Shown here piece after piece: positions 1 through 64,000 of a stretch of 64,000 bases of DNA. Every line of letters starts with the position of its first letter. The first letter of the stretch is position 1. A model generated the notes under the pieces. That model ran no database searches. It was not told where the DNA came from and was given only the letters and a program-made list of their open reading frames with translations. The position numbers and the translations under genes were made by a program. The DNA lies in the NCBI GenBank assembly GCA_017504435.1, contig JAFVRD010000040.1, positions 62,001 to 126,000 on the forward strand, read 5' to 3'. The stretch comes from Lentisphaeria bacterium. GTDB lineage: Bacteria; Verrucomicrobiota; Lentisphaeria; Victivallales; Victivallaceae.

Positions 1-1141
1 AAACCACCATGCGTTCAATGCAATTACGCAATTCCCGGATATTTCCCCGCCACGGAGCAGCTGACAGCAATTGCAATGCGTCCGGAGTTATCCCGGATAT
101 ATTTTTCATATTTTCCGCGGCAAATTCTTGGATAAACGCCTCTGTCAAACGCGCGATTTCATCCCGTCGCTCCCGTAACGGAGGCAAATTTAAGTTTACT
201 ACTGACAACCGGTAATAGAGATCTTCCCGGAACTCTCCGGCATCTACCATCGCTTTCAGATCCCGATTGGTCGCAGCAATCAATCGAAAATCACTTTTGA
301 TTGTTTCATTACCGCCAAGTCTTTCAAAACTGCGGGTTTCCAACACCCGCAACAATTTCACCTGAGTCGCTGCGTCTATTTCACCGATTTCATCGAGAAA
401 CAATGTCCCATGATCGGCAAGTTCAAATCTGCCGCGCCGCATTGCCATTGCATTGGTGAATGCACCACGTTCATGCCCGAATAATTCATCTTCCAGCAAT
501 GAAGCACTCAAAGCCGCACAATGCACCGCAACAAACAACCCTGTCCGGTGACTGTTGTCATGAATAAATCTGGCAATGACCTCTTTTCCCGTACCGCTTT
601 CCCCGAGCAATAAAACCGTTGAACGGCTGGGAGCAACTGCCAAAGCCGTATCATACACCTTACGCATCGGATCATTACCGGACTCCGGCAAAACTATTTC
701 CGGTGCAGCAATAACAGATGTTTCCTTTTTATCAACGGCTGGTTCCGCCGTAACTTCCGGCAATGATTCATCTGTTTTGTTCAATGCCGCGGCAATCACT
801 TCCTCAAGTTTACTCAGTTTTATCGGTTTGGTGATGAAGTCAAATGCACCGTGCTTCATTGCCTGTACCGCATCTGAAATGGAACCATAAGCAGTCAGCA
901 TGACACACTTCGGACGTCTGGCCTTGGATTTTGCCGCTTCAAGCACACTCATTCCGTCCGCTTCCGGCATACGCAAATCGGTCAATACCAGATCGAAGTC
1001 CTTTTCCTGAAGCAATTTAATCGCCTCAGTTCCGTTTCCGGCACTCATAACATCATATTTGCGCCTGAGAAATACGGTCAAGGTCTCTCTGGTATTGAAT
1101 TCATCATCAACAACCAGTAATGACGGACGAGCATCAGCCAT
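1..1141 (-). CDS. Sigma-54-dependent response regulator (NtrC family), C-terminus cut by window edge
   Basis: Two-component transcription activator that uses ATP hydrolysis to open sigma-54 promoters. I translated the reverse strand from the ATG at 1141. An N-terminal receiver domain carries acidic residues D12/D13 and a likely phosphoacceptor D55 in LTDLRMP. The AAA+ domain follows, with Walker A GESGTGKE, Walker B GTLFLDEIGE and the sigma-54 contact loop GAFTNA, where GAFTGA is the consensus. The reading frame stays open to base 1, so the C-terminal DNA-binding helix-turn-helix lies outside the window. The start sits 1 bp after the argS stop, so it is probably the last visible gene of the thioesterase-manA-argS transcript. 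No partner histidine kinase is in the window, so the signal is unknown. Family call is firm. Confidence 0.93.
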   Translation of the reverse strand, partial: MADARPSLLVVDDEFNTRETLTVFLRRKYDVMSAGNGTEAIKLLQEKDFDLVLTDLRMPEADGMSVLEAAKSKARRPKCVMLTAYGSISDAVQAMKHGAFDFITKPIKLSKLEEVIAAALNKTDESLPEVTAEPAVDKKETSVIAAPEIVLPESGNDPMRKVYDTALAVAPSRSTVLLLGESGTGKEVIARFIHDNSHRTGLFVAVHCAALSASLLEDELFGHERGAFTNAMAMRRGRFELADHGTLFLDEIGEIDAATQVKLLRVLETRSFERLGGNETIKSDFRLIAATNRDLKAMVDAGEFREDLYYRLSVVNLNLPPLRERRDEIARLTEAFIQEFAAENMKNISGITPDALQLLSAAPWRGNIRELRNCIERMVV

Positions 1142-1142
1142 A

Positions 1143-2924
1143 TTACATCGCCTCCGGCACACCGATAGTAAGAGTATGCAAACCGTCGGTAACAACTTTT
1201 TTCACCGCACCGGCGAGAGCCAGACGTGCTGCCGCCAAAGCAGGATCATCTGCACTTAAAACCGGACAGTCACGATAGAAGCGGTTGAATGCTTTGGCAA
1301 CTTCCAAAAGATATTCGACCAGCCCCGAACAATCCCGTTTTTCGGCGGCTGATTGCAAAACTGATGGATAGAAATAAAGTTTCACCGCCAATTCACGTTC
1401 AAATTGTGTGTTCAACAAACTCCAGTTGATATCGCCATCACGTTTTAATCCTTTTTCCACAGCTTTGCGTTCAATGGATGCAATACGGGTGGCAACATAT
1501 TGGACATAAGGTCCGGTATCGCCCTCAAAACGCAAAGAGGCAGCCGGATCAAATGTAATTGTGGTTTTGGGATTGAATTTCAAAAGCATGAATTTTAATG
1601 CGCCCAAACCGATGATTTCCCCCCGTTTGGCAAGTTCTTCAGCACTGACCTCATCTCCGCCGCGTTCAGCACAGGCGTTGCGTGCCAGAGTTGACATTTC
1701 ATCAAAAAGGTCATCGGCATCAACAACAGTACCTTCACGGCTTTTCATTCTGCCGTTGGGAAGATTGACCATACCGTAAGAGAGATGATAGAGATCCTTT
1801 GCCCATTCAAAACCGAGCCGTTTCATGATTTCAAACAACATCTGGAAATGCAGATTCTGTTCATCACCGACCACCCATATCATTGATTCAGGCAGGTAAT
1901 CATCGTATTTGCGTTTTGTGGTACCGATATCCTGAGTGATATACACACTGGTACCATCTGAACGCAGCACCACTTTTTTGCCCATTTTACCCAAATCACA
2001 AATCGTGGCGCCATCTTCACGCTTGGTAAATACACCTTTGTTCAGACCGTCAGCGATGATATCTTTGCCGAGCAAATAGGTTTCACTTTCCAAATATGTG
2101 TGATCAAAATTGATCCCCATACGTTTATAAGTGGCATCAAATCCGGCAAATACCCAGGAATTCATCATCTGCCACAATTTACGCACCTCAGGATCAGCGG
2201 CTTCCCAATCCAGCAGCATTTTCTGAGTAGCTCTGCCGATTTCAGTTTCCAAAAACAATTCTTCAGAATCTTTGTCTGCCAATTCCGGACGGGCAGCTTT
2301 AAGAGCTTTGATCTCTTCAGAAAGCATTTTATTATACTCTACATAGAAATCCCCGACCAGATGGTCACCTTTGATACCGGTATTTTCCGGATTTCTGCCG
2401 TTACCGACTTTCTGGTAGCAGAGCATTGATTTGCAAATATGGATTCCCCGGTCATTGACCAGGTTTATTTCAATAACATCATGACCGACCCGTTTAAGCA
2501 ATGCTCCCAATGCCATACCGAGAGTATTGTTGCGGACATGACCAAGATGCTGAGGCTTATTGGTATTAGGGGCAGAAAATTCGATCAACACCCGTTTGCG
2601 TTTGTTTTCCGGCAAAATTCCCCGGGCAAGCAGAGCATCTGTATCAGCGGCAGATTCCCCGTGCAGTACCGCGGCTTTGACTGATATATTGACAAATGCT
2701 TTTATTACGGTCACACCTTCAATATCCGGATGTGACTGTAAAAATTCCGCAACTTTCTGTGCCGCTGTCATTGGGTTGCCGCAAAATTTGCCGATACGGA
2801 AACAATTGAGGGTAAAATCCCCCTGCTGCCCGGCAGGACATTCATCCAAAGACAGCACATCATCGACCGGATATGCCGCAAATTCACCGCGCAAATGCGC
2901 TTCAAGTTCTTTCAAAAATTTCAT
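1143..2924 (-). CDS. argS: Arginyl-tRNA synthetase
   Basis: Class I aminoacyl-tRNA synthetase that charges tRNA-Arg in the cytoplasm. The 593-residue product has an N-terminal additional domain (about 1-95), the HIGH-like signature HLGH at residues 126-129 preceded by SAPNTNKP, and a KMSKS-like loop MKSREG at 393-398. The C-terminal anticodon-binding domain follows (for example GPYVQYVATRIASI). Length is normal for bacterial ArgRS. It sits 18 bp after manA and 1 bp before the response regulator, apparently in one transcript. Nothing looks broken. Confidence 0.97.
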   Translation of the reverse strand: MKFLKELEAHLRGEFAAYPVDDVLSLDECPAGQQGDFTLNCFRIGKFCGNPMTAAQKVAEFLQSHPDIEGVTVIKAFVNISVKAAVLHGESAADTDALLARGILPENKRKRVLIEFSAPNTNKPQHLGHVRNNTLGMALGALLKRVGHDVIEINLVNDRGIHICKSMLCYQKVGNGRNPENTGIKGDHLVGDFYVEYNKMLSEEIKALKAARPELADKDSEELFLETEIGRATQKMLLDWEAADPEVRKLWQMMNSWVFAGFDATYKRMGINFDHTYLESETYLLGKDIIADGLNKGVFTKREDGATICDLGKMGKKVVLRSDGTSVYITQDIGTTKRKYDDYLPESMIWVVGDEQNLHFQMLFEIMKRLGFEWAKDLYHLSYGMVNLPNGRMKSREGTVVDADDLFDEMSTLARNACAERGGDEVSAEELAKRGEIIGLGALKFMLLKFNPKTTITFDPAASLRFEGDTGPYVQYVATRIASIERKAVEKGLKRDGDINWSLLNTQFERELAVKLYFYPSVLQSAAEKRDCSGLVEYLLEVAKAFNRFYRDCPVLSADDPALAAARLALAGAVKKVVTDGLHTLTIGVPEAM

Positions 2925-2942
2925 TTTTTCCTCAACTGAAAA

Positions 2943-3956
2943 TTAAAGAGTGGTTTTTACCACTGTTGCTTTACCATCCAATGGCTTGATATAATACGCA
3001 CCGAAACATCCAGGGATCAATGCTGTTTCCCCAGGTAACAATACCGCAGTACGCTCATCTCTGCCGACTTCCACACAACCGTTCACCGCACTGAGCAAGT
3101 GGAAACTTTCACCGGAACCGGTGGAATCATTCCACACGGAACACAGCCGCAAATCCGCGACCTGAAAGAAAGGACACAGTTTGACCACGTCATATTTGCG
3201 GTTGAATCCGGTTTCCCCGACCACCCCGGCGATCCGCGGGCTGGTACGATTAGTGAAATTAATTGATTTCAAACCGACTTCCCGATGCAACTCCCGGGGT
3301 TTTCCATCCGGTCCGAGCCGTCCCCAGTCATTGACCCGGTAAGTGGTATCACTGTTCTGTTGGATCTCCAGAATAAGATTGCCGGCCCCGATGGCATGCA
3401 GAGTACCGCTGGCGATATAGTAGGCATCACCGGGTTGAGAATTGTATATCTGCAGCATACTTTCCACCTCATCCGGATAATCAAGGACATCCTTCAAGCG
3501 GACTTTAGTTGCACTGCCATTCAATCCCGCCATGATTTCAGCTCCGGATTCAGCGGCAATAACATACCACATTTCCGTTTTTGGCTCCGCTCCGTTTCCG
3601 ATTTCGCGGCAGGCCTGTTCATCCGGATGAACCTGCAAGCTCAATCTTTCTCCGGCATCAATAATTTTGACCAACAGCGGGAAACGGACAAAATCTTTTC
3701 CGGCTCTGCCCAGCAAATTCCCCCGGTAATGCTCAATTAATTCATGCAAAGTACATCCGGCTAATTCACCGTTGAGCACCACGCTTTCTTCGCCATCCCG
3801 GTCAACCAGTTCCCAGGACTCGCCGATCGGCACAGAGTGTTCTGGCAATGTACGGCCGAGAACTTCACTCATCATATTCCCGCCCCAGATACGCTCCATG
3901 TAAATGGGCATGAATTTCAGCGGATAAAGTTTTGATGATTCCAAAGTTATATTCAT
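2943..3956 (-). CDS. manA: Mannose-6-phosphate isomerase, type I
   Basis: Interconverts mannose-6-phosphate and fructose-6-phosphate, linking glycolysis to GDP-mannose synthesis or mannose use. The zinc-site pattern of type I cupin PMIs is visible: Q108 and H110 in LQVHPDE, E128 in KTEMWYV and H187 in SGTLHAIGAG. At 337 residues it matches the short bacterial form. Its ATG overlaps the stop of the upstream thioesterase gene by 4 bp (ATGA), which suggests translational coupling. The cupin fold and motifs make the call secure, but the preferred hexose phosphate is inferred. Confidence 0.93.
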   Translation of the reverse strand: MNITLESSKLYPLKFMPIYMERIWGGNMMSEVLGRTLPEHSVPIGESWELVDRDGEESVVLNGELAGCTLHELIEHYRGNLLGRAGKDFVRFPLLVKIIDAGERLSLQVHPDEQACREIGNGAEPKTEMWYVIAAESGAEIMAGLNGSATKVRLKDVLDYPDEVESMLQIYNSQPGDAYYIASGTLHAIGAGNLILEIQQNSDTTYRVNDWGRLGPDGKPRELHREVGLKSINFTNRTSPRIAGVVGETGFNRKYDVVKLCPFFQVADLRLCSVWNDSTGSGESFHLLSAVNGCVEVGRDERTAVLLPGETALIPGCFGAYYIKPLDGKATVVKTTL

Positions 3957-4369
3957 TTATCTGCCTCCGGATCGTAAAAACATTTTTCACAACAATCGAC
4001 CAGAGATTGCGGCATCCGGATGATTTTGAAATTTGAATTCACACACCCCAGAACCACATAACCGCGCACCAGCAATTCATCTCCGCGTCGCACTTCGGAT
4101 ACGATTTTTACCCGCACCCGGGAATATTCGGAAATGTAGGCACGGAAAGTCAGCAGATCATCATAATGGGCGCTGCCCATATACTTGCAATGAGCTTCTG
4201 CCACGGGCATAAAAAACCCCTCTTTTTCCATTTGAGAATAGGGCATGCCGATCTGGCGGAACATTTCAGTACGGCTGCGCTCAAAATACTCCAGATAGTT
4301 GGCGTAATACACCACCCCCATCTGATCGGTATCTGCATACGGCACCCGGTATTGCATTTCATAATACAT
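3953..4369 (-). CDS. YbgC-family acyl-CoA thioesterase (hot-dog fold)
   Basis: Small hot-dog-fold thioesterase of 138 residues. The N-terminal YADTDQMGVVYYANY stretch matches the YbgC/4-hydroxybenzoyl-CoA thioesterase signature, with D15 at the catalytic aspartate position and the E-x-F-R-x-x-G helix after it. In many bacteria YbgC sits in the tol-pal operon; here it leads a manA-argS-regulator transcript instead, so a Tol-Pal role cannot be assumed. A longer start at 4425 in another frame is spurious. The substrate acyl-CoA is unknown. Confidence 0.88.
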   Translation of the reverse strand: MYYEMQYRVPYADTDQMGVVYYANYLEYFERSRTEMFRQIGMPYSQMEKEGFFMPVAEAHCKYMGSAHYDDLLTFRAYISEYSRVRVKIVSEVRRGDELLVRGYVVLGCVNSNFKIIRMPQSLVDCCEKCFYDPEADK

Positions 4370-4460
4370 GATCTGGATTCTCCCATATAATATAATCTGT
4401 ATACATTCGTTATAACATAACTCAAAACTGTTGTAAATTCAAGTTTTTTAACCCAATAAA

Positions 4461-4497
4461 TAAAAAATCCGCCCGGAACTTTTCAGCTTCGGGCGGA
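4461..4497 (-). terminator. Rho-independent terminator after the 4518-5522 gene
   Basis: On the minus strand a GC-rich stem (TCCGCCCG paired with CGGGCGGA, plus strand 4468-4475 and 4490-4497) is followed by a run of T. It lies 20 bp after the stop of the secreted-protein gene and closes the 9099-4518 directon. Confidence 0.85.
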
Positions 4498-4517
4498 AGA
4501 GAATAAAAATGCGGTAT

Positions 4518-5522
4518 TTATTCAGCAGGGATCAGTTTTATATCATCGATCAACACCATATCTCCGGGAACAAAACCGGATGCGGAAATATAAAATTGAT
4601 TTTTGAATGTATCAGGATGAACTTTTATTTCAGCCCGGTACTGACGCCATCCTTTGTGCCCGAGAGCGACGGCAAAACCTTTATAAGAAAGAGTTTTGTT
4701 GTTTTTATCAGCACTGCGGACAGTCAGTTCCACTTTTTTGCCGGTTAAATCAGTCAATCCGGCATTGATATTGGCGGTAATAACATAGGTTTTGGCAGGA
4801 TCCATTTTAGGTACGGTTTGAACGAATGTGGATACGCATTTGCTTTTGTTTCCGGTCACAGCAAGGCAGTTATTGCCTTCACCATTGCCGTCGGGGAGAA
4901 TATACATATATTTCTCGCGAACTTCTTTGAAAAATCCAGTCCATGATTCCAGCAGCACTCTGGAAAAATCACCATTTTTTACCAGATTTTCTTCCGATGC
5001 AGTTTCCGGTTCATACGGTGTGACTTTGATATCATCCATCCACAGCACATCACCGGGAGCCAATTTGGTCTGAATATAAAGTTCACAACGCACCGCATTT
5101 TTCGGCACGGTATAAACAACATTGTAAATACGTTTTTGCGGATTGCCGAAATCAACTCCACCGATACCATGGTAGGCGATCGACGTATTTACGTCTTTAA
5201 TGGAACGGATGAGAATACTTGCAGCTTTACCTTTGCCTTCAGCTACTTGAGAAATAACCGCAACTTCAAGCATATATTTTTTGCCGGGAACCATCGTGCC
5301 GAGCTTATGAATGGCAGACACCGGAGATGGCTTGCCCCAATTGGCTTCATTTCCGGTGATTTTAAGCATGCCGTTTTCCACAGAATGCACCATTTCCTTA
5401 CCGGTTTTCAAATAACGCCAATCTTTCAATCCGACGACAAAATCACCTCCCGTCATCAAATTTTCAGCTGCCACAGCTGCGGTCATTGCTCCGACAGCCA
5501 ACATCAACAATCGTTTTTTCAT
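4518..5522 (-). CDS. Secreted protein with two carbohydrate-binding-like jelly-roll repeats
   Basis: A 334-residue exported protein. The chosen start gives MKKRLLMLAVG..., a classical signal peptide ending near residue 19, with AAAGGAGGC just upstream; a longer open frame to 5597 has no such support. The mature part is an internal duplication. Each half opens with N-L-x-x-G-D-F (residues 21-28 and 179-186) and closes with a D-D-I-K-[VL] strand (163-167 and near the C-terminus). This layout is typical of CBM4/9-like galactose-binding modules. No catalytic domain is present, so it may bind surface or dietary glycan. It ends the directon and is followed by a terminator. The fold call is moderately sure, the ligand unknown. 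Confidence 0.72.
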   Translation of the reverse strand: MKKRLLMLAVGAMTAAVAAENLMTGGDFVVGLKDWRYLKTGKEMVHSVENGMLKITGNEANWGKPSPVSAIHKLGTMVPGKKYMLEVAVISQVAEGKGKAASILIRSIKDVNTSIAYHGIGGVDFGNPQKRIYNVVYTVPKNAVRCELYIQTKLAPGDVLWMDDIKVTPYEPETASEENLVKNGDFSRVLLESWTGFFKEVREKYMYILPDGNGEGNNCLAVTGNKSKCVSTFVQTVPKMDPAKTYVITANINAGLTDLTGKKVELTVRSADKNNKTLSYKGFAVALGHKGWRQYRAEIKVHPDTFKNQFYISASGFVPGDMVLIDDIKLIPAE

Positions 5523-5535
5523 AAATGCCTCCTTT

Positions 5536-6465
5536 TTATAGTAATTTGAAGTGTGCGGACAAAATTTCTGCCGTACACGGTCTGCCTGCGCCATCACAAA
5601 CCGGATTTGGACTCATTTCACGGGTTATACCGTGAAGGAAACCGGTTCTGCAGCCTTCTATTTTTATCGTACCATCTTCACTGACTGTTACGATCGCGCT
5701 CAACGCATCTGAATATATTGCCTGATGAGCGGCAAGTTCATACTCCGCACACAGCTCTGCCGGGAACAATTCATGCGGTTTACTCAACCAATCAAAACTG
5801 GCTGAATTCACATCAAAATACGCTACATTATCCTTAATACACAAAAAATCCCGGTGATGATGACCATTCAATGACATTATAACTTTACGCTCTTCGGCAT
5901 TGGCCCGGCGGATAACATCCCTTAATTCATTCATATTGCTCAAACCGCCACCACCGTTATGATGCCGCTCCAAAGAGGCGTGACTGCATAAAATACACTG
6001 ATACGGACTGGTTTCGATCGCCTTTTTCAGAAAATCCAACTCTTCCTGCGGCAATGTTTCTCTGGTTTGAGGAAAATCAAAATAGTTACGGTACTGGTAA
6101 TGAGTACATCCTCCGGCATGAGCATAATAATTGGTGTCCAGCATAATAAAACGGAAACCGTTGATATCGATCCAGTAATATTCATGCGGCATTTTATACG
6201 CTTTCAACACCTCCTGCAGAGACGCCCCATCGGTATCATGATTGCCCATAACATGATAAAATGGCACCGGAGCTTTTTCTGCATCTTCCATAATATCAGG
6301 AAACGAACCGATTGAATGATTGAAATCACCGAGACTCAAAATAAAATCAACTTTATTAAGCTCTGCCCGTTTAAAAATATCCGCCAGACGCTTTCTGGCA
6401 TCAGTACAAAAGACACCGGGATAATGGTGGATATCTGCAAATACTGAAAACTTGACCTGATTCAT
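5536..6465 (-). CDS. Calcineurin-like metallophosphoesterase
   Basis: A 309-residue cytoplasmic phosphoesterase (no signal peptide). The five metallophosphoesterase blocks are in order: FADIHH (D10, H12), GDFNHS, GNHDTDG, a CSHASLE block and NGHHH. The start MNQVKFSVFAD is preceded by GAGGAA; an upstream in-frame ATG at 6492 would overlap the polymerase gene. Gaps of 13-16 bp to both neighbours indicate a shared transcript with the family B polymerase and PurO. Substrate is unknown; the fold includes cyclic-nucleotide and nucleotide phosphodiesterases. Confidence 0.85.
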   Translation of the reverse strand: MNQVKFSVFADIHHYPGVFCTDARKRLADIFKRAELNKVDFILSLGDFNHSIGSFPDIMEDAEKAPVPFYHVMGNHDTDGASLQEVLKAYKMPHEYYWIDINGFRFIMLDTNYYAHAGGCTHYQYRNYFDFPQTRETLPQEELDFLKKAIETSPYQCILCSHASLERHHNGGGGLSNMNELRDVIRRANAEERKVIMSLNGHHHRDFLCIKDNVAYFDVNSASFDWLSKPHELFPAELCAEYELAAHQAIYSDALSAIVTVSEDGTIKIEGCRTGFLHGITREMSPNPVCDGAGRPCTAEILSAHFKLL

Positions 6466-6481
6466 TTTCCGTTCCTCATAT

Positions 6482-8455
6482 TTACTTGACAAACATCTCT
6501 TTCAATGCCTCAAGTTTAGCCAGATAATAGGCGGTATTTTCATCACGTTCTTCATCTGAACCGGTGAATAATTTTGAATTACCCACCACCGGCACTTTAG
6601 CTTTGGTGCCGGTCACATAGAAACGCACCCGGTCTCCGGCACGATATTTTTTGCCTGATGCAAGAACCAATTCGTATGCGGCAGATCGCCGACCACTGCC
6701 GGAACTCAATTTACGGGCGTAGTTCTCCGGAGAATCGCTCAAAACTTCACTTTTGGCAAAATCTTCCAAAGGTAATTCACGCTGTTCAATGGCATTTTGG
6801 AACTTGCGGTACAATCCATCCACTTCGACATCGCCGCCGCCATGCAGCAAAATATCCACCGCACCGGCAATAAATTTACGCTGAAACGGCTCCAATGACC
6901 GCGATTTCAATGCAGCTCCGGTCAGTATCACTGAATCATCCGGCTGCAGCAGAGCATAATTTTTTGCCTTGTAGGAATACATTGCCTGATAACAGGCATC
7001 AAAATCCAAATCTATTCCCGGTGGTAAAACTTCTGTCACCCGGGAAGTGAAATCATCCCCTGCCCCGGACGGATATTGGAAATAAATCCCATCGGTATCC
7101 ATTTCAATGACCTTGGCTCCAAGTTCACTCAGTCTGGCAGTAAGTTTACCCAGCAATTCCCGACCGGCTGCGGTGACTTTTTCAGCCAGATTATAATCGT
7201 TGAAACATCCCTGAGCAAAGCCGAGATATCCATAAAAAGAATTTATCAGCACTTTGAAAGAACTCTGCAGTGCTTCGACCTGATCACGTTCATTTCCCGG
7301 CGGCAACATCCGCATCCGGTCTTTCGCCGCCAGACGGAAAGTACGCAATTCATTGAGCAGCTTCAAAAATATCCCCAATTCATCACGCGCCGGATTTTCA
7401 TTAAACATCAGCAGTAAAGAGGGATAAAGAGATCTGACATCACAGTGACAGACGTTTTCAAAAAAGCCATGCGCTTCTGCGCCGCTCAATGCTCCGGTAT
7501 AACGGCGCACTTCTTCCGGAACCGGCACAGCATGACCGGCACGGATATATTCTGTAGTCAACAATGCATCCAATGCAATTCCGGAACCGCGCAAAATACA
7601 ATCCTGATATCCCAACGGCAGCACTCTGGTCCGGTAAAAATACGCGGGCATGAGAATTGCTGACAATTTTTCCGCCAATTCCGGCAGATTATCCGCCTTG
7701 ACACCAAAATATTCTTCCAAAGTATCCGGTTCAAAGTCTTCCAGATCCCGGTGTACCGCATCATACAATGCCAAAACATGAATAAGATCAACGACATGCC
7801 GACCGGCAAGCGTGTAACGGTTATAACTTATTTGCTTATCAGATGCCGCAAAACGGCTGGCACGCATGGCGAAACCCTTGCCGTCCCGACCGCAGTCAAG
7901 AGGAATTTTGCAACATTTTGCCCGTTTGACCAATAGCGGCAGATCACTGCGGCAGATATTGAATCCGCACAACACATCCGGGTCAAAACTTTTGATATAT
8001 GAATTGAATTGAGTAATTACCTCAGCTTCACTTCCGGAAAGTTGCTGAACATTTCCTGCATAAAAAAGCGTTATCCCGGAAATTTCACCATCCTCTCCGG
8101 CATTAACGGCAAAACTCATCTGCCGCAACTCCGAAAAATCCATCTGGGCAAAAAGCCGCACTCCGGACTCTCCCAATGCCTGTTGAAGCAGATCCCGGAA
8201 AAGCATTACGTCATTACGCTTTTTCAAGTCCGGCAAATTTCTTTCGTAACTCTCCAGCGAAGCAAAAACCGCTTTCCGGCAAAACGAACCGCCCCCGGCG
8301 AGCGTTACAACATTACAATCCGGAGGCGTTTCCGCCGCCGCTGTAAGCAAAACAAATGGAGAAAAAGGCACATCTTTGAAATGAAATTTATTTCCATCAT
8401 GGAAATAAAGCCGTAATCCCCATCCCCCGACTTCAGCAGCGGTGATTTTATTCAT
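6482..8455 (-). CDS. Family B DNA polymerase with degenerate proofreading exonuclease
   Basis: A 657-residue PolB-type DNA polymerase. Polymerase motifs are intact: motif A DVRSLYPS at 339-346, motif B KVLINSFYG at 401-409 and motif C DTDG at 453-456. The N-terminal DnaQ-like domain keeps an Exo II-like DPDVLCGFNICRSDLP block (158-173), but where Exo I should read FD-x-E the sequence is FAVN (115-118). No clear Y-x-x-x-D Exo III is seen near GYQDC (282-286). Proofreading is therefore probably lost (inference). It is shorter than E. coli Pol II. I chose ATG 8455 over TTG 8470 because it lies just after the upstream stop; the RBS is weak, so coupling is likely. Possible roles are lesion bypass or repair. 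Confidence 0.9.
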   Translation of the reverse strand: MNKITAAEVGGWGLRLYFHDGNKFHFKDVPFSPFVLLTAAAETPPDCNVVTLAGGGSFCRKAVFASLESYERNLPDLKKRNDVMLFRDLLQQALGESGVRLFAQMDFSELRQMSFAVNAGEDGEISGITLFYAGNVQQLSGSEAEVITQFNSYIKSFDPDVLCGFNICRSDLPLLVKRAKCCKIPLDCGRDGKGFAMRASRFAASDKQISYNRYTLAGRHVVDLIHVLALYDAVHRDLEDFEPDTLEEYFGVKADNLPELAEKLSAILMPAYFYRTRVLPLGYQDCILRGSGIALDALLTTEYIRAGHAVPVPEEVRRYTGALSGAEAHGFFENVCHCDVRSLYPSLLLMFNENPARDELGIFLKLLNELRTFRLAAKDRMRMLPPGNERDQVEALQSSFKVLINSFYGYLGFAQGCFNDYNLAEKVTAAGRELLGKLTARLSELGAKVIEMDTDGIYFQYPSGAGDDFTSRVTEVLPPGIDLDFDACYQAMYSYKAKNYALLQPDDSVILTGAALKSRSLEPFQRKFIAGAVDILLHGGGDVEVDGLYRKFQNAIEQRELPLEDFAKSEVLSDSPENYARKLSSGSGRRSAAYELVLASGKKYRAGDRVRFYVTGTKAKVPVVGNSKLFTGSDEERDENTAYYLAKLEALKEMFVK

Positions 8456-8463
8456 GGTTAAAT

Positions 8464-9099
8464 TCAGCAAATAACAGTTGCCAGAGCGAAACCGTCTTCG
8501 GTTTCCATTGCCGCAGCACTGGTCACCGGCTGTTCAAAGTCAGCAAAAACTCCGCCATTTACCACATAATGAGCCGCACAGTCCTGACAGGCAGCATCAA
8601 AATCCCGGTCAATATTGGTGTCGCAGGGAGCATTTTTCTCATAGGTGGAAATATAACGCGCAACTCCGGGTTCCAGAGCGAATTCACGCACCAGCAAACC
8701 ATCTTTGCGGATAATGCCCAGATAACCGACTTTGGAAACCCGACCGGCAACTGCAACTACGCGGGGAGTATCCAATGAGTCTTTTTCATAATCCATGGCG
8801 AGCAATCCCAGTGCAATGGCATCGCGCACCGGCATACCCATGGCGATTTTTTCGGTAATGGGATCAGTCTGTGAACCGTTGGTCGCAATCGCCCATTCTC
8901 CGGCGATGCGGAGGCAGTTGTAGCTGATATACGGATTTTTGGCAAGATCGCTTTCTGCGCCCGGACGGGGAACGATCGCAATTTTGCCATTATTTTCCAC
9001 CGCCTGACGGTTCGGGAAAGAACGGGAAGACACCCGGTACATGGCACAGACTTTGTTGGCTTTAGTCATGCCGAAAGCAACGATTCGACCGATATACAT
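8464..9099 (-). CDS. purO: IMP cyclohydrolase, archaeal PurO type
   Basis: Predicted to close FAICAR to IMP, the last step of de novo purine synthesis. The 211-residue product begins MYIGRIVAFG and contains the Y-R-V-S-S-R-S-F-P-N-R block expected of the PurO/IMP_cyclohyd family (the archaeal alternative to the PurH C-terminal activity). It also has PRP, ATNGSQTD and GPVR-like segments. ATG 9099 is preceded by AAGGAG with good spacing; TTG 9105 is the alternative. It leads a directon with a family B polymerase and a phosphoesterase, under its own promoter. Other purine genes in the window are purB and purM. Whether a normal purH also exists cannot be seen here. Confidence 0.85.
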   Translation of the reverse strand: MYIGRIVAFGMTKANKVCAMYRVSSRSFPNRQAVENNGKIAIVPRPGAESDLAKNPYISYNCLRIAGEWAIATNGSQTDPITEKIAMGMPVRDAIALGLLAMDYEKDSLDTPRVVAVAGRVSKVGYLGIIRKDGLLVREFALEPGVARYISTYEKNAPCDTNIDRDFDAACQDCAAHYVVNGGVFADFEQPVTSAAAMETEDGFALATVIC

Positions 9100-9145
9100 G
9101 ATCAATTCTCCTTAAAAACAAGTTAATTTTCAGTGTTCTGCCTAT

Positions 9146-9174
9146 AATATATGACTCCGAAGTGATTATTTCAA
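9146..9174 (-). promoter_or_regulatory. Sigma-70-type promoter for purO
   Basis: Minus-strand TTGAAA (9169-9174), 17 bp, TATATT (9146-9151), 47 bp before the purO ATG. It matches the TATATT-type promoters seen elsewhere in the window. Confidence 0.7.
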
Positions 9175-9202
9175 ACCGGTAATCACTTATAAACCGGATT
9201 TC

Positions 9203-10169
9203 TCACATTTTAATTTTCGGAGCAACAAATGAATAGGATGACTTTTTCGGCTCACATCCCAACGGATGAAACGGCATATTGTACGGACGCGGAGTGATTG
9301 TCAAACTGAAATACTTTTGAAATTCTGCCAACGCCGCTTCCCGGTCCTCTTTTTTCTCCAACTGTGAACTTTGCCACAAAGTCAAACCGACATCACACAA
9401 CAGCAGCAAAGCATAGGGCTCAAATTTGAATTTATGGTATGTTAAAAAATCATAACAATATTGATACATTTCTCTCCGCAATTTGCAAAGCTGCCGGTAT
9501 TTGTCCAGAGATATAGATCTGGTCATAGAACCAAAAATTCCGATATCGGCATAATAGGTCATTTTCGGCTCAGTTTGCGGAGCGTAATAACTTTTGGCCG
9601 CATAAAGCATCGGAAATGCGAAAAACACATCATCCGTCAGTGAGCGTATTTCCGGGGCAAGAGCAGATTTCATAACCTGCTTTTTTATTGCGCGTCCCCA
9701 CAACGACCAATTAAAATTCATTTTTCCAAAAAAACATGGAATCAGATTTTCATCTCGGCACTCAAAAAAAATTCCATTCCGGCAAGCTTTCACTGCCATC
9801 GGAATAACGGAATTTGAACCGGAAGTGAACAATATCCCAATCTTCTTTTTCCAGGATTTCTTCTGCAGTCTGCAAAAAATCCGGTTCCAATTCATCATCC
9901 TGATCCAGCCAGACACAATATTCACCGGAAAACTCTTTTATCAACGTATTTCTTGCACAAATACTGCCTTTATTCTGTTCATGCGACACTATTTTGATCC
10001 GGGCATCCTGTGCGGCATATTTATGCAGAACTTCCAAAGAATCATCTGTTGAACCATCATTACAACAGATGAGTTCATACGAATCTGTTGTCTGTCTTAA
10101 GACAGAGCCGATCGACCGTTCCAGTGTTGCACTGCCGTTGTATACCGGTATCAAAACGGAAAATTTCAT
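9203..10169 (-). pseudogene. Family 2 glycosyltransferase, frameshifted at a T8 run
   Basis: A GT-A glycosyltransferase split into two frames. The first part (start ATG 10169, AGGAG upstream) has the GT2 nucleotide-sugar fold: SVLIPVYNG, CNDGSTDDS and the DxD-like WLDQDDE. It stops at SLPEWNFF. The second part continues seamlessly in another frame from FECRDEN to the stop at 9203. The switch lies at a run of eight T on the coding strand (plus strand about 9763-9770); with seven T the frame would be continuous at about 320 residues. This may be a true disruption, phase-variable slippage, or a sequencing error. Acceptor and sugar are unknown; the neighbours suggest surface glycan work. Confidence 0.82.
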
Positions 10170-10205
10170 ATTTTTCAAACTCCTGTAATGTACATCAACC
10201 GCCAT

Positions 10206-10233
10206 AATATACCATTGCATAAAATTTTTTCAA
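10206..10233 (-). promoter_or_regulatory. Promoter for the GT2 gene
   Basis: Minus-strand TTGAAA (10228-10233), 16 bp, TATATT (10206-10211), 37 bp before ATG 10169. Its -35 lies only 4 bp from the -35 of the divergent methyltransferase promoter. Confidence 0.65.
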
Positions 10234-10237
10234 GTCA

Positions 10238-10266
10238 TTGACAAGCGACTTCTCCAATGCTATATT
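10238..10266 (+). promoter_or_regulatory. Promoter for the methyltransferase gene
   Basis: TTGACA (10238-10243), 17 bp, TATATT (10261-10266) preceded by ATGC, 39 bp before the ATG. Near-consensus; back-to-back with the divergent GT2 promoter. Confidence 0.75.
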
Positions 10267-10305
10267 AATGCTGATTTCATAAGAAAATTCATGGAGAAAA
10301 TATTT

Positions 10306-11121
10306 ATGCCCAAATATGATATGGTCGTGGAAACCAATGGAGAAACAACCTCTCAAGGAGTGATTTTTCAATGGACTCCGGCAAACTCCCGTATTCTGGA
10401 TGCCGGTTGCGCCTGCGGTTATATGGGAACTGCCCTGAAAAACAACAAAAACTGCCGCTGTACCGGTATTGAATACTTTGCCGAAAGCCGTGCCGATGCC
10501 ATTGCGACCGGCTCATACGATCAGGTCCTTGATATTGACTTGAACAATATTACTGCTGAAAAATTGACCGCTGTCGGCACCGGTTTTGACCGGATAATTT
10601 TCTGTGATGTGTTGGAACATCTGCTGGAACCTGCCAAAGTTCTGCAGCAAATTCAATCGCTGCTCAATCCGGAAAATCCGGATGCCGGTTTTCTGATTTC
10701 CCTGCCCAATGTCGCGCACGCCTCTGTCAAAGCCGGATTACTGCTTGATGAATTTGAATATACCCCATATGGCTTACTTGATGCCACTCATTTGCGCTTT
10801 TTCACCTGGAAAAATGTTGCAAAGACCATGACTGAAGCCGGTATGGAGATCCGCAAAGGTCAAGGCACACTGCTGGATATCGGCGGATATTTCGGACAAC
10901 CGGCATTCAACAAACTGGACAGCAACACCAAATTCTGCATTTTCCGGGACGTCCACAGTTACATCTGCCAGTATGTTGTTTACGCAGTTCCGTCTGCACT
11001 TGCCAAAGATAAATTGCTGAAACTCAATCTGGAAAAATTGAATTTCTCGTTTGAGAGTTTCCCGCCGATACTGAAACAATACGCCCAGCAGCAAATGCAG
11101 CAATGTTCATTCTCGGTGTGA
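10306..11121 (+). CDS. Class I SAM-dependent methyltransferase
   Basis: A 271-residue methyltransferase with Rossmann motif I ILDAGCACGYMG, the acidic end of strand 2 in CTGIEY, and the post-motif IIFCDVLEHLLEP typical of Methyltransf_11/23-like enzymes. GGAG sits 9 bp before ATG 10306, which is preferred to ATG 10291. It is divergent from the GT2 gene and convergent with the DUF616 gene (1 bp apart), with no terminator visible between them. Glycan, lipid or small-molecule methylation would all fit; the glycosyltransferase neighbour favours glycan modification (inference). Confidence 0.88.
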   Translation: MPKYDMVVETNGETTSQGVIFQWTPANSRILDAGCACGYMGTALKNNKNCRCTGIEYFAESRADAIATGSYDQVLDIDLNNITAEKLTAVGTGFDRIIFCDVLEHLLEPAKVLQQIQSLLNPENPDAGFLISLPNVAHASVKAGLLLDEFEYTPYGLLDATHLRFFTWKNVAKTMTEAGMEIRKGQGTLLDIGGYFGQPAFNKLDSNTKFCIFRDVHSYICQYVVYAVPSALAKDKLLKLNLEKLNFSFESFPPILKQYAQQQMQQCSFSV

Positions 11122-11122
11122 T

Positions 11123-11947
11123 TCACCGGAACGAATAGGTGACCTGCTTTTTCCGGGGCGGCTGCGCCACTCCCGGCGGCAGCAGGTAATGGCATTGGAC
11201 ACGTTTATTAAATACATACTGCACATCAGCATGTGCAGTATTGAACCCGAATTCCGAATGAGGGATCCGGGTTCCGTGGTGACACCATTGCATATAATCA
11301 GAGAGTATCACCTGAAAACTCAGCGGCAGAATATTTATATCCCGGAAAAAAGTGTTCAAAACATAACTGAATACAGTCTGATCCAGACGTTCGATCTGAT
11401 TTTCCTCCCCCAGCATGGTCAGAAATGCCATTGTCATCCGGTCAATGTCGGCACATAATTTTGTCCGCCTCCAGATCCGGAAACCTCCGGCAAACATCCC
11501 CCGGAAATTCAAATCATAGTTGCTGTGCTGCAGCAATTTGAAAAATTTTTCAGCCTGCTTTTCCGGATAATTGCGGAACTGCATCCACACCTGATATTCT
11601 TCCGGAAATGTATCGCGTTGAGCATGAACCATTACCCCCGCTTCATAATTACCGGCAATAAAATCATCGATCAGATGAGAAAAACTCTTTTGGATATGAA
11701 TACTGCCGTCGATATAAACACAAATATCTGTTGAAGCGTAGTTGAACAATGAGAAACGGACCCGATAACATTTATCAAACGGAGACAAACCGTCAAGTTC
11801 ATGATCATAAATAACTTTCCAGGTTTCAGATTTCAACTCCGGATCATCGGTTATCAGCAGATATTCTGCATTTGGATCACATTCGCCGATTTCCCGGACA
11901 TTTTCATAACCGTTGAAAATATAAGTCAGAACCGTGTATTTATACAT
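11123..11947 (-). CDS. DUF616 / TOD1-MUCI70-like glycosyltransferase-like protein
   Basis: A 274-residue cytoplasmic protein starting MYKYTVLTYIFNGYENVRE. The pattern (short beta strand, LLITDDPEL, then YIDGSIHI as a possible acidic nucleotide-sugar motif, and a late FNTAHADVQYVFNKR segment) resembles DUF616 (PF04765), whose plant members TOD1 and MUCI70 are glycosyltransferase-like. AGGAATAAAC precedes the ATG, 2 bp after the aroC stop, so it may be co-transcribed behind aroC. Its nearest functional companions are the GT2 and methyltransferase genes. Enzymatic activity is not proven for bacterial members. Confidence 0.65.
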   Translation of the reverse strand: MYKYTVLTYIFNGYENVREIGECDPNAEYLLITDDPELKSETWKVIYDHELDGLSPFDKCYRVRFSLFNYASTDICVYIDGSIHIQKSFSHLIDDFIAGNYEAGVMVHAQRDTFPEEYQVWMQFRNYPEKQAEKFFKLLQHSNYDLNFRGMFAGGFRIWRRTKLCADIDRMTMAFLTMLGEENQIERLDQTVFSYVLNTFFRDINILPLSFQVILSDYMQWCHHGTRIPHSEFGFNTAHADVQYVFNKRVQCHYLLPPGVAQPPRKKQVTYSFR

Positions 11948-11949
11948 GT

Positions 11950-13014
11950 TTATTCCTGAACTTTGGCACATCGCTGCAGCAGGGCAAAATCTGCAAGCAC
12001 AATCGCGGTCATCGCTTCGACAACCGGAATTATCCGCGGAACAATGCAGGGGTCATGTCTGCCGGTGATTTTGATTTGCGTATTTTCTCCGGCTTTGTTC
12101 ACCGTCTCCTGTTCCTGAGCAATCGACGGGGTCGGTTTCACCGCCAGATCAAAATATATTTCTTCACCGGTGGATATACCGCCTAAAATGCCTCCGGCAT
12201 TGTTGGTAACAAACTCAAAACCTTCACTCATGGGATCATTGTTTTCACTGCCGGAGAGTTTGGCAGCTTTGAATCCGATACCGAATTCAATACCTTTGAC
12301 CGCCCCCAATCCCAACATTGCATACGCCAGACGGGCATCAAGTTTGTCAAAAACCGGATTTCCCCATCCGGCAGGAACTCCAGTGACCACACAGCCGACT
12401 ACACCGCCGACACTGTCACCGGCGGCGGCAGCTTCGGCGACCTTTGCCGCCATCAATTCGCCGGCCTGTAAATCCGGAGAACGTGCCGGATTTTTTTCAA
12501 TGACATCGATATCAAAACTTTCTGCTTTCACTCCGCCGATTTCAGCAGCGTAGGCAACGATATCAATTCCCAGTTCCCGCAGAAACATTTTGGCAATGGC
12601 TCCAGCTGCGACCCGGGCACAGGTTTCCCTGCCGCTGGAACGCCCTCCCCCGCGCACATCCCGGATACCGTATTTGCAGAAATATCCGTAATCAGCATGA
12701 CCGGGACGGAACACATTTTCCAAAGCACTGTAATCTTTGCTGTGCTGATCGGAGTTACGAATAAGCATGGCAAGCGCAGTTCCGGTAGTCACATCATCCA
12801 GCACCCCGGACAAAATTTCCACCGCATCACTCTCCTGACGCGCCGTGGCAAGTTTGGATTGCCCCGGGCGGCGACGTGCCATTTCAGCATCCAGAAAATC
12901 CCGGTCGATTTTCAATCCTGCCGGAACACCGTCGATCACCACCCCCAAAGCCGCCCCATGGGACTCTCCGAAGGTGGTAACTTTGAATACTGTACCGAAA
13001 CTGTTGCCGCTCAT
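11950..13014 (-). CDS. aroC: Chorismate synthase
   Basis: Converts EPSP to chorismate with reduced FMN, the last shikimate step. From MSGNSFGTVFKVTTFGESHG the product is 354 residues, the usual length. The family blocks GESHG, RPGHADYGY, RGGGRSSGRET and the C-terminal HDPCIVPR are present. The open frame extends 51 codons upstream to 13167, but that part reads through argB in another frame and is not credible. It lies 17 bp after argB; the argB-aroC pairing mixes two amino-acid pathways and probably reflects simple co-transcription. Confidence 0.97.
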   Translation of the reverse strand: MSGNSFGTVFKVTTFGESHGAALGVVIDGVPAGLKIDRDFLDAEMARRRPGQSKLATARQESDAVEILSGVLDDVTTGTALAMLIRNSDQHSKDYSALENVFRPGHADYGYFCKYGIRDVRGGGRSSGRETCARVAAGAIAKMFLRELGIDIVAYAAEIGGVKAESFDIDVIEKNPARSPDLQAGELMAAKVAEAAAAGDSVGGVVGCVVTGVPAGWGNPVFDKLDARLAYAMLGLGAVKGIEFGIGFKAAKLSGSENNDPMSEGFEFVTNNAGGILGGISTGEEIYFDLAVKPTPSIAQEQETVNKAGENTQIKITGRHDPCIVPRIIPVVEAMTAIVLADFALLQRCAKVQE

Positions 13015-13031
13015 TTCAACAGTTCCATCGA

Positions 13032-13928
13032 TCACATTTGAGAATCCGGACGGACGATCTGAGTACCAACACCGTCCTCGGTGAAAATTTCCAGAAGCAG
13101 AGAATGCGGGATCCTGCCGTTGATCATGTGAACTTTGTTGATCCCTGATTCCAGAGCTTTCACACACCCCTGAACTTTCGGCAGCATACCTCCGGAAAGC
13201 ACTCCGCTGTGGATAAGATCGGGGATATCAGTAGTCCGGATCGTCGGGATCACCGAATCTTCATCATCACGGTCGGACAGCACACCCGGAACATCACTGA
13301 CAAACACCAGTTTACGGGCATGCAGAGCTTCTGCTATTTTGCTTGCCGCGGTATCGGCGTTGATATTGTAAACATTGCCGTCACTGCCGGTCCCCAACGG
13401 GGTGACTACCGGGATCCGGTTGGCTGCCAGTGCTTCCATAATGGGAGTGGTATTCACTCCGATGACTTTGCCGACAAAACCGATATCTTCCTCCGCTCCG
13501 GAAACCGGATCGACCGACATGGTTTTTTCTGCCCGCAATACACTTTTGCCGGAAATACCGCATACATTGCCGCCGGCTTTTTTACCCAGTTCCACCAATT
13601 GATTGTTGACCGTATTGTGCAGAACATCATCCACGACTTTGATCGTTTTGTCACAGGTATAACGCAAACCGTTGACAAATTTTACCGGGATACCGCACTC
13701 CTGCAAAGCTGCTGAAATCGCTTTACCGCCGCCATGCACCACCACCGGAACGATACCGATAGCTTCCAGCATCACAATATCCTGCATCGCTCCGGCAACC
13801 AGTTTGGGGTCTTCCATCACACTGCCGCCGAATTTCACCACGACCAGAGAGTGCCGGAAACGCTGAATATAGGGCAGAGCTTCGACAAGAACATTGGCTT
13901 TGGCAATAAGATTTTCCATGTTTACCAT
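13032..13928 (-). CDS. argB: Acetylglutamate kinase
   Basis: Phosphorylates N-acetylglutamate in arginine synthesis. The 298-residue amino-acid kinase fold shows VVKFGGSVMED near the N-terminus, VVHGGGKAIS, the acetylglutamate-site segment VNGLRYT and ATP-site residues around INADTAASKIAEAL. The start MVNMENL has AAGGAAAAG 4 bp upstream. It is 18 bp downstream of queH in a queH-argB-aroC run. An N-terminal helix before the kinase core is the form often linked to hexameric, arginine-inhibited enzymes; regulation here is inference. Confidence 0.95.
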   Translation of the reverse strand: MVNMENLIAKANVLVEALPYIQRFRHSLVVVKFGGSVMEDPKLVAGAMQDIVMLEAIGIVPVVVHGGGKAISAALQECGIPVKFVNGLRYTCDKTIKVVDDVLHNTVNNQLVELGKKAGGNVCGISGKSVLRAEKTMSVDPVSGAEEDIGFVGKVIGVNTTPIMEALAANRIPVVTPLGTGSDGNVYNINADTAASKIAEALHARKLVFVSDVPGVLSDRDDEDSVIPTIRTTDIPDLIHSGVLSGGMLPKVQGCVKALESGINKVHMINGRIPHSLLLEIFTEDGVGTQIVRPDSQM

Positions 13929-13946
13929 AATACTTTTCCTTAAAAA

Positions 13947-14480
13947 TTACTTATCCGTACTGCGACGGGAAAATTCACATCCGCAATAATTCTGCCGGTA
14001 AAAATTCTGCTCCGCAGCAAAACGTGTTCCCAACAGATAACCGTTTTTCTTTTTGAAATCAATCGGTTCAAAATTCTCCCATTGCGAACCGATCTCAAAC
14101 AATACTTTGCTGGATTTACGCGGACTGACGGTCAAAGTTGTGGCAAATGCACACTTGCCCGCCGCTTCCCCGGCTGTCCGGCGCAAATTGAACTCAAAAC
14201 ATTTGCGGCATCTGTCTCCGCCTTCCGGAGCTGATTCCAAACCGTCGACCGCCCGCAGCCACGCGTCATGGTCATAAGGGTCAACGATCAAATCCAGCCT
14301 GAAGAATTCCGCCAACTGCCGCACACACGCCAGACGGCGTTCAAACTCCTCCGCACTGTCCAAGTTGCTGTTGGAAAAAAACAATCTGACTTTCCGTTCC
14401 GGATTGATCATCTCCGGACGGTTCACGCAGCCGCCGCCGCAAGGAGCACAGCAGATATGTAAAAGCAAATCATTTCCCAT
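13947..14480 (-). CDS. queH: Epoxyqueuosine reductase QueH (DUF208)
   Basis: Reduces epoxyqueuosine in tRNA to queuosine, the non-cobalamin alternative to QueG. The 177-residue product from MGNDLLLHICCAPC has the DUF208 cysteine pattern: HICCAPC near the N-terminus, RCRKCFEFNL in the middle and NYCGCEFS near the C-terminus, fitting the proposed Fe-S and metal sites. The longer frame to 14540 adds a basic, unconserved stretch and crosses the promoter. It heads the queH-argB-aroC transcript. Other queuosine genes are not in the window. Confidence 0.92.
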   Translation of the reverse strand: MGNDLLLHICCAPCGGGCVNRPEMINPERKVRLFFSNSNLDSAEEFERRLACVRQLAEFFRLDLIVDPYDHDAWLRAVDGLESAPEGGDRCRKCFEFNLRRTAGEAAGKCAFATTLTVSPRKSSKVLFEIGSQWENFEPIDFKKKNGYLLGTRFAAEQNFYRQNYCGCEFSRRSTDK

Positions 14481-14507
14481 CAGCAAACCTTGTATTTCCA
14501 AACCTAT

Positions 14508-14536
14508 AACATACCGCTTTGACCGTGATTTTACAA
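14508..14536 (-). promoter_or_regulatory. Promoter for queH-argB-aroC
   Basis: Minus-strand TTGTAA (14531-14536), 17 bp, TATGTT (14508-14513), 28 bp before the queH ATG. Weaker match than the TATATT promoters. Confidence 0.5.
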
Positions 14537-14551
14537 GCAATCCCGGATGAT

Positions 14552-15334
14552 TTATTGCGATAATTTGTGTACTTTGGTATGTTTTTCTGACAATGGGAGC
14601 AAAGCTCCGCCGAATTCAGGAGCCGTATTTTTGCGTTTGACACTGCGTATCTTTATTTTTCTGCCGTCCGGTTCATGCAGCAATCCGACTGCCGTGCTGA
14701 TATGCCACTTGCCCAGCAAATTGAATTTCATATCGGTCACAAATGTTGCCGGCGACTTGCCATATACACCAAAATACCAGCACTTGCCATCGGTAGTCAA
14801 CGACTGGATGCCCTTCGCTGAATCAAAGGGGATTTCATGTTTTTTGACCAATTTGAAATCACGGTCATATTCATATACCGAATTGCCGGGAATATTTTTC
14901 GGTCGTCCTCCGGCAACAAAAAAATGTCCGTCTGCAAAAGCAATACACCCTGCTCCATACTCCAACTCCGGAATTGGAAAACTTTTTTCAAACTCCAGCT
15001 CAGCACTGTACTGCAAAATATAGTTATGACTTTTCCGGTTCCCCAGTGCCCGGTTGAATCCGCTGCCGCTGTAAGGAATATAAAGCTTGTTATCTGCAAA
15101 ACATGGATCCCCTCCGTGGTGAGCTCTGCCCGGCATGCGGTGAACCGGAACTTTTTTCAATATTTTACCGGCTCTGTCGCTTTTTACGATCACATCGGTA
15201 AACACCCAGTACAAAGCCGTTCCTGATGATGCCACTCCCTGCACATGTTTGTCATGGTAAAAATCACAAAACACCTGAGCTGCATCCACCAACAGCCCGC
15301 TTAAAAAAATCATAGTAAAAACAATTTTTCTCAT
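14552..15334 (-). CDS. Secreted protein, possible beta-propeller-like repeats
   Basis: A 260-residue protein not recognised at family level. ATG 15334 is preceded by GGAGGAC and encodes a signal peptide (MRKIVFTMIFLSGLLVDAA), so the product is exported. The mature chain has repeated short strand patterns such as ALYWVFTDVIV, KLYIPYSG, HFFVAGG and CWYFGVY, each with aromatic and glycine residues, suggesting blade-like beta repeats. No catalytic motif is evident. It is divergent from the topoisomerase operon. Confidence 0.65.
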   Translation of the reverse strand: MRKIVFTMIFLSGLLVDAAQVFCDFYHDKHVQGVASSGTALYWVFTDVIVKSDRAGKILKKVPVHRMPGRAHHGGDPCFADNKLYIPYSGSGFNRALGNRKSHNYILQYSAELEFEKSFPIPELEYGAGCIAFADGHFFVAGGRPKNIPGNSVYEYDRDFKLVKKHEIPFDSAKGIQSLTTDGKCWYFGVYGKSPATFVTDMKFNLLGKWHISTAVGLLHEPDGRKIKIRSVKRKNTAPEFGGALLPLSEKHTKVHKLSQ

Positions 15335-15355
15335 ACGTCCTCCGTTCTCTGCTAA

Positions 15356-15384
15356 AACATAACTCTTATCATTGATTTTTTCAA
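15356..15384 (-). promoter_or_regulatory. Promoter for the secreted-protein gene
   Basis: Minus-strand TTGAAA (15379-15384), 17 bp, TATGTT (15356-15361), 22 bp before ATG 15334. Confidence 0.5.
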
Positions 15385-15471
15385 ATGACATATCCCGGCG
15401 AAGATACTATTTTTCGTTATCCATGTTTCATCTCTGCAGCAGGAGTCATTTTTTTATTTTGCGGAGAAAAC

Positions 15472-15500
15472 TTGACTTTTTCTGCATGACGGGTTATATT
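15472..15500 (+). promoter_or_regulatory. Promoter for the parE-parC operon
   Basis: TTGACT (15472-15477), 17 bp, TATATT (15495-15500), 38 bp before the parE-like ATG at 15538. Close to consensus and to the rpsA promoter. Confidence 0.75.
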
Positions 15501-15537
15501 TCACGGATGCAGTTTATTTTTTTTGGTATAAAGAATT

Positions 15538-17379
15538 ATGTCAGAGCCGGCAGAAGAAATTAAACAGAACAATTACAGCGAAGAAGATATCCGTACCTTG
15601 GATCCATTGGATCATATCCGGATGCGGCCGGGTATGTATATCGGCCGCCTCGGCAACGGCTCCCACCCGGATGACGGCATCTATGTCTTGCTGAAAGAGA
15701 TCATCGACAACTCCATTGATGAATTCATCATGGGACACGGCAGAAAGATCGAAATTTCAGTAGATGTTGAATCCGGCAAATCATCCATCCGGGATTACGG
15801 ACGTGGTATTCCGCTGAATAAATTGGTTGATTGCGTATCTGTTATGAATACCGGCGGAAAATATAACAGTGACGCATTCCAGTACTCCATCGGTATGAAT
15901 GGTGTAGGTACCAAGGCTGCCAACGCGCTCTCGATTTATTTCAAAGTCCGTTCAATGCGGGACGGAAAATTTCACGAAGCGGAGTTCTGCCGCGGCAAAC
16001 TCACCGGTGAAAATTCCGGCGAATGTGATGACCGGAACGGAACATATATTGAATTCATACCTGATCCGGAAGAATTTCCGGAGTACCGTTTCAATCTGGA
16101 TTATGTGCAGAAGCGGATTTGGATGTATGCGTATTTGAACAGCGGTCTGTCTCTTTACCTTAATGGAGAACGTTACTATTCTGCCAACGGGCTGCGTGAT
16201 CTGCTGGAAACAGAAACCGGTGATGAAAAACTATATGATGTGATCTATTTCCGCAGCAAAATGATTGAGTTTGCCCTGACCCACAGCGATAGTTACGGTG
16301 AAAACAGTTATTCATTTGTCAACGGTCAATATACCAGTGACGGAGGTACTCACTTATCTGCATTCAAGGAAGGTGTGCTTAAAGGGATAAACGAGTTTTC
16401 CGGCAAAGGTTTCAAAGCTGATGCCATCCGGGACGGCATGCGCGGCGCAGTGGCGGTAAAGATCAAAGAACCGGTCTTTGAATCCCAAACCAAAAATAAA
16501 TTGGGCAATACCGATGTTCGCGGTCCGGTTGTAGCGGCAGTCAGTGCAGCTGTTGCAGACTTTTTGCATAAAAACAAGGACATTGCCGAAACTGTTATTG
16601 AAAAAGTTGTCCGCAACGAACAGTTGCACAAACAAATTCAGGATGTCAAAAAGAAATCCCGCGAAGCCTCTCAGAAGTCGCGTTTGCGTATTCCCAAACT
16701 TAAAGATTGCAAATTCCATGTCGGCGATAAATGGCCGCGCAAAGTCGAACCCAAAGAAACGATGATATTTCTTACCGAGGGTGATTCTGCCGCCGGTTCA
16801 TTGGAAAAAAAGCGCGACGTGGATAACCAGGCGATATTCGCACTGCGCGGCAAACCGAAAAATGCTTTCGGTGAAACTATTGAAATGATTTACAAAAATG
16901 AGGAATTGACATTTCTCATGCAGGCTCTCGGAGTGGAAGATTCTACTGAAAATCTTCGCTATGACAAAATCATTCTGGCAACCGATGCGGATGTGGATGG
17001 TCTGCATATCCGCAATTTGCTGTTGACATTTTTCCTCTCATTCTTTGAGCAGTTAGTGCTTTCCGGTCATTTATATGTTTTGGAAACGCCGCTTTTCCGG
17101 GTCAAAAAAGGCAAAGACATCATATACTGCTACAACGATTCAGAAAGAGACAAAGCCGCAGCCGAACTTGGCAAATGTGAAATCACCCGTTTCAAAGGTC
17201 TGGGTGAAATTTCTCCGGATGATTTCGGTGAATTTATCGGCGAAAATATGCGTTTGTCACCGGTGACGCTGGACAACATGCACGGAGTCAACGAAGTATT
17301 GAAATTCTACATGGGGGAAAACACCCCGGAACGCAAAGAGTATATCATGAACAATCTTGAGGTGGTCGATTATGAGTGA
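15538..17379 (+). CDS. parE: DNA topoisomerase IV subunit B-like (ParE/GyrB family)
   Basis: ATPase subunit of a type IIA topoisomerase, 613 residues. GHKL ATP-site blocks EIIDNSIDEF, RDYGRGIP and GMNGVGTKAANALS lie in the N-terminal half. The transducer follows, then TOPRIM with FLTEGDSAAGS and the Mg-binding ATDADVDGLH. The compact size and lack of a GyrB insert favour the ParE-like group seen in Bacteroidetes and Chlamydiae rather than housekeeping GyrB, though naming is by analogy. The last 8 bp overlap the parC start, so subunits are likely translated together. The RBS is weak. Confidence 0.9.
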   Translation: MSEPAEEIKQNNYSEEDIRTLDPLDHIRMRPGMYIGRLGNGSHPDDGIYVLLKEIIDNSIDEFIMGHGRKIEISVDVESGKSSIRDYGRGIPLNKLVDCVSVMNTGGKYNSDAFQYSIGMNGVGTKAANALSIYFKVRSMRDGKFHEAEFCRGKLTGENSGECDDRNGTYIEFIPDPEEFPEYRFNLDYVQKRIWMYAYLNSGLSLYLNGERYYSANGLRDLLETETGDEKLYDVIYFRSKMIEFALTHSDSYGENSYSFVNGQYTSDGGTHLSAFKEGVLKGINEFSGKGFKADAIRDGMRGAVAVKIKEPVFESQTKNKLGNTDVRGPVVAAVSAAVADFLHKNKDIAETVIEKVVRNEQLHKQIQDVKKKSREASQKSRLRIPKLKDCKFHVGDKWPRKVEPKETMIFLTEGDSAAGSLEKKRDVDNQAIFALRGKPKNAFGETIEMIYKNEELTFLMQALGVEDSTENLRYDKIILATDADVDGLHIRNLLLTFFLSFFEQLVLSGHLYVLETPLFRVKKGKDIIYCYNDSERDKAAAELGKCEITRFKGLGEISPDDFGEFIGENMRLSPVTLDNMHGVNEVLKFYMGENTPERKEYIMNNLEVVDYE

Positions 17380-19975
17380 CGAATTTGAAAATCCTCAAGT
17401 AACGGAAGAAGATGCCGATACTGCCGCAGTTGCAGAAAAAAAACGTGGCACCAATGATTACTTCCGGAAAATGATCGACCGCAACTTTCTGGATTATGCC
17501 AGTTATGTCATCGGTTCCCGTGCCATTCCGGATGTGGATGACGGGTTAAAACCGGTTCAGCGGCGGATTTTGTGGGCATTGTATCAGGTTTACGATGGCA
17601 GAACTCAGAAAGTCGCCAACATCGTTGGCAATACCATGCACTATCATCCCCACGGAGACGCTTCCATCGGCGATGCACTGGTAGTGCTTGCCAACAAAGG
17701 CGGTGTGATCGAAAATACTTACCGTGACCGCAAAAGCGGCATGGATAAAGTGGAGTATTTGAATACTCCTTACTTTATCATGAAGCAGGGCAACTTCGGC
17801 AATATTCTCACCGGCAGTCCGGCAGCCGCCGGACGTTATACAGAGTGCGGTCTGACCAAACTTGCTTACGAAACGATGTTCAATAACGACATCACTGCGT
17901 TTGTACCCAATTATGACGGCCGCAAAGAAGAACCGGTAGTACTGCCGGCGAAGTTGCCAAGTCTGCTGATGCTGGGCAGCGACGGTATTGCCGTCGGCAT
18001 GTCGACATGTGTACTGCCGCACAACTTCAATGAACTTCTGGATGCGGAAATCGCAGTTCTGCAGGGCAGACCTTTTCAACTTTATCCGGATTTTCAGCAG
18101 GGAGCATTGATGGATGTTCGGGAATACGATGACGGCAACGGCAGAATCATTCTCCGGGCAAAAATCGATATTGAGGGACGCGATCTGATCATACGGGAAA
18201 TCCCGGCGACATGCACTTCAGAATCTCTGGTTGCTTCCATTGAAAAAGCGGCTGAAAAAAACAAAATCCGCATTTCCAGCGTGGATGATTTCACCACTGA
18301 TCATGTGGAGATCAGAGTCACTCCCACCCGCGGTTACACTCCGGAACAGACTTTGCAGGGATTGTATATGTATACCGACTGCTCGATTTCCATTTCATCG
18401 CGCATCGTGGTCATCTGCGACCGCAAACCGGTGCAAATGAGCGTCAGTCAGGTACTCCGGCGTAATGTGGAAAAACTCGTTGGTTATCTGAAAAGAGAAT
18501 TGGAAATAGACCTTGAACGGCAAAATGAATTGCGTCACGCCAAAACTCTCGCGCAGCTTTTCTTTGAAAACCGTATCTATAAAAAAATTGAAGAGTGCCG
18601 CAGTCAAGAGGAGGAATATCAGGAGGTTCACGCCGGATTATCTCCTTACCGGTCATTGCTGCTGCGTGATGTTACCAACGAAGATATTGATAAACTGCTG
18701 GCTCTGCCGGTGCGCCGGATCGCCAGATTTGACATTGAGAAAAATCAGCAGGAACTGCGGGAAATAGATGAAAAGATCAAAAAGATACGTCATAAATTGT
18801 CTCATCTGATTGATTACACTGTCGATGTACTTAACGACATCAAAAAGAAATACGGCGCGAATTTCCCCCGCCGTACCGAAATCGAACAAATCGAACAGAT
18901 CGACCGCAAAGCAGCCGCATTGAACAATATCAAAGTCGGCTGGGATCGCCGCAACGGTTATGTCGGTACCGGCATAAAAAGTGATGATACCATTGTCTGT
19001 AACGAATATGACCGCCTGGTCTGTATCGAAAAAAGCGGTAAATACCGGGTCATTCCGATGGTTCCGGACAAACTTTTCCTCGGCAAACTCTATGACTTCC
19101 GAAAGTATGACTCTGAAACCCGGTTCGGAGTGATCTACAAAGAGACCAAAAGCGGTAAATATTACGGCAAACGCACCAGTATCGGCGGATTTATTCTGGA
19201 AAAAGAGTACATGCTCTGCCCTCCTGGATGCAAACTGGAACTGCTGACGCCGCGTGCAGATGCGATTTATCTTTGGAGCGAGGAAGATGCCAAAGGAAAA
19301 ATCACTGCCCGCGAAATAAATCTGATGGAGTTTCCGGTACGCGCCCCCAAAGCACGGGGATTGCTTATCGGCAGTAAATCCATGACCAAAGTTACTCATT
19401 CCCGTTATCTTACCGAAGAAGAAATTGCCGCTTTATCAGCTTCCGTCATTCAGGAACCGGAAGATGTTCCAGATGACTCCGGTGAAGATGAGATTCCGGA
19501 GAATACTGTTGAAGAAAATGTTGCCGCGGAAGAAGAAAAAATTCCGGTTCCCAAAGAGATCATGGCCATCGTGGCAGCAGCAAAAGAAGCAGCTAAACGT
19601 GCCGTTATTGAACGTCCGGTAATAAAAATTGAACAAACAGAAGTTGTTGAACAAACAGAAGTTGTTGAACAAACAGAAGCTGTTGAACAAACAGAAGCTG
19701 TTGAACAAACAGAAGTTGTTGAACAAACAGAAGTTGTTGAACAAACAGAAGCTGTTGAACAAACAGAAGCTGTTGAACAAACAGAAGTTGTTGAACAAAC
19801 AGTGGAAAACCACGATGACCGGGAAGTTTTGGAGCTGTCCGGAGAACCGGATGAACTGCCGCGCAAACGCCGCCGGCAGACTTTGCCGGATTCAGTTATG
19901 CCTGCGGTCAAAAGCACACCGCCGCCGGCAGAAGATGATGATTTGGGGATTATCCAGCCGGAGTTCGGATTCTGA
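17372..19975 (+). CDS. parC: DNA topoisomerase IV subunit A-like (ParC/GyrA family) with repeat tail
   Basis: Cleavage subunit of the type IIA enzyme, 867 residues from the ATG overlapping the end of parE. The winged-helix/tower region includes NTMHYHPHGDAS and the active-site tyrosine Y156 in AAGRYTECG. A coiled-coil stretch follows (about 370-500), then a reduced C-terminal domain without a clear GyrA box. The final part is an acidic tail made of nine tandem six-residue units E-Q-T-E-[VA]-V, ending with a conserved-looking acidic tip. The tail is unlikely to be catalytic. An open start at 17357 lies inside parE and is not used. Confidence 0.9.
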   Translation: MSDEFENPQVTEEDADTAAVAEKKRGTNDYFRKMIDRNFLDYASYVIGSRAIPDVDDGLKPVQRRILWALYQVYDGRTQKVANIVGNTMHYHPHGDASIGDALVVLANKGGVIENTYRDRKSGMDKVEYLNTPYFIMKQGNFGNILTGSPAAAGRYTECGLTKLAYETMFNNDITAFVPNYDGRKEEPVVLPAKLPSLLMLGSDGIAVGMSTCVLPHNFNELLDAEIAVLQGRPFQLYPDFQQGALMDVREYDDGNGRIILRAKIDIEGRDLIIREIPATCTSESLVASIEKAAEKNKIRISSVDDFTTDHVEIRVTPTRGYTPEQTLQGLYMYTDCSISISSRIVVICDRKPVQMSVSQVLRRNVEKLVGYLKRELEIDLERQNELRHAKTLAQLFFENRIYKKIEECRSQEEEYQEVHAGLSPYRSLLLRDVTNEDIDKLLALPVRRIARFDIEKNQQELREIDEKIKKIRHKLSHLIDYTVDVLNDIKKKYGANFPRRTEIEQIEQIDRKAAALNNIKVGWDRRNGYVGTGIKSDDTIVCNEYDRLVCIEKSGKYRVIPMVPDKLFLGKLYDFRKYDSETRFGVIYKETKSGKYYGKRTSIGGFILEKEYMLCPPGCKLELLTPRADAIYLWSEEDAKGKITAREINLMEFPVRAPKARGLLIGSKSMTKVTHSRYLTEEEIAALSASVIQEPEDVPDDSGEDEIPENTVEENVAAEEEKIPVPKEIMAIVAAAKEAAKRAVIERPVIKIEQTEVVEQTEVVEQTEAVEQTEAVEQTEVVEQTEVVEQTEAVEQTEAVEQTEVVEQTVENHDDREVLELSGEPDELPRKRRRQTLPDSVMPAVKSTPPPAEDDDLGIIQPEFGF
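19631..19802 (+). repeat. 18-bp tandem repeat, nine copies, inside parC tail
   Basis: Nine perfect-length units of gaacaaacagaagttgtt, with gtt or gct as the variable codon, then a partial tenth. The variable codon runs V V A A V V A A V, so a four-unit 72-bp block has itself been duplicated. Length is a multiple of three, so copy changes keep the frame. Confidence 0.95.
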
Positions 19976-19986
19976 AAGGATTAACA

Positions 19987-21207
19987 ATGGCATTCACCAA
20001 AGCTCAATGGTCATGGTTGCTTTACGACCCGGCAAATGCAGCTTATGCATTGATCGTACGAACCGTGTTTGCCCCGGTGTTCTTTCTGTCGGCGGCGACT
20101 GCCGTTTGGGGAGAAGTCAAAAGTACCGAATATTGGGGATATACAGCCAGTCTTGCCGGAATATGTGCCGGTATATTTTCTCTGGCGACCGGCAATTACG
20201 CCGATTTGCATCATAAAAAAAGGTTATTCCTGGGAATTTGTGCTGCGGTAAGCATCATCACTGCAATAATTCTGCCATTTACCGGTCATATGCCTCCGGT
20301 AGTAATACTCGTTTTATTCTTTTTCAGCATGGCTGGATATATGAGTGCCAATAGTTTTTATGATGCCCTGCTCACCGACATTGCCGCTCCGGAGGAACGC
20401 GACCGGCTCTCAAGTACCGGATACGCCTGGGGATACATCGGTGGCATGATTCCGTTTATCCCTGTAATGGCAATAGCATTTCTGTTGCCGGAATGGACAT
20501 TTTTTGCCGCATTCTGGATGACTGCACTCTGGTGGGGATGCGGAACTGTACCGGTGCTGAAAAACACCTTTGAGCATAATACATGCCATCGCAGGATCAA
20601 CCTTGCCGTTTCGCTGAAATTTATCATGCGTACACCGTTACTGCGAACATTTCTGATCGCGTATTTTCTCTATATTGACGGTATCGGCACGATTTTACTG
20701 ATCGCCACCCCGATCGCCGCCACTTTACAGATATCTTCAGGATTTTTAATGGTCATCATATTGGCATTGCAGCTGATAGCGTTTCCATTTACGATCCTTT
20801 ACGGTAAACTGTCAAGCCGCTTCGGGACCCGCCGTATGATACTGTGTGCAATAGGAGTATATGTTTTGATCGCGGTGCTGACCGGCATACTCTCTTTTAC
20901 CGCAGATATCAAACTGAAACAAATTCTCTTTGTTTTTATTGCATTTCTGGTCGGTACCAGTCAGGGTGGTATCCAGGCATTGAGCCGTTCTCTATTCAGC
21001 CGGATAATTCCTCCGGAAAGAACGGCAGAACTTTTCGGGATTTACAATTTTTTCGGCAAATTCACAACGATCCTCGGCCCGGTTATGATCGGAATCGCCG
21101 TTCACTTCTGGGGACGTCCGGAATTGGGAGTGACCCTGTTGGCAATACCGTTTATTTGCGGAGGAATAATGCTGAAAAAACTTCCGTTGCCGCCTGAGGT
21201 GAAATAA
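19987..21207 (+). CDS. MFS transporter, UMF1/Atg22-like family
   Basis: Inner-membrane secondary transporter, 406 residues with about 12 hydrophobic segments. The start MAFTKAQWSWLLYDPANAAYAL and the LYDPANAAY block are typical of UMF1/Atg22-like major facilitators, and RFGTRRMI is an MFS loop-type motif. AAGGA precedes the ATG, 11 bp after parC. The stop overlaps the next ATG by 1 bp (TAATG). Substrate is unknown. Confidence 0.85.
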   Translation: MAFTKAQWSWLLYDPANAAYALIVRTVFAPVFFLSAATAVWGEVKSTEYWGYTASLAGICAGIFSLATGNYADLHHKKRLFLGICAAVSIITAIILPFTGHMPPVVILVLFFFSMAGYMSANSFYDALLTDIAAPEERDRLSSTGYAWGYIGGMIPFIPVMAIAFLLPEWTFFAAFWMTALWWGCGTVPVLKNTFEHNTCHRRINLAVSLKFIMRTPLLRTFLIAYFLYIDGIGTILLIATPIAATLQISSGFLMVIILALQLIAFPFTILYGKLSSRFGTRRMILCAIGVYVLIAVLTGILSFTADIKLKQILFVFIAFLVGTSQGGIQALSRSLFSRIIPPERTAELFGIYNFFGKFTTILGPVMIGIAVHFWGRPELGVTLLAIPFICGGIMLKKLPLPPEVK

Positions 21208-22223
21208 TGTTGAGATACATCATCAAACGTCTGTTGCTGGCCGTGTTGACATTGCTGATAATACTTTTCACCAGTTATACCTTGCTGCGTCTTGCGCCCG
21301 GAGACCCGACCCGCAGCGATATGCTTTCAGGAGAAGCATCCGGACAGGGAACGATGGATAATAAAAACGGACCTTTGTACGAAAATCGTTCCCTGCGGGA
21401 AAAACTGGCATTGGACAAACCCTTACATATCGGTTTCATATTATGGCTGAAACCGGTTATCTGTCACGGAGATTTCGGAGAATCCGTGTCCGTCGATCCA
21501 GGTCACAAAGTCACCAGTATGATAACTGAACGTCTGCCATTGACCCTGAGCTTGAATTTCTGGGCGATACTGCTGACCTATTTACTGGCGATCCCGATTG
21601 GCGTGTATTCAGCAAAATATGCCGGCAGTTTCGCTGACCGGAGCAGTGAATTCATCCTTTTTGTACTCTATTCTCTGCCGGTGATGTGGGTGGGATTGCT
21701 GCTGCAGGCTCTTTTTTGCGAAGGTGGAAAGTTTCCGTGGTTTCCTCTGGGCAGTGAAATCCATGCGGCAGAACAACTCTCTGTGTGGCAGTATCAATGG
21801 GAATGTATAAAACTTTATGCACTGCCGGTATTGTGCCTTTCTTATGCAGGATTTGCCGGTCTGTCCCGTTATACCAGAGGCAGTGTACTGCAAAATATTC
21901 ACAGTGATTTCATCCGGACAGCCTATGCAAAAGGATTGAGCGGTGAGACTGTTTTGTGGAAACACACTTTCCGCAATGCTCTGATTACCATGATCACACT
22001 TTTCGGCGGAATCCTGCCGTCGCTGATCTCCGGCAGTGTGCTGGTGGAATATATTTTCAATCTGCCGGGAATGGGCTCTTTGTCTTTGCTGGCTCTTTCC
22101 AGCCGGGATTATCCGCTGCAAATGGCACTGTTCACCTTTGCCGGCGGTTTGACATTGCTGGGAATTTTTATCAGTGATCTTCTTTATATGGCGGCCGACC
22201 CGCGTATCAGATTGACGGAATAA
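21207..22223 (+). CDS. ABC transporter permease, DppB/OppB type (orphan)
   Basis: Inner-membrane permease of the peptide/nickel ABC class, 338 residues and about six membrane segments. The N-terminus MLRYIIKRLLLAVLTLLIIL, the LRLAPGDPT block and the EAA-like loop YAKGLSGETVLWKHTFRNAL fit DppB/OppB. No DppC-type partner, binding protein or ATPase follows; the next gene is on the opposite strand. Either the rest of the importer is elsewhere or the gene is a relic of a larger operon. Otherwise it looks intact. Confidence 0.87.
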   Translation: MLRYIIKRLLLAVLTLLIILFTSYTLLRLAPGDPTRSDMLSGEASGQGTMDNKNGPLYENRSLREKLALDKPLHIGFILWLKPVICHGDFGESVSVDPGHKVTSMITERLPLTLSLNFWAILLTYLLAIPIGVYSAKYAGSFADRSSEFILFVLYSLPVMWVGLLLQALFCEGGKFPWFPLGSEIHAAEQLSVWQYQWECIKLYALPVLCLSYAGFAGLSRYTRGSVLQNIHSDFIRTAYAKGLSGETVLWKHTFRNALITMITLFGGILPSLISGSVLVEYIFNLPGMGSLSLLALSSRDYPLQMALFTFAGGLTLLGIFISDLLYMAADPRIRLTE

Positions 22224-22226
22224 ATG

Positions 22227-22562
22227 TCAAAATATGTAAAAGACATTGCCTTCCGGATCACTGCCGCGGCGATAGACCTTGCCCAAGCGTTCAAAACGGT
22301 CAGACAATGGCAGACCATCCTTTTTCAAACGCTCCTCCAGAGCCTGAATATCATTGCAATGAAACGCGAAATGCACAGCACCGGAGGCGTGTTCCAGATA
22401 TTTGCCGGTATTTTTTTCCAACACCAGATCGCAATTTTCATCCACAGTGAATACCACATGACTGTTGCTGTCCAGTATCATCGGACCGATCTGCAAGATT
22501 TCCCGGTAAAAATAGCGGCAGACATCAATATTTTCCACCTGTACAATTATTTCGTGACGCAT
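22227..22562 (-). CDS. VOC (glyoxalase/bleomycin-resistance fold) protein
   Basis: A 111-residue vicinal-oxygen-chelate protein. It opens with EIIVQVENIDVCRYFYREIL, the usual first beta-alpha-beta unit, has HFAFHCNDIQ in the middle and ends with RGSDPEGNVFYIF, the usual last strand. AAGGAGAG precedes the ATG. It is convergent with the OppB gene (3 bp apart). Activity (isomerase, dioxygenase, resistance) cannot be assigned. Confidence 0.83.
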   Translation of the reverse strand: MRHEIIVQVENIDVCRYFYREILQIGPMILDSNSHVVFTVDENCDLVLEKNTGKYLEHASGAVHFAFHCNDIQALEERLKKDGLPLSDRFERLGKVYRRGSDPEGNVFYIF

Positions 22563-22594
22563 AAGAAACTCTCCTTTTTTATGTCTTTTGCTGA

Positions 22595-22623
22595 AATATA
22601 ATGCCTCCCGGACAAAAATGCAA
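22595..22623 (-). promoter_or_regulatory. Promoter for the VOC gene
   Basis: Minus-strand TTGCAT (22618-22623), 17 bp, TATATT (22595-22600), 33 bp before the ATG. Confidence 0.6.
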
Positions 22624-22728
22624 TGGGAAAATACGTTTTTTACCGCTTTACAACTTGCTAAAATCCATTTCAGGCTCTAAATTATATAAAGGTATGTATC
22701 AACCATAAATTTTTATGAGGTTTTTATT

Positions 22729-24159
22729 GTGAATAATTCCTACCGCAACCCGTTGACTGACCGTTATGCCGGCAAAGAGATGAGTTTCATCTGGTCTCCC
22801 CAGCACAAACACTCCACCTGGCGCAGATTATGGCTTACATTGGCAAAATGTGAAAAAAATCTCGGATTGCCGATCACAGATGTGCAGATCAAACAACTGT
22901 CGGAACACCTTGATGATATTGATTTCGACCGGGTCGCCGCGTTGGAAAAAGAGCTGCGTCACGACGTAATGAGCCATATCCGGGCCCTGTCGGAACTCTG
23001 TCCGGATGCAGCTCCGATCATTCACCTCGGAGCAACCAGCTGCTTTGTCACCGACAATACAGAATTGCTCCAGACCAAAGAAGCGTTTGCTGTCATCCGG
23101 GGAAAAATGCTCAAATTGATCTCCAATCTGGCTGATTTCTGTGATGAATACCGGGCATTGCCGATTTTGGGATTTACCCATTTTCAACCGGCTCAATTGA
23201 CCACGCTCGGCAAACGTTTTGCACTCTATCTGCAGGATTTTGTACTGGATTTTGAACGTTTGGAAAACGAAATGACCAATCTGCCGTTCCGCAGTGTCAA
23301 AGGCACGACCGGAACTCAGGCAAGTTTTCTTGAACTCTTTGACGGAAACCATGACAAATGCCGTCAATTGGAAAAAGATGTTGCCAAAGCAATGGGTTTT
23401 GACAAAGTCATCGCGCTTTCCGGACAGACTTACACCAGAAAAGTTGACTATTTCGTTTTGACCGTGCTTTCCGGCATTGCCCAGAGTGCAGCAAAAATGG
23501 CAACCGATATCCGGCTGCTCGCCTCCATGAAAGAACTTGAAGAACCATTTGGGGCCAAACAGGTCGGTTCCAGCGCGATGGCTTACAAACGCAACCCCAT
23601 GCGCAGCGAACGGATCACCTCTCTGGCACGCTACGTGATGAATCTGCCCGGTAACGCCGCTGCGACTCATTCTACCCAATGGTTTGAGCGCACGCTTGAT
23701 GATTCAGCGAACCGCCGTATCGTCTTGCCGGAAGCGTTCCTCGCCACCGATGTGATCCTCTCGATCCTGATCAATGTCACCGATGGTCTGCAAGTTTGGA
23801 AGAAAGTTATCGAACGGCACATCAATGCCGAATTGCCCTTCATGGCAACTGAAAACCTCCTGATGGAAGCGGTAAAACACGGCGGCGACCGCCAGGAGCT
23901 GCATGAAGTCATCCGCGAACACTCCATGGCTGCGGCGCGCCGGGTCAAGGAAGAAGGTCTTGACAACGACCTCATCGACCGATTGCGCAATGATCCGGCG
24001 TTTGCTGCGATCAAAGATGATTTTGATACCATTATCAATCCGTCAGCATTCATCGGCCGCGCTCCGCAGCAGGTGGAAGCATTTCTCTCCGAAACAGTGC
24101 GGCCGCTGCTGGCTGCACATGCGGCAGACATGGGCGGCGGTGATGCTGTAAACGTTTGA
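22729..24159 (+). CDS. purB: Adenylosuccinate lyase
   Basis: Releases fumarate from SAICAR and from adenylosuccinate in purine synthesis. The 476-residue aspartase/fumarase-fold enzyme has LGATSCFVTDN and the signature GSSAMAYKRNPMRSER (the fumarate-lyase SSxMPxKxNP-type loop). The start is GTG at 22729 with GAGG 8 bp upstream; the next in-frame Met would cut conserved residues. The size and MSFIWSPQHKHSTWRRLW start resemble the longer eukaryote-like PurB clade. It opens a plus-strand run with uxaC and purM. Confidence 0.95.
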   Translation: MNNSYRNPLTDRYAGKEMSFIWSPQHKHSTWRRLWLTLAKCEKNLGLPITDVQIKQLSEHLDDIDFDRVAALEKELRHDVMSHIRALSELCPDAAPIIHLGATSCFVTDNTELLQTKEAFAVIRGKMLKLISNLADFCDEYRALPILGFTHFQPAQLTTLGKRFALYLQDFVLDFERLENEMTNLPFRSVKGTTGTQASFLELFDGNHDKCRQLEKDVAKAMGFDKVIALSGQTYTRKVDYFVLTVLSGIAQSAAKMATDIRLLASMKELEEPFGAKQVGSSAMAYKRNPMRSERITSLARYVMNLPGNAAATHSTQWFERTLDDSANRRIVLPEAFLATDVILSILINVTDGLQVWKKVIERHINAELPFMATENLLMEAVKHGGDRQELHEVIREHSMAAARRVKEEGLDNDLIDRLRNDPAFAAIKDDFDTIINPSAFIGRAPQQVEAFLSETVRPLLAAHAADMGGGDAVNV

Positions 24160-24202
24160 TTCAAAAATTTTTATAAAACAACTTATTCAGGAGAATAAAA
24201 AA

Positions 24203-25576
24203 ATGGCTTTCATGGATCATAATTATCTTATCAGCAACACAGCAGGATTGAAAATTTTTGACACCGTCAAATCCCTGCCGGTTGTTGATCCCCACAACCA
24301 TGCCAATGTAAAAGAAATTGCAGATAATAACTGCTACAGTGATGCCTGGCAGCTGTTTGCCGCCACCGACCACTATGTTTGGGAAATGATGCGGAAACGC
24401 GGTGTTCCGGAATCACTTATCACCGGAAAAAACGCCTCCGCCAAAGATAAATTTCTCGCTTTGGCAAAGATTTTCCCGGAAGTGGCAGGCAATCCGGTTT
24501 ACGAATGGATCCATTTGGATTTGAAACGTTATTTCGGCATCGAAGAACTGCTCAGCGAAAAAACCGGTGAAAAAATCTTCAATGCCGTCAACGCAAAACT
24601 TTCCACAGATGCATACCGTCCTCAAAATCTGCTCACCGGACCGCTGAATGTGGAAGTGATGTGTTCCACCGATGACCTGATCGACACTCTGGAAGATCAT
24701 GACCGTGCCAATACCGCATTCGGAAAAACGCTGATCCGTCCCACCTGGCGTCCGGATAAAGCAATGAAAATTTTTGCTCCGGCATGGCGTCCTTATATGG
24801 ATCAGGTTGCTGCACGCTTCAATTTGAAACTCAACGAATTGTCCGACCTCATTGATGCATTCAAAATGAGTCATGATTATTTTGAAGCCCGCGGCTGCCG
24901 CGCCAGTGATCACGGCCTGGAAATTCCTGTACCTGCCGATATCGATTATGCTGCAGCGAATAAAGTATTCAAAAAAGCGATGGCTGGCGAATCCCTCACG
25001 AATGAAGAAGTCAACATTTTCATGGGTTATATTCTTGCTGAAGCAGCAGAACTCAACAGCAAAAGCGACTGGGTCTCTCAGCTTCACCTCGGTGCTGTCC
25101 GTGACGTCCGTGCCACATTGTTTGACAATCTCGGTCCGGATGTCGGCGGAGATATCAGTAATCATTATCTGGACTATGCTCCGGCACTGTGCAGTTTCCT
25201 CAACCGCTTTGACAGCCGCCTGAAAACTGTTCTGTACTGTCTGGAAGCCTCTCATCAGGGCACTCTCGCAACGATTTCCCGTGCATTCGGAGAAAAAGTC
25301 GCCCTCGGTTCCGCATGGTGGCTGCTTGACACTCCGATCGGAATGCGCCGCCAGTTGGAATACATCGGTTCAGCCGACACCCTCAGCAATTTTGCCGGTA
25401 TGGTATCAGATTCCCGCAAACTGCTCAGCTACGGCTCCCGTTTTGAAATGTTCCGCCGGGTCATGTCTGATGTCCTCGGTGATCTTGTTGAACGCGGTCA
25501 GATGCCCGAAGAGATCGCCTTTGATCTTGCCGGACGCATGGCTTACAGCGGCACCAAAAAATTCTGGAATCTCTGA
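24203..25576 (+). CDS. uxaC: Uronate isomerase (glucuronate/galacturonate isomerase)
   Basis: Isomerises D-glucuronate to fructuronate and D-galacturonate to tagaturonate in pectin and glycosaminoglycan use. The 457-residue amidohydrolase-fold enzyme has the metal-binding LPVVDPHNH near the N-terminus, HLGAVRD in the middle, and a long C-terminal helical part. AGGAG precedes the ATG. It lies between purB and purM, with no other uronate genes nearby. Confidence 0.92.
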   Translation: MAFMDHNYLISNTAGLKIFDTVKSLPVVDPHNHANVKEIADNNCYSDAWQLFAATDHYVWEMMRKRGVPESLITGKNASAKDKFLALAKIFPEVAGNPVYEWIHLDLKRYFGIEELLSEKTGEKIFNAVNAKLSTDAYRPQNLLTGPLNVEVMCSTDDLIDTLEDHDRANTAFGKTLIRPTWRPDKAMKIFAPAWRPYMDQVAARFNLKLNELSDLIDAFKMSHDYFEARGCRASDHGLEIPVPADIDYAAANKVFKKAMAGESLTNEEVNIFMGYILAEAAELNSKSDWVSQLHLGAVRDVRATLFDNLGPDVGGDISNHYLDYAPALCSFLNRFDSRLKTVLYCLEASHQGTLATISRAFGEKVALGSAWWLLDTPIGMRRQLEYIGSADTLSNFAGMVSDSRKLLSYGSRFEMFRRVMSDVLGDLVERGQMPEEIAFDLAGRMAYSGTKKFWNL

Positions 25577-25593
25577 TTTGAAAGGTTTTTACT

Positions 25594-26637
25594 ATGGCAA
25601 AAAGCGAACTTTACAAAGCAGCCGGAGTCGATATTGACCTCGCCACCACCCTCCTTGACCGCGTCAAAGCTGATCTGGGCAGCACCAGACGCCCGGAAAT
25701 GCTGACTCCCATTGGCGGATTCGGCGGTCTTTTCCAGATTGATTTGAGCAAATACAAAGAACCGATCATGGTCGCCAGTATTGACGGAGTGGGAACCAAA
25801 TTGATGGTTGCCGCCATGATGGAAAAATACGACACTGTCGGTTGTGATATTGTCAACCATTGCATCAACGATATTTCCGTACAGGGTGCTGAACCGGTCT
25901 ATTTTCTGGACTACATTGGTATCGGCAAATTGCGCTCACCGCTGTATGAACAGGTTCTCAGCGGTATCGCCAAGGCCTGCAAAGCTGCCGGTTGCGCCGT
26001 TCTCGGCGGGGAAACCGCAGAAATGCCCGGAATGTACGGTAATGATTTCGATTTGGTCGGTGTGATCACCGGTATCGTTGAAAAAAGTAAAATAATCACC
26101 GGCGAAAAAATCCGCCCCGGTCATGTCGCCATCGGTCTGGCTTCCAATGGTCCGCACACCAACGGATTCAGTTTGGCCCGTAAAATTCTTTTTGACAGCG
26201 GCAAGTATACTGCCCAGACTTACGTGGACTCTCTCGGTGAAACTGTCGGCGAAGCGTTGTTGCATCCGCATATTTGCTATTATCCTGCTATCCGTCAAGC
26301 TATGGCAGAAGGTATCGCACTGGACGGCATTGCCCATATCACCGGCGGCGGATTGTATGACAATGTGCCGCGGATTCTGCCTGCGGATGTGTCGGTAAAA
26401 TTTGATCCTGCAGCCCTGCCGGTTCCGCCGATTTTCAAACTTATGGTCGAAGAAGGCAATGTCAGCCACACCGAAGCATACCGGGTCTTCAATATGGGAG
26501 TCGGAATGGTTTGGTTTGTGCCGGAAGATGCGGTCACCAGATCTCTGGAAATCATCCGTGCCAACGGTTACACAGCTGAAGTTATCGGTGCTGTAGTTCC
26601 CGGAAATAAAAGCGTGGAAGTTGCGGAGCAAAAATAA
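25594..26637 (+). CDS. purM: Phosphoribosylformylglycinamidine cyclo-ligase (AIR synthetase)
   Basis: Forms AIR from FGAM and ATP. The 347-residue PurM fold shows GIDIDLA-like GVDIDLATTLLDRVK, IGGFGGLF, the conserved VASIDGVGTKLMVA and D-x-V-x-H-C-I-N-D-I in CDIVNHCIND, plus GGETAEMPGMY and HITGGGLYDNVPR. Length is normal. It follows uxaC by 17 bp and precedes the AI-2E-type gene by 3 bp. With purB, purO and pyrF, four nucleotide genes fall in this window. Confidence 0.97.
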   Translation: MAKSELYKAAGVDIDLATTLLDRVKADLGSTRRPEMLTPIGGFGGLFQIDLSKYKEPIMVASIDGVGTKLMVAAMMEKYDTVGCDIVNHCINDISVQGAEPVYFLDYIGIGKLRSPLYEQVLSGIAKACKAAGCAVLGGETAEMPGMYGNDFDLVGVITGIVEKSKIITGEKIRPGHVAIGLASNGPHTNGFSLARKILFDSGKYTAQTYVDSLGETVGEALLHPHICYYPAIRQAMAEGIALDGIAHITGGGLYDNVPRILPADVSVKFDPAALPVPPIFKLMVEEGNVSHTEAYRVFNMGVGMVWFVPEDAVTRSLEIIRANGYTAEVIGAVVPGNKSVEVAEQK

Positions 26638-26640
26638 GTT

Positions 26641-28446
26641 ATGTTCATTCACAGCCGGATGCGAAATATATTCTCTTCATCCCGCGATTCGATCGGGATT
26701 ATAAAAGACAGTTTCACTCTTCTCAAGGGCATGCTGTCCTATGGTTCCAATCCAGAAAAACATCTGCAGCGCAGAGCATTCCAATCTTTGGTATACCCGA
26801 TGTTACAGGAAGATGGTAATTTCTCAGAACATAAAAAATCTGTGTATCGCCGTCTGCTGGAAGATCAACTTGAACGTGATGAAGCGGAAAAGCATCTGGC
26901 TGAATTGGACACTCTTTTGCCACTGCCGGAAGCAGAAGCATTGACCATACTCAACGCAGCCGGCAAAAATATAGGAAATCAAAGTATACGTTTTCTGTTG
27001 GCGTTGGCGATTGCGTTGGAGGAGTCCTCGGAACGTATTGAAAAAATCTGTGTACTTGCAGAAGAAACCGGAACTCCGGTTGAAAATCTCAAGGAACACA
27101 TCCAACACCTGAAAGAAGAACACGATCGCCGGAAACGCCTTGTCCGTTCCAGTCGCGGGATCATAGCAGCACTAATAATAATAGTCGTATTCATATTGAC
27201 AGCAAAATTACTGCAATCGGTAATATTCGGCTTGCTGACGGCGTGTATTCTTCTGCCTTTGGAAAAATTCTTTGAGAAACGCATCCGTAACAAACGCGGC
27301 ATTGCATTTGTGATAATTGCACTTACCAAGACCGTATTTTCTCCGTTACAGAAACTTTCGGCATCTATTGTCCGGCGCGACAAGGATAATACCCGCAATA
27401 CAGAGTCGGTTCAAATCATCCAAAACCGTGCAGTCATCAGACAAGCAGTAGCTGTAACTGCTGTAACAACATTTATTTTTATCGCCGTTTTGACGTGGGG
27501 AATATCAGCTTTGACCGGCAAATATATGGCAGATGTCCAGAAAAAAGTTCAATTACTTGAACAAAAGCTGGATCAACCTCCCGCGGATGATACAGCGACC
27601 GTGATCGGCAAAATAAACTATTATCTGGATAAATCCCGTGATCATTTTCAGAAACTTCCCATTGTCCATACTGGCTTGAATTTCATCAGCCGACTGATCA
27701 ATGATCCCGATGTCAGAACTAAATTTTTTGAAACTGTACTGGAACACTCCGGAGGTATATTCAGTTTCACGACCGGCATGGTAGGTAAAGTCATATCATT
27801 GCTGTGCGATTTGTTGCTGACTGTATTTTTCGCATTGCTGTTTCTCATTAAAATGGCTGAATTCTGCAGTGATGACGGCAGTGATAAACGCAAAAGTGAA
27901 TATTTGGTAAGAAGTTTTTTCAACGGCATCTGGCTGCCGGGAACCGATGAAAATGTCTTCAGGGAAACCGTACGCATCATTGAAGGAATATTTTTCAGAT
28001 TACGGGTCTGGCTCAAAGGTTATCTAACGTTGATTTTGGTGGACTCCACGGTATACACTACATGTTTTTTCTTCATCGGTGTACCATTTTTTCTGCCGTT
28101 GGGGATCATCGCCGGATGCGGGATCGCCCTGCCCTATCTGGGACCGGTCATTTCATGCACGCTGACAGTGCTGGTGACACTGGCATCCGGAACTGCATCC
28201 GGAAATATGTTATTTGCGATCGTGATCTGCTATTTGATATACAACGGTGTCATTGAGCAATTCATTCTCTATCCGGCAGTAATCGGAGAATCGCTCGGTT
28301 TGAGTACCTTGGAAACGATCATTGTAGTTTTACTCGGAGCAATTTTTGCCGGAATTCCGGGTATGATTCTGGCATTGCCGGCTACCTCGGTTGCAAAATA
28401 CATCATCCCGCAGATATACCGGGGTTTTATTCCTCAAAAAAATTGA
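26641..28446 (+). CDS. TerB-like domain fused to an AI-2E family transporter
   Basis: A 601-residue membrane protein. Residues from about 170 onward carry the AI-2E/PerM-type architecture: paired helices, a loop domain, then a multi-pass C-terminal part with PYLGPVISCT and FAGIPGMILALP. Residues 1-165 are soluble and helical, with MLQEDGNFSEHKKSVYRR and ERDEAEKHLAEL, which resembles a TerB-like tellurite-resistance fold. The fusion is unusual. ATG 26641 follows purM by 3 bp with GGAG upstream. Substrate is unknown; AI-2 export is only one of several reported roles for the family. Confidence 0.78.
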   Translation: MFIHSRMRNIFSSSRDSIGIIKDSFTLLKGMLSYGSNPEKHLQRRAFQSLVYPMLQEDGNFSEHKKSVYRRLLEDQLERDEAEKHLAELDTLLPLPEAEALTILNAAGKNIGNQSIRFLLALAIALEESSERIEKICVLAEETGTPVENLKEHIQHLKEEHDRRKRLVRSSRGIIAALIIIVVFILTAKLLQSVIFGLLTACILLPLEKFFEKRIRNKRGIAFVIIALTKTVFSPLQKLSASIVRRDKDNTRNTESVQIIQNRAVIRQAVAVTAVTTFIFIAVLTWGISALTGKYMADVQKKVQLLEQKLDQPPADDTATVIGKINYYLDKSRDHFQKLPIVHTGLNFISRLINDPDVRTKFFETVLEHSGGIFSFTTGMVGKVISLLCDLLLTVFFALLFLIKMAEFCSDDGSDKRKSEYLVRSFFNGIWLPGTDENVFRETVRIIEGIFFRLRVWLKGYLTLILVDSTVYTTCFFFIGVPFFLPLGIIAGCGIALPYLGPVISCTLTVLVTLASGTASGNMLFAIVICYLIYNGVIEQFILYPAVIGESLGLSTLETIIVVLLGAIFAGIPGMILALPATSVAKYIIPQIYRGFIPQKN

Positions 28447-28455
28447 TCTGACAAT

Positions 28456-30318
28456 ATGAATGTAAAAAAAGTTATCTTTATTTTACTTTCGGCTGCAATA
28501 TTGCTGATTACCGGATGCAATTCCCACGTGGAACTGTTTCACGTAGGTCATGCAGGCAGAAAAGACTACAATGACCGTTTAGTTTCACTAAACGGTATAT
28601 CTTCCAATACGACCAATCTGCTTGGCAACTATCTATTGTCAGATCTGTTAAAAAAAAATCCGGAACAATTCATTCCAACATTGGAAAGACTGTTGGATGG
28701 TGATCGCAAGCAGGAAGTCAGAATCGCATTGGCTGAAACAGCCCTGTTGATCGCAGAAAAAAAAATTGATGTGCCGGATTGTGCAGTCGGTTATTATTTG
28801 ACGGTATTGATTCATACTCAAAATTATCTTACTGATATGATCAATACTCAGGGGTCAGATTTTTTCAATCCAGATATTCAAGTTGCGATACGGGCATACA
28901 ACATTGCATTGGCGGAATTATTCACTTATTTGCAGGAACGGGAGTTACACACATCAAATTCATTTGAATTAACTGCTGCCGGGGGACAACTCGTTCGTTT
29001 TGCTGCCCCTCAATATAAACTTCCGGTAAAAAAAGAACATATAAGAACATTTCATCTGTGTGCAGATTACCGCACCGGAAATCTGACTCACAACAACCGC
29101 CGCTTCGGACTTGGCGTACAATTGATATGTGAATTGGGTGACAATGCCATGCCGGAAACGGTTTTTGCAGAAGAACAGGTGATCCCGGGAACATTGATCA
29201 TAGATACCCGTAAAGAATCCGGCACCAAGAAACAATATACCGCATCGTTATTGTTTCTTGATTCGCGCTCAACTGATACAATTCCGGTAAAAAATTTCAT
29301 GCTGCCGCTGGCATTGGATTTCTCGACTCCTTTGGCGTATATGGTACGCAAACCGCCGGCAGTAAATTTCCTCAAACGAGCGTTTCTGATCGACACTGCA
29401 GTTGCCAATGAGGGTCTTTATCACCTGGAACCTCACCATGATGATCGCATTCCGGTGGTATTAGTACACGGTCTGATGTCGGATATACGCACCTGGATGC
29501 AAATGCTCAACACCCTGCTCAGTGACCCTGTATTGCGCAAACATTATCGCTTTATGGGGTACACTTACTCCAGCGGCAATCCGATTGTTTATTCAGCATC
29601 CAACCTCCGCAAGGCATTGGATAAAGAGCGTGAAAAATTGCAGCGGGACGGCAGAAACATAAAAAACTTTGACCGAATGGTCGTCATCGGGCACTCTATG
29701 GGAGGTTTGCTTACCAGAATGTTGATTTCATCATCTGATGAAAAATTACTGAATGATTATCTGGGCAGAGATTTTTATAAAAATTTAAGACCTGACCATC
29801 AGACTCTGGTAAGAGAATTATTGTTTTTTAAACCGCATATCTCTATTCAACGGGTAGTATTCATTGCAGTTCCGCACCGGGGAGCTGCTTTGGCGGATTC
29901 ATGGTTGGGACACGCTGCGGCTTCCATGGTCAAATTGCCCAAAGCGATCATTGATTTCAACAAAGATCTGCTTGATTCATTGGTAAACTCAAATAATAAC
30001 CGTTTTTTGAAAAAAACAGGTATTTTGACCGGCATTGACAATCTTTCTCCGGAAAATTCAGCATTGAATCTGATGCGGCAGATGCCGATGGCAGATATTC
30101 CGCTCCACTCGATCATCGGCAACAAATCAAAAGGAAATATTCCCGGCGGCAGTGATGGAGTAGTTCCATATCACAGCAGTCACTTAAATGGAGTCAGAAG
30201 CGAAAAAGTCGTATATTCCGGACACAGTGTACAACAAAACCCGCTGGCGATCCAAGAAATCAGAAGGATTTTACGGGAACATTTGAAATCATATTCAGAT
30301 ATAAAATTGGAGCAATAG
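28456..30318 (+). CDS. Lipoprotein esterase/lipase (alpha/beta hydrolase)
   Basis: A 620-residue lipoprotein. The signal peptide ends in the lipobox LITGC (Cys21), so the mature protein is lipid-anchored. The C-terminal half is an alpha/beta hydrolase: VVLVHGLMSDIRTW forms the oxyanion region, GHSMGG (about residue 411) carries the nucleophile, GSDGVVPY a candidate acid and YSGHS a candidate base. The N-terminal half (about 30-320) is an unrecognised HEAT-like then beta region. The layout fits PGAP1/DUF676-like esterases. Its stop touches the DUF4105 gene start region, implying co-transcription. Confidence 0.83.
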   Translation: MNVKKVIFILLSAAILLITGCNSHVELFHVGHAGRKDYNDRLVSLNGISSNTTNLLGNYLLSDLLKKNPEQFIPTLERLLDGDRKQEVRIALAETALLIAEKKIDVPDCAVGYYLTVLIHTQNYLTDMINTQGSDFFNPDIQVAIRAYNIALAELFTYLQERELHTSNSFELTAAGGQLVRFAAPQYKLPVKKEHIRTFHLCADYRTGNLTHNNRRFGLGVQLICELGDNAMPETVFAEEQVIPGTLIIDTRKESGTKKQYTASLLFLDSRSTDTIPVKNFMLPLALDFSTPLAYMVRKPPAVNFLKRAFLIDTAVANEGLYHLEPHHDDRIPVVLVHGLMSDIRTWMQMLNTLLSDPVLRKHYRFMGYTYSSGNPIVYSASNLRKALDKEREKLQRDGRNIKNFDRMVVIGHSMGGLLTRMLISSSDEKLLNDYLGRDFYKNLRPDHQTLVRELLFFKPHISIQRVVFIAVPHRGAALADSWLGHAAASMVKLPKAIIDFNKDLLDSLVNSNNNRFLKKTGILTGIDNLSPENSALNLMRQMPMADIPLHSIIGNKSKGNIPGGSDGVVPYHSSHLNGVRSEKVVYSGHSVQQNPLAIQEIRRILREHLKSYSDIKLEQ

Positions 30319-30320
30319 TG

Positions 30321-31265
30321 ATGTTTATTTTGCGTGCTACTGGATATATTTTGCTGCTTTTGATCACTATATTATGCGGAATCACATTGACTGTCATGAT
30401 GAACTGGTCTCCGGCTGCGGGCGTTTTTATCTGTTCTTGTTTATTGCTTATTTGGCTGGGCAGTCTGAATAAAAAAACGGATTGGCTGTACCATCTTCTG
30501 ATATTCGATCTGGCGATTGCGGCATTTTTCTTTTTACTTACACCGGAAACTCAATTCAAAGATGTGCAATGGGAAAAATCGTGTGCGGTGATTCCGCAAA
30601 CGGAAACGGCAAACGATGGAAAAATCACCATCATGGGTATCCGCAATTTCAAATACCGTACCGAAAATGATTTTGATATCAATTATAAAAATGAAACTTT
30701 TGATCCTGACAAAGCAGAATCTCTGGACTTCGCAATTTCCCATTGGGATGGGATTGATAACATTGCGCATACGATGCTGTGTTTCAATTTTTCAGACGGC
30801 AAATCTGTTGTGCTTTCAGTAGAAATGCGTTGCCCGGAAGGAACCAGTCGGGATTATTACACCACATTATTCAAACAGCATGAGTTGATATACATCTGGG
30901 CATCTCCGGAAGATATTTTGGATTTACGCAGCACCTACCGCAGCGAAGCGTTATATATTTACCGGACAACCGCAACTCCTGCCGAAGTAAAAAAACTGTT
31001 CACGATTTTAACGGAACGCACCGGAAATTTATACCGCAAACCGGAATTTTACCGTACTGTGTCCGGCAATTGCACAACTGAACTGCTGCCGTATTTACGG
31101 CATATGCGTCCCAGTCTCTCCTGGGATTTCCGGGCGTTGCTGAACGGAACGATTGACCGCATGTTTTATGAACAGGATTTTCTGATGTATAAACCGGGCG
31201 AAAGTTTTGAATTTCTCAAAGCTCGCAGCCTGATCTATCCGAAAAAAAAGAAAAATCAATTGTAA
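30321..31265 (+). CDS. Membrane-anchored DUF4105 (Lnb N-terminal-like) protein
   Basis: A 314-residue protein with two N-terminal membrane helices (residues 1-60 and about 60-75). The extracytoplasmic domain has WDGIDNIAHTMLCF, SVEMRCPEG, ELIYIWASPEDILDLR and a late SGNCTTELLPYL block. That order matches DUF4105 (PF13387), where the NCTT cysteine is the conserved candidate nucleophile. ATG 30321 has GGAG 8 bp upstream; GTG 30318 overlaps the lipase stop and is less likely. Pairing with a lipoprotein esterase suggests work on lipids or lipoproteins (inference). Confidence 0.75.
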   Translation: MFILRATGYILLLLITILCGITLTVMMNWSPAAGVFICSCLLLIWLGSLNKKTDWLYHLLIFDLAIAAFFFLLTPETQFKDVQWEKSCAVIPQTETANDGKITIMGIRNFKYRTENDFDINYKNETFDPDKAESLDFAISHWDGIDNIAHTMLCFNFSDGKSVVLSVEMRCPEGTSRDYYTTLFKQHELIYIWASPEDILDLRSTYRSEALYIYRTTATPAEVKKLFTILTERTGNLYRKPEFYRTVSGNCTTELLPYLRHMRPSLSWDFRALLNGTIDRMFYEQDFLMYKPGESFEFLKARSLIYPKKKKNQL

Positions 31266-31288
31266 AACGACATCTCACAGACTATATT
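31260..31288 (+). promoter_or_regulatory. Promoter for pssA and downstream genes
   Basis: TTGTAA (31260-31265) over the end of the DUF4105 gene, 17 bp, TATATT (31283-31288). The pssA ATG is 23 bp beyond. Confidence 0.6.
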
Positions 31289-31310
31289 AGTCTTTTGACA
31301 ACCAACCAAT

Positions 31311-32162
31311 ATGGGTATTGATATGAAAAAAAGTTCACAAATTTTGAAATCGCAGGCTAAAATCCTGAAATATATCCCGAATTTTCTGACCATCTGCAAT
31401 TCTTTATGCGGATTTGCAGCGATCCTACTGTTGATGACAGCATATAAATCGACCTCAGACACAGTACTGGAAATTTGCATGATAAGTTCTATTATGATTT
31501 TTTCAGCAATGATTTTTGATGTTTTTGACGGCTTGGCGGCTCGTCTGCTCAATGCCGCAAGTTTACATGGAATTCAAATGGACTCTCTGTCCGACATGGT
31601 AACTTTCGGCGTCACACCTGCTGTAATGACCGCAATAATCTGTCAATGTTTTTTCCAATGGCAGCAAGCTGTAATGTGGCAGATGATTTACGTTTATCTA
31701 TTGTGCTCAGTTTATATTGGCGGAGCAGCACTGCGTTTGGCAACCTACAATGTCCATGCCACACTGAAAAGCGAATCCAAAGAAAAAAATTCCGACCGTT
31801 TCTCCGGTCTCCCCTCCCCCGGAGCTGCAGCCGCACTCTGTGTTGCAATATTTTTTCTTTATGACAACAAAGGAGATCTTACCGCCGCCAGAATAACTCT
31901 TGCCGCATGGCTGCTGCCGGTATATGCGGCAACACTAGGTTTACTTATGACCAGTACAATTCCTTATATTCATGCCGGCAAATGGTTCATGTCCATCCGC
32001 CGCAACCGGAAAAAGCTGCCTTTGGTGGTTTTAATGTTGGCTATTATCGCGTGTTTTCATTGGGACGGATTGGCATTTCTGACATTGGCATACATCTTTT
32101 CAGGTCCGGTCATGCTGATTTTTGAAAAAATCCTCCTCAAGAAAACCTCGGGAGAAGCGTAA
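31311..32162 (+). CDS. pssA: CDP-alcohol phosphatidyltransferase, PssA-like phosphatidylserine synthase
   Basis: Inner-membrane phospholipid head-group transferase, 283 residues. The full CDP-alcohol signature D-x2-D-G-x2-A-R-x8-G-x3-D-x3-D is present with every acidic residue, from D70 to D95. About seven to eight membrane helices follow. NFLTICNSLCGF and DMVTFG favour phosphatidylserine synthase over PgsA, but the subfamily call is moderate. ATG 31311 and ATG 31323 are both possible; neither has a clear Shine-Dalgarno. The stop overlaps the epimerase ATG by 1 bp. Confidence 0.87.
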   Translation: MGIDMKKSSQILKSQAKILKYIPNFLTICNSLCGFAAILLLMTAYKSTSDTVLEICMISSIMIFSAMIFDVFDGLAARLLNAASLHGIQMDSLSDMVTFGVTPAVMTAIICQCFFQWQQAVMWQMIYVYLLCSVYIGGAALRLATYNVHATLKSESKEKNSDRFSGLPSPGAAAALCVAIFFLYDNKGDLTAARITLAAWLLPVYAATLGLLMTSTIPYIHAGKWFMSIRRNRKKLPLVVLMLAIIACFHWDGLAFLTLAYIFSGPVMLIFEKILLKKTSGEA

Positions 32163-33118
32163 TGAAAGTTCTGATTACCGGAGGAGCCGGATTCATCGGC
32201 AGTCATTTGAGTGCCGCATTGCTGAAACGTGGCGATGAAGTCATCATTGCGGATAATTTCTCAACAGGTTCGCGAGATAATATTATACCTCAAAATGGTC
32301 ATTTTCCTTCTGTTGTGGAAACCGATATTGCCACCGATTCCGCCACGATAAGAGAGTTGATACAACAGGTTGACACAGTCTTTCATCTTGCTGCAGCCGT
32401 CGGAGTGGAATTGGTGGTAAACGATCCCGTCCGGACAATCCAAACTAATATAGATGGATCTGCCAATGTCATCAAAGCGGCATCAGAATTCAACAAACGT
32501 TTGTTCATTGCGTCCACCAGCGAAGTTTACGGCAAATCCGAACATGAAAAGTTTGCAGAAACCGATGATTTATTGATCGGTTCTCCGGAACACTCCCGTT
32601 GGAGTTACGCATGCAGCAAACTGCTGGATGAATTCTACCTGATGGCATACCATCAGGCTGCCGGATTACGTGGTACGATCGTCCGCTTTTTCAATACCGT
32701 TGGTCCCCGGCAAACCGGCAAGTACGGCATGGTGGTACCACGATTTGTCAGCAGAGCTTTACACGGAGAGCCCTTGCTGCTGTACGGCGATGGCGGTCAA
32801 TCACGCTGCTTCTGTCACGTTGCCGATGTGGTCAGGGCGTTACTGATGCTGTTGGCAAATGACAACAGTATCGGCAATATATACAATATCGGCAGTAACC
32901 GTCTGGTCACGATAAAGGAGTTGGCTGAATTGATTATTTCCCGAACCGGCAGTTCATCAAAAACAGAATATGTCCCCTACGAAACCGCCTATGCAAAAGG
33001 TTTTGAAGATATGCGCCGCAGAATGCCGGATACTGAAAAAATCCGCACTCTGACCGGATGGCAGCCGGAATATACATTGGAAAACATTATTGATGATGTC
33101 GCAGCCAGTATGCGCTGA
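32162..33118 (+). CDS. NAD-dependent sugar-nucleotide epimerase/dehydratase (extended SDR)
   Basis: A 318-residue extended short-chain dehydrogenase. The NAD loop GGAGFIGSH is at residues 7-15, the catalytic serine/threonine block reads STSEVYGKS and the catalytic pair is Y-A-C-S-K. FNTVGPRQTGKYGMVVPRF is shared with UDP-glucuronate decarboxylase-like and UDP-glucose 4-epimerase-like groups. Product sugar cannot be fixed by eye. It is coupled to pssA (TAATG), so a lipid-linked or surface glycan role is plausible. Confidence 0.88.
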   Translation: MKVLITGGAGFIGSHLSAALLKRGDEVIIADNFSTGSRDNIIPQNGHFPSVVETDIATDSATIRELIQQVDTVFHLAAAVGVELVVNDPVRTIQTNIDGSANVIKAASEFNKRLFIASTSEVYGKSEHEKFAETDDLLIGSPEHSRWSYACSKLLDEFYLMAYHQAAGLRGTIVRFFNTVGPRQTGKYGMVVPRFVSRALHGEPLLLYGDGGQSRCFCHVADVVRALLMLLANDNSIGNIYNIGSNRLVTIKELAELIISRTGSSSKTEYVPYETAYAKGFEDMRRRMPDTEKIRTLTGWQPEYTLENIIDDVAASMR

Positions 33119-33159
33119 TCCATTCTGGCAATAAATTTCACGAAACAGGTATTTTGGAT

Positions 33160-34314
33160 ATGCAAGATTTTTTCACTCCGAATGGTTTTACTTTGGCTGA
33201 AAGAACAGATGCTCATTCAGCTGCCCCCGGACAGATATTTTTTCTCACCGAAAAATTTTTGAAACAATATTACCCCCTCAGTAAATTACCGCCCGAAAAA
33301 TATGATGAGGTCGCAAACTTTGCAACTAAACTGCAAAACGACTCTGAAGCGCGGACTTTGATGTGGCATTTATATACTGCATATTGCCTTAAAAATCAAT
33401 ATGCTTTCCCGGAAATTCTCGAACCTTTCGGCATTGAAGAATCCGGCAAAGTGTATTTGCTGTTGCTCTTTGCCTTGATTCCGTTTTATGAAGAACGTGC
33501 CGTCCGGGAAGGATTTCCCATCCGCTATGCACGTGATGCTGCTGACAGGATCGGTTCAACGACGGTATTTTATGCCCAGAAATATAATGGCAGACTGGGA
33601 ATACTTGCCAAATCCCTGCCGTTTTTGCTGAATTTCAAAAACCGCCCCTGCTTCAGGATCGGCAGATTTGATTTTGAAATGAATCCTTTTTGCGACGCCC
33701 TGCCGGAAATATATGCTTGCGGCGATAAAATTACCGCACTGTGTCTGGATGGATGGATGTTTGATACCAGAGGTGAGCGGACCGTCGATGAATCTCAGGC
33801 AATACAAAAAACCCGCCTTATCCGCAATAACGGCAGTATAACAGGTACTCCGATCGACATGAACAATGGCTATGCTGAACAAGACGAAGTTACTTTGGAT
33901 TTGAATAAATGGCAGAAAATCGCCGGTGAAGGTGATTGGACAATTCATTATCACATTCCCGGAGGCGGCGGCATGACTCCGGAAGCATGTTCAGAAGCAT
34001 TTACTCAGGCGGTTGAATTTTTTGCGGCATATTTTCCGGATAAACCGGTAAAAATCATCTGGTCAAATTCATGGTTTTTCAACCCGGTTTATAAAGCGTA
34101 TATGCCCGAATCAAATATTGCCAAACTCAGCCGCTCCGGTTATCTTTTTCCGGTGGCATCTTCCGGAAAAGATGGTTTGTTCTTTGTTTTCGGCAGAGAT
34201 GATGATGACTTTGACACCTATGAATGTAAAACATCTTTGCAGAAAGCATTGATGCGTTGTCAACGTGAACACGGCTTTCTCCGCCGCACCGGATGGTTTA
34301 TGCCTATAAAATAA
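33160..34314 (+). CDS. Putative N-acyltransferase (NAT_N plus GNAT_C-like)
   Basis: A 384-residue cytoplasmic protein. The C-terminal half has WTIHYHIPGGGGMTPEA, an EFFAAYFP-x-K-P segment, then WSNSWFFNPVY and ESNIAKLSRSGYLFPV. This matches the GNAT-like C-terminal domain (PF18164) that pairs with the NAT_N domain (PF18082) in two-domain acyltransferases. The N-terminal helical half fits NAT_N. ATG 33160 is preferred to TTG 33154. It follows the epimerase by 41 bp. Acyl donor and acceptor are unknown. Confidence 0.68.
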   Translation: MQDFFTPNGFTLAERTDAHSAAPGQIFFLTEKFLKQYYPLSKLPPEKYDEVANFATKLQNDSEARTLMWHLYTAYCLKNQYAFPEILEPFGIEESGKVYLLLLFALIPFYEERAVREGFPIRYARDAADRIGSTTVFYAQKYNGRLGILAKSLPFLLNFKNRPCFRIGRFDFEMNPFCDALPEIYACGDKITALCLDGWMFDTRGERTVDESQAIQKTRLIRNNGSITGTPIDMNNGYAEQDEVTLDLNKWQKIAGEGDWTIHYHIPGGGGMTPEACSEAFTQAVEFFAAYFPDKPVKIIWSNSWFFNPVYKAYMPESNIAKLSRSGYLFPVASSGKDGLFFVFGRDDDDFDTYECKTSLQKALMRCQREHGFLRRTGWFMPIK

Positions 34315-34335
34315 TGATTTTTTCACTTAAACGGC

Positions 34336-34363
34336 TTGACAAAATCATAACATGGTGTATATT
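34336..34363 (+). promoter_or_regulatory. Promoter for rpmE
   Basis: TTGACA (34336-34341), 16 bp, TATATT (34358-34363). The leader to the rpmE ATG would be about 46 bases. Confidence 0.72.
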
Positions 34364-34415
34364 CTTATCTTGACATGTTTTCAATTTAAATTAACCTTAT
34401 AGAAAGAGCTTGAAC

Positions 34416-34619
34416 ATGAAAAAGGAAATTCATCCCGAGTACGGTGATGCCGTCGTTACTTGCGCCTGCGGTGCCACTTGGAACATCAAATCCACCCGCA
34501 AGGAGTACAAAGTCGGTATCTGCGCCAAATGCCATCCTTTCTTTACCGGCAAACAAAAATTTGTTGATACGGCAGGTCGTATTGATAAATTCAACCGCCG
34601 CTACAAAAAAGAAGCGTAA
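34416..34619 (+). CDS. rpmE: Ribosomal protein bL31, zinc-binding form
   Basis: A 67-residue large-subunit protein beginning [11 protein letters not shown]. The paired cysteines TCACG and ICAKCHPF mark the zinc-binding (C+) form, and the tail [12 protein letters not shown] is typical. A TTG at 34410 extends the frame by two codons, but the family starts at this Met. The neighbour prfA is a common partner. A strong hairpin and T run follow it. Confidence 0.97.
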
Positions 34620-34635
34620 TTCCACAGCAATATTC

Positions 34636-34668
34636 GGCTTGCCGGAAATCTACCGGCAAGCCTTTTTT
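34636..34668 (+). terminator. Strong intrinsic terminator between rpmE and prfA
   Basis: Perfect 10-bp stem GGCTTGCCGG (34636-34645) and CCGGCAAGCC (34653-34662), a 7-base loop, then six T (34663-34668). The T run ends 4 bp before the prfA ATG. Confidence 0.92.
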
Positions 34669-34672
34669 GATT

Positions 34673-35761
34673 ATGATCCCTTCTGACATTGAAAAGCATA
34701 TCGCACGTTTGAAAGAGCGCGGGGAAGAATTGGAAACACTTCTCTCTTCAGGAGAAGTGTTTGCCGACATGGCTAATTTTCGCAGATTGAGCCAGGAGCA
34801 CAGCAAATTAACAGCATTGTTTGCAGATTTTGATTCCTGGGTGACAGCGCTTGACTCTCTTGAAGCTGACCATGAGCTTCTCTCTGCTGAAAACGATTCG
34901 GAAATGCGTTCATTATTGGAAGAAGAGATCCATGAACTCACTGAAAAATCATCCGTTCTGGAAAACAAAATCCAAATTTCGCTGCTTCCTCCTGACCCCA
35001 ATGATGCCAAAAATATTATTGTCGGCATAAAACCGGCAGCGGGAGGAGATGAAGCAGCATTATTTGCCGGAGAATTATTCAGAGCTTATATCCATTATGC
35101 CGAATCCCAAAACTGGAAAGTTGAATTACTGGAACAGAGCGATACCGATCTCGGCGGCATTAAAGATGTGTCTTTTTCTCTCTCCGGATGTGATGTTTAC
35201 AGCAAAATGAAGTATGAAAGCGGCGTACACCGGGTACAGCGCGTTCCGGCCACAGAAGCCGGCGGCAGAATACACACTTCCACCGTAACAGTAGCAGTGA
35301 TGCCGGAAGCAGAAGAAGTGGAACTGGATATCAAACCGGAAGATTTGCGTTTTGACGTATTCCGTTCCAGCGGTCCCGGCGGACAATGTGTCAACACCAC
35401 CGACAGTGCAGTACGGGTGACCCATATTCCCAGCGGCTTGTCTGTAGCAAGTCAGCAGGAAAAATCCCAACATCGCAACAAAGAGATCGCCTTACGTATT
35501 CTGTATGCCAGACTGCTGGAACACAAACAACAACAGGAAGCCGAAAAACAAGCCGCAGACAAACGCTCTCAAGTCGGCACCGGTGACCGCAGTGAACGCA
35601 TAAGAACCTATAATTTTCCTCAAAACCGGGTAACAGATCACCGTTTCAACATCTCGTCATTTGACCTGCCCAAAATGATGCAGGGTGCTTTTGACCTGAT
35701 AATCGATCAAATTTTGAAGATAAATTGTGAACGCCGTCTCGAAGAACTGAGAAACGACTGA
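34673..35761 (+). CDS. prfA: Peptide chain release factor 1
   Basis: Terminates translation at UAA and UAG. The 362-residue product has the RF1 recognition tripeptide PAT (192-194; RF2 would have SPF) and the peptidyl-hydrolysis GGQ at 236-238 in [10 protein letters not shown]. Length is normal. ATG 34673 gives the canonical N-terminus, but no Shine-Dalgarno is visible; the 20 bases before it are the arm and T run of the rpmE terminator. Expression by read-through or an unseen promoter inside rpmE would be needed. Confidence 0.96.
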
Positions 35762-35768
35762 TTTTTTC

Positions 35769-35796
35769 TTGAAATATACATCAAACGGTGTTATCT
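35769..35796 (+). promoter_or_regulatory. Promoter for the ACT-domain gene
   Basis: TTGAAA (35769-35774), 16 bp, TTATCT (35791-35796), 37 bp before ATG 35834. Moderate match. Confidence 0.5.
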
Positions 35797-35833
35797 TAAG
35801 AACGCAACCTTATTAAACTACGGGAGAATACAT

Positions 35834-36262
35834 ATGCTTACTCAGTTGTCTCTTTTTCTGGAAAACCGTCCCGGTGCGCTCTCTGAAGCGTGCAAAGTTC
35901 TTAAAGATGCCGGAGTAAATATCCGTGCACTGTCACTGGCAGACACTCAGCAATTCGGAATTCTGCGGTTACTGGTTGATGATCCGGCCAAAGGGAAAGC
36001 AGCGTTAACGGCTGATGATTTCGTAGTAAAAGAAAATAAAGTTCTGGCACTGGGGGTACCTGATTGCGCGGGAGGATTGGCGGAATTGTTTGCAGTGATC
36101 GACCGTCTGGAACTGTCCGTAGAGTACATGTATGCTTTTGCCGCCGGGAATGCCGGACGGGCTGTGATCGTATTCCGTTTCACGGATCAGGAGGCTGCCG
36201 TAAAGAAACTTTCCTCTGAGAATATCGAAGTTATCACCCAGGCTGTGCTTGCCGGCAAATAA
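35834..36262 (+). CDS. Double ACT-domain regulatory protein
   Basis: A 142-residue protein made of two ACT units: the first starts QLSLFLENRPGALSEACKVLKDAGVNIRAL, the second around KVLALGVPDCAGGLAELFAVIDRLEL. No enzyme domain is attached, so it is probably a stand-alone amino-acid sensor. Similar proteins sit near phenylacetate-CoA ligase or amino-acid genes, but none is adjacent here. GGGAG precedes the ATG and a terminator follows. Ligand unknown. Confidence 0.9.
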   Translation: MLTQLSLFLENRPGALSEACKVLKDAGVNIRALSLADTQQFGILRLLVDDPAKGKAALTADDFVVKENKVLALGVPDCAGGLAELFAVIDRLELSVEYMYAFAAGNAGRAVIVFRFTDQEAAVKKLSSENIEVITQAVLAGK

Positions 36263-36328
36263 TCCATAAACCTGAGATGTTAAAACACTCCGCTTACTGA
36301 GTAAAAATAATAAATGGTTTTATGACGG

Positions 36329-36360
36329 ACGCCTGTGTCACAAAAACACAGGTGTTTTTA
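36329..36360 (+). terminator. Intrinsic terminator after the ACT gene
   Basis: Stem ACGCCTGTGT (36329-36338) with ACACAGGTGT (36346-36355), one G-T pair, followed by TTTTTA. It ends 24 bp before the rpsA promoter -35. Confidence 0.82.
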
Positions 36361-36383
36361 TGTATTTTAAGAATAAAAAATCC

Positions 36384-36412
36384 TTGACTTACAACAAACT
36401 CCGTGCTATATT
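36384..36412 (+). promoter_or_regulatory. Promoter for rpsA
   Basis: TTGACT (36384-36389), 17 bp, TATATT (36407-36412) preceded by GTGC. Strong match, and nearly the same core as the promoter at 50350-50378. It gives a leader of roughly 80 bases. Confidence 0.82.
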
Positions 36413-36502
36413 ATATGATATTGTTGTATTCATTCCGGCACGGTGCCGTTGTGAATTGTAGTAAAGCAGTAAAAAGTAAACCAAACAAGAAAAAACAACC
36501 AA

Positions 36503-38239
36503 ATGGAAGAAAACAAATTCGCAGAAAGTTTTCTTGACTTCAGCGGCATGCCCGAGAGCATGGAAGAACTGCTGAACGGCCAAGAAAGCGCCGCCACCAT
36601 CACCAAAGGCAAAATTGTCGAAGGAACCATCGTTGCCAAACGTCAGGACGGCGCACTGGTCGACATCGGCTACAAAGCAGAGGGTTTTATCCCGGCCGGT
36701 GAATTTATGGATTTTGAAAGCATCAATGTCGGTGACAAAATCGATGTCTACCTCGAAGAGATCGAAAACCGTCAGAACATGCCAACTCTCAGCTTGGAAA
36801 AAGCATATTCCATCAAAGCCTGGAACCGCATCACCACCGAATATGGCGAAGGTCACATTGTCAAAGGTATCATGCGTCACCGGGTCAAAGGCGGTATTAT
36901 GGTCGATGTTGAAGGCTTCCCCGCTTTCCTGCCCGGCAGCCAGCTCGATGTCAGCCCCGTCCGCAATATGGATGATTATCTCAACAAAGAATATGATGTC
37001 AAAATCATCAAAATCAATGTTGAACGTCACAACATCGTCGTTTCCCGCCGCGAATTGCTTGAGGAATCTCTCCGCGATCAGCGTTGCAAACTGATGTCCG
37101 ATATGAAAGTCGATGAAGTTGTCAAGGGTATCGTTAAAAATATCACTGATTTCGGTGCATTCATCGATCTCGGCGGCATTGACGGTCTGCTTCACATCAC
37201 CGACATTTCCTGGGGTCGCATCAATCATCCCAGCGAAGTCCTTACCGTCGGTCAGGAAATCGAAGTTGTCGTTATCGGCATTGATAAAGACAAAGAACGT
37301 GTCTCTCTCGGCTTGAAACAGAAAACCCGCAATCCGTGGGATGATGTTGTCGCCAAATATCCCAAAGGCAGCCATGTTTCCGGTAAAGTTGTCAATCTCA
37401 TGCCCTATGGTGCTTTTGTTGAAATCGAAACCGGTGTTGAAGGTCTGATCCACGTTTCCGAAATGAGCTGGACCAAACGTGTCAACAAAGCCAGCGACAT
37501 CCTCAACAAAGATGATGTGGTCGAAGCTGTTGTTTTGGACATTGATCGTGACAGCCGCAAAATTTCTCTCGGCCTCCGTCAGAAAGAACGCAATCCGTGG
37601 GAAGTCCTCGCTGAAAAATATCCGGTTGGCAAACACATTGTCGGTAAAGTCCGCAACATGACCAACTACGGTGCTTTTGTTGAAATCGAAAATGATATTG
37701 ATGGTATGATCCACGTCTCCGATATGAGCTGGACCCGCAAAATCAACAAACCCAGCGAAGTCCTTACTCCGGGACAGGAAATCGAAGTTGTCATTCTGGA
37801 AATCAATCCGGAACAGCAGCGCATTTCTCTCGGTCTGAAACAGGCAGAAAATGATCCCTGGAGCAACATCAACGACCTTTATAAAGTCGGCGATATTGTC
37901 AAAGGCAGCGTCACCAAGATCACCACTTTCGGTGCTTTTGTTGAACTGAGCAACAAAATCGACGGTCTGATTCACATCTCCCAGCTGAGCAACGAACGCG
38001 TTGACAAAGTCAAAGACGTTCTCAAAGTCGGTGATGAAGTTGAAGCCCGCGTGATCAAAGTTGATACCGATGAACGTCGTATTGGTCTCTCCATCAAAGC
38101 TGTTGACAGCAACTTCTCCGAAGCGGATCTGAAAGCTGCTGAAGAAGAATACACCGCAGCTCTGAAACCCGGCGATGCCATGGTCAACGTCGGCGAAGTC
38201 TTTGAGTCCGGTGCCATGGATGCTCTGAAACTTGACTGA
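36503..38239 (+). CDS. rpsA: Ribosomal protein bS1
   Basis: RNA-binding 30S protein needed to initiate on structured or SD-poor mRNA. The 578-residue product has six S1 OB-fold repeats. The last four share the pattern G-x-V-x-x-[IVM]-x-x-[FY]-G-A-F-[IV]-x-[IL] followed by GLIHIS-like ends. The ATG is preceded by an A-rich stretch without a Shine-Dalgarno, as is common for self-regulated rpsA genes. A small GGCAC/GGTGCC hairpin lies in the leader near 36437-36447. A terminator follows. A 632-codon antisense open frame is a shadow. Confidence 0.97.
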   Translation: MEENKFAESFLDFSGMPESMEELLNGQESAATITKGKIVEGTIVAKRQDGALVDIGYKAEGFIPAGEFMDFESINVGDKIDVYLEEIENRQNMPTLSLEKAYSIKAWNRITTEYGEGHIVKGIMRHRVKGGIMVDVEGFPAFLPGSQLDVSPVRNMDDYLNKEYDVKIIKINVERHNIVVSRRELLEESLRDQRCKLMSDMKVDEVVKGIVKNITDFGAFIDLGGIDGLLHITDISWGRINHPSEVLTVGQEIEVVVIGIDKDKERVSLGLKQKTRNPWDDVVAKYPKGSHVSGKVVNLMPYGAFVEIETGVEGLIHVSEMSWTKRVNKASDILNKDDVVEAVVLDIDRDSRKISLGLRQKERNPWEVLAEKYPVGKHIVGKVRNMTNYGAFVEIENDIDGMIHVSDMSWTRKINKPSEVLTPGQEIEVVILEINPEQQRISLGLKQAENDPWSNINDLYKVGDIVKGSVTKITTFGAFVELSNKIDGLIHISQLSNERVDKVKDVLKVGDEVEARVIKVDTDERRIGLSIKAVDSNFSEADLKAAEEEYTAALKPGDAMVNVGEVFESGAMDALKLD

Positions 38240-38264
38240 TTGCAGTCTGTTTGAGTATTGCAAA

Positions 38265-38298
38265 ACGGAGTGGAATTTATTTTCCACTCCGTTTTTTT
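38265..38298 (+). terminator. Intrinsic terminator after rpsA
   Basis: Perfect 11-bp stem ACGGAGTGGAA (38265-38275) and TTCCACTCCGT (38282-38292), then a T run. Confidence 0.92.
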
Positions 38299-38629
38299 AT
38301 ATTGTTTCAACTCGAAATTCCGAACACGGTCAATAACTAAACATCGCCTCCTTTTACGCGATTTATTCAGGTGAATATCATACTGCTGCAGAAAAATCAA
38401 TTTGTGCTTTATATACAGCTTATCTCGCACCCAACCGAATCGCCACTTGCCGATATATCGCTTTATTTCTCTGCCGAAGCAAAATATTTTTTCTATTAGA
38501 ATACATATTTCTCGCCGACACCTCCTGCCGGAAACGAAGTCACGCAATTATTTGCGTGACAGATTGAAGTTTAAGGCAGTATCATACCGCCGCAGAAAAA
38601 TCAGTCTATGTTCAGTACACAGCCTATAC
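38299..38629. other. 330-bp non-coding stretch with imperfect direct repeat and a perfect hairpin
   Basis: No supported gene lies here. Two imperfect copies of a segment of about 50 bp occur at about 38375-38424 and 38577-38626, sharing the core gcagaaaaatca with act/acc- and gct/gcc-type differences. Between them is a perfect 9-bp inverted repeat GTCACGCAA / TTGCGTGAC (38539-38547, 38552-38560) with loop TTAT and no T run. It could be a degenerate intergenic repeat family, a structured RNA, or a gene remnant. Open frames on either strand lack start signals. Confidence 0.6.
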
Positions 38630-38661
38630 AAAAAAAAACGCGCCCGTTTCCGGACGCACTT
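38630..38661 (-). terminator. Intrinsic terminator after rpsU
   Basis: On the minus strand GCGTCCG, a GAAA loop and CGGGCGC form a stable stem with one G-T pair, followed by about nine T. It lies 10 bp after the rpsU stop. Confidence 0.88.
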
Positions 38662-38671
38662 TTTACGTTCA

Positions 38672-38839
38672 TCAATGACGACGCTGTTTTGCTTCGCGAC
38701 GTTTGATTTCGCTCGGTTTTTCATAGTGCCGGCGATTACGCAGTTCTTTGAGGGTTCCCTCTTTGTCGAGTTTCTTTTTCAGACGACGCAGAGCGCGGTC
38801 GATGATCTCGCCTTTTTTAACGCGGACTTCGGTATGCAT
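38672..38839 (-). CDS. rpsU: Ribosomal protein bS21
   Basis: A 55-residue small-subunit protein found by translating the reverse strand; it is too short for routine ORF cut-offs. The sequence runs [20 protein letters not shown], then a basic helical middle ([20 protein letters not shown]) and ends [10 protein letters not shown], all typical of bS21. A very strong Shine-Dalgarno, AAAGGGGGTG, precedes the ATG. Its own promoter and terminator make it a single-gene unit, convergent with rpsA. Confidence 0.95.
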
Positions 38840-38888
38840 GGATTTCACCCCCTTTCAAACTTTTCATTAACAATTACACTGTCTTTAT

Positions 38889-38916
38889 AATATATCACTG
38901 TTTTTCAAAAAAACAA
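38889..38916 (-). promoter_or_regulatory. Promoter for rpsU
   Basis: Minus-strand TTGTTT (38911-38916), 16 bp, TATATT (38889-38894), 50 bp before the ATG. A TTGACT at 38916-38921 is too far (21 bp) to pair with this -10. Confidence 0.55.
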
Positions 38917-38917
38917 G

Positions 38918-39538
38918 TCAATCATTAAAAAAAACCAAAACCGGCACCGCTGATGTTGTTTGCAGTGTAAATTTTCCATTTACGATCTCATTCAACGTTC
39001 CGGAATGCCACCACGGTAAATTCAATTCATTCAACGGATATTTCAAGCCTGTCGAAGAAATTTTTTGCTGCGGGTCAAAACTGAATATGGAAATCTGCCC
39101 CCCTGCTCTACCGGAAAATTCGCCTTTTCCGGAGAACACACTAAAGCAACCTCGATCGGTATAAAGACGGCAATCCGGATATTTTATTGCATATTCTGCA
39201 AATCTGGATAAATTTCCCAACAAATGATCCTCCCGCGCACCGGATGCACCTAATACTGCGGTCGGTGAAAAACCTTTTTCACTGCAAAACCGGAATGCTT
39301 TTGCCAAATCATTGGTTTCCTGTTCGTAAAATTTGACCGCCCTGTCCGCAAACCGTGTTTTTGCCTCAGCAGAAACGCTGTCCAAGTCTCCAACGATCCA
39401 ATCCGGTTCTCTGCCGAACTGCAATAATTTATCTGCCGCACCATCACAACATATCACCGTGTCTGCAGTACGCAGAATATCCAAAACCTTCCGGCACTGA
39501 GGAAATTCCCCATCGGCCAGAATCACGACCTTACTCAT
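38918..39538 (-). CDS. Thiamine diphosphokinase
   Basis: Transfers diphosphate from ATP to thiamine to make the cofactor ThDP. The 206-residue product has VICCDGAAD, WIVGDLDS (D51, D53), the QETNDLAKA block and GASGAREDHLLGNL, in the family order. The C-terminal small beta domain is present. Its start overlaps the heptosyltransferase stop by 8 bp, so it is translated at the end of the pseudopilin/glycosyltransferase transcript. That company is odd for a cofactor enzyme. No thiamine riboswitch is visible. Confidence 0.92.
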   Translation of the reverse strand: MSKVVILADGEFPQCRKVLDILRTADTVICCDGAADKLLQFGREPDWIVGDLDSVSAEAKTRFADRAVKFYEQETNDLAKAFRFCSEKGFSPTAVLGASGAREDHLLGNLSRFAEYAIKYPDCRLYTDRGCFSVFSGKGEFSGRAGGQISIFSFDPQQKISSTGLKYPLNELNLPWWHSGTLNEIVNGKFTLQTTSAVPVLVFFND

Positions 39539-40886
39539 GGATAACCGAGACCACCTTTTCCGGAGGAGTTAATGCCAACTGCCGCTGAACAGCCGGGATC
39601 GTCCGCAACACTTTCTCCACCATCAACGGGGTGATGGCTTTAGTACACTCTATTTCACGCGGAGTTCCGCTGTGGCGGGGACACCAAATCGGAGCATTGA
39701 CATCAAAGAACAGCGTCGGGTCGCTCCAACATCCGTGGCAATAATTGAAGTTCGTGATCCGGTACGGAGTAGGAAATTCAGCACCTTCCATAGAGAATCC
39801 TGCCAAAAGCACCACCGGGATATTGCAATCCCAAGCCACCCAGGACAAACCACTGGGTAAACCGATGAAAAAGTCGGCATGTTGAAGCATGGCGATCCGG
39901 TCGGCAATCGGCAAACGACCGGTAAAATCTTCGGCTTCACTGGGAATGGAAAAATGCTGTCCGGCAAAATTCAAATCATGTTCCCGGTCAATATCCAACA
40001 CCCGATAGCCGATAGATTTCAAAAAACGGATCGCGGTATTCCATCCATCCGGATAATTCCAGTATTTAGACGGATTAGTCGCCATACTTGAAATACACAC
40101 ATACGGCTCTTTGAAAGGACGGGGCGCATCTAAATGCAGACGAACTTTCAAATATTCATGCGGCAATGCCAGCATTTGACTGATCGACCGCTGCATGCCG
40201 AAGTGCTGATGGGCAACCGGCCGCCAACTGCTGCGGTCTTTGGGGAAAGCGGCACAATAATAAGCCGCATAACCGTCATTCAACGGCGGACGTTCACTGA
40301 CCGGAATGAACTTCAATCTCGGATAAAGATCGCCGCAAAGCCGGATAAACCATTCACCGATCACGCAGGTAACATCTGCTTCATGCACCCGGCGGAACTC
40401 CTCCGCATAAGGCATCCAGGCAAAATTCTCACCCAAACCGCCGTCCGGCACCACCACATAAACTTTTTTACCTTTAACATCAAATTTATGTTCAAAAAGC
40501 AATTCTTTGGTTTCGGCATCTGAAATTTTCACATGATAACGCAAAAAGTATTTGCGGTCACCTACCACCATGCCGCCGCCATCCAGGACGTTTTCGTAAA
40601 GCGGCAGATCGGTATCCATATCCATAACCAGTACATGGTAACGTCTGCCGGCGGGCAGCAAAAAGCGGAATCCGAAAATAAAGTCATATTTGATCCCGTG
40701 CGGAGCATCCATTCCCGGAACATCGCCTAATTTGATCGTACATTGAGCGTTACGCGGATCCGGACCTATTTCCGGACCGATCATCGGAGTCTCATTCGCA
40801 CCGGGAGTAACAGACATGGAAACAGATAACGGAGCTGTATTTATGCCTGCGATGGAAATCGGCTGGGGTTTGAACGAATATCCCAT
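39531..40886 (-). CDS. Autotransporter-type protein O-heptosyltransferase (BAHT/TibC/AAH family)
   Basis: Cytoplasmic GT-B glycosyltransferase, 451 residues. The C-terminal iron-finger pattern is complete: C383-x2-C386-x15-C402-x11-C414, within YCHGCW, WCPRHSG and ECTKAIT. IGLPSGLSWVAW and VVLLAGFS are the sugar-nucleotide-binding core. Known family members (TibC, AAH) transfer ADP-heptose to serines of autotransporter adhesins. No autotransporter is in the window; the gene instead sits 22 bp after the 1229-residue pseudopilin-like protein A. AAGGATATAACTAAA precedes the ATG. Family call strong; substrate and sugar inferred. Confidence 0.88.
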   Translation of the reverse strand: MGYSFKPQPISIAGINTAPLSVSMSVTPGANETPMIGPEIGPDPRNAQCTIKLGDVPGMDAPHGIKYDFIFGFRFLLPAGRRYHVLVMDMDTDLPLYENVLDGGGMVVGDRKYFLRYHVKISDAETKELLFEHKFDVKGKKVYVVVPDGGLGENFAWMPYAEEFRRVHEADVTCVIGEWFIRLCGDLYPRLKFIPVSERPPLNDGYAAYYCAAFPKDRSSWRPVAHQHFGMQRSISQMLALPHEYLKVRLHLDAPRPFKEPYVCISSMATNPSKYWNYPDGWNTAIRFLKSIGYRVLDIDREHDLNFAGQHFSIPSEAEDFTGRLPIADRIAMLQHADFFIGLPSGLSWVAWDCNIPVVLLAGFSMEGAEFPTPYRITNFNYCHGCWSDPTLFFDVNAPIWCPRHSGTPREIECTKAITPLMVEKVLRTIPAVQRQLALTPPEKVVSVIHE

Positions 40887-40908
40887 TTTAGTTATATCCT
40901 TTATAAAA

Positions 40909-43900
40909 TTAAAGATAATCTATACTTCTGATTTTGATTCTGCCGGTTGCCGGATTCCGTTCCAAAGTAACAAAGACTTTGACCTCACCGGTTATTTCAT
41001 CGAAATAAACATTTTTTTCCGGATTACTCTTGTGTTTATAATAATCAAATACTCCTTTAGTGCATGTTTTGGTTGCAATTTTATCTCCGGAATCTATCTC
41101 AGCACCGGACTCAAACTCGGTTTCAGCAGTACTTTTCACTTGAACACCCTCTACATCTTTTATGCTTTGGGCAACTACCACAATCTGAATGATTGATGGC
41201 GGAACCTCTTTTTGGGCACTGAGCAAATTAATGGTTTTACCAATTATTTCTTCACGAGAAGCATCGGTGTCCGACACACCTGAAGCCCCCCGGAATCTCT
41301 CGATAATGTTGTCATAATAGTAGTTCAGAAATTCACCCCGGCTGGAATAATCTCCACGATTTCCGGTAAATGCGCTGATGACTTCCGAAGACGTATCCAA
41401 ATCAGCACCTGATGAATCCCGCTGAGTAGTCGGAAAAGGTCTGGTACTGTTATTCGTCGCACCGCTGCGAGTGGAATTATAGATAAAATCTTCAGGTTTT
41501 TCACCATATACCACCCCATTGAACAACGCATTGATCATATTGGGTTCCAGTGTTGCATTATATTGAGAGTGCCTATCTGACAACATATTAACATTGATTT
41601 TACCGTAGGTTCTCAATTGTGCGGTCATTTTAATATAATCCAAAATGCCTCCGTCACCTTCTGAATATGATGTTCCCGGCAAAGTCCATGAATTATTGCC
41701 AGCCAAATGACCATCCTCGGCGGAATAAGTTCCGCCCCCGGGACGTCCGGCTTTTGTCAAATTGAGCGTCTGCCAACGGACACCGCGGTGAATGAATCCG
41801 ATCTCCCACGGACTCATCATCGGGGCATTACGGATATATGCGGTCGAAATCCGTTGAGTGTCAGTCGCGCCCGGCTCAGTAACGGTCTCTCTATCTCCGG
41901 CAGATGCCAAACTGGGATTGAAATTGCCATCAACAGCACTTGCCGATGCAGTTGATGCGTTGACCAATCCTTGTTTACTATTGTCAATACGCATTGCGCT
42001 GTTAATAACACAAGTGGATTCGACCTCACCATTAATACCGGTCAAAGTCTGATAGTTATACAAATTGACAAATTCCAAACTATCACTCCAATCCTCTGGA
42101 TTGAGATTCTGGCGCGGATCGTAGTTTCGCATACCTCCGACCAGCAGACCTTTTTTATTCGTTCCGGCTGGGTCGTCCGGCTTATTCACTTCCACAATAT
42201 TAGTCAAATTATCAGCTTTTATGTCACCAAGTACAGCATAATCAACTCCCACATCAGCAACACTGTTGACCTTCACCGGAGATGTCAATTCCTTGGTCGT
42301 ACCTGTTAAAACAACACGTGGCTGGAAAGAAATTTCACTGACTTTTATTTTTGACAGGGTGATTTTTTCCAAATTCACTTCGTTAAACAATACACTTCTG
42401 TCACCGGTGAACCCACTGTCACCGGCAATACGAAACTCTGAACTGCTATTGTATGTGCCAGCTTTGATATTCGTATACAACGTCTTGAAATCAGCAAAAT
42501 CTCCGTTGCCACTTTTCATTTTGATTACAACATCGTCCTGGAGATTGTCATCAACATCAAAGAAATCTTTGAGTTTACCAGAATTGAATTTGGCAAATCC
42601 CATATCACCGGTAACAAAATTGTTGGTTTGAATCACCGTATCATCAATTACCGATACAGGATAACGCGAATCGGCGGCATGGTAGTCAAAATAAATTTTT
42701 CCGGGTATTTCAGGAGATGCGGTTTGCGAATTGGGCAGTTTTTTCCATTCTGAATCCTGCCCGACAGATAAAACCGCAGCCTGAGAACTATTGGGATCGG
42801 TTACAAGTCCCTGATTATGATCAGCATCATTCAAATTAACTGTAATATCAACATATAATTCGCGTTTCTCCCACGATACAGTGGGATTTCCCGGATCATC
42901 AGGATTGGGCGTGGTGATTTTTTTCTCATAGACCAACTTGACATCTCTGAGAATAACCTGCTCAGTCTGTGCAGAAATGCTCAGTTTCCCGAAATCAACA
43001 TTTGCCGACACGGGAACCCGGTTTGGCTGAGCAGCATCAGTCTGCCACAATTCCTCGATTTCGGTCCGGGGATAAATATTGGCAAGTTTCACAATCGGCA
43101 GCATATTTACCTGCAAATATGAATTCGCCGGAAACTTGAATGTACCGCCATCTCCCGCCGGGGTCAGATCATCGTTGGCATCCAGTGCCATACTGAATCC
43201 CAATTCATAAATGTACGGGGATTTCTCATTGCCGGTAAAATACGGATCTTTTTTTTCTGTTCCGACTTTCCACCATGATAAATCACTGCCGTTCGGCCCC
43301 CAGTCTTTTGCGGCGATATCAGAAGTCGGCACACTGTCAGCATCACAATAATCGTTAAAATTGGCGGCAATCTGTTTGCGCCAACTTTCCAAATCAGCAC
43401 TTCCGTCTTCCAACAAAAATGTTGTATTGCCATCCGACGTGGATCCAATCAAACGCAGAAACCCCAAACCGGTACGTTTTTTTAACGGAACATCAAAGTC
43501 ATACTCCCATTCTTCATCATAATCATCGCCGTCATAAAAAGCAGTCAACCTTTCAAGAGCTTCCGGAGAGTTTACATTACCATCCGCAGCGTTTCCGGAA
43601 TCAATACCGAAACGGGCATACCACGGATCACTTCCAAGAGATACATTGAAACCATCCTGACCATATATGTCACTGTCAGATACATTTTCAACGAAAATTT
43701 CGGAAATATTGAACCGCAACGGTTCCGGAATCAGCATAGATGCATCGTATATCGTTTTATCCTCCGGCTCCGGAATCAACCATTTCTCCAACCAACGTTT
43801 TTTCGTATTATCATCAATCCCGTCAACATCACCGCACAGGTCATAAATTGCATTATAATCAAGAATCTTTTTGTTAAGAATGTCAGGATCAGAAGAAGCA

Positions 43901-44598
43901 AGAGCATTCTCTATAGTCCTGAACATCGGAGTTGCGTTATCCAGAAAAACTTCATCAATCTCCCGTCCCCAACGGTTTTTTCTCGGTATAAAAGCTCTAT
44001 CAAGAGTCGAATCACTATTGTCAATATGTCCACGGAAGAATACCGGAGCAAGAATTTGCGACGGAGCCGAAAAAACCTGCCATGCCGCCCTGCCGATGAT
44101 CTGTCTGCCAGAACCGCCGTGATCGTAAAAAAACACCCACTTGCCATTCCAGCTGCTTTTGAACTTTTCATTGAATATAGCGGCACTTGAAGCGTCAACG
44201 ACCGAATTATCTCCCGGCAAAGTCAGCAATGATTTGAATTTGCCGCTGGAAAGCAGTGCATCATTGAATTCTTCACTGCCGCCGGCAGATAAATTACCGT
44301 CAGAATCATATTGACTGAAACTGTAAATGTCATTAAAATTCTCCGGACTTTTCTCCAAATCAAGTATACACTGCTGCTGGTACAGCATCACCGCCGCCAC
44401 AGCCCGGTTGACAGCGGATAAAGCGATCATCCGAGCCTGAGTCCGGGCACGGTTATTCTGCGCGGCTTTTTTGAACACCAAAGAATTTCCGACAAATGCC
44501 ACCCCGATCACAAGCAGCAATGCGAGCAATCCGATGGCAAAAACCAATGCCGCACCGCTTTCACCGGTATATTTTTCACGTCTCTCTGTCATATCCAT
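40909..44598 (-). CDS. Giant GspK-like pseudopilin, Verru_Chthon cassette protein A-like
   Basis: A 1229-residue exported protein; ordinary GspK is about 300-350. The N-terminus has a type IV pilin/PilX-like helix (SGAALVFAIGLLALLLVIGV), then a long coil with ARTQARMIALSAVNRAVAAV. Near residue 1000 is GKINVNML, like the GspK K-[IL]-N-[VL]-N motif. Between them lie about 900 residues rich in D, N, S, T and G, with repeated Y/W beta segments. Size, order and the three small pseudopilins upstream fit the Verru_Chthon cassette (A of A-D), whose function is unknown. TAATG overlap with gene C. A surface or tip role is inference. Confidence 0.8.
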   Translation of the reverse strand: MDMTERREKYTGESGAALVFAIGLLALLLVIGVAFVGNSLVFKKAAQNNRARTQARMIALSAVNRAVAAVMLYQQQCILDLEKSPENFNDIYSFSQYDSDGNLSAGGSEEFNDALLSSGKFKSLLTLPGDNSVVDASSAAIFNEKFKSSWNGKWVFFYDHGGSGRQIIGRAAWQVFSAPSQILAPVFFRGHIDNSDSTLDRAFIPRKNRWGREIDEVFLDNATPMFRTIENALASSDPDILNKKILDYNAIYDLCGDVDGIDDNTKKRWLEKWLIPEPEDKTIYDASMLIPEPLRFNISEIFVENVSDSDIYGQDGFNVSLGSDPWYARFGIDSGNAADGNVNSPEALERLTAFYDGDDYDEEWEYDFDVPLKKRTGLGFLRLIGSTSDGNTTFLLEDGSADLESWRKQIAANFNDYCDADSVPTSDIAAKDWGPNGSDLSWWKVGTEKKDPYFTGNEKSPYIYELGFSMALDANDDLTPAGDGGTFKFPANSYLQVNMLPIVKLANIYPRTEIEELWQTDAAQPNRVPVSANVDFGKLSISAQTEQVILRDVKLVYEKKITTPNPDDPGNPTVSWEKRELYVDITVNLNDADHNQGLVTDPNSSQAAVLSVGQDSEWKKLPNSQTASPEIPGKIYFDYHAADSRYPVSVIDDTVIQTNNFVTGDMGFAKFNSGKLKDFFDVDDNLQDDVVIKMKSGNGDFADFKTLYTNIKAGTYNSSSEFRIAGDSGFTGDRSVLFNEVNLEKITLSKIKVSEISFQPRVVLTGTTKELTSPVKVNSVADVGVDYAVLGDIKADNLTNIVEVNKPDDPAGTNKKGLLVGGMRNYDPRQNLNPEDWSDSLEFVNLYNYQTLTGINGEVESTCVINSAMRIDNSKQGLVNASTASASAVDGNFNPSLASAGDRETVTEPGATDTQRISTAYIRNAPMMSPWEIGFIHRGVRWQTLNLTKAGRPGGGTYSAEDGHLAGNNSWTLPGTSYSEGDGGILDYIKMTAQLRTYGKINVNMLSDRHSQYNATLEPNMINALFNGVVYGEKPEDFIYNSTRSGATNNSTRPFPTTQRDSSGADLDTSSEVISAFTGNRGDYSSRGEFLNYYYDNIIERFRGASGVSDTDASREEIIGKTINLLSAQKEVPPSIIQIVVVAQSIKDVEGVQVKSTAETEFESGAEIDSGDKIATKTCTKGVFDYYKHKSNPEKNVYFDEITGEVKVFVTLERNPATGRIKIRSIDYL

Positions 44599-45425
44599 TA
44601 ATTCCTATCATCAACAAATATTTTTTTACCCAAAAATACCAGACGCCGGAAAGTATGACCATGCTCCCGGAATATCTCATCTTTTGCAGAACCGGATGCG
44701 TTTTCCCACTTGTCATAGTTTTCCGGAGTATCCATCATAGATATTTCAATTTCCACCCAGTATGGGGGAGTTTTCAAATCCCGGAAAGAACTGTCTGAGT
44801 TTTGTGTCAATCCTGCATAAGAGACCTCATAATCACTCGCCGTACCGGAATAAGTTTCTTTGATATAGCGGTAAGAAAGCTTAAAATCGGTAACATTTCC
44901 AATCAAAGTAACAACATCCACATCACTGCTGTTAGTTGATTGCAATTTACTCTCAACATCATCCCAGGCATGTTCAGCTCTGGAACTCTCATCTGAACCG
45001 TTCCAAGTATCAAATGGGGGGAAATATTTTCTTTTGAACGCATCTGCCTGATTGTGTTTTGCAGAAAAAGTCCTCATTTCCAAATAACCGTTATTGTTCC
45101 GCAAAAATTTAACGAACCGGTAATAACTGTTCTTGGAGGTTGAATCATTACGGACATCCTCGGTCATTCCTCCGGCAAACCAGATGTAGTTATTGTTTTG
45201 ATCAATACTGAATGGCACATTTTCATAATACACCAGTGTCTGTATCCGCGCTGCAATCAGTTCCATCGCAACTCTGGCATCAGAAAAAGCCCGGGATTTC
45301 TGTTCCGCATTCAGCCACAAATTCTGCGCTCCGGAAAATAATCTCATTGATACCAACAGCAAAACACTGAAAACCGCCATCGCGGCAAGTAATTCGACCA
45401 GAGTGAATTTTCTTTTTATTTTCAT
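44598..45425 (-). CDS. GspJ/PilW-like pseudopilin, Verru_Chthon cassette protein C-like
   Basis: A 275-residue prepilin-type protein. The N-terminus MKIKRKFTLVELLAAMAV carries the class III cleavage/methylation motif, with lysine rather than glycine at -1. The next segment, SMRLFSGAQNLWLNAEQKSRAFSDARVAMELIAARI, fits GspJ/PilW and Verru_Chthon C. The rest is a beta-rich head with YIWFAGG and YWVEIEISM. AAGG lies before the ATG. It follows gene B by 51 bp and shares a TAATG junction with gene A. Confidence 0.83.
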   Translation of the reverse strand: MKIKRKFTLVELLAAMAVFSVLLLVSMRLFSGAQNLWLNAEQKSRAFSDARVAMELIAARIQTLVYYENVPFSIDQNNNYIWFAGGMTEDVRNDSTSKNSYYRFVKFLRNNNGYLEMRTFSAKHNQADAFKRKYFPPFDTWNGSDESSRAEHAWDDVESKLQSTNSSDVDVVTLIGNVTDFKLSYRYIKETYSGTASDYEVSYAGLTQNSDSSFRDLKTPPYWVEIEISMMDTPENYDKWENASGSAKDEIFREHGHTFRRLVFLGKKIFVDDRN

Positions 45426-45476
45426 TATAAAAACCTTTTTAAGGGAAATTAAAAATCAGAATCATGCACCAGAGCT

Positions 45477-46232
45477 TTAATTGCTTCGGTTATTGTTATC
45501 CACTTGCGGGTCATAATTGTCGTTGATGATTTCAAACCGGAAATAACTTTTTTTACGAACATCGTATGCTGCATCCGCAGGATAACTCAACTCCAAAACC
45601 ATCGGTACAACAAACCGTTTCAAATCGACATCGCTGCCGCTTAAATCTGAATATTTTTTGTAAATGACCCGTCCATTTTTTTCCACCGGAAAAAACTCAT
45701 CTTTCAAATAATTTCCCGATGCCGAATTATCATCATCCACGTAAATTCTTGCTACTGCCGAAAATGTCACATAAGGAACATTACTGGTGTCATCAGTGTT
45801 CACTCCGCCGAATTGCCGCACCCAATATACATTGTCCTGTAATTTCAACACCGATGCGTAGTCCTTGTCTGATGATCCGGACGGGGCTCTTACATTTAAC
45901 ATATCCGGAACAGTTCCACTGGCTGTATCCGGGATACCGTCATAGATATTGTCCCGTTTATATTTGTTTTGCGGAGAATTATTGTTATAGAACAAATTGC
46001 GGAAGTAATCCCCGTCAGCATCACGATTGGAATTGTCCAACGCGATATCCGCCTTGATAAGGGTGATAACATACTCTGCCAAGTCGGCAATATTGTTTTC
46101 GGTAACCGCCTCCCGGTGAGCGTTCAATCCGACCGGGAACAGTACCAGAACACTTGTCAATCCGACCGCAATGACCGTTATTGCCAAAACGATCTCAACC
46201 ATATTAAAATAATGTCCGGTCAACTTTTTCAT
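45477..46232 (-). CDS. GspI/PilV-like pseudopilin, Verru_Chthon cassette protein B-like
   Basis: A 251-residue prepilin-like protein. The helix FNMVEIVLAITVIAVGLTSVLVLFPVGLNAHREA resembles Verru_Chthon B, where the L-[FL]-P-V-G-L step is characteristic. Processing is unusual: the residue before F-N-M-V-E is tyrosine, and a glycine lies two further back (G-H-Y-F). ATG 46232 is preferred to GTG 46238, with AGGTG upstream. A beta-rich head with PSGSSDKDYASV and FRFEIINDNYD follows. It lies between genes D and C. Confidence 0.8.
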   Translation of the reverse strand: MKKLTGHYFNMVEIVLAITVIAVGLTSVLVLFPVGLNAHREAVTENNIADLAEYVITLIKADIALDNSNRDADGDYFRNLFYNNNSPQNKYKRDNIYDGIPDTASGTVPDMLNVRAPSGSSDKDYASVLKLQDNVYWVRQFGGVNTDDTSNVPYVTFSAVARIYVDDDNSASGNYLKDEFFPVEKNGRVIYKKYSDLSGSDVDLKRFVVPMVLELSYPADAAYDVRKKSYFRFEIINDNYDPQVDNNNRSN

Positions 46233-46244
46233 CTGCACACCTGT

Positions 46245-47012
46245 TTACTGTTGATCAACAAAAACTGCCCGTCCGGTCACTGCATTCAAGGCAAACTGCA
46301 ATGTATTGTCCCGATTCAAATACTCAATATTTCCCTGAGTATCCATTTTGGTCTCGGTGAAATAAAAACTGAGCGGCTTGATCGTATTGACAATACCATA
46401 GTGAGGACTGAACACAATTGCCGTATGATTATCCTGAGTCAACGCATCCATATCCGGATCTTTAACAGTTGAGTCATATTCTATTTTGAAAAGTTTCGTA
46501 GATTTGGTAATATTCGCTTTGTCAACCGCCGGCAGCAAATCGTTATCACTCAAATTTCCGGAATTTCCTTTTCCTTTAAGCAACTCTGTCCACTCGTAAT
46601 TGCCGTCACTGTTTACAGACGGCTCATCAATTCTGACCAGCCTGGCACCATCATCCGGATTGCGCCAGGAGCTGTCCGACACCCACTCTATGAATTCAAA
46701 ACTCGATCCGTTTTTACGGACAAATGCCAGACGATATCCGCCCAAAGCGTACTGTTTCAATCGGGCATCGGTTATCTCTGACGCAAAACACGGTATGATC
46801 ATTGCCACATATTTACGGGAGGCGACCGCTTTGGATTGAGCCATTCCCAAGCCCAACTTGAAATTGGATGCCGCCTGATCGACCTTGCTGCCGAACATCA
46901 TCCGGTTGAATGCCGGTGTGAATACCGCAATAAGCACACTGGCTATCGCAATCACGGCAAGCATTTCTATCAGTGTGAATTTCTTTGTACTGTTTTTTTT
47001 CATAATCTTCAT
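46245..47012 (-). CDS. GspH/FimT-like pseudopilin, Verru_Chthon cassette protein D-like
   Basis: A 255-residue prepilin-type protein leading the operon. KKFTLIEMLAVIAIASVLIAVF is the cleavage/methylation helix, again with K at -1. QAASNFKLGLGMAQSKAVASRK is the long alpha stalk typical of GspH/FimT. The globular head has YRLAFVRKNG and HTAIVFSPHYG strands. ATG 47012 and ATG 47003 are both possible; AGGGA is close to the first. Order D-B-C-A on one transcript parallels GspH-I-J-K of type II secretion tips, but no GspC-G/E/F/L/M genes are nearby. Confidence 0.83.
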   Translation of the reverse strand: MKIMKKNSTKKFTLIEMLAVIAIASVLIAVFTPAFNRMMFGSKVDQAASNFKLGLGMAQSKAVASRKYVAMIIPCFASEITDARLKQYALGGYRLAFVRKNGSSFEFIEWVSDSSWRNPDDGARLVRIDEPSVNSDGNYEWTELLKGKGNSGNLSDNDLLPAVDKANITKSTKLFKIEYDSTVKDPDMDALTQDNHTAIVFSPHYGIVNTIKPLSFYFTETKMDTQGNIEYLNRDNTLQFALNAVTGRAVFVDQQ

Positions 47013-47038
47013 TTCCCTGAATACTCACTGTCGGCGAT

Positions 47039-47067
47039 ACTATAGACCATCTGAACACTTTTTTCAA
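47039..47067 (-). promoter_or_regulatory. Promoter for the pseudopilin-heptosyltransferase operon
   Basis: Minus-strand TTGAAA (47062-47067), 17 bp, TATAGT (47039-47044), 27 bp before ATG 47012. It is the only promoter-like site I see for the run down to 38918. Confidence 0.62.
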
Positions 47068-47091
47068 TTCATTTACAGCATTTTTTACGAA

Positions 47092-47143
47092 AAAAAAACA
47101 AAAAAAATGCGTTTCCGGAAGTGTTGCAAACCTCCGGAAACGC
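47092..47143 (-). terminator. Intrinsic terminator after the deacetylase-like gene
   Basis: Perfect 11-bp stem: plus strand GCGTTTCCGGA (47109-47119) and TCCGGAAACGC (47133-47143). On the minus strand it is followed by two T runs. It isolates the pseudopilin operon from genes upstream. Confidence 0.9.
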
Positions 47144-47158
47144 TTTTACAGACAATTT

Positions 47159-48352
47159 TCAATCATCCCAAGCTGTATTTCCCAAAATACCATCGTTGAA
47201 AAATACCGGCTTGCATCCCAATTCAAACATACTGCGCGCCGCACATTTCAAACGATCCATGTGATCTGGCAGATAATTCGAATAATATGGGAAAGTGTAC
47301 TGTTCGTGGCTGGCAGCATTGAATATTTCAAACCCGCTGCGGGATGCATTCTCCGCAATTTTTGCATAACGCCCGGGGATGTCTGCCAACGCGACCAGAT
47401 TGCAGCAGGTCCCTACTGATGAGAAGAAGAATAAACCGACCAGCGGATCATAGTAAACCGCATTCTTGCTTAAATAATCGGTCTCTTCGTAAAATCCGTA
47501 ATGCAGTTTCAAACCCAGCGTATCAGCATTGCGGTCAACTCCGGACGCAGAACGCTTCTCAACTTCCTGCATGTTGCCGCCTTTCTGACGGTCTGCCAGA
47601 CTGGGACCGCCCATCACCCGCGGATGCAGATTCATACTGTAGCAGCGCGTACCGCGCCGGATCATTTCCTGAGCTACCGTGGGATGGACATTCGCCCAGT
47701 GCATCACCACCGGCGGAATAAAACACTCCTCTCCGGCAAAACGGTGGATCTCATTTTGCACCAAATCCCAATCCCGTCCGAAATCATCTCCGGATGCTTC
47801 ACAATACGGACGATCCGGAAATTCACTGTAACTGTGAAAGGAAAATTTCAACCAGTCAGCATTATCCTGAAATTCACTTTTCCAGATATCCGGCATGTCT
47901 TTCAGCAAAAATCCATGATGATCGTTGCGGTAAAACGTATTAAGCGTGAATTTGGTACCGAATTCAGCGTTGATCTTTTTCAATCCGGCAAAATAAAAGT
48001 GGTCAAACACACTTTTCGGACGGTCCTTTGCCAAATCTGTAAAAACAAAACTGTGGTCATCAATATAAAAATTGCTCCGCTTGAATGACTTTTTATCCCA
48101 GACCAGCACCAGAGACTGGGTATAACTGCCATAGGGCGTAACGGCTTCAGCAGTTACCGTATTGAATTTTTCAGTCAACTCCACATCGGCAGAAAAATTT
48201 CTGCCGATCATTTCAGCAGGAATACCATTGATTTTCACCGGACATCCCATGTCTGAAATGCCCTGAATTTTTACAGTAAGGGATTTTTCATTTTCCACAC
48301 CGTGATTGTGATTCAATACGGCTCCCTGACGATGACTGGTGATCTCTATCAT
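47159..48352 (-). CDS. Unknown protein with N-terminal Ig-like and deacetylase-like domains
   Basis: A 397-residue protein without a signal peptide, not firmly recognised. Residues 1-95 form a beta-rich Ig/cadherin-like unit (NHNHGVENEKSLTVKIQG, VELTEKFNTVTAEA). The rest resembles a NodB/polysaccharide-deacetylase barrel: YIDDHSF has the D-D pair, FSFHSYSEFPDRPY an H-x-x-x-x-F-like metal block, and VVMHWANVHP a later histidine block. Activity on amino sugars would suit the upstream nagA, but this is inference. ATG 48352 is preferred over 48376. It has its own promoter and terminator. Confidence 0.55.
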   Translation of the reverse strand: MIEITSHRQGAVLNHNHGVENEKSLTVKIQGISDMGCPVKINGIPAEMIGRNFSADVELTEKFNTVTAEAVTPYGSYTQSLVLVWDKKSFKRSNFYIDDHSFVFTDLAKDRPKSVFDHFYFAGLKKINAEFGTKFTLNTFYRNDHHGFLLKDMPDIWKSEFQDNADWLKFSFHSYSEFPDRPYCEASGDDFGRDWDLVQNEIHRFAGEECFIPPVVMHWANVHPTVAQEMIRRGTRCYSMNLHPRVMGGPSLADRQKGGNMQEVEKRSASGVDRNADTLGLKLHYGFYEETDYLSKNAVYYDPLVGLFFFSSVGTCCNLVALADIPGRYAKIAENASRSGFEIFNAASHEQYTFPYYSNYLPDHMDRLKCAARSMFELGCKPVFFNDGILGNTAWDD

Positions 48353-48397
48353 AACAATACATCCTTTTTGAAACATTTTCCGGAGTTATCTGACATA

Positions 48398-48425
48398 AGA
48401 TAATCCACTTTTACCTGATTTCAAG
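48398..48425 (-). promoter_or_regulatory. Promoter for the deacetylase-like gene
   Basis: Minus-strand TTGAAA (48420-48425), 16 bp, TATCTT (48398-48403), 46 bp before the ATG and just after the nagA stop. Confidence 0.5.
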
Positions 48426-48448
48426 ATTTTTGCAGTTAAAAAACAGTT

Positions 48449-49570
48449 TTATTCCCCAAATGCGCTGCAATATTTGACCGTCAGCAAATCCGGAGCAAGC
48501 ACCGTAATATCCGCAAGAAAACCAACTTGTAATTTTCCGGTAACATCCCCCAATCCGATCGCGGCAGCAGGATTCGCAGATGCGGCTTTTGACGCTTCAA
48601 CCATAGAAAAGCCAAAACGGGTGACCATATTGAAAAATGCCCGGTTCATAGTTAGAGATGAACCGGTGATCACATTGTCGCTTTCCCGGCGGGCAACATC
48701 TCCTTCACGCACTATATACCAGCCGCCGGCCTCTTGAAATTTTCCGTATTTCAGCCCAGCTCCCTGCAATGAGTCCGTAATGGCAATAACATGATCTGCC
48801 CCCGCCGCTCTGCGGGCAAGTTTTACCAGCTCCGGCGGCACGTGCAGACCATCCATAATTATCTCTTTCATTACCCGGTCATCACAAAGTGCCAGATCGG
48901 TGATCGCCGGTTGACGGACTCCACCGTGATCCTCAGGTAAATCATAAGTATCAAACAAATGACAAAATTGCTTTATTCCGGAAGCAACAGCCTTTTCATA
49001 ATCAACCGGCAGCAATCCGGTATGTCCGGCTGAAACCGTTACCCCTGCTCTGGCAAAATACGGAATAACATCGTATGCTCCGGGAACTTCCGGTGCAATG
49101 GTCAGCAATTTCAACGTCCCGTCAGCAGCGGCAAGATATTTATCTGCTTCGCTTGCAGTGGCAATACGGATGAATTCCGGAACCATTCCGCCACAATGTT
49201 CCGGATTGAGCCACGGCCCCTCCAAATGAATTCCGGCAACTTTCGCACCAGGCAGATCATCCCGGATGATGTCGCGGATATCACTCACCTGCCGGAGCAG
49301 GACAGCTTCGGTATTGCATGACAAGGTCGGACAAAAACTGCAAACTCCATATTTACCGGCACAAGCAGTCATGCCGCGTACCCCGTCAGCTTCTTCCGCA
49401 GAAAAATATTCCAATCCGTGAGTGTGTATATCCACAAATCCGGCAACGACCCAATCCGCATCAGACTTGATTTCAGAAAATTTATTTATTCCGGAGATGA
49501 TATTGCCGTCAGTAACGACTTCGCCATAGAAAACACTGTCCGGAGTTACGATATTTCCAGTATAACTCAT
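48449..49570 (-). CDS. nagA: N-acetylglucosamine-6-phosphate deacetylase
   Basis: Removes acetate from GlcNAc-6-phosphate in amino-sugar use. The 373-residue amidohydrolase begins MSYTGNIVTPDSVFYG. It has the metal motif GFVDIHTHG, the HLEGPWLNPEHCGG block, GHTGL, FCHLFD, and the catalytic aspartate segment ITDSLQGAG. AAGGA precedes ATG 49570; 20 further upstream codons read through the promoter and operator and are rejected. A perfect palindrome sits next to the -10, suggesting sugar-responsive control. No nagB is nearby. Confidence 0.93.
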   Translation of the reverse strand: MSYTGNIVTPDSVFYGEVVTDGNIISGINKFSEIKSDADWVVAGFVDIHTHGLEYFSAEEADGVRGMTACAGKYGVCSFCPTLSCNTEAVLLRQVSDIRDIIRDDLPGAKVAGIHLEGPWLNPEHCGGMVPEFIRIATASEADKYLAAADGTLKLLTIAPEVPGAYDVIPYFARAGVTVSAGHTGLLPVDYEKAVASGIKQFCHLFDTYDLPEDHGGVRQPAITDLALCDDRVMKEIIMDGLHVPPELVKLARRAAGADHVIAITDSLQGAGLKYGKFQEAGGWYIVREGDVARRESDNVITGSSLTMNRAFFNMVTRFGFSMVEASKAASANPAAAIGLGDVTGKLQVGFLADITVLAPDLLTVKYCSAFGE

Positions 49571-49585
49571 TAAAAATCCTTTCTG

Positions 49586-49599
49586 CGATGTATACATCG
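49586..49599. promoter_or_regulatory. Palindromic operator candidate upstream of nagA
   Basis: Perfect 14-bp palindrome CGATGTATACATCG, 16 bp before the nagA ATG and 2 bp downstream of its -10, so it covers the expected transcription start. The position suits a repressor. The cognate regulator is not in the window. Confidence 0.6.
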
Positions 49600-49601
49600 A
49601 T

Positions 49602-49630
49602 AATATAACTGCGTTTAACATGCCGCGCAA
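49602..49630 (-). promoter_or_regulatory. Promoter for nagA
   Basis: Minus-strand TTGCGC (49625-49630), 17 bp, TATATT (49602-49607). The weak -35 fits a regulated promoter. Confidence 0.55.
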
Positions 49631-49728
49631 GTTTTTTGAAAAAAAATCACTTCAAACTTGCAAAAAAAGTTCCGGAGTGATATTTTTTCAAAGTATAATG
49701 CTAACCCCCAAACTTATCGGAAATTTTT

Positions 49729-50322
49729 ATGTTGGTATTGAAATTTGCAGTCCAAGCTGAAACGTGGGCAAAAAACTCCCGTTTTCTCGCCGAAGCCATT
49801 CCGGTAAGCTCACCGGAAGAAGCAAAACGTTTATGGCGTTTCCGCAAGGAAACATACGATAATGGCGGTCACATAGTATACGCATTTACCACCGGGCCAG
49901 CTCAAAATATTTCCGGTTGTTCAGATGATGGAGAACCTTCCGGAACCGCCGGTCGTCCGGTACTGGCAGTCCTGAAAGGCAGCAGCATAACCAACTGTCT
50001 GATCACTGTGGCACGCTGGTTCGGAGGAACCAAACTCGGTACCGGCGGCTTGGTTCACGCCTACAGTGACGCTGCCAAAGCGGCACTTGCCAATGCCGTA
50101 TGCACCGAACTGCTGCCGATGACAAAAGTAAAAATCACCATCCCTTACCAGTTTTATGAACAGGTCAAAAGGATATTATCCGGATATACATTTACGCTTG
50201 ACAGTGAAAATTTCGCTTCCGAAGTGACCATTTGCGGAGAAATATTTGATGAGCAGGAAATGTCTCTGCATCAGAAATTGAATGAACTTGCTAATGGTAA
50301 AATCATTTTTGACAGATGTTAA
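49729..50322 (+). CDS. YigZ/IMPACT family protein
   Basis: A 197-residue protein of the IMPACT/YigZ family. The N-terminal domain has KFAVQAETWAKNSRFLAEA, a KETYDNGGHIVYAF segment and the signature DDGEPSGTAGRPVL, then VARWFGGTKLGTGGLVHAYSDAA. A small C-terminal ferredoxin-like domain follows. Bacterial members are of uncertain function; links to translation control come from the eukaryotic homologue. A TATAAT-like -10 is at 49694-49699 with a poor -35. Confidence 0.9.
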   Translation: MLVLKFAVQAETWAKNSRFLAEAIPVSSPEEAKRLWRFRKETYDNGGHIVYAFTTGPAQNISGCSDDGEPSGTAGRPVLAVLKGSSITNCLITVARWFGGTKLGTGGLVHAYSDAAKAALANAVCTELLPMTKVKITIPYQFYEQVKRILSGYTFTLDSENFASEVTICGEIFDEQEMSLHQKLNELANGKIIFDRC

Positions 50323-50349
50323 ATCCTAAACGGTTTCATCAAGCAGCTG

Positions 50350-50378
50350 TTGACTTTTATCAAACCGTGTGCTATATT
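50350..50378 (+). promoter_or_regulatory. Promoter for the small membrane-protein genes
   Basis: TTGACT (50350-50355), 17 bp, TATATT (50373-50378) preceded by GTGC. Nearly the same core as the rpsA promoter. Confidence 0.75.
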
Positions 50379-50396
50379 CTTTGTAAAGATCAATTC

Positions 50397-50867
50397 ATGG
50401 GCAGAGTTATTGCAATGAAATCACATCCGGTTGCAAAAATAAGGATATCGCAAGTCACAGAACTTTCACTGTGGAGTCTGGTACTGTTTGCCGTTATTGC
50501 CGGATTTATTACTTTGGCATCATTCCGGCAAACGTCCGGTTTGCTTAATACCACAATATATTCCTCTGATGCTTTTCCCCAAGCGGAACAGCCTCTGCTC
50601 CCGATTCCGGATGATCAAAACGAGCTTCCCGACATTTTACAGTCAGCATGCCCGATCAATACCGGGGCATTAACAATATCCCGCCGGAATCATGAATCAC
50701 TGATCTTGCGTTGGTTCCGCGACGGTAAAACCGGGATACCGGCGGCGGAAATAATTTTATCTGGCAACACCGATTTTGCGACTGACCGGCAAATTCTTTC
50801 CGGTTTCATCTTTCAAACTTTTATTCAACACTCATTACCACCGCGCGCCAGTCCGGCAGCAGTTTGA
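50397..50867 (+). CDS. Small single-pass membrane protein, unknown
   Basis: An unrecognised 156-residue product. One clear membrane helix lies near residues 24-44 (LSLWSLVLFAVIAGFITLASF), followed by a polar segment with DDQNELPDIL. ATG 50397 is the first start downstream of a good promoter; ATG 50415 is an alternative, and neither has a strong Shine-Dalgarno. The frame ends in SLPPRASPAAV, while another frame opens over its end and continues as GSSLIRDAPLALCSG up to the next gene, so a frameshift joining the two cannot be excluded. Confidence 0.55.
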   Translation: MGRVIAMKSHPVAKIRISQVTELSLWSLVLFAVIAGFITLASFRQTSGLLNTTIYSSDAFPQAEQPLLPIPDDQNELPDILQSACPINTGALTISRRNHESLILRWFRDGKTGIPAAEIILSGNTDFATDRQILSGFIFQTFIQHSLPPRASPAAV

Positions 50868-50959
50868 TCCGCGATGCGCCGCTTGCATTATGCAGCGGTA
50901 AAGTTTCCGGAATTGATACCGGAACTGTGTTTGATAATCAATGTGGAGAAAACTGCTCT

Positions 50960-51064
50960 ATGAAAGAGTTTTTGAAAAATCACTGGGATGACATTCTCGT
51001 TTACGGTTTCGGCACTCTCATGGTCGTTGCCGGGGTAATGTTTTGCTGCATTATTGTTGCTTAA
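50960..51064 (+). CDS. 34-residue membrane microprotein, unknown
   Basis: A short frame starting MKEFLKNHWDDILVYGFG and ending in a hydrophobic helix (GTLMVVAGVMFCCIIVA). GGAG lies about 11 bp upstream and a strong terminator begins 15 bp after the stop. The frame is open 32 codons further upstream (TTG 50864). Either this is a microprotein, or it is the C-terminus of a frameshifted larger protein with the gene before it. Confidence 0.5.
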   Translation: MKEFLKNHWDDILVYGFGTLMVVAGVMFCCIIVA

Positions 51065-51078
51065 TTGAAAAATTCAAA

Positions 51079-51117
51079 AACCTCCTGCGTATAAAACGAC
51101 GCAGGAGGTTTTGTTTT
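51079..51117. terminator. Bidirectional intrinsic terminator
   Basis: Perfect 12-bp stem AACCTCCTGCGT (51079-51090) and ACGCAGGAGGTT (51099-51110), with T-rich flanks in both directions. It serves the microprotein gene and the convergent amidohydrolase gene. Confidence 0.9.
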
Positions 51118-51156
51118 ATATTTTCAGGGTAATAATGTACCGGATTGCAACTTAAG

Positions 51157-51984
51157 TTACTTTTCAAGCTCGATCCCCAACCATGAAGCAACCGTTTTTC
51201 CCATGATTTCATCAATTACTTCCGGCGGAACTCCGACTCGATCCAACAGGGCATCATAATACTTCTGCGCTTCAGTGACCAAGTGAGGATAAGTTACATA
51301 CGCATCTGATCCCAACACTATTTTGCGATAAGTGTCCCAGGATTGCTCAATGTACCACAAACTGGAAGAAAACATATCAACTACCTCTTTGGGCTGCAGA
51401 CGTTTCCATTGTCCGCAACCGCCCCAATCGGTATACAAATTGGGCAGCATTTTTATATATTGACTTGCTTCATCCTGAAAAATTCTCGTTCCCATGTGAG
51501 CCATAATGATTTTCAAATTCGGAAATGCTCTGGCAATACGGTCAAGATTGATCGGGTGCATATTTTTCAATACCGGACGGCGATAAACGGTATCATCCTG
51601 ACATGGGCGGTAATTTCCGGTATGAAACAACAGCGGCATACCGCATTTTTCTGCCGCTTCATAAACCGGCATATAAATGTCATGATCGTATTCATAATAA
51701 GGATAAATACATTTGAATCCGCGCACTCCCATTTCCGCGTAGTGATAAACTTCCGCCGGATCAGCAGTTTCCCACAAATCCAACTTTGCCAGCGGCAAAA
51801 AACAATCCGGATATTTTTTGCAGGTTTCGATTACCGTCTCATTGGGAGGAAAATCGTATCCTCCATAACGCAAGCCTCCGGAAAGCGCAAGAATTGTCTC
51901 TGCTTCCCGGGCTGTTTTTGCTAAAATTTCGATTTGATCCCGGTCAGTACTGTTAAAATGAACATGGAAATCCAAGCGTTTCAT
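51157..51984 (-). CDS. Amidohydrolase-family metal-dependent hydrolase
   Basis: A 275-residue TIM-barrel hydrolase of the amidohydrolase_2 (ACMSD-like) group. The N-terminal metal pair is LDFHVHF, then PLLFHTGNYRP, IIMAHMGT and KIVLGSDAYV supply the other expected His and Asp ligands. AGGAG precedes ATG 51984; the frame open to 52107 is not needed. Closed by the shared terminator. Substrate is unknown; decarboxylase or lactonase activity is equally possible. Confidence 0.85.
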   Translation of the reverse strand: MKRLDFHVHFNSTDRDQIEILAKTAREAETILALSGGLRYGGYDFPPNETVIETCKKYPDCFLPLAKLDLWETADPAEVYHYAEMGVRGFKCIYPYYEYDHDIYMPVYEAAEKCGMPLLFHTGNYRPCQDDTVYRRPVLKNMHPINLDRIARAFPNLKIIMAHMGTRIFQDEASQYIKMLPNLYTDWGGCGQWKRLQPKEVVDMFSSSLWYIEQSWDTYRKIVLGSDAYVTYPHLVTEAQKYYDALLDRVGVPPEVIDEIMGKTVASWLGIELEK

Positions 51985-52033
51985 AATTTTTCTCCTGTTT
52001 ACAGCGATTATAATTAAATTTTCCTGGGGGCTA

Positions 52034-52687
52034 TTACTTCTTTTTTTTAGCCTTGCGCCATTCCCATGGCGGCTGAGGATCACTATTTTTCCAAAGTCCG
52101 GCTGCACTGCTGCGTGCCTCTTCCTGAGCTAAAGACAACTCGTATTCATTTTTCGCATAATCGGCGTAATACCACGCCATTCCCTCGGAAACCATTTCCC
52201 GGTTGATATACCGTCCCCGGAACATGACCTTGCAGACGACCCGCCCATAACGATCCTGCGAAACGACTTTCAATGTAACATCCTGCCCTAATATTTTTTT
52301 CCGCAGATTATCCCGGGAAACCATCCCGAAATTCTGGGCGGCTTCAGGCGCATCAATTCCATAAAAGCGCACCTTATACTTTTTATTATTCTGCGTAAGC
52401 AAAGTTGCCGTGTCTCCATCATAAACTTCAATAATACGTCCGTCTATCTCCTGCTCAGGAACCGCACTGCCCGGTTCAGACAATCCACCGGGTAAAAATT
52501 TAATGATCGGTGCGGGCAAAAAGTTTTTATATTTCAGCAACTGTATGCCCAAATTATCCAACCGGTCAAGATTAAAAATAACGCCCCCGGATAAAATAAG
52601 GATCACCGTTAAAAAAAGACGTTTGAAGAAATTAAATTTTTTCCTGAAAAAAGAGCTGTTTTTTTCTTTTTCCTTGCCGACTGCCAT
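52034..52687 (-). CDS. Membrane-anchored thermonuclease (SNase-like)
   Basis: A 217-residue Ca-dependent nuclease. One N-terminal membrane helix (about 22-40) anchors or exports it. The SNase core has VYDGDTATLL, R107 in KVRFYGIDAPE, E115, and R149 in DRYGRV, so the expected catalytic triad is complete. The C-terminus is a lysine run. ATG 52687 has AGGAG upstream; the longer open frame to 53047 reads through the divergent promoter region and is rejected. Confidence 0.88.
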   Translation of the reverse strand: MAVGKEKEKNSSFFRKKFNFFKRLFLTVILILSGGVIFNLDRLDNLGIQLLKYKNFLPAPIIKFLPGGLSEPGSAVPEQEIDGRIIEVYDGDTATLLTQNNKKYKVRFYGIDAPEAAQNFGMVSRDNLRKKILGQDVTLKVVSQDRYGRVVCKVMFRGRYINREMVSEGMAWYYADYAKNEYELSLAQEEARSSAAGLWKNSDPQPPWEWRKAKKKK

Positions 52688-52716
52688 ATTATTCACTCCT
52701 GCGCTGATCTTGAGGA

Positions 52717-52744
52717 AATATACTTGCAAAAACATAAAAAACAA
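52717..52744 (-). promoter_or_regulatory. Promoter for the nuclease gene
   Basis: Minus-strand TTGTTT (52739-52744), 16 bp, TATATT (52717-52722), 29 bp before the ATG. Confidence 0.55.
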
Positions 52745-52754
52745 GCGGTCGAAC

Positions 52755-52782
52755 TTGATTTTTTTGCAAATTGTTTTATAAT
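52755..52782 (+). promoter_or_regulatory. Promoter for the lipoprotein-rubrerythrin operon
   Basis: TTGATT (52755-52760), 16 bp, TATAAT (52777-52782). The leader to ATG 52851 is about 60 bases. Confidence 0.65.
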
Positions 52783-52850
52783 TAAACAACAGAGGAGAAG
52801 AACGCTGCTGCAGAATAACCTGCAACAGTAAAAAAAGAGGAGTATTTGTT

Positions 52851-53147
52851 ATGAAAAAAAATCTCATGCTGTTGGGTGCAATCGCCGCCGGAACTCTGAT
52901 TCTGACCGGTTGCTGCTGCAAACCGAGCCATTGCTGCCGCCCGCACAAATCCAGGCAGAATACCAGACAGTGCGCGCCGAACACCTGCCCTGTCACCGAG
53001 GAAACAATGACCATTGAAGCCGTTGAAGTGATCCCGGTCGGAAACAATGCGCCGCAGGCTCAAAATCAAAACCAAGCTCAGACTCCGGCTCAGACTCCGG
53101 CTCAGACTCCGGCTCAGACTCCGGCTCAGACTCCGGCAGCAAAATAA
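52851..53147 (+). CDS. Small Cys/His-rich lipoprotein with QTPA repeats
   Basis: A 98-residue lipoprotein. The signal peptide ends in the lipobox LILTGC, and the mature start is a dense metal-ligand-like cluster: CCCKPSHCCRPH, then two more cysteines near residues 41 and 46 (RQCAPNTC). The C-terminal half is a disordered linker of Q-N and five Q-T-P-A units. GAGGAG precedes the ATG. It is 12 bp upstream of rubrerythrin and probably co-transcribed, which suggests metal or redox stress handling (inference). No known family recognised. Confidence 0.78.
   Translation: MKKNLMLLGAIAAGTLILTGCCCKPSHCCRPHKSRQNTRQCAPNTCPVTEETMTIEAVEVIPVGNNAPQAQNQNQAQTPAQTPAQTPAQTPAQTPAAK
53076..53135 (+). repeat. 12-bp tandem repeat, five copies, in the lipoprotein gene
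   Basis: Five identical units of gctcagactccg (encoding Q-T-P-A in frame). Perfect identity points to recent expansion; copy changes keep the frame. Confidence 0.95.
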
Positions 53148-53159
53148 AGGAATCATCTC

Positions 53160-53741
53160 ATGGGTAACATATCCATACGCAACACCCGGACCGAACGCAA
53201 TTTACTCTATGCGTTTGCCGGGGAATCACAAGCCCGGAACCGGTATACTTACTTTGCCTCTCAGGCGCGCAAAGAAGGGCTGATGCAAATCGCGGCAATT
53301 TTTGCTGAAACGGCGGATCAGGAAAAAGAACATGCCGAACGTTTTTTCAAATTCCTCGAAGGCGGTTCGGTAACGATCAATGCCACCTACCCTGCCGGAG
53401 TCATCGGAAATACCGCTGCCAATCTTGCTGCTGCCGCAGAGGGGGAATACGATGAGTGGCACACTCTTTATCCGGGATTTGCCGAAGTGGCGCGTCAGGA
53501 AGGATTCACGCATATCGGAATGGTCTTTGATTATGTGTGTATTGCAGAAAAGCAACATGAAAAACGTTACCGGCATCTGCTGCAGAATCTGGAGAACGAT
53601 CAGGTATTCACAAAACCGGAACCGGTCGTATGGCGGTGCATGAATTGCGGTTATATCCATACCGGAACCAATGCCCCAGATCGATGTCCGTCTTGCGATC
53701 ATGATCGGGGATATTTCGAAATACTGGCAGAAAACTGGTGA
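53160..53741 (+). CDS. Rubrerythrin
   Basis: Non-haem peroxide reductase of anaerobes, 193 residues. The four-helix di-iron domain has YAFAGESQARNRY, then AETADQEKEHAERF and the late AEKQHEKRY. The C-terminal rubredoxin-type FeS4 site is C-M-N-C-G and C-P-S-C. All expected ligands appear present. It follows the Cys-rich lipoprotein by 12 bp and ends at a terminator. Confidence 0.96.
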   Translation: MGNISIRNTRTERNLLYAFAGESQARNRYTYFASQARKEGLMQIAAIFAETADQEKEHAERFFKFLEGGSVTINATYPAGVIGNTAANLAAAAEGEYDEWHTLYPGFAEVARQEGFTHIGMVFDYVCIAEKQHEKRYRHLLQNLENDQVFTKPEPVVWRCMNCGYIHTGTNAPDRCPSCDHDRGYFEILAENW

Positions 53742-53753
53742 TTCAAATCCCGC

Positions 53754-53786
53754 CGGGAACCGGAACAAATTCCGGTTCCCGTTTTG
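53754..53786 (+). terminator. Intrinsic terminator after rubrerythrin
   Basis: Perfect 11-bp stem CGGGAACCGGA (53754-53764) and TCCGGTTCCCG (53771-53781), then TTTT. It works in the plus direction; the reverse lacks a T run. Confidence 0.86.
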
Positions 53787-53790
53787 ATTT

Positions 53791-55065
53791 TCAGCATTTA
53801 TCTGCAACAACAGAAACTCCATCCGGGATCACCGCAACGCGTGCAGAATGTCCTATTTGCTCATAAGCCATTGCCAATGCCTCATTCAGCGAAGATGCCA
53901 CTGTAAACTGCATAGTTTCAAGCAATTTCCGGTCACAATCCCGGGACACCAGAATAACTTTGCATCGGCACAATATACGCAGCAAAATCTGATACTGCCA
54001 TTGATCGGCAGGTGTTTCTTTGCGGGGGATCGTCAATATTTTATCCAGCAGCTGTTGCGGAGATCTCATATTTTTCAAAGTTTGAAAAAACATTTCCCCG
54101 CCATGTCCGTCAGAACAACTGGCTGCCATGATTATTACTCCGCCTTCTTTGCAGACCGCTTCTCCGGCGGTCATCCCCTTTACACTTTGATAAACATTCT
54201 GATCCAGAGGATATCCGCCGTTGGAAGTAATAACGATATCAGCTTCCGGAACCTTGATCCGGCAAAATGAATTCAAAAACTCACATCCGGAAGCATGAGC
54301 AGATTCCGGTTCTCCGGCAAATGCCCGGATGATTTTTTTGTCACTGTTTATAACTACATTGACTATATACGCCAATTTTGCCTGTTTCATGGCAAAAAGC
54401 ATATCCTGATGGATGGGATTATTTTCCAGAATCCCGGTCCGGGCAAACGGACTGGCAATAAATTCGGCACAATGGTTTGCCATAACCGTTTCCCTGGCGG
54501 CAATACCGGGCAGAATGCTTTTGCGGCCGCCGGAAAAACCGGCAAAGAAATGAGGTTCTATAAATCCCTCAGAAATCAGCAAATCTGTTTCCACAGCCTC
54601 CCGGTTGATCCGCAAACGACCTCCTGACGGCAATACACCCATATCGACCAGCATATTTTCATCAGTACAATCATGGATGATGATTTTTTCATTGGCGACG
54701 ATCTCTTTGCCGAATTTAGCTTCCAATTCAGCAGCAGTCGTTTCCCGATGACAACCGGTAGCGATCAAAATCGTAATTTTGATATCAGGATTGCCGGAAC
54801 GTAAACGGCGCAGCATTTCCGGAATAATATTCCGGCTCGGCACCGGTCTGGTATGATCACTGGCAATAATAACTGCCGAATTTTTGTTTTTCGCCAATTC
54901 AGATAAATCAAGAGAACCGATCGGTTCATTCATCGCCCGGATAACCTCGGCAGTACCATCTGAAACAGCCGGAGGCAATGCTGATTCATAGACACCGATC
55001 AAATTCTCATCCGGAATATCAACATTCATTCCATCCCGACCGTATGCAACTCTTACCACCGCCAT
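53791..55065 (-). CDS. LarA-type nickel-dependent racemase/epimerase
   Basis: A 424-residue LarA homologue. Residues matching the nickel-pincer nucleotide site are present: H71 and R73 in SDHTRPVP, H172 and the cofactor-linked lysine K182 in PHFFAGFSGGRKS, and H198 in MANHCAEF. Known LarA racemises lactate, but many homologues act on other 2-hydroxy acids such as malate or sugar acids. The upstream polyol dehydrogenase-like and PHP genes make a sugar-acid substrate attractive (inference). Maturation genes larB, larC and larE are not in the window. GGAG precedes ATG 55065. Confidence 0.87.
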   Translation of the reverse strand: MAVVRVAYGRDGMNVDIPDENLIGVYESALPPAVSDGTAEVIRAMNEPIGSLDLSELAKNKNSAVIIASDHTRPVPSRNIIPEMLRRLRSGNPDIKITILIATGCHRETTAAELEAKFGKEIVANEKIIIHDCTDENMLVDMGVLPSGGRLRINREAVETDLLISEGFIEPHFFAGFSGGRKSILPGIAARETVMANHCAEFIASPFARTGILENNPIHQDMLFAMKQAKLAYIVNVVINSDKKIIRAFAGEPESAHASGCEFLNSFCRIKVPEADIVITSNGGYPLDQNVYQSVKGMTAGEAVCKEGGVIIMAASCSDGHGGEMFFQTLKNMRSPQQLLDKILTIPRKETPADQWQYQILLRILCRCKVILVSRDCDRKLLETMQFTVASSLNEALAMAYEQIGHSARVAVIPDGVSVVADKC

Positions 55066-55129
55066 AATCTTGTCTCCACACACAAAAATACCGTTCCGGA
55101 ACTTATTTGCCCGGAACGGCACTGATCAA

Positions 55130-56254
55130 TTATAAAGCCAGCAATGCGGCCAATTTCTCGTGTTCTTTACCCCACGGCTGCGGCCACAAATCTGCCAAAC
55201 GGGCTTTGATATCTCCCCCGGCGGCAAATTCTGCAGCAGCAAGTTTCGCCCCGGCAGCAAATTCCCGCGGTTCGATACCCTGACTCAACACCAGACGCAT
55301 TGTACCGATGACCCGGTCATCCCAACTCAATTTGCGTTCAGGATCGCGGACAATACGGTCAATGGCATCTTTCAAAAACGGATTGGTCATCCGTACCAGC
55401 AAGCCATCCACATAAGCTTTGAATCCGGCTTCCGTAAAAAGTTCATCATTGAGTGCTGCGTATTTTTTCACCAATGCTTTACCGGATTCTTCAAAAAACG
55501 CTTTGCGCGCTCTTTCGATCAATTCCGGATATGCACGAACTTCATCCATTGTGGTGCAGCCTTTGGCTTTGCCCAATGTCGCAAGCAGAAAGTGAGTTGC
55601 ATTATGTCCGTAAAGTTTGGCATCTTCAAACGGGAAAAGGTCATCTTTAACGTACAATGACTGAACTTTACGATTCTCAATACCGGGGCATTTGGAAATA
55701 TAAATCGTATTGAATTCCTCCACCAGATGACCATTTTCAGCGGCAGGAGCCAATGCGGGATATTTTCCGCCGGCAGGGATCACACCGCTCATTTTGCCGA
55801 TCACGGTATTCAAATAATAGGTATTGGGGAATTTCACTCCCATAGCCTTTTCCAACTCTTCAGCTGCGTGATTGTTGTTTTCTGCAGTATAGAAAAATCG
55901 GGTTCTTTCCGGCTGCAATGCAAAACCGGCTTTGAGCCACGGCGCACAATATGCGTAGAATTTCACACTGGGCAGAGCGGTTGCCAGTTCAGAAGCCTCT
56001 GCCGCTGCCTGAATGAGCTTTTCAACATCCGCAGGATCATTGGGATTGTAAACTTCAACGTTTTTGTATTCTTCCGAATAAACTTTATCTGCCGCGGCGA
56101 TATTGACAGTAACACTGTGAACCTCATTGACGGCAGCTTTGAGTTTATCATTCACCTCGGCAATAACAATACGGTCAAAACCGCCTTTGGCGGCTCCGGC
56201 AAGAAAAATACCGGTTTGAATGGGCCCAAGACCAATTCCGACAAAAGTACTCAT
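55130..56254 (-). CDS. Mannitol dehydrogenase-family (polyol-phosphate) dehydrogenase
   Basis: A 374-residue NAD(P)-dependent dehydrogenase. The N-terminal Rossmann loop FVGIGLGPIQTGIFL and FDRIVIAEVND match the mannitol-1-phosphate dehydrogenase type. The C-terminal domain has KLYGHNATHFLLATLG, a K-x2-G-x-N-x2-H-like active-site block. It is 64 bp upstream of larA and 22 bp downstream of the PHP gene, so the three may form one sugar-acid or polyol module. Exact substrate unknown. Confidence 0.78.
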   Translation of the reverse strand: MSTFVGIGLGPIQTGIFLAGAAKGGFDRIVIAEVNDKLKAAVNEVHSVTVNIAAADKVYSEEYKNVEVYNPNDPADVEKLIQAAAEASELATALPSVKFYAYCAPWLKAGFALQPERTRFFYTAENNNHAAEELEKAMGVKFPNTYYLNTVIGKMSGVIPAGGKYPALAPAAENGHLVEEFNTIYISKCPGIENRKVQSLYVKDDLFPFEDAKLYGHNATHFLLATLGKAKGCTTMDEVRAYPELIERARKAFFEESGKALVKKYAALNDELFTEAGFKAYVDGLLVRMTNPFLKDAIDRIVRDPERKLSWDDRVIGTMRLVLSQGIEPREFAAGAKLAAAEFAAGGDIKARLADLWPQPWGKEHEKLAALLAL

Positions 56255-56276
56255 TTTTCATAACCTTTCTGATTAA

Positions 56277-57368
56277 TTATCTGGCAAACGCATCAACACC
56301 GGCAATAAATACATCCTGATGCTTTTTCAATTCTGCGATGGTGTAATCATCGGCAAGCAACTGACCGGGCGCATTCATTTCCGTACCTGCCAGCAATGGC
56401 AGACCGCGTTTTACAGCGGCGGCGACAAAACGATCCAATTCGGACACCAGCTTGCGGCTTTTTTCCGGATCAGAAGCGCGCCAGTTGCGATCCGGGATCA
56501 ACGTTGCGGCTCCGGCTCCATAACGGATGTGCAGATCCAACAGAGCATCCACATCATTTTCTCCGGCAGAAAATCCATTGAGCCATGCCAATGTCGGAGT
56601 TGCACCGCAGGCTTTAATAAATTTATTCATTTCATCAAGGGTCGGAAAACTTTCCGGAGCAGCTTTAACATAACCGACACCTCCGGATTTCATGGTTTTG
56701 GAGCGGATCAGTGCCTCCATTTTAACCGGATCACTCTCAAAAGCACCGATTTTTTCCTGCCAGTATGCCGCCAGTTCCGCACCGGCAAATTTTTTCTCCG
56801 CCGCGACCCGGTAGGCACAGCAGACATGACGCTCGGTAACATTTCCTGCCGGAGTAAATTCTCTGGCAACAGCATCAAAATCCACCGCATTTTCAGTCAA
56901 CAGCGTGTTGACTTTTTCTACAAGCGTGCGAGTCCGTTTCTGAGCTCTGAGTTTCAAATCCGCAGCAAATGCTTTCTGAGACTCCGGCACAACTGATGAA
57001 GTAAATCCGCACCCGAGATGATAGGCTATTCCCGGTTCCCCGGGGGAGTTGATCTCTTTATCCGCCATATCCGGCACAAAGACCCGGGTTTCCATACCGG
57101 CCGCGGCCTTAACGCCCACTGCTTTAGCGGCGGCAAGAAATTCATCAACCCCATCCAATACATCAAAATCCACCAGCATCACTCCGCGCCAATTCAAATC
57201 TTTGGCAAGAGCGACCAGCATGGACGGTGAATAACCGTAACCATTATAAGAGTAAAAACTGTGACAGTGCATATTGAATGCATTGTTAGCTTTGCGGAAC
57301 TTGTCCAATGCCTCCGCACGCACGGCACTGTCAAATGAATTCAATGATTTTTTCAAGCTTTCATCCAT
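56277..57368 (-). CDS. PHP-domain metal-dependent protein
   Basis: A 363-residue protein. The N-terminal PHP motif NMHCHSFYSYNGYGYSP and the following MLVDFDVLDGVDEF supply the first metal-binding histidines and acidic residues. A late LAGTEMNAPGQ segment is also PHP-like. The middle part is helical and unrecognised. ATG 57368 is preferred over TTG 57374. Family members are phosphoesterases or histidinol-phosphatase-like enzymes. It lies between an unknown gene and the polyol dehydrogenase. Confidence 0.78.
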   Translation of the reverse strand: MDESLKKSLNSFDSAVRAEALDKFRKANNAFNMHCHSFYSYNGYGYSPSMLVALAKDLNWRGVMLVDFDVLDGVDEFLAAAKAVGVKAAAGMETRVFVPDMADKEINSPGEPGIAYHLGCGFTSSVVPESQKAFAADLKLRAQKRTRTLVEKVNTLLTENAVDFDAVAREFTPAGNVTERHVCCAYRVAAEKKFAGAELAAYWQEKIGAFESDPVKMEALIRSKTMKSGGVGYVKAAPESFPTLDEMNKFIKACGATPTLAWLNGFSAGENDVDALLDLHIRYGAGAATLIPDRNWRASDPEKSRKLVSELDRFVAAAVKRGLPLLAGTEMNAPGQLLADDYTIAELKKHQDVFIAGVDAFAR

Positions 57369-57381
57369 GATCAAATACCCT

Positions 57382-57888
57382 TTATCTGCCCATTACTTTG
57401 CGAACTGCTTTATCAAGTTCGACCTGAAATTTCTCAATATCTTCCTGTGTTGGTTTTTCGCCGACCAGATTTTCCAATCCCAATCTGCCCATATTGTCCA
57501 CATACCACTCAGCAGTGGAACCGGAAGCAAATTTCACCGTTCCGGAAAGCATCATGCCCGGACGGGCAAGTTTGCTGACCTCCACAACCGTATCTCCGGA
57601 TATTCCGGTCTCCTCCTGGAATTCATCTGCCGGAACTTCCGGAGCTTCATCCATTGCGGCGGCATCTGCCGGAACTTCCGGAGCTTCATCCGGGACACTC
57701 TTTTTGGCATTGGGATCAAGAGACTGCCAATCGACCTCCAAAGTGGAAGCCAGAATACGCACATCCATATAGGTCATATTGAGCTTGAATTCGGCATTGA
57801 TATGCGTTTGAATATCCGACAGGGATATACCCTGCGCCAGTTCTCCGGCGACAAACTCTTTTATTGCATTTTCCAAATTTTTATCCAT
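57382..57888 (-). CDS. Unknown 168-residue protein with duplicated acidic linker
   Basis: Not recognised. An N-terminal helical domain (MDKNLENAIKEFVAGELAQG, 1-55) and a C-terminal beta domain (TVVEVSKLARPGMMLSGTVKF, 100-165) flank an acidic proline-rich linker. The linker contains DEAPEVPAD twice, from a 29-bp exact repeat. No signal peptide. It lies 21 bp after der and 13 bp before the PHP gene, so it is in the same transcript. Confidence 0.72.
   Translation of the reverse strand: MDKNLENAIKEFVAGELAQGISLSDIQTHINAEFKLNMTYMDVRILASTLEVDWQSLDPNAKKSVPDEAPEVPADAAAMDEAPEVPADEFQEETGISGDTVVEVSKLARPGMMLSGTVKFASGSTAEWYVDNMGRLGLENLVGEKPTQEDIEKFQVELDKAVRKVMGR
57624..57691 (-). repeat. 29-bp exact direct repeat, two copies, in the 57382 gene
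   Basis: Copies at 57624-57652 and 57663-57691, period 39 bp (13 codons), encoding the DEAPEVPAD linker. In-frame and identical, so probably recent. Confidence 0.93.
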
Positions 57889-57909
57889 AACTGAACCTTT
57901 TTAATCAAA

Positions 57910-59325
57910 TTATTTTTTCCCTTTTCCGGGAGCTGCACTCCGACGGATACTTTCAACTTTCTTTGGCCGTGCACAAACTTCCAAATCCAACGGGATACCC
58001 ACCAGCGAAAAATTTTCCCGGATCCGTTTTTTCAAAAATGCCAGATAATTTCCCGCCGCTGACTCGACCCGGTTGACAAACAATTTGACCCGGGGCGGAC
58101 GGATGCCTGCCAATGAAGCATAAAAAAGTTTCAGCGGCACCCCTTTTATAACCGGAGGCGGAGTATCTTCAAATGCATTTGCCAACACCCGGTTCAATAC
58201 CCCGGTGGTAATCTCGGTTTTCAAATTTTCAGCGACCCCCGCAATAAGCGTTTCAAGTTTCGGCAGATTACGTTTTTCTCTGGCACTGATGAATGCTGCC
58301 GGAGCAAAACTCAAACCGGGCAGATTCCGCTTCAATTCGGCAGACAATTCTTCTATCTTGGCATTATCACACAAATCACATTTATTTGCCGCAATAACAC
58401 AACTGCGCCCGGATTGTTCGATCAATGCGGCGATCTTGCGATCTTGCGCCGTGATCTTGCCTGTTCCCGCCTCCAGCACCATAATGACCAGATCTGCACG
58501 CTCTATGGCACTTTTGGCACGCATAATACTGAACATCTCAACTACATTGTCAACTTTTCCGGTCTTTCGCAAACCGGCGGTATCCACCAATTGCACCGGC
58601 AACGTACCGCCTTTACCGTCATTGATGGCAAATTCGATTTTCACGGCATCCCGGGTCGTACCGGCGACCGGACTGGTCATCAGCCGCTCTTCTCCGAGCA
58701 GCGCATTGACTAAACTGGATTTTCCCACATTGGGACGGCCGACAACCGCTATATTGAGGGCAGCTTTTTTTACCACCGCTGACACCGGAACAAACGGACA
58801 CTCTTTAAGAGCCGCGCTGATCAAAGTATTGATCCCGCCGCGATGAGTACAGCAGGTCGGATAAATATTCTTAAATCCCAACTGGGAAAATTCAGCCGCA
58901 TGATTTTTCCACTCATCACTGTCACATTTATTCGCGGCAACAAATACCGGTTTATTCAATTGTCTGATCCGGCGTGCCACATCAATATCCAGCGGAGTCA
59001 ATCCGCTTTGACTGTCACATACCAGTATAAGCACATCGGCACTTTCCATGGCACACTGCGCCTGACCGGAAATCCCGGCATCCCAGAAATCCACATTTTT
59101 CTCCATATTATCCAGCGTATTCAATCCGCCGGTATCGATCAATGTAAACATCTGTCCCTGCCAGCGGATATCTGCACTGACCCGATCCCGGGTCACTCCG
59201 CTCATCTCATGAACGATTGCCAATTTTCTGCCGACCACCGCATTGAACAAACTGGATTTTCCCACATTGGGACGACCGACAATGGCAATTACCGGAGGGA
59301 TGATCTTTTGCTCTGTTTCACTCAT
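57910..59325 (-). CDS. der: GTPase Der (EngA), ribosome assembly factor
   Basis: Tandem-GTPase factor for 50S assembly, 471 residues. The first P-loop GRPNVGKSS is at 17-25 and a second identical one lies near residue 197. Both have DTAGL/DTGGL switch II motifs and NKCD specificity motifs. The C-terminal KH-like domain is present (PPRVKLFVNRVESAAG). It follows pyrF by 13 bp in the same directon. Confidence 0.97.
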   Translation of the reverse strand: MSETEQKIIPPVIAIVGRPNVGKSSLFNAVVGRKLAIVHEMSGVTRDRVSADIRWQGQMFTLIDTGGLNTLDNMEKNVDFWDAGISGQAQCAMESADVLILVCDSQSGLTPLDIDVARRIRQLNKPVFVAANKCDSDEWKNHAAEFSQLGFKNIYPTCCTHRGGINTLISAALKECPFVPVSAVVKKAALNIAVVGRPNVGKSSLVNALLGEERLMTSPVAGTTRDAVKIEFAINDGKGGTLPVQLVDTAGLRKTGKVDNVVEMFSIMRAKSAIERADLVIMVLEAGTGKITAQDRKIAALIEQSGRSCVIAANKCDLCDNAKIEELSAELKRNLPGLSFAPAAFISAREKRNLPKLETLIAGVAENLKTEITTGVLNRVLANAFEDTPPPVIKGVPLKLFYASLAGIRPPRVKLFVNRVESAAGNYLAFLKKRIRENFSLVGIPLDLEVCARPKKVESIRRSAAPGKGKK

Positions 59326-59338
59326 AAAAAAACATCTC

Positions 59339-60151
59339 TCAACGGTAAGAATTTATCTGATCACGCAACTCTTTTGCCGCTGCACCGGCGGCTTCAGCGT
59401 AATCTTCGCCTTTGGAAGCATAAATGATACCACGGGAAGAATTGACTATAATTCCCAGACCATCGGCACTGCATCCATATTTCACGACCTTTTCCACATC
59501 ACCGCCCTGCGCTCCGACTCCGGGGACAAGGAACGGCAAATCGGGACAGAGCTGACGCAACTCGCGCAGTTCTTCCGGATAAGTCGCGCCAATGACCAAT
59601 GCGGCATTTTTATTGCCGTTCCACTTGTCGCGCACCAATTCCGCGACATGAACATAAAGCGGTTTGCCGTCTGCAACCAGATTCTGCAAATCTCCGGAAT
59701 GAGGATTGGAGGTACGGCAGAGAATGATCACTCCTTTATCGGCATAATCCAAAAACGGCTGAACCGCATCATACCCCATATAAGGATTCACTGTCACCGC
59801 ATCTGCACCATAACGGTCAAAAGCTTCTTTTGCATACCATTCCGCAGTAGAACCGATATCACCGCGTTTCACATCCAGGATCACCGGAACATCCGGAGCA
59901 TTTTCCTTGATATAAGCGATCGAAGCTTTCAAAGCTTCATCACAATCCTGACCGGCATAATATGCTGCTTGCGGTTTATAGGCACAAACATAATCTTTGG
60001 TTGCATCCACCAAACGGCAGTTGAATTCATATATGGCATCCGGACGTCCCTGCAAAACGGCAGGCAATTTGTTCAATGCCGGATCCAGACCGACACAGAC
60101 CAGAGAATTGTTGCGACGCATAGCTGCAGTGAGTTTTTCCATGAAATTCAT
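59339..60151 (-). CDS. pyrF: Orotidine-5'-phosphate decarboxylase, type 2
   Basis: Makes UMP from OMP. The 270-residue TIM-barrel enzyme has the type 2 signature ILDVKRGDIGSTA (catalytic D-x-K-R-x-D) and a late GLGIIVNSSRGIIYA block. VCVGLDPALNKLP is the expected first strand. GGGAG precedes the ATG. It heads the pyrF-der-unknown-PHP-dehydrogenase-larA directon under a good promoter. Confidence 0.96.
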   Translation of the reverse strand: MNFMEKLTAAMRRNNSLVCVGLDPALNKLPAVLQGRPDAIYEFNCRLVDATKDYVCAYKPQAAYYAGQDCDEALKASIAYIKENAPDVPVILDVKRGDIGSTAEWYAKEAFDRYGADAVTVNPYMGYDAVQPFLDYADKGVIILCRTSNPHSGDLQNLVADGKPLYVHVAELVRDKWNGNKNAALVIGATYPEELRELRQLCPDLPFLVPGVGAQGGDVEKVVKYGCSADGLGIIVNSSRGIIYASKGEDYAEAAGAAAKELRDQINSYR

Positions 60152-60195
60152 AAATATATTCTCCCTGATTGAAAGTTAAACTGCATCAAAAGGAT

Positions 60196-60223
60196 AATAT
60201 ATACGGTAAATCCACTTTGTCAA
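60196..60223 (-). promoter_or_regulatory. Promoter for pyrF-der and downstream genes
   Basis: Minus-strand TTGACA (60218-60223), 16 bp, TATATT (60196-60201), 44 bp before the pyrF ATG. Near-consensus. Confidence 0.75.
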
Positions 60224-60235
60224 GCTGAAATCCTG

Positions 60236-61342
60236 TTATCTGCGGCCAAAAATCCACCCGGATATCACCGCCGTAAACGGAGCAACCAGAACCAGTGAAA
60301 AACTGCCTATCAAAGTTTTTATCAATTCAGATGCCACCAATGTACTGTTCAGGAATGTAAACACCGGTGTTCCCTGTGCTGCAAATGTCATCAACAACGT
60401 CAAATATCCGCCTGAATACGCCAATAACAATGTGGTCGTCATCGTCCCCACCACGCTTCTGCCGATACGGATACCGGAAAGAGTCAATTCTTTTGCGGAC
60501 AATTCCGGATTATGCCTGGCGACCTCTTCCACACCGGAAGCGATATCCATCCCGAGATCCATCACCGCACCGGAACTTGCCAGTACCATAGTCCCGATAA
60601 AAACATCCTGTATATTCAAAAATTCATATCCGCTGTACAGCAACGCCTGCACATACGGCATGGATGCACCGTTTACATGCATCAATCTGCCAAAAATATG
60701 TGCCATGAGCATACCGGCAAAAACACCTGATATTGCCCCGCAAAATGCCGCAATACCTTTTTTGGTGATTCCGGCAACGAGAAAAATGATAACAGCGGTC
60801 AGCAGACATACCACCGCAAATATCATCCAGCTCACCGGCCACCCCCGCAACGCCAGCGGGATAATCAATTTCCAGACAGCCAGACAACTGAAAACAAAGC
60901 TGAACAACGCTTTTACTCCCGTCCAAGAGCCGAATACGCAAAGCAAAATGCAAAATCCGGCAAACAGCACCAGACTCCAGAAATTCCGGTAATGATCCTG
61001 AGCTGTCAACACTGTATTTTCCGGACGGTCTCCCTGATTGATGGTAACGACGGCCTGATCTCCCGGTTCAAAAACCTTGTCCAACTCCATTTGACCACGC
61101 AGCTCATTGTGAGCTGTAAATATTTTACCATCGACATCCACTGTCAAAAACTGTGTCCCGCTGATGACCAGTCCATGCGTCATCAATGCAGAATTATCCA
61201 CATTGATGACCTTGCATTTCACCGTTTCGCCGCTGCTCTCTGTCAGTGCGGGAACAGCCGGAGCAAACCACATTGCGATGCAAATCAATACCAATGCGGA
61301 GATAAAATACAGCTCTTTTCTGGCAGAAAAAAATTTTTTCAT
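60236..61342 (-). CDS. YibE/F-family membrane protein
   Basis: A 368-residue inner-membrane protein of the YibE/F family (PF07907). One N-terminal helix and an extracytoplasmic beta domain (about 35-115, with the GDQAVVTINQG segment) are followed by about seven helices. ASSGAVMDLGMDIASGVEEV and GIRIGRSVVGTMTTTLLLAYSGGYL are conserved-looking. Function of the family is not established; export has been proposed. The ATG overlaps the phosphatase stop (TGATG), implying coupling. Confidence 0.88.
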   Translation of the reverse strand: MKKFFSARKELYFISALVLICIAMWFAPAVPALTESSGETVKCKVINVDNSALMTHGLVISGTQFLTVDVDGKIFTAHNELRGQMELDKVFEPGDQAVVTINQGDRPENTVLTAQDHYRNFWSLVLFAGFCILLCVFGSWTGVKALFSFVFSCLAVWKLIIPLALRGWPVSWMIFAVVCLLTAVIIFLVAGITKKGIAAFCGAISGVFAGMLMAHIFGRLMHVNGASMPYVQALLYSGYEFLNIQDVFIGTMVLASSGAVMDLGMDIASGVEEVARHNPELSAKELTLSGIRIGRSVVGTMTTTLLLAYSGGYLTLLMTFAAQGTPVFTFLNSTLVASELIKTLIGSFSLVLVAPFTAVISGWIFGRR

Positions 61343-62673
61343 CAGAGAATGGATTTTATGCGTTTGGAAATTTCAGTATTTTCAATAAATCCGGTAAAAA
61401 TTTCCGCTTTGACACCTTTGCTGGTCGTCAATACCGGCAAAGCGGTATGACTACCGCTGGTCCATCCGATCCCGGCTTTGCGGTTCATGACAATTCTGGC
61501 GGCATCATGCAGTTTATTTTTCTGAAACCCCTTTTTCAGCATTTGCAATTCCTGAGCATTGACCGTCATCGGATCTTTGCTGTTGTCAAATTTGAATCCG
61601 TAATTTTCAGTAAGCATCTTTTGGGCATCTTCAAAATTGAAACCGGGATTGCTCTTCCGGGCGACATCAATTTTGCTTTTGAATACATCATTGGAGCACT
61701 TCTGATGAGCAAGACGATCCATATTCATCTGTTTGGCGGCACCGGCAAACCCCATGGTCATTCCACCGGTTTCATGATCGCCGGTAACGATTATCAACGT
61801 TTCATCCGGATGTTTCTGCAAAAAATCCAGTGCGACTTTGACCGCATCATCCAATGCCAGAACTTCATACATATTTCCGGCAGCATCATTGGCGTGACCG
61901 CACCAGTCAATGGCTCCACCTTCGATCATCATGAAAAATCCATTCGGATTATCCAGCAACTCAATGCCTTTGGCAGTAAATTCAGCCAGAGTTGCCACCT
62001 GCCGGTCGTTGTCAATATTATACGGCAAAGCTCCGGAAGCTCCCCGGGCCCAGACTTTTCCTGAACCGGGACGCAACGCCATAAGTCCGGCTTTGCTGTC
62101 GATGATTTTGTATCCGGATTCAGCGGCAAGTTTATAAATATCTCCTTTGTAGCCGGGAGCTTTTTTATCATCATTTTTGGCACATCCGCCGCCGCCGAAA
62201 TAATCAAATCCGGAAGCAATCAGATCCAAACCGATCGCATAATATTCGCCGCGGCTGTTACGGTTGGCATAAAATCCCGCCGGAGTGGCGTGATTGATGG
62301 TCACACTGGTAACAATACCGACTTTTTTGCCTTTGGCTTTAGCAACTTTCGCCACAGATTCCAGTTTGCGTACTCCGGCAGCATCCATACCGATGCGTCC
62401 GTTTTTTGTTTTCTCTCCGCAGGCGATCGCAGTCGCAGCCGCGGCAGAATCGGTGATCAGACTGCCGCTGGAATTTGTTCGGGTAGTGGCGTGAAACGGC
62501 AACGTATTGATCATCAACTGTCCGCGTCCGATTTTTCTGGAAAATTCCTCGGCAGTCATCCTTTGCGGAGTTGACATTCCATCGCCGATAAAGAGAAATA
62601 TATACTTGGGATTCTCTCCGCCCCATGTCAGAATACAAATGCATAAACTGAGCAACAACAATATTTTTTTCAT
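61342..62673 (-). CDS. Alkaline phosphatase (PhoA family), secreted
   Basis: A 443-residue exported phosphomonoesterase. The signal peptide (MKKILLLLSLCICILTWGG) is followed by FLFIGDGMS, the phosphoserine site TDSAAAATA, GGAIDWCGHAND, VTGDHETGG and the late TSGSHTALP. These supply the metal ligands and nucleophile of the PhoA fold. It sits between a sugar isomerase-like gene and YibE/F. Phosphate scavenging from organic phosphate is the likely role. No Pho box searched. Confidence 0.93.
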   Translation of the reverse strand: MKKILLLLSLCICILTWGGENPKYIFLFIGDGMSTPQRMTAEEFSRKIGRGQLMINTLPFHATTRTNSSGSLITDSAAAATAIACGEKTKNGRIGMDAAGVRKLESVAKVAKAKGKKVGIVTSVTINHATPAGFYANRNSRGEYYAIGLDLIASGFDYFGGGGCAKNDDKKAPGYKGDIYKLAAESGYKIIDSKAGLMALRPGSGKVWARGASGALPYNIDNDRQVATLAEFTAKGIELLDNPNGFFMMIEGGAIDWCGHANDAAGNMYEVLALDDAVKVALDFLQKHPDETLIIVTGDHETGGMTMGFAGAAKQMNMDRLAHQKCSNDVFKSKIDVARKSNPGFNFEDAQKMLTENYGFKFDNSKDPMTVNAQELQMLKKGFQKNKLHDAARIVMNRKAGIGWTSGSHTALPVLTTSKGVKAEIFTGFIENTEISKRIKSIL

Positions 62674-62706
62674 TTCTCACTCCTTGTTATTTGTAAAGCT
62701 GGATTT

Positions 62707-63597
62707 TTATGCCAATCCCGGAAAAATTTCTCTGAATGTGTCACACAATTTACGAATTGAACATCCTGCGGAAATGACATTTACCTCCGATTGAATCGAA
62801 AGCAGCTGCGGAGCATGATTCAACAGTTTATCCGCCAGAACTTTCCAATCACTGCGCCCCTGCCCAGGCAGCAGATGCTGATCACTGAACCCATCATTGT
62901 CATGCAAATGGCAGGTTGCCATTCGGGGAGCCATTCTTTCAAACGCGTTGGCAAACTGCACCACATCTCCAAGCCAGACATTATGCATATGCGGTCCGTA
63001 CTGTTCCTGACGCTTGCCGGGAAAATCCTCCATGATATTAGCATGGCCGGAGTCAAAGCAGCATCCGACATTGGGATGATCGACGGCTTCAACATAATAC
63101 ATGACTTCATCGGGATTATTGCAGCGTTCAAAAGCATTTTCCACAGCGATAACAATGCCGAGTTTTTCCGCCTCCGGGATCAACTGTTCCAAAGCAGCAA
63201 GAGCCAGCGGGCGTACAACTTCATTGGGAACTTTCAAATAAACATTGTCATGAGCTCCGATATGAATAGTATAAGTCCGGCTGCCGCATTCTGCCGCGTA
63301 ACGCATACTGGTGATGTGATCCTGGATCATTCCGGGGCGCCGGGCGGCAGTGGAACAAGCCAGATCGTAACATTCGCCGAAAGGAGAATGCATTTCCACC
63401 AGTTTGATCCCGGTATTGAAACAAATCCGTTTGAGCAGACCGAAGTAAGCAGGATCTTTCAAAATACGCTTGATCATGCAATCAGTAAAAACCAGATTTT
63501 TTACTCCATTATCGCGGAATTCGGCAAAAATCGACGGTAACATGTTATCAGAAACATATTCCAGCGGGAAAAAGTGTGAAAATACCAAATTTTTCAT
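62707..63597 (-). CDS. Sugar phosphate isomerase/epimerase-like TIM barrel (AP_endonuc_2)
   Basis: A 296-residue xylose-isomerase-like TIM barrel. IAVENAFERC, GCCFDSGHANI and TCHLHDNDGF supply the expected Glu, Asp/His and His-x-Asp metal ligands. The start MKNLVFSHFFP has AAAGGAG upstream; nine further codons upstream are rejected. It is the first gene of the isomerase-phosphatase-YibE/F directon. Substrate unknown; members include sugar isomerases, epimerases and endonuclease IV. Confidence 0.85.
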   Translation of the reverse strand: MKNLVFSHFFPLEYVSDNMLPSIFAEFRDNGVKNLVFTDCMIKRILKDPAYFGLLKRICFNTGIKLVEMHSPFGECYDLACSTAARRPGMIQDHITSMRYAAECGSRTYTIHIGAHDNVYLKVPNEVVRPLALAALEQLIPEAEKLGIVIAVENAFERCNNPDEVMYYVEAVDHPNVGCCFDSGHANIMEDFPGKRQEQYGPHMHNVWLGDVVQFANAFERMAPRMATCHLHDNDGFSDQHLLPGQGRSDWKVLADKLLNHAPQLLSIQSEVNVISAGCSIRKLCDTFREIFPGLA

Positions 63598-63693
63598 AAT
63601 AAAAATGCTCCTTTTGTAATTCATTAAAATACTGCTCTCAAGATAAAATTACAAGTATTCCGGCATTTTTTATCGATTTATTTCAGTGAAGAA

Positions 63694-63722
63694 TTGAAAA
63701 AATCCGGAAACAGTCGTATATT
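63694..63722 (+). promoter_or_regulatory. Promoter for the CMD-family gene
   Basis: TTGAAA (63694-63699), 17 bp, TATATT (63717-63722), 49 bp before ATG 63772. Confidence 0.7.
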
Positions 63723-63771
63723 GGGAACAGATGAAGAGCTTGTTTTCAACTCAATGAAAGGAAAAATTATT

Positions 63772-64000
63772 ATGGCTTCTGTAAAACTCTACAACAAAAC
63801 CGGCGATGCAAAAGCACAGGCGATTCAGGGAAGTCTGGAAAAAAGTTTCGGCAAACTCCCGGAAGTCTTTCAGGCGATGGGACGCAACGGCGATTTTCTG
63901 GAAGCAATGTTGAACCTCTCTCAGGCTTGCGGCAAAGGATTGGATGCAAAAACCAAAGAACTTATTATTATCGCGGTCAGCGCAGTCAATGGATGTACTT
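63772..64000 (+). CDS. Carboxymuconolactone decarboxylase/AhpD-like protein, partial
   Basis: The first 76 codons of a plus-strand gene cut by the right window edge. MASVKLYNKTGDAKAQ leads into KLPEVFQAMGRNGDFLEAML and AKTKELIIIAVSAVNGCT, which matches the CMD/AhpD core just before its C-x-x-C redox pair. AAAGGA precedes the ATG. AhpD-like members reduce peroxides through a thiol relay; the second cysteine lies beyond the window. Confidence 0.85.
   Translation, partial: MASVKLYNKTGDAKAQAIQGSLEKSFGKLPEVFQAMGRNGDFLEAMLNLSQACGKGLDAKTKELIIIAVSAVNGCT

Follow-up and report, generated by a model that had tools for sequence, protein, structure and literature searches.

Surveys of bacterial family B DNA polymerases (PolBs) report that groups G1 and G3 keep proofreading and that only the archaeal-derived group G2 has lost it (PMC12926913, PMC7544198). 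G1 and G3 are described as conserving both the exonuclease site and a clamp motif, and G2 as inactivated; E. coli Pol II, a G1 enzyme, is SOS-induced (PMC12926913). Group G3 consists of epsilon-N-like bacterial PolBs and is uncharacterised (Kazlauskas 2020, Timinskas 2026). A conserved glutamate in polymerase motif C is given as the most obvious mark that bacterial G3 shares with archaeal B10 and eukaryotic Pol epsilon-N (PMC7544198). In archaeal PolB2 and bacterial G2, Exo I is not conserved and Exo III is missing altogether, and in eukaryotes the exonuclease domain is inactivated in the catalytic subunits of the B-family polymerases Pol zeta and Pol alpha (PMC7544198).

Contrary to these surveys, the sequences analysed here indicate that proofreading was lost inside an epsilon-like bacterial group, and several times. 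In the literature that we searched, main texts mostly from outside subscription journals, we found no mention of this group losing its exonuclease.

Exonuclease motifs of the Lentisphaeria polymerase

The gene considered here lies in the window, by which we mean the whole 64,000-nucleotide stretch of DNA that was analysed, part of a 2.26 Mb draft genome that is 95% complete. Its nearest named relatives are Lentisphaeria MAGs, many of which, by their titles, come from sheep, deer and other animal-gut samples. The open reading frame starts with ATG and encodes 657 residues plus a stop. Its product matches the Pfam families DNA_pol_B (88.4 bits against a cut-off of 23) and DNA_pol_B_exo1 (41.7 bits against a cut-off of 23), and by sequence the solved structures nearest to it are those of archaeal B-family polymerases. 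The features of the locus are as follows.

6482..8455, minus strand: family B DNA polymerase gene (polB), 657 aa, exonuclease site lost, polymerase site kept
8102..8113, minus strand: Exo I remnant FAVN, residues 115-118, with A116 and N118 in place of the D and E of FD-x-E
7943..7960, minus strand: Exo II remnant NICRSD, residues 166-171, with D171 kept and the preceding F changed to S
7673..7678, minus strand: approximate junction, residues 260-261, of the ~27-residue deletion that removes Exo III
7418..7441, minus strand: polymerase motif A, DVRSLYPS, residues 339-346, intact
7229..7255, minus strand: polymerase motif B, KVLINSFYG, residues 401-409, intact
7088..7105, minus strand: polymerase motif C, EMDTDG, residues 451-456, with both Asp and the epsilon-like Glu
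8464..9105, minus strand: IMP cyclohydrolase-like gene directly upstream of polB

Where relatives read FDIET at Exo I, the window protein reads FAVN, so that both acids are lost. At Exo II it has NICRSD in place of NIFRFD, retaining the aspartate. Exo III, which reads YALDD in relatives, is missing, about 27 residues having been deleted near residue 260, and a second deletion of about 13 residues falls just after Exo I. All three motifs, as FDIET, NIFRFD and YALDD or close variants, are complete in 22 relatives of the same order. We scored five positions (the D and E of Exo I, the D of Exo II, and the Y and D of Exo III) in 27 proteins that have lost the site, namely the 26 members of the window's genus with full frames (window included) and one further protein, L068, and in 71 relatives that have kept it. 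Left out of this count were duplicates, the E. coli sequence (L051), the lost Verrucomicrobiota protein L136, and L053, L104 and L116, which are fragments or broken frames. All 71 kept relatives have the five positions complete; none of the 27 lost proteins does. No lost protein has both Exo I acids; the Exo II aspartate persists in 17.

The only acidic residues conserved across all 27 lost exonuclease halves are D158, D160, D223 and D232, and we rejected these as substitutes for the missing acids; they are equally or nearly as conserved in the relatives that keep the exonuclease. Because the site is complete in every kept relative and in no lost protein, and no conserved acid has appeared elsewhere, the pattern is not one of misalignment, and loss of proofreading is strongly supported by the alignment and by its distribution across relatives. 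The first-pass annotation, made from this stretch of DNA alone, had read FAVN at Exo I, found Exo III unrecognisable and motifs A, B and C intact, and concluded that proofreading seemed to be lost. The comparison with relatives upholds that account, placing DVRSLYPS, KVLINSFYG and DTDG at the three polymerase motifs and tracing the absence of Exo III to a deletion; the acids that, on an alternative alignment, might have sat elsewhere were sought among the 27 proteins and no conserved substitute was found.

That annotation had also proposed that the fold survives. The predicted structure of the window protein, confident throughout (mean pLDDT 92.5, pTM 0.84), is otherwise complete and aligns to the archaeal PolB 1tgo over 626 residues (Z 28.6, rmsd 4.8). 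A model of the exonuclease-keeping Victivallis-type relative L069 (pLDDT 90.6) aligns to 1tgo over 669 residues (Z 30.3, rmsd 4.6). Since the window model is confident at full length and matches archaeal PolBs, it seems that the fold of the exonuclease domain has been retained as a scaffold although the site within it is gone.

Relation to described polymerase groups

The comparison with E. coli Pol II suggested in the first-pass annotation proved unsuitable, the window protein being a different, epsilon-like bacterial PolB. Both are accessory bacterial PolBs with N-terminal, exonuclease and polymerase domains. However, Pol II keeps all three exonuclease motifs complete, and we rejected orthology to it (G1). 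The window protein scores 94.7 bits against the nearest Pol II equivalog model (NCBIfam NF004421), far below the cut-off of 570, and lacks the conserved exonuclease site, whereas the E. coli PolB clears the cut-offs of three Pol II models. The glutamate by which G3 is recognised is named without an exact column in PMC7544198 and was matched here to the residue two positions before the motif-C DTD, where all 27 lost and all 71 kept proteins have a glutamate and E. coli Pol II has none. From this residue and the published description, we call the window protein an epsilon-like (G3-type) polymerase in which one of the features ascribed to G3 has been lost. It resembles G3 in its N-terminal, exonuclease and polymerase domains, in the motif-C glutamate, and in being an accessory bacterial PolB distinct from Pol II. 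It departs from G3 in the exonuclease site, where the 71 kept relatives conform to the description and the lost proteins do not.

G3 enzymes are reported to carry a beta-clamp motif (PMC12926913). No C-terminal clamp-like tail is seen in the lost proteins: a pentapeptide of this kind is absent from 28 of 28 lost tails, and it is absent from many kept tails too. We therefore discarded the idea that the clamp tail was lost jointly with the exonuclease, as its absence is nonspecific and extends to exonuclease-keeping groups such as the Oligosphaera group. A clamp-binding-like tail (e.g. QPDLF) ends many exonuclease-keeping relatives, among them L036, L079 and L107, and some exonuclease-keeping groups are without it.

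In the non-conservation of Exo I and the absence of Exo III, the window protein is like archaeal PolB2 and bacterial G2. Unlike these, which have one motif-C aspartate, all 27 lost proteins retain both aspartates of the DTD. Given the single aspartate of G2, we take the resemblance in Exo I and Exo III to be convergent. PolB2/G2 polymerases have the associated proteins PPB2 and iRadA; among the neighbours of the lost polB genes, the IMP-cyclohydrolase-like gene is the sole recurrent one, and no cluster of partner genes is seen. Pol zeta and Pol alpha offer a further parallel, as B-family polymerases with an inactivated exonuclease domain, but they are multisubunit eukaryotic enzymes of another clade, and the resemblance would be functional only.

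Distribution and number of losses

A polB match occurs in 28 of 34 genomes of the window's genus, and every one of these shows the loss: 26 have intact full frames, G027 has a piece at a contig edge and G022 has a broken copy. In the remaining six no match was found, and one of these genomes is 97% complete. The broken frame in G022 (contig 274, locus L055) may reflect decay or assembly error. Two near-identical polB copies in G051 (contigs 156 and 186; L047 and L044) are possibly strain variants of the assembly.

Across the phylum, 192 of 387 sampled genomes carry a homologue. A wider sample was drawn from part of these 192 genomes (30 loci, 20 regions from the same family and 40 further regions hand-selected among the listed matches) and joined to the earlier sequences; in it the site is kept in 130 sequences and lost in 32, with duplicates removed by identity or containment, the E. 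coli sequence uncounted, and L104 and L116 set aside. L104 lacks its Exo I part, and L116, initially scored as lost because its first part sits in another frame, was excluded from the trees. Lost proteins beyond those already described are L199, from another genus of the same family, and L136, L168, L169 and L170, from elsewhere in the phylum.

We placed all 32 lost sequences and 56 of the 130 kept ones, the latter hand-picked to cover families, in a maximum-likelihood tree of 88 rows built from polymerase columns only. The tree implies four changes (bootstrap range 3-5), three of which are forced by well-supported branches. One lost clade unites the window's genus with L199 (27 rows, support 94/97), L068 falls among exonuclease-keeping Victivallis-type sequences, and the remaining lost proteins pair L136 with L169 and L168 with L170. 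As regain of a deleted site is implausible, we read the four changes as independent losses, at least three in number. A narrower tree gave three changes, and on it an AU test did not reject a single Lentisphaeria origin (p 0.18 with 27 losers, 0.30 with the 26 genus losers). We nonetheless set aside a single origin of all Lentisphaeria losses, as L068 separates from the clade of the genus and L199 once more Victivallis relatives are included. As part of the overall explanation given below, we place one loss in the common ancestor of the Lentisphaeria gut genus and one neighbouring genus.

The scatter of losses has practical consequences. Species that keep the exonuclease are available as sisters of those that lost it, for example within one Victivallis-type genus, and provide natural matched pairs. 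Such pairs could show whether loss of proofreading creates an extender of lesions or mismatches and whether it raises the mutation rate. The group is, in addition, a source of naturally exonuclease-free polymerases from non-thermophilic bacteria.

Maintenance, regulation and possible role

All 27 lost proteins, and the 32 of the wider set, have polymerase motifs A, B and C intact. Pairwise comparisons, which are non-independent, are given here for 16 of the 18 lost pairs and 16 of the 42 kept pairs. Fifteen of these lost pairs yielded a finite polymerase-half dN/dS, of about 0.05-0.16; in the remaining one, dS of that half was saturated. The ratio of exonuclease-half dN to polymerase-half dN was 1.45-2.23 in the lost pairs and 0.32-1.73 in the kept pairs. 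At a polymerase identity of 0.50-0.55, mean exonuclease-half identity is 0.32 within the genus versus 0.48 within the order; at 0.60-0.65 the values are 0.41 and 0.55. These comparisons indicate that the polymerase half is under purifying selection and that the exonuclease half evolves faster, and on sequence grounds the window protein is very likely active as a polymerase.

The overall explanation that we favour, by a modest lean rather than firmly, is that the window gene encodes an active epsilon-like PolB that has permanently lost proofreading and serves as an extender or gap-filler, probably outside SOS control. Without its exonuclease, the enzyme would be unable to idle by excising nucleotides just added at a mismatch, a lesion or a poor primer end. 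Such an inability would favour extension over idling, and we infer that extension of damaged or mismatched primer ends is the best reading of its role. The polymerase would then extend ends or fill gaps behind the replicative polymerase, in the manner of archaeal PolB2 (Dpo2) and of Pol zeta, which extends past lesions. The first-pass annotation had moved from the lost residues to a translesion or error-prone role. The loss of residues stands, and analogy with PolB2 and Pol zeta makes a role of this general kind plausible, but 'error-prone' does not follow: exonuclease-free Sulfolobus Dpo2 is described as accurate on undamaged DNA and as an efficient mismatch extender (PMC8764526).

Against the extender reading, 54 of 60 genomes, G000 among them, have a Y-family polymerase (IMS), so that another translesion enzyme exists in nearly all of them; the same count led us to reject the notion that PolB stands in for a missing Y-family enzyme. 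A link between exonuclease loss and loss of mismatch repair was likewise rejected: 55 of the 60 genomes have MutS_III, and none of the 16 in the window's subclade lacks it. The window's genome itself carries DnaE, a Y-family polymerase and MutS.

The strongest competitor, unlikely but of some weight, is that proofreading was lost as the whole gene became unimportant in gut bacteria and that polB is on its way out. The six genus genomes with no match and the broken copy in G022 suggest that polB is dispensable and may be decaying; the fast evolution of the exonuclease half and the very long branch of the related lost protein L199 would fit the same course. Against decay, the polymerase motifs are intact throughout the lost proteins, the dN/dS of the polymerase half is low, and the gene has persisted over deep splits, with a mean polymerase identity within the genus of 0.59.

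Returning to the extender reading, its regulatory part draws on the gene's surroundings. All 22 members of the main clade have the IMP-cyclohydrolase-like gene directly upstream of polB and in the same orientation; in the window its stop codon and the polB ATG are 8 bases apart. Four exonuclease-lost members of the genus (L019, L020, L025 and L026) are without this neighbour, which counts against the reading; it is also absent beside polB in L068 and at all exonuclease-keeping loci inspected, some of which have short flanks. No other neighbour is common to the lost clade and its exonuclease-keeping relatives. Across the clade the IMP-cyclohydrolase-like protein is 69-95% identical, compared with 44-66% for the adjoining polymerase.

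The LexA DNA-binding family was not found in any of the 16 genomes of the window's subclade (G000, G001, G003, G004, G008, G010, G012, G015, G017, G020, G021, G025, G028, G029, G031 and G033), seven of which are at least 90% complete. It is present in 10 of the 10 other genus genomes with an intact exonuclease-lost polB. The SOS regulator was possibly lost, then, in the window's subclade. In the window's genome a single frame matches the S24-peptidase family; it is 309 residues long, its alignment begins at position 28 of the profile, and we read it as a signal peptidase and not as LexA. A shared palindrome (SOS box) upstream of lexA, sought for a later search before polB, was not found. The position of polB directly behind the IMP-cyclohydrolase-like gene and the absence of LexA hint, as a weaker element of the explanation, that expression in the window's lineage may be constitutive and coupled to that of a housekeeping gene of purine synthesis instead of to SOS.

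Proofreading could alternatively be supplied in trans by a separate exonuclease. Bacterial C-family polymerases often use a separate DnaQ (PMC12926913), and stand-alone PolB-exo2-like proteins of about 220 residues occur in two genomes of the genus, G005 (C210) and G017 (C7). Such stand-alone matches are sporadic, however, PF10108 is unmatched in the window's genome, and the sole recurrent polB neighbour is not an exonuclease; we regard this arrangement as improbable. Least credible of all is that the exonuclease still acts through other residues or that its loss is a sequencing or assembly artefact: retention of the Exo II aspartate in 17 of 27 lost proteins is in its favour, but there is no conserved replacement acid, Exo III is deleted and not shifted, and the same loss recurs in other lineages and across 26 genus genomes that were assembled separately.

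If the extender reading is right, its wider meaning may be that, in bacteria, epsilon-like polymerases with proofreading have repeatedly become constitutive extenders without it, in parallel to the origin of Pol zeta and PolB2, and that in the window's lineage the polymerase has moved out of SOS and into co-expression with purine synthesis, with LexA lost. We offer this generalisation tentatively and hold it less probable than the explanation of the window gene itself.

Elsewhere in the window, two long frames on the minus strand have no Pfam match at E 1e-4, one of 1229 residues (40909-44598) and one of 632 residues (36389-38287); the strand opposite the latter carries an overlapping frame of 578 residues. 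Adjacent genes for the B and A subunits of a type II topoisomerase occupy positions 15538-19975.
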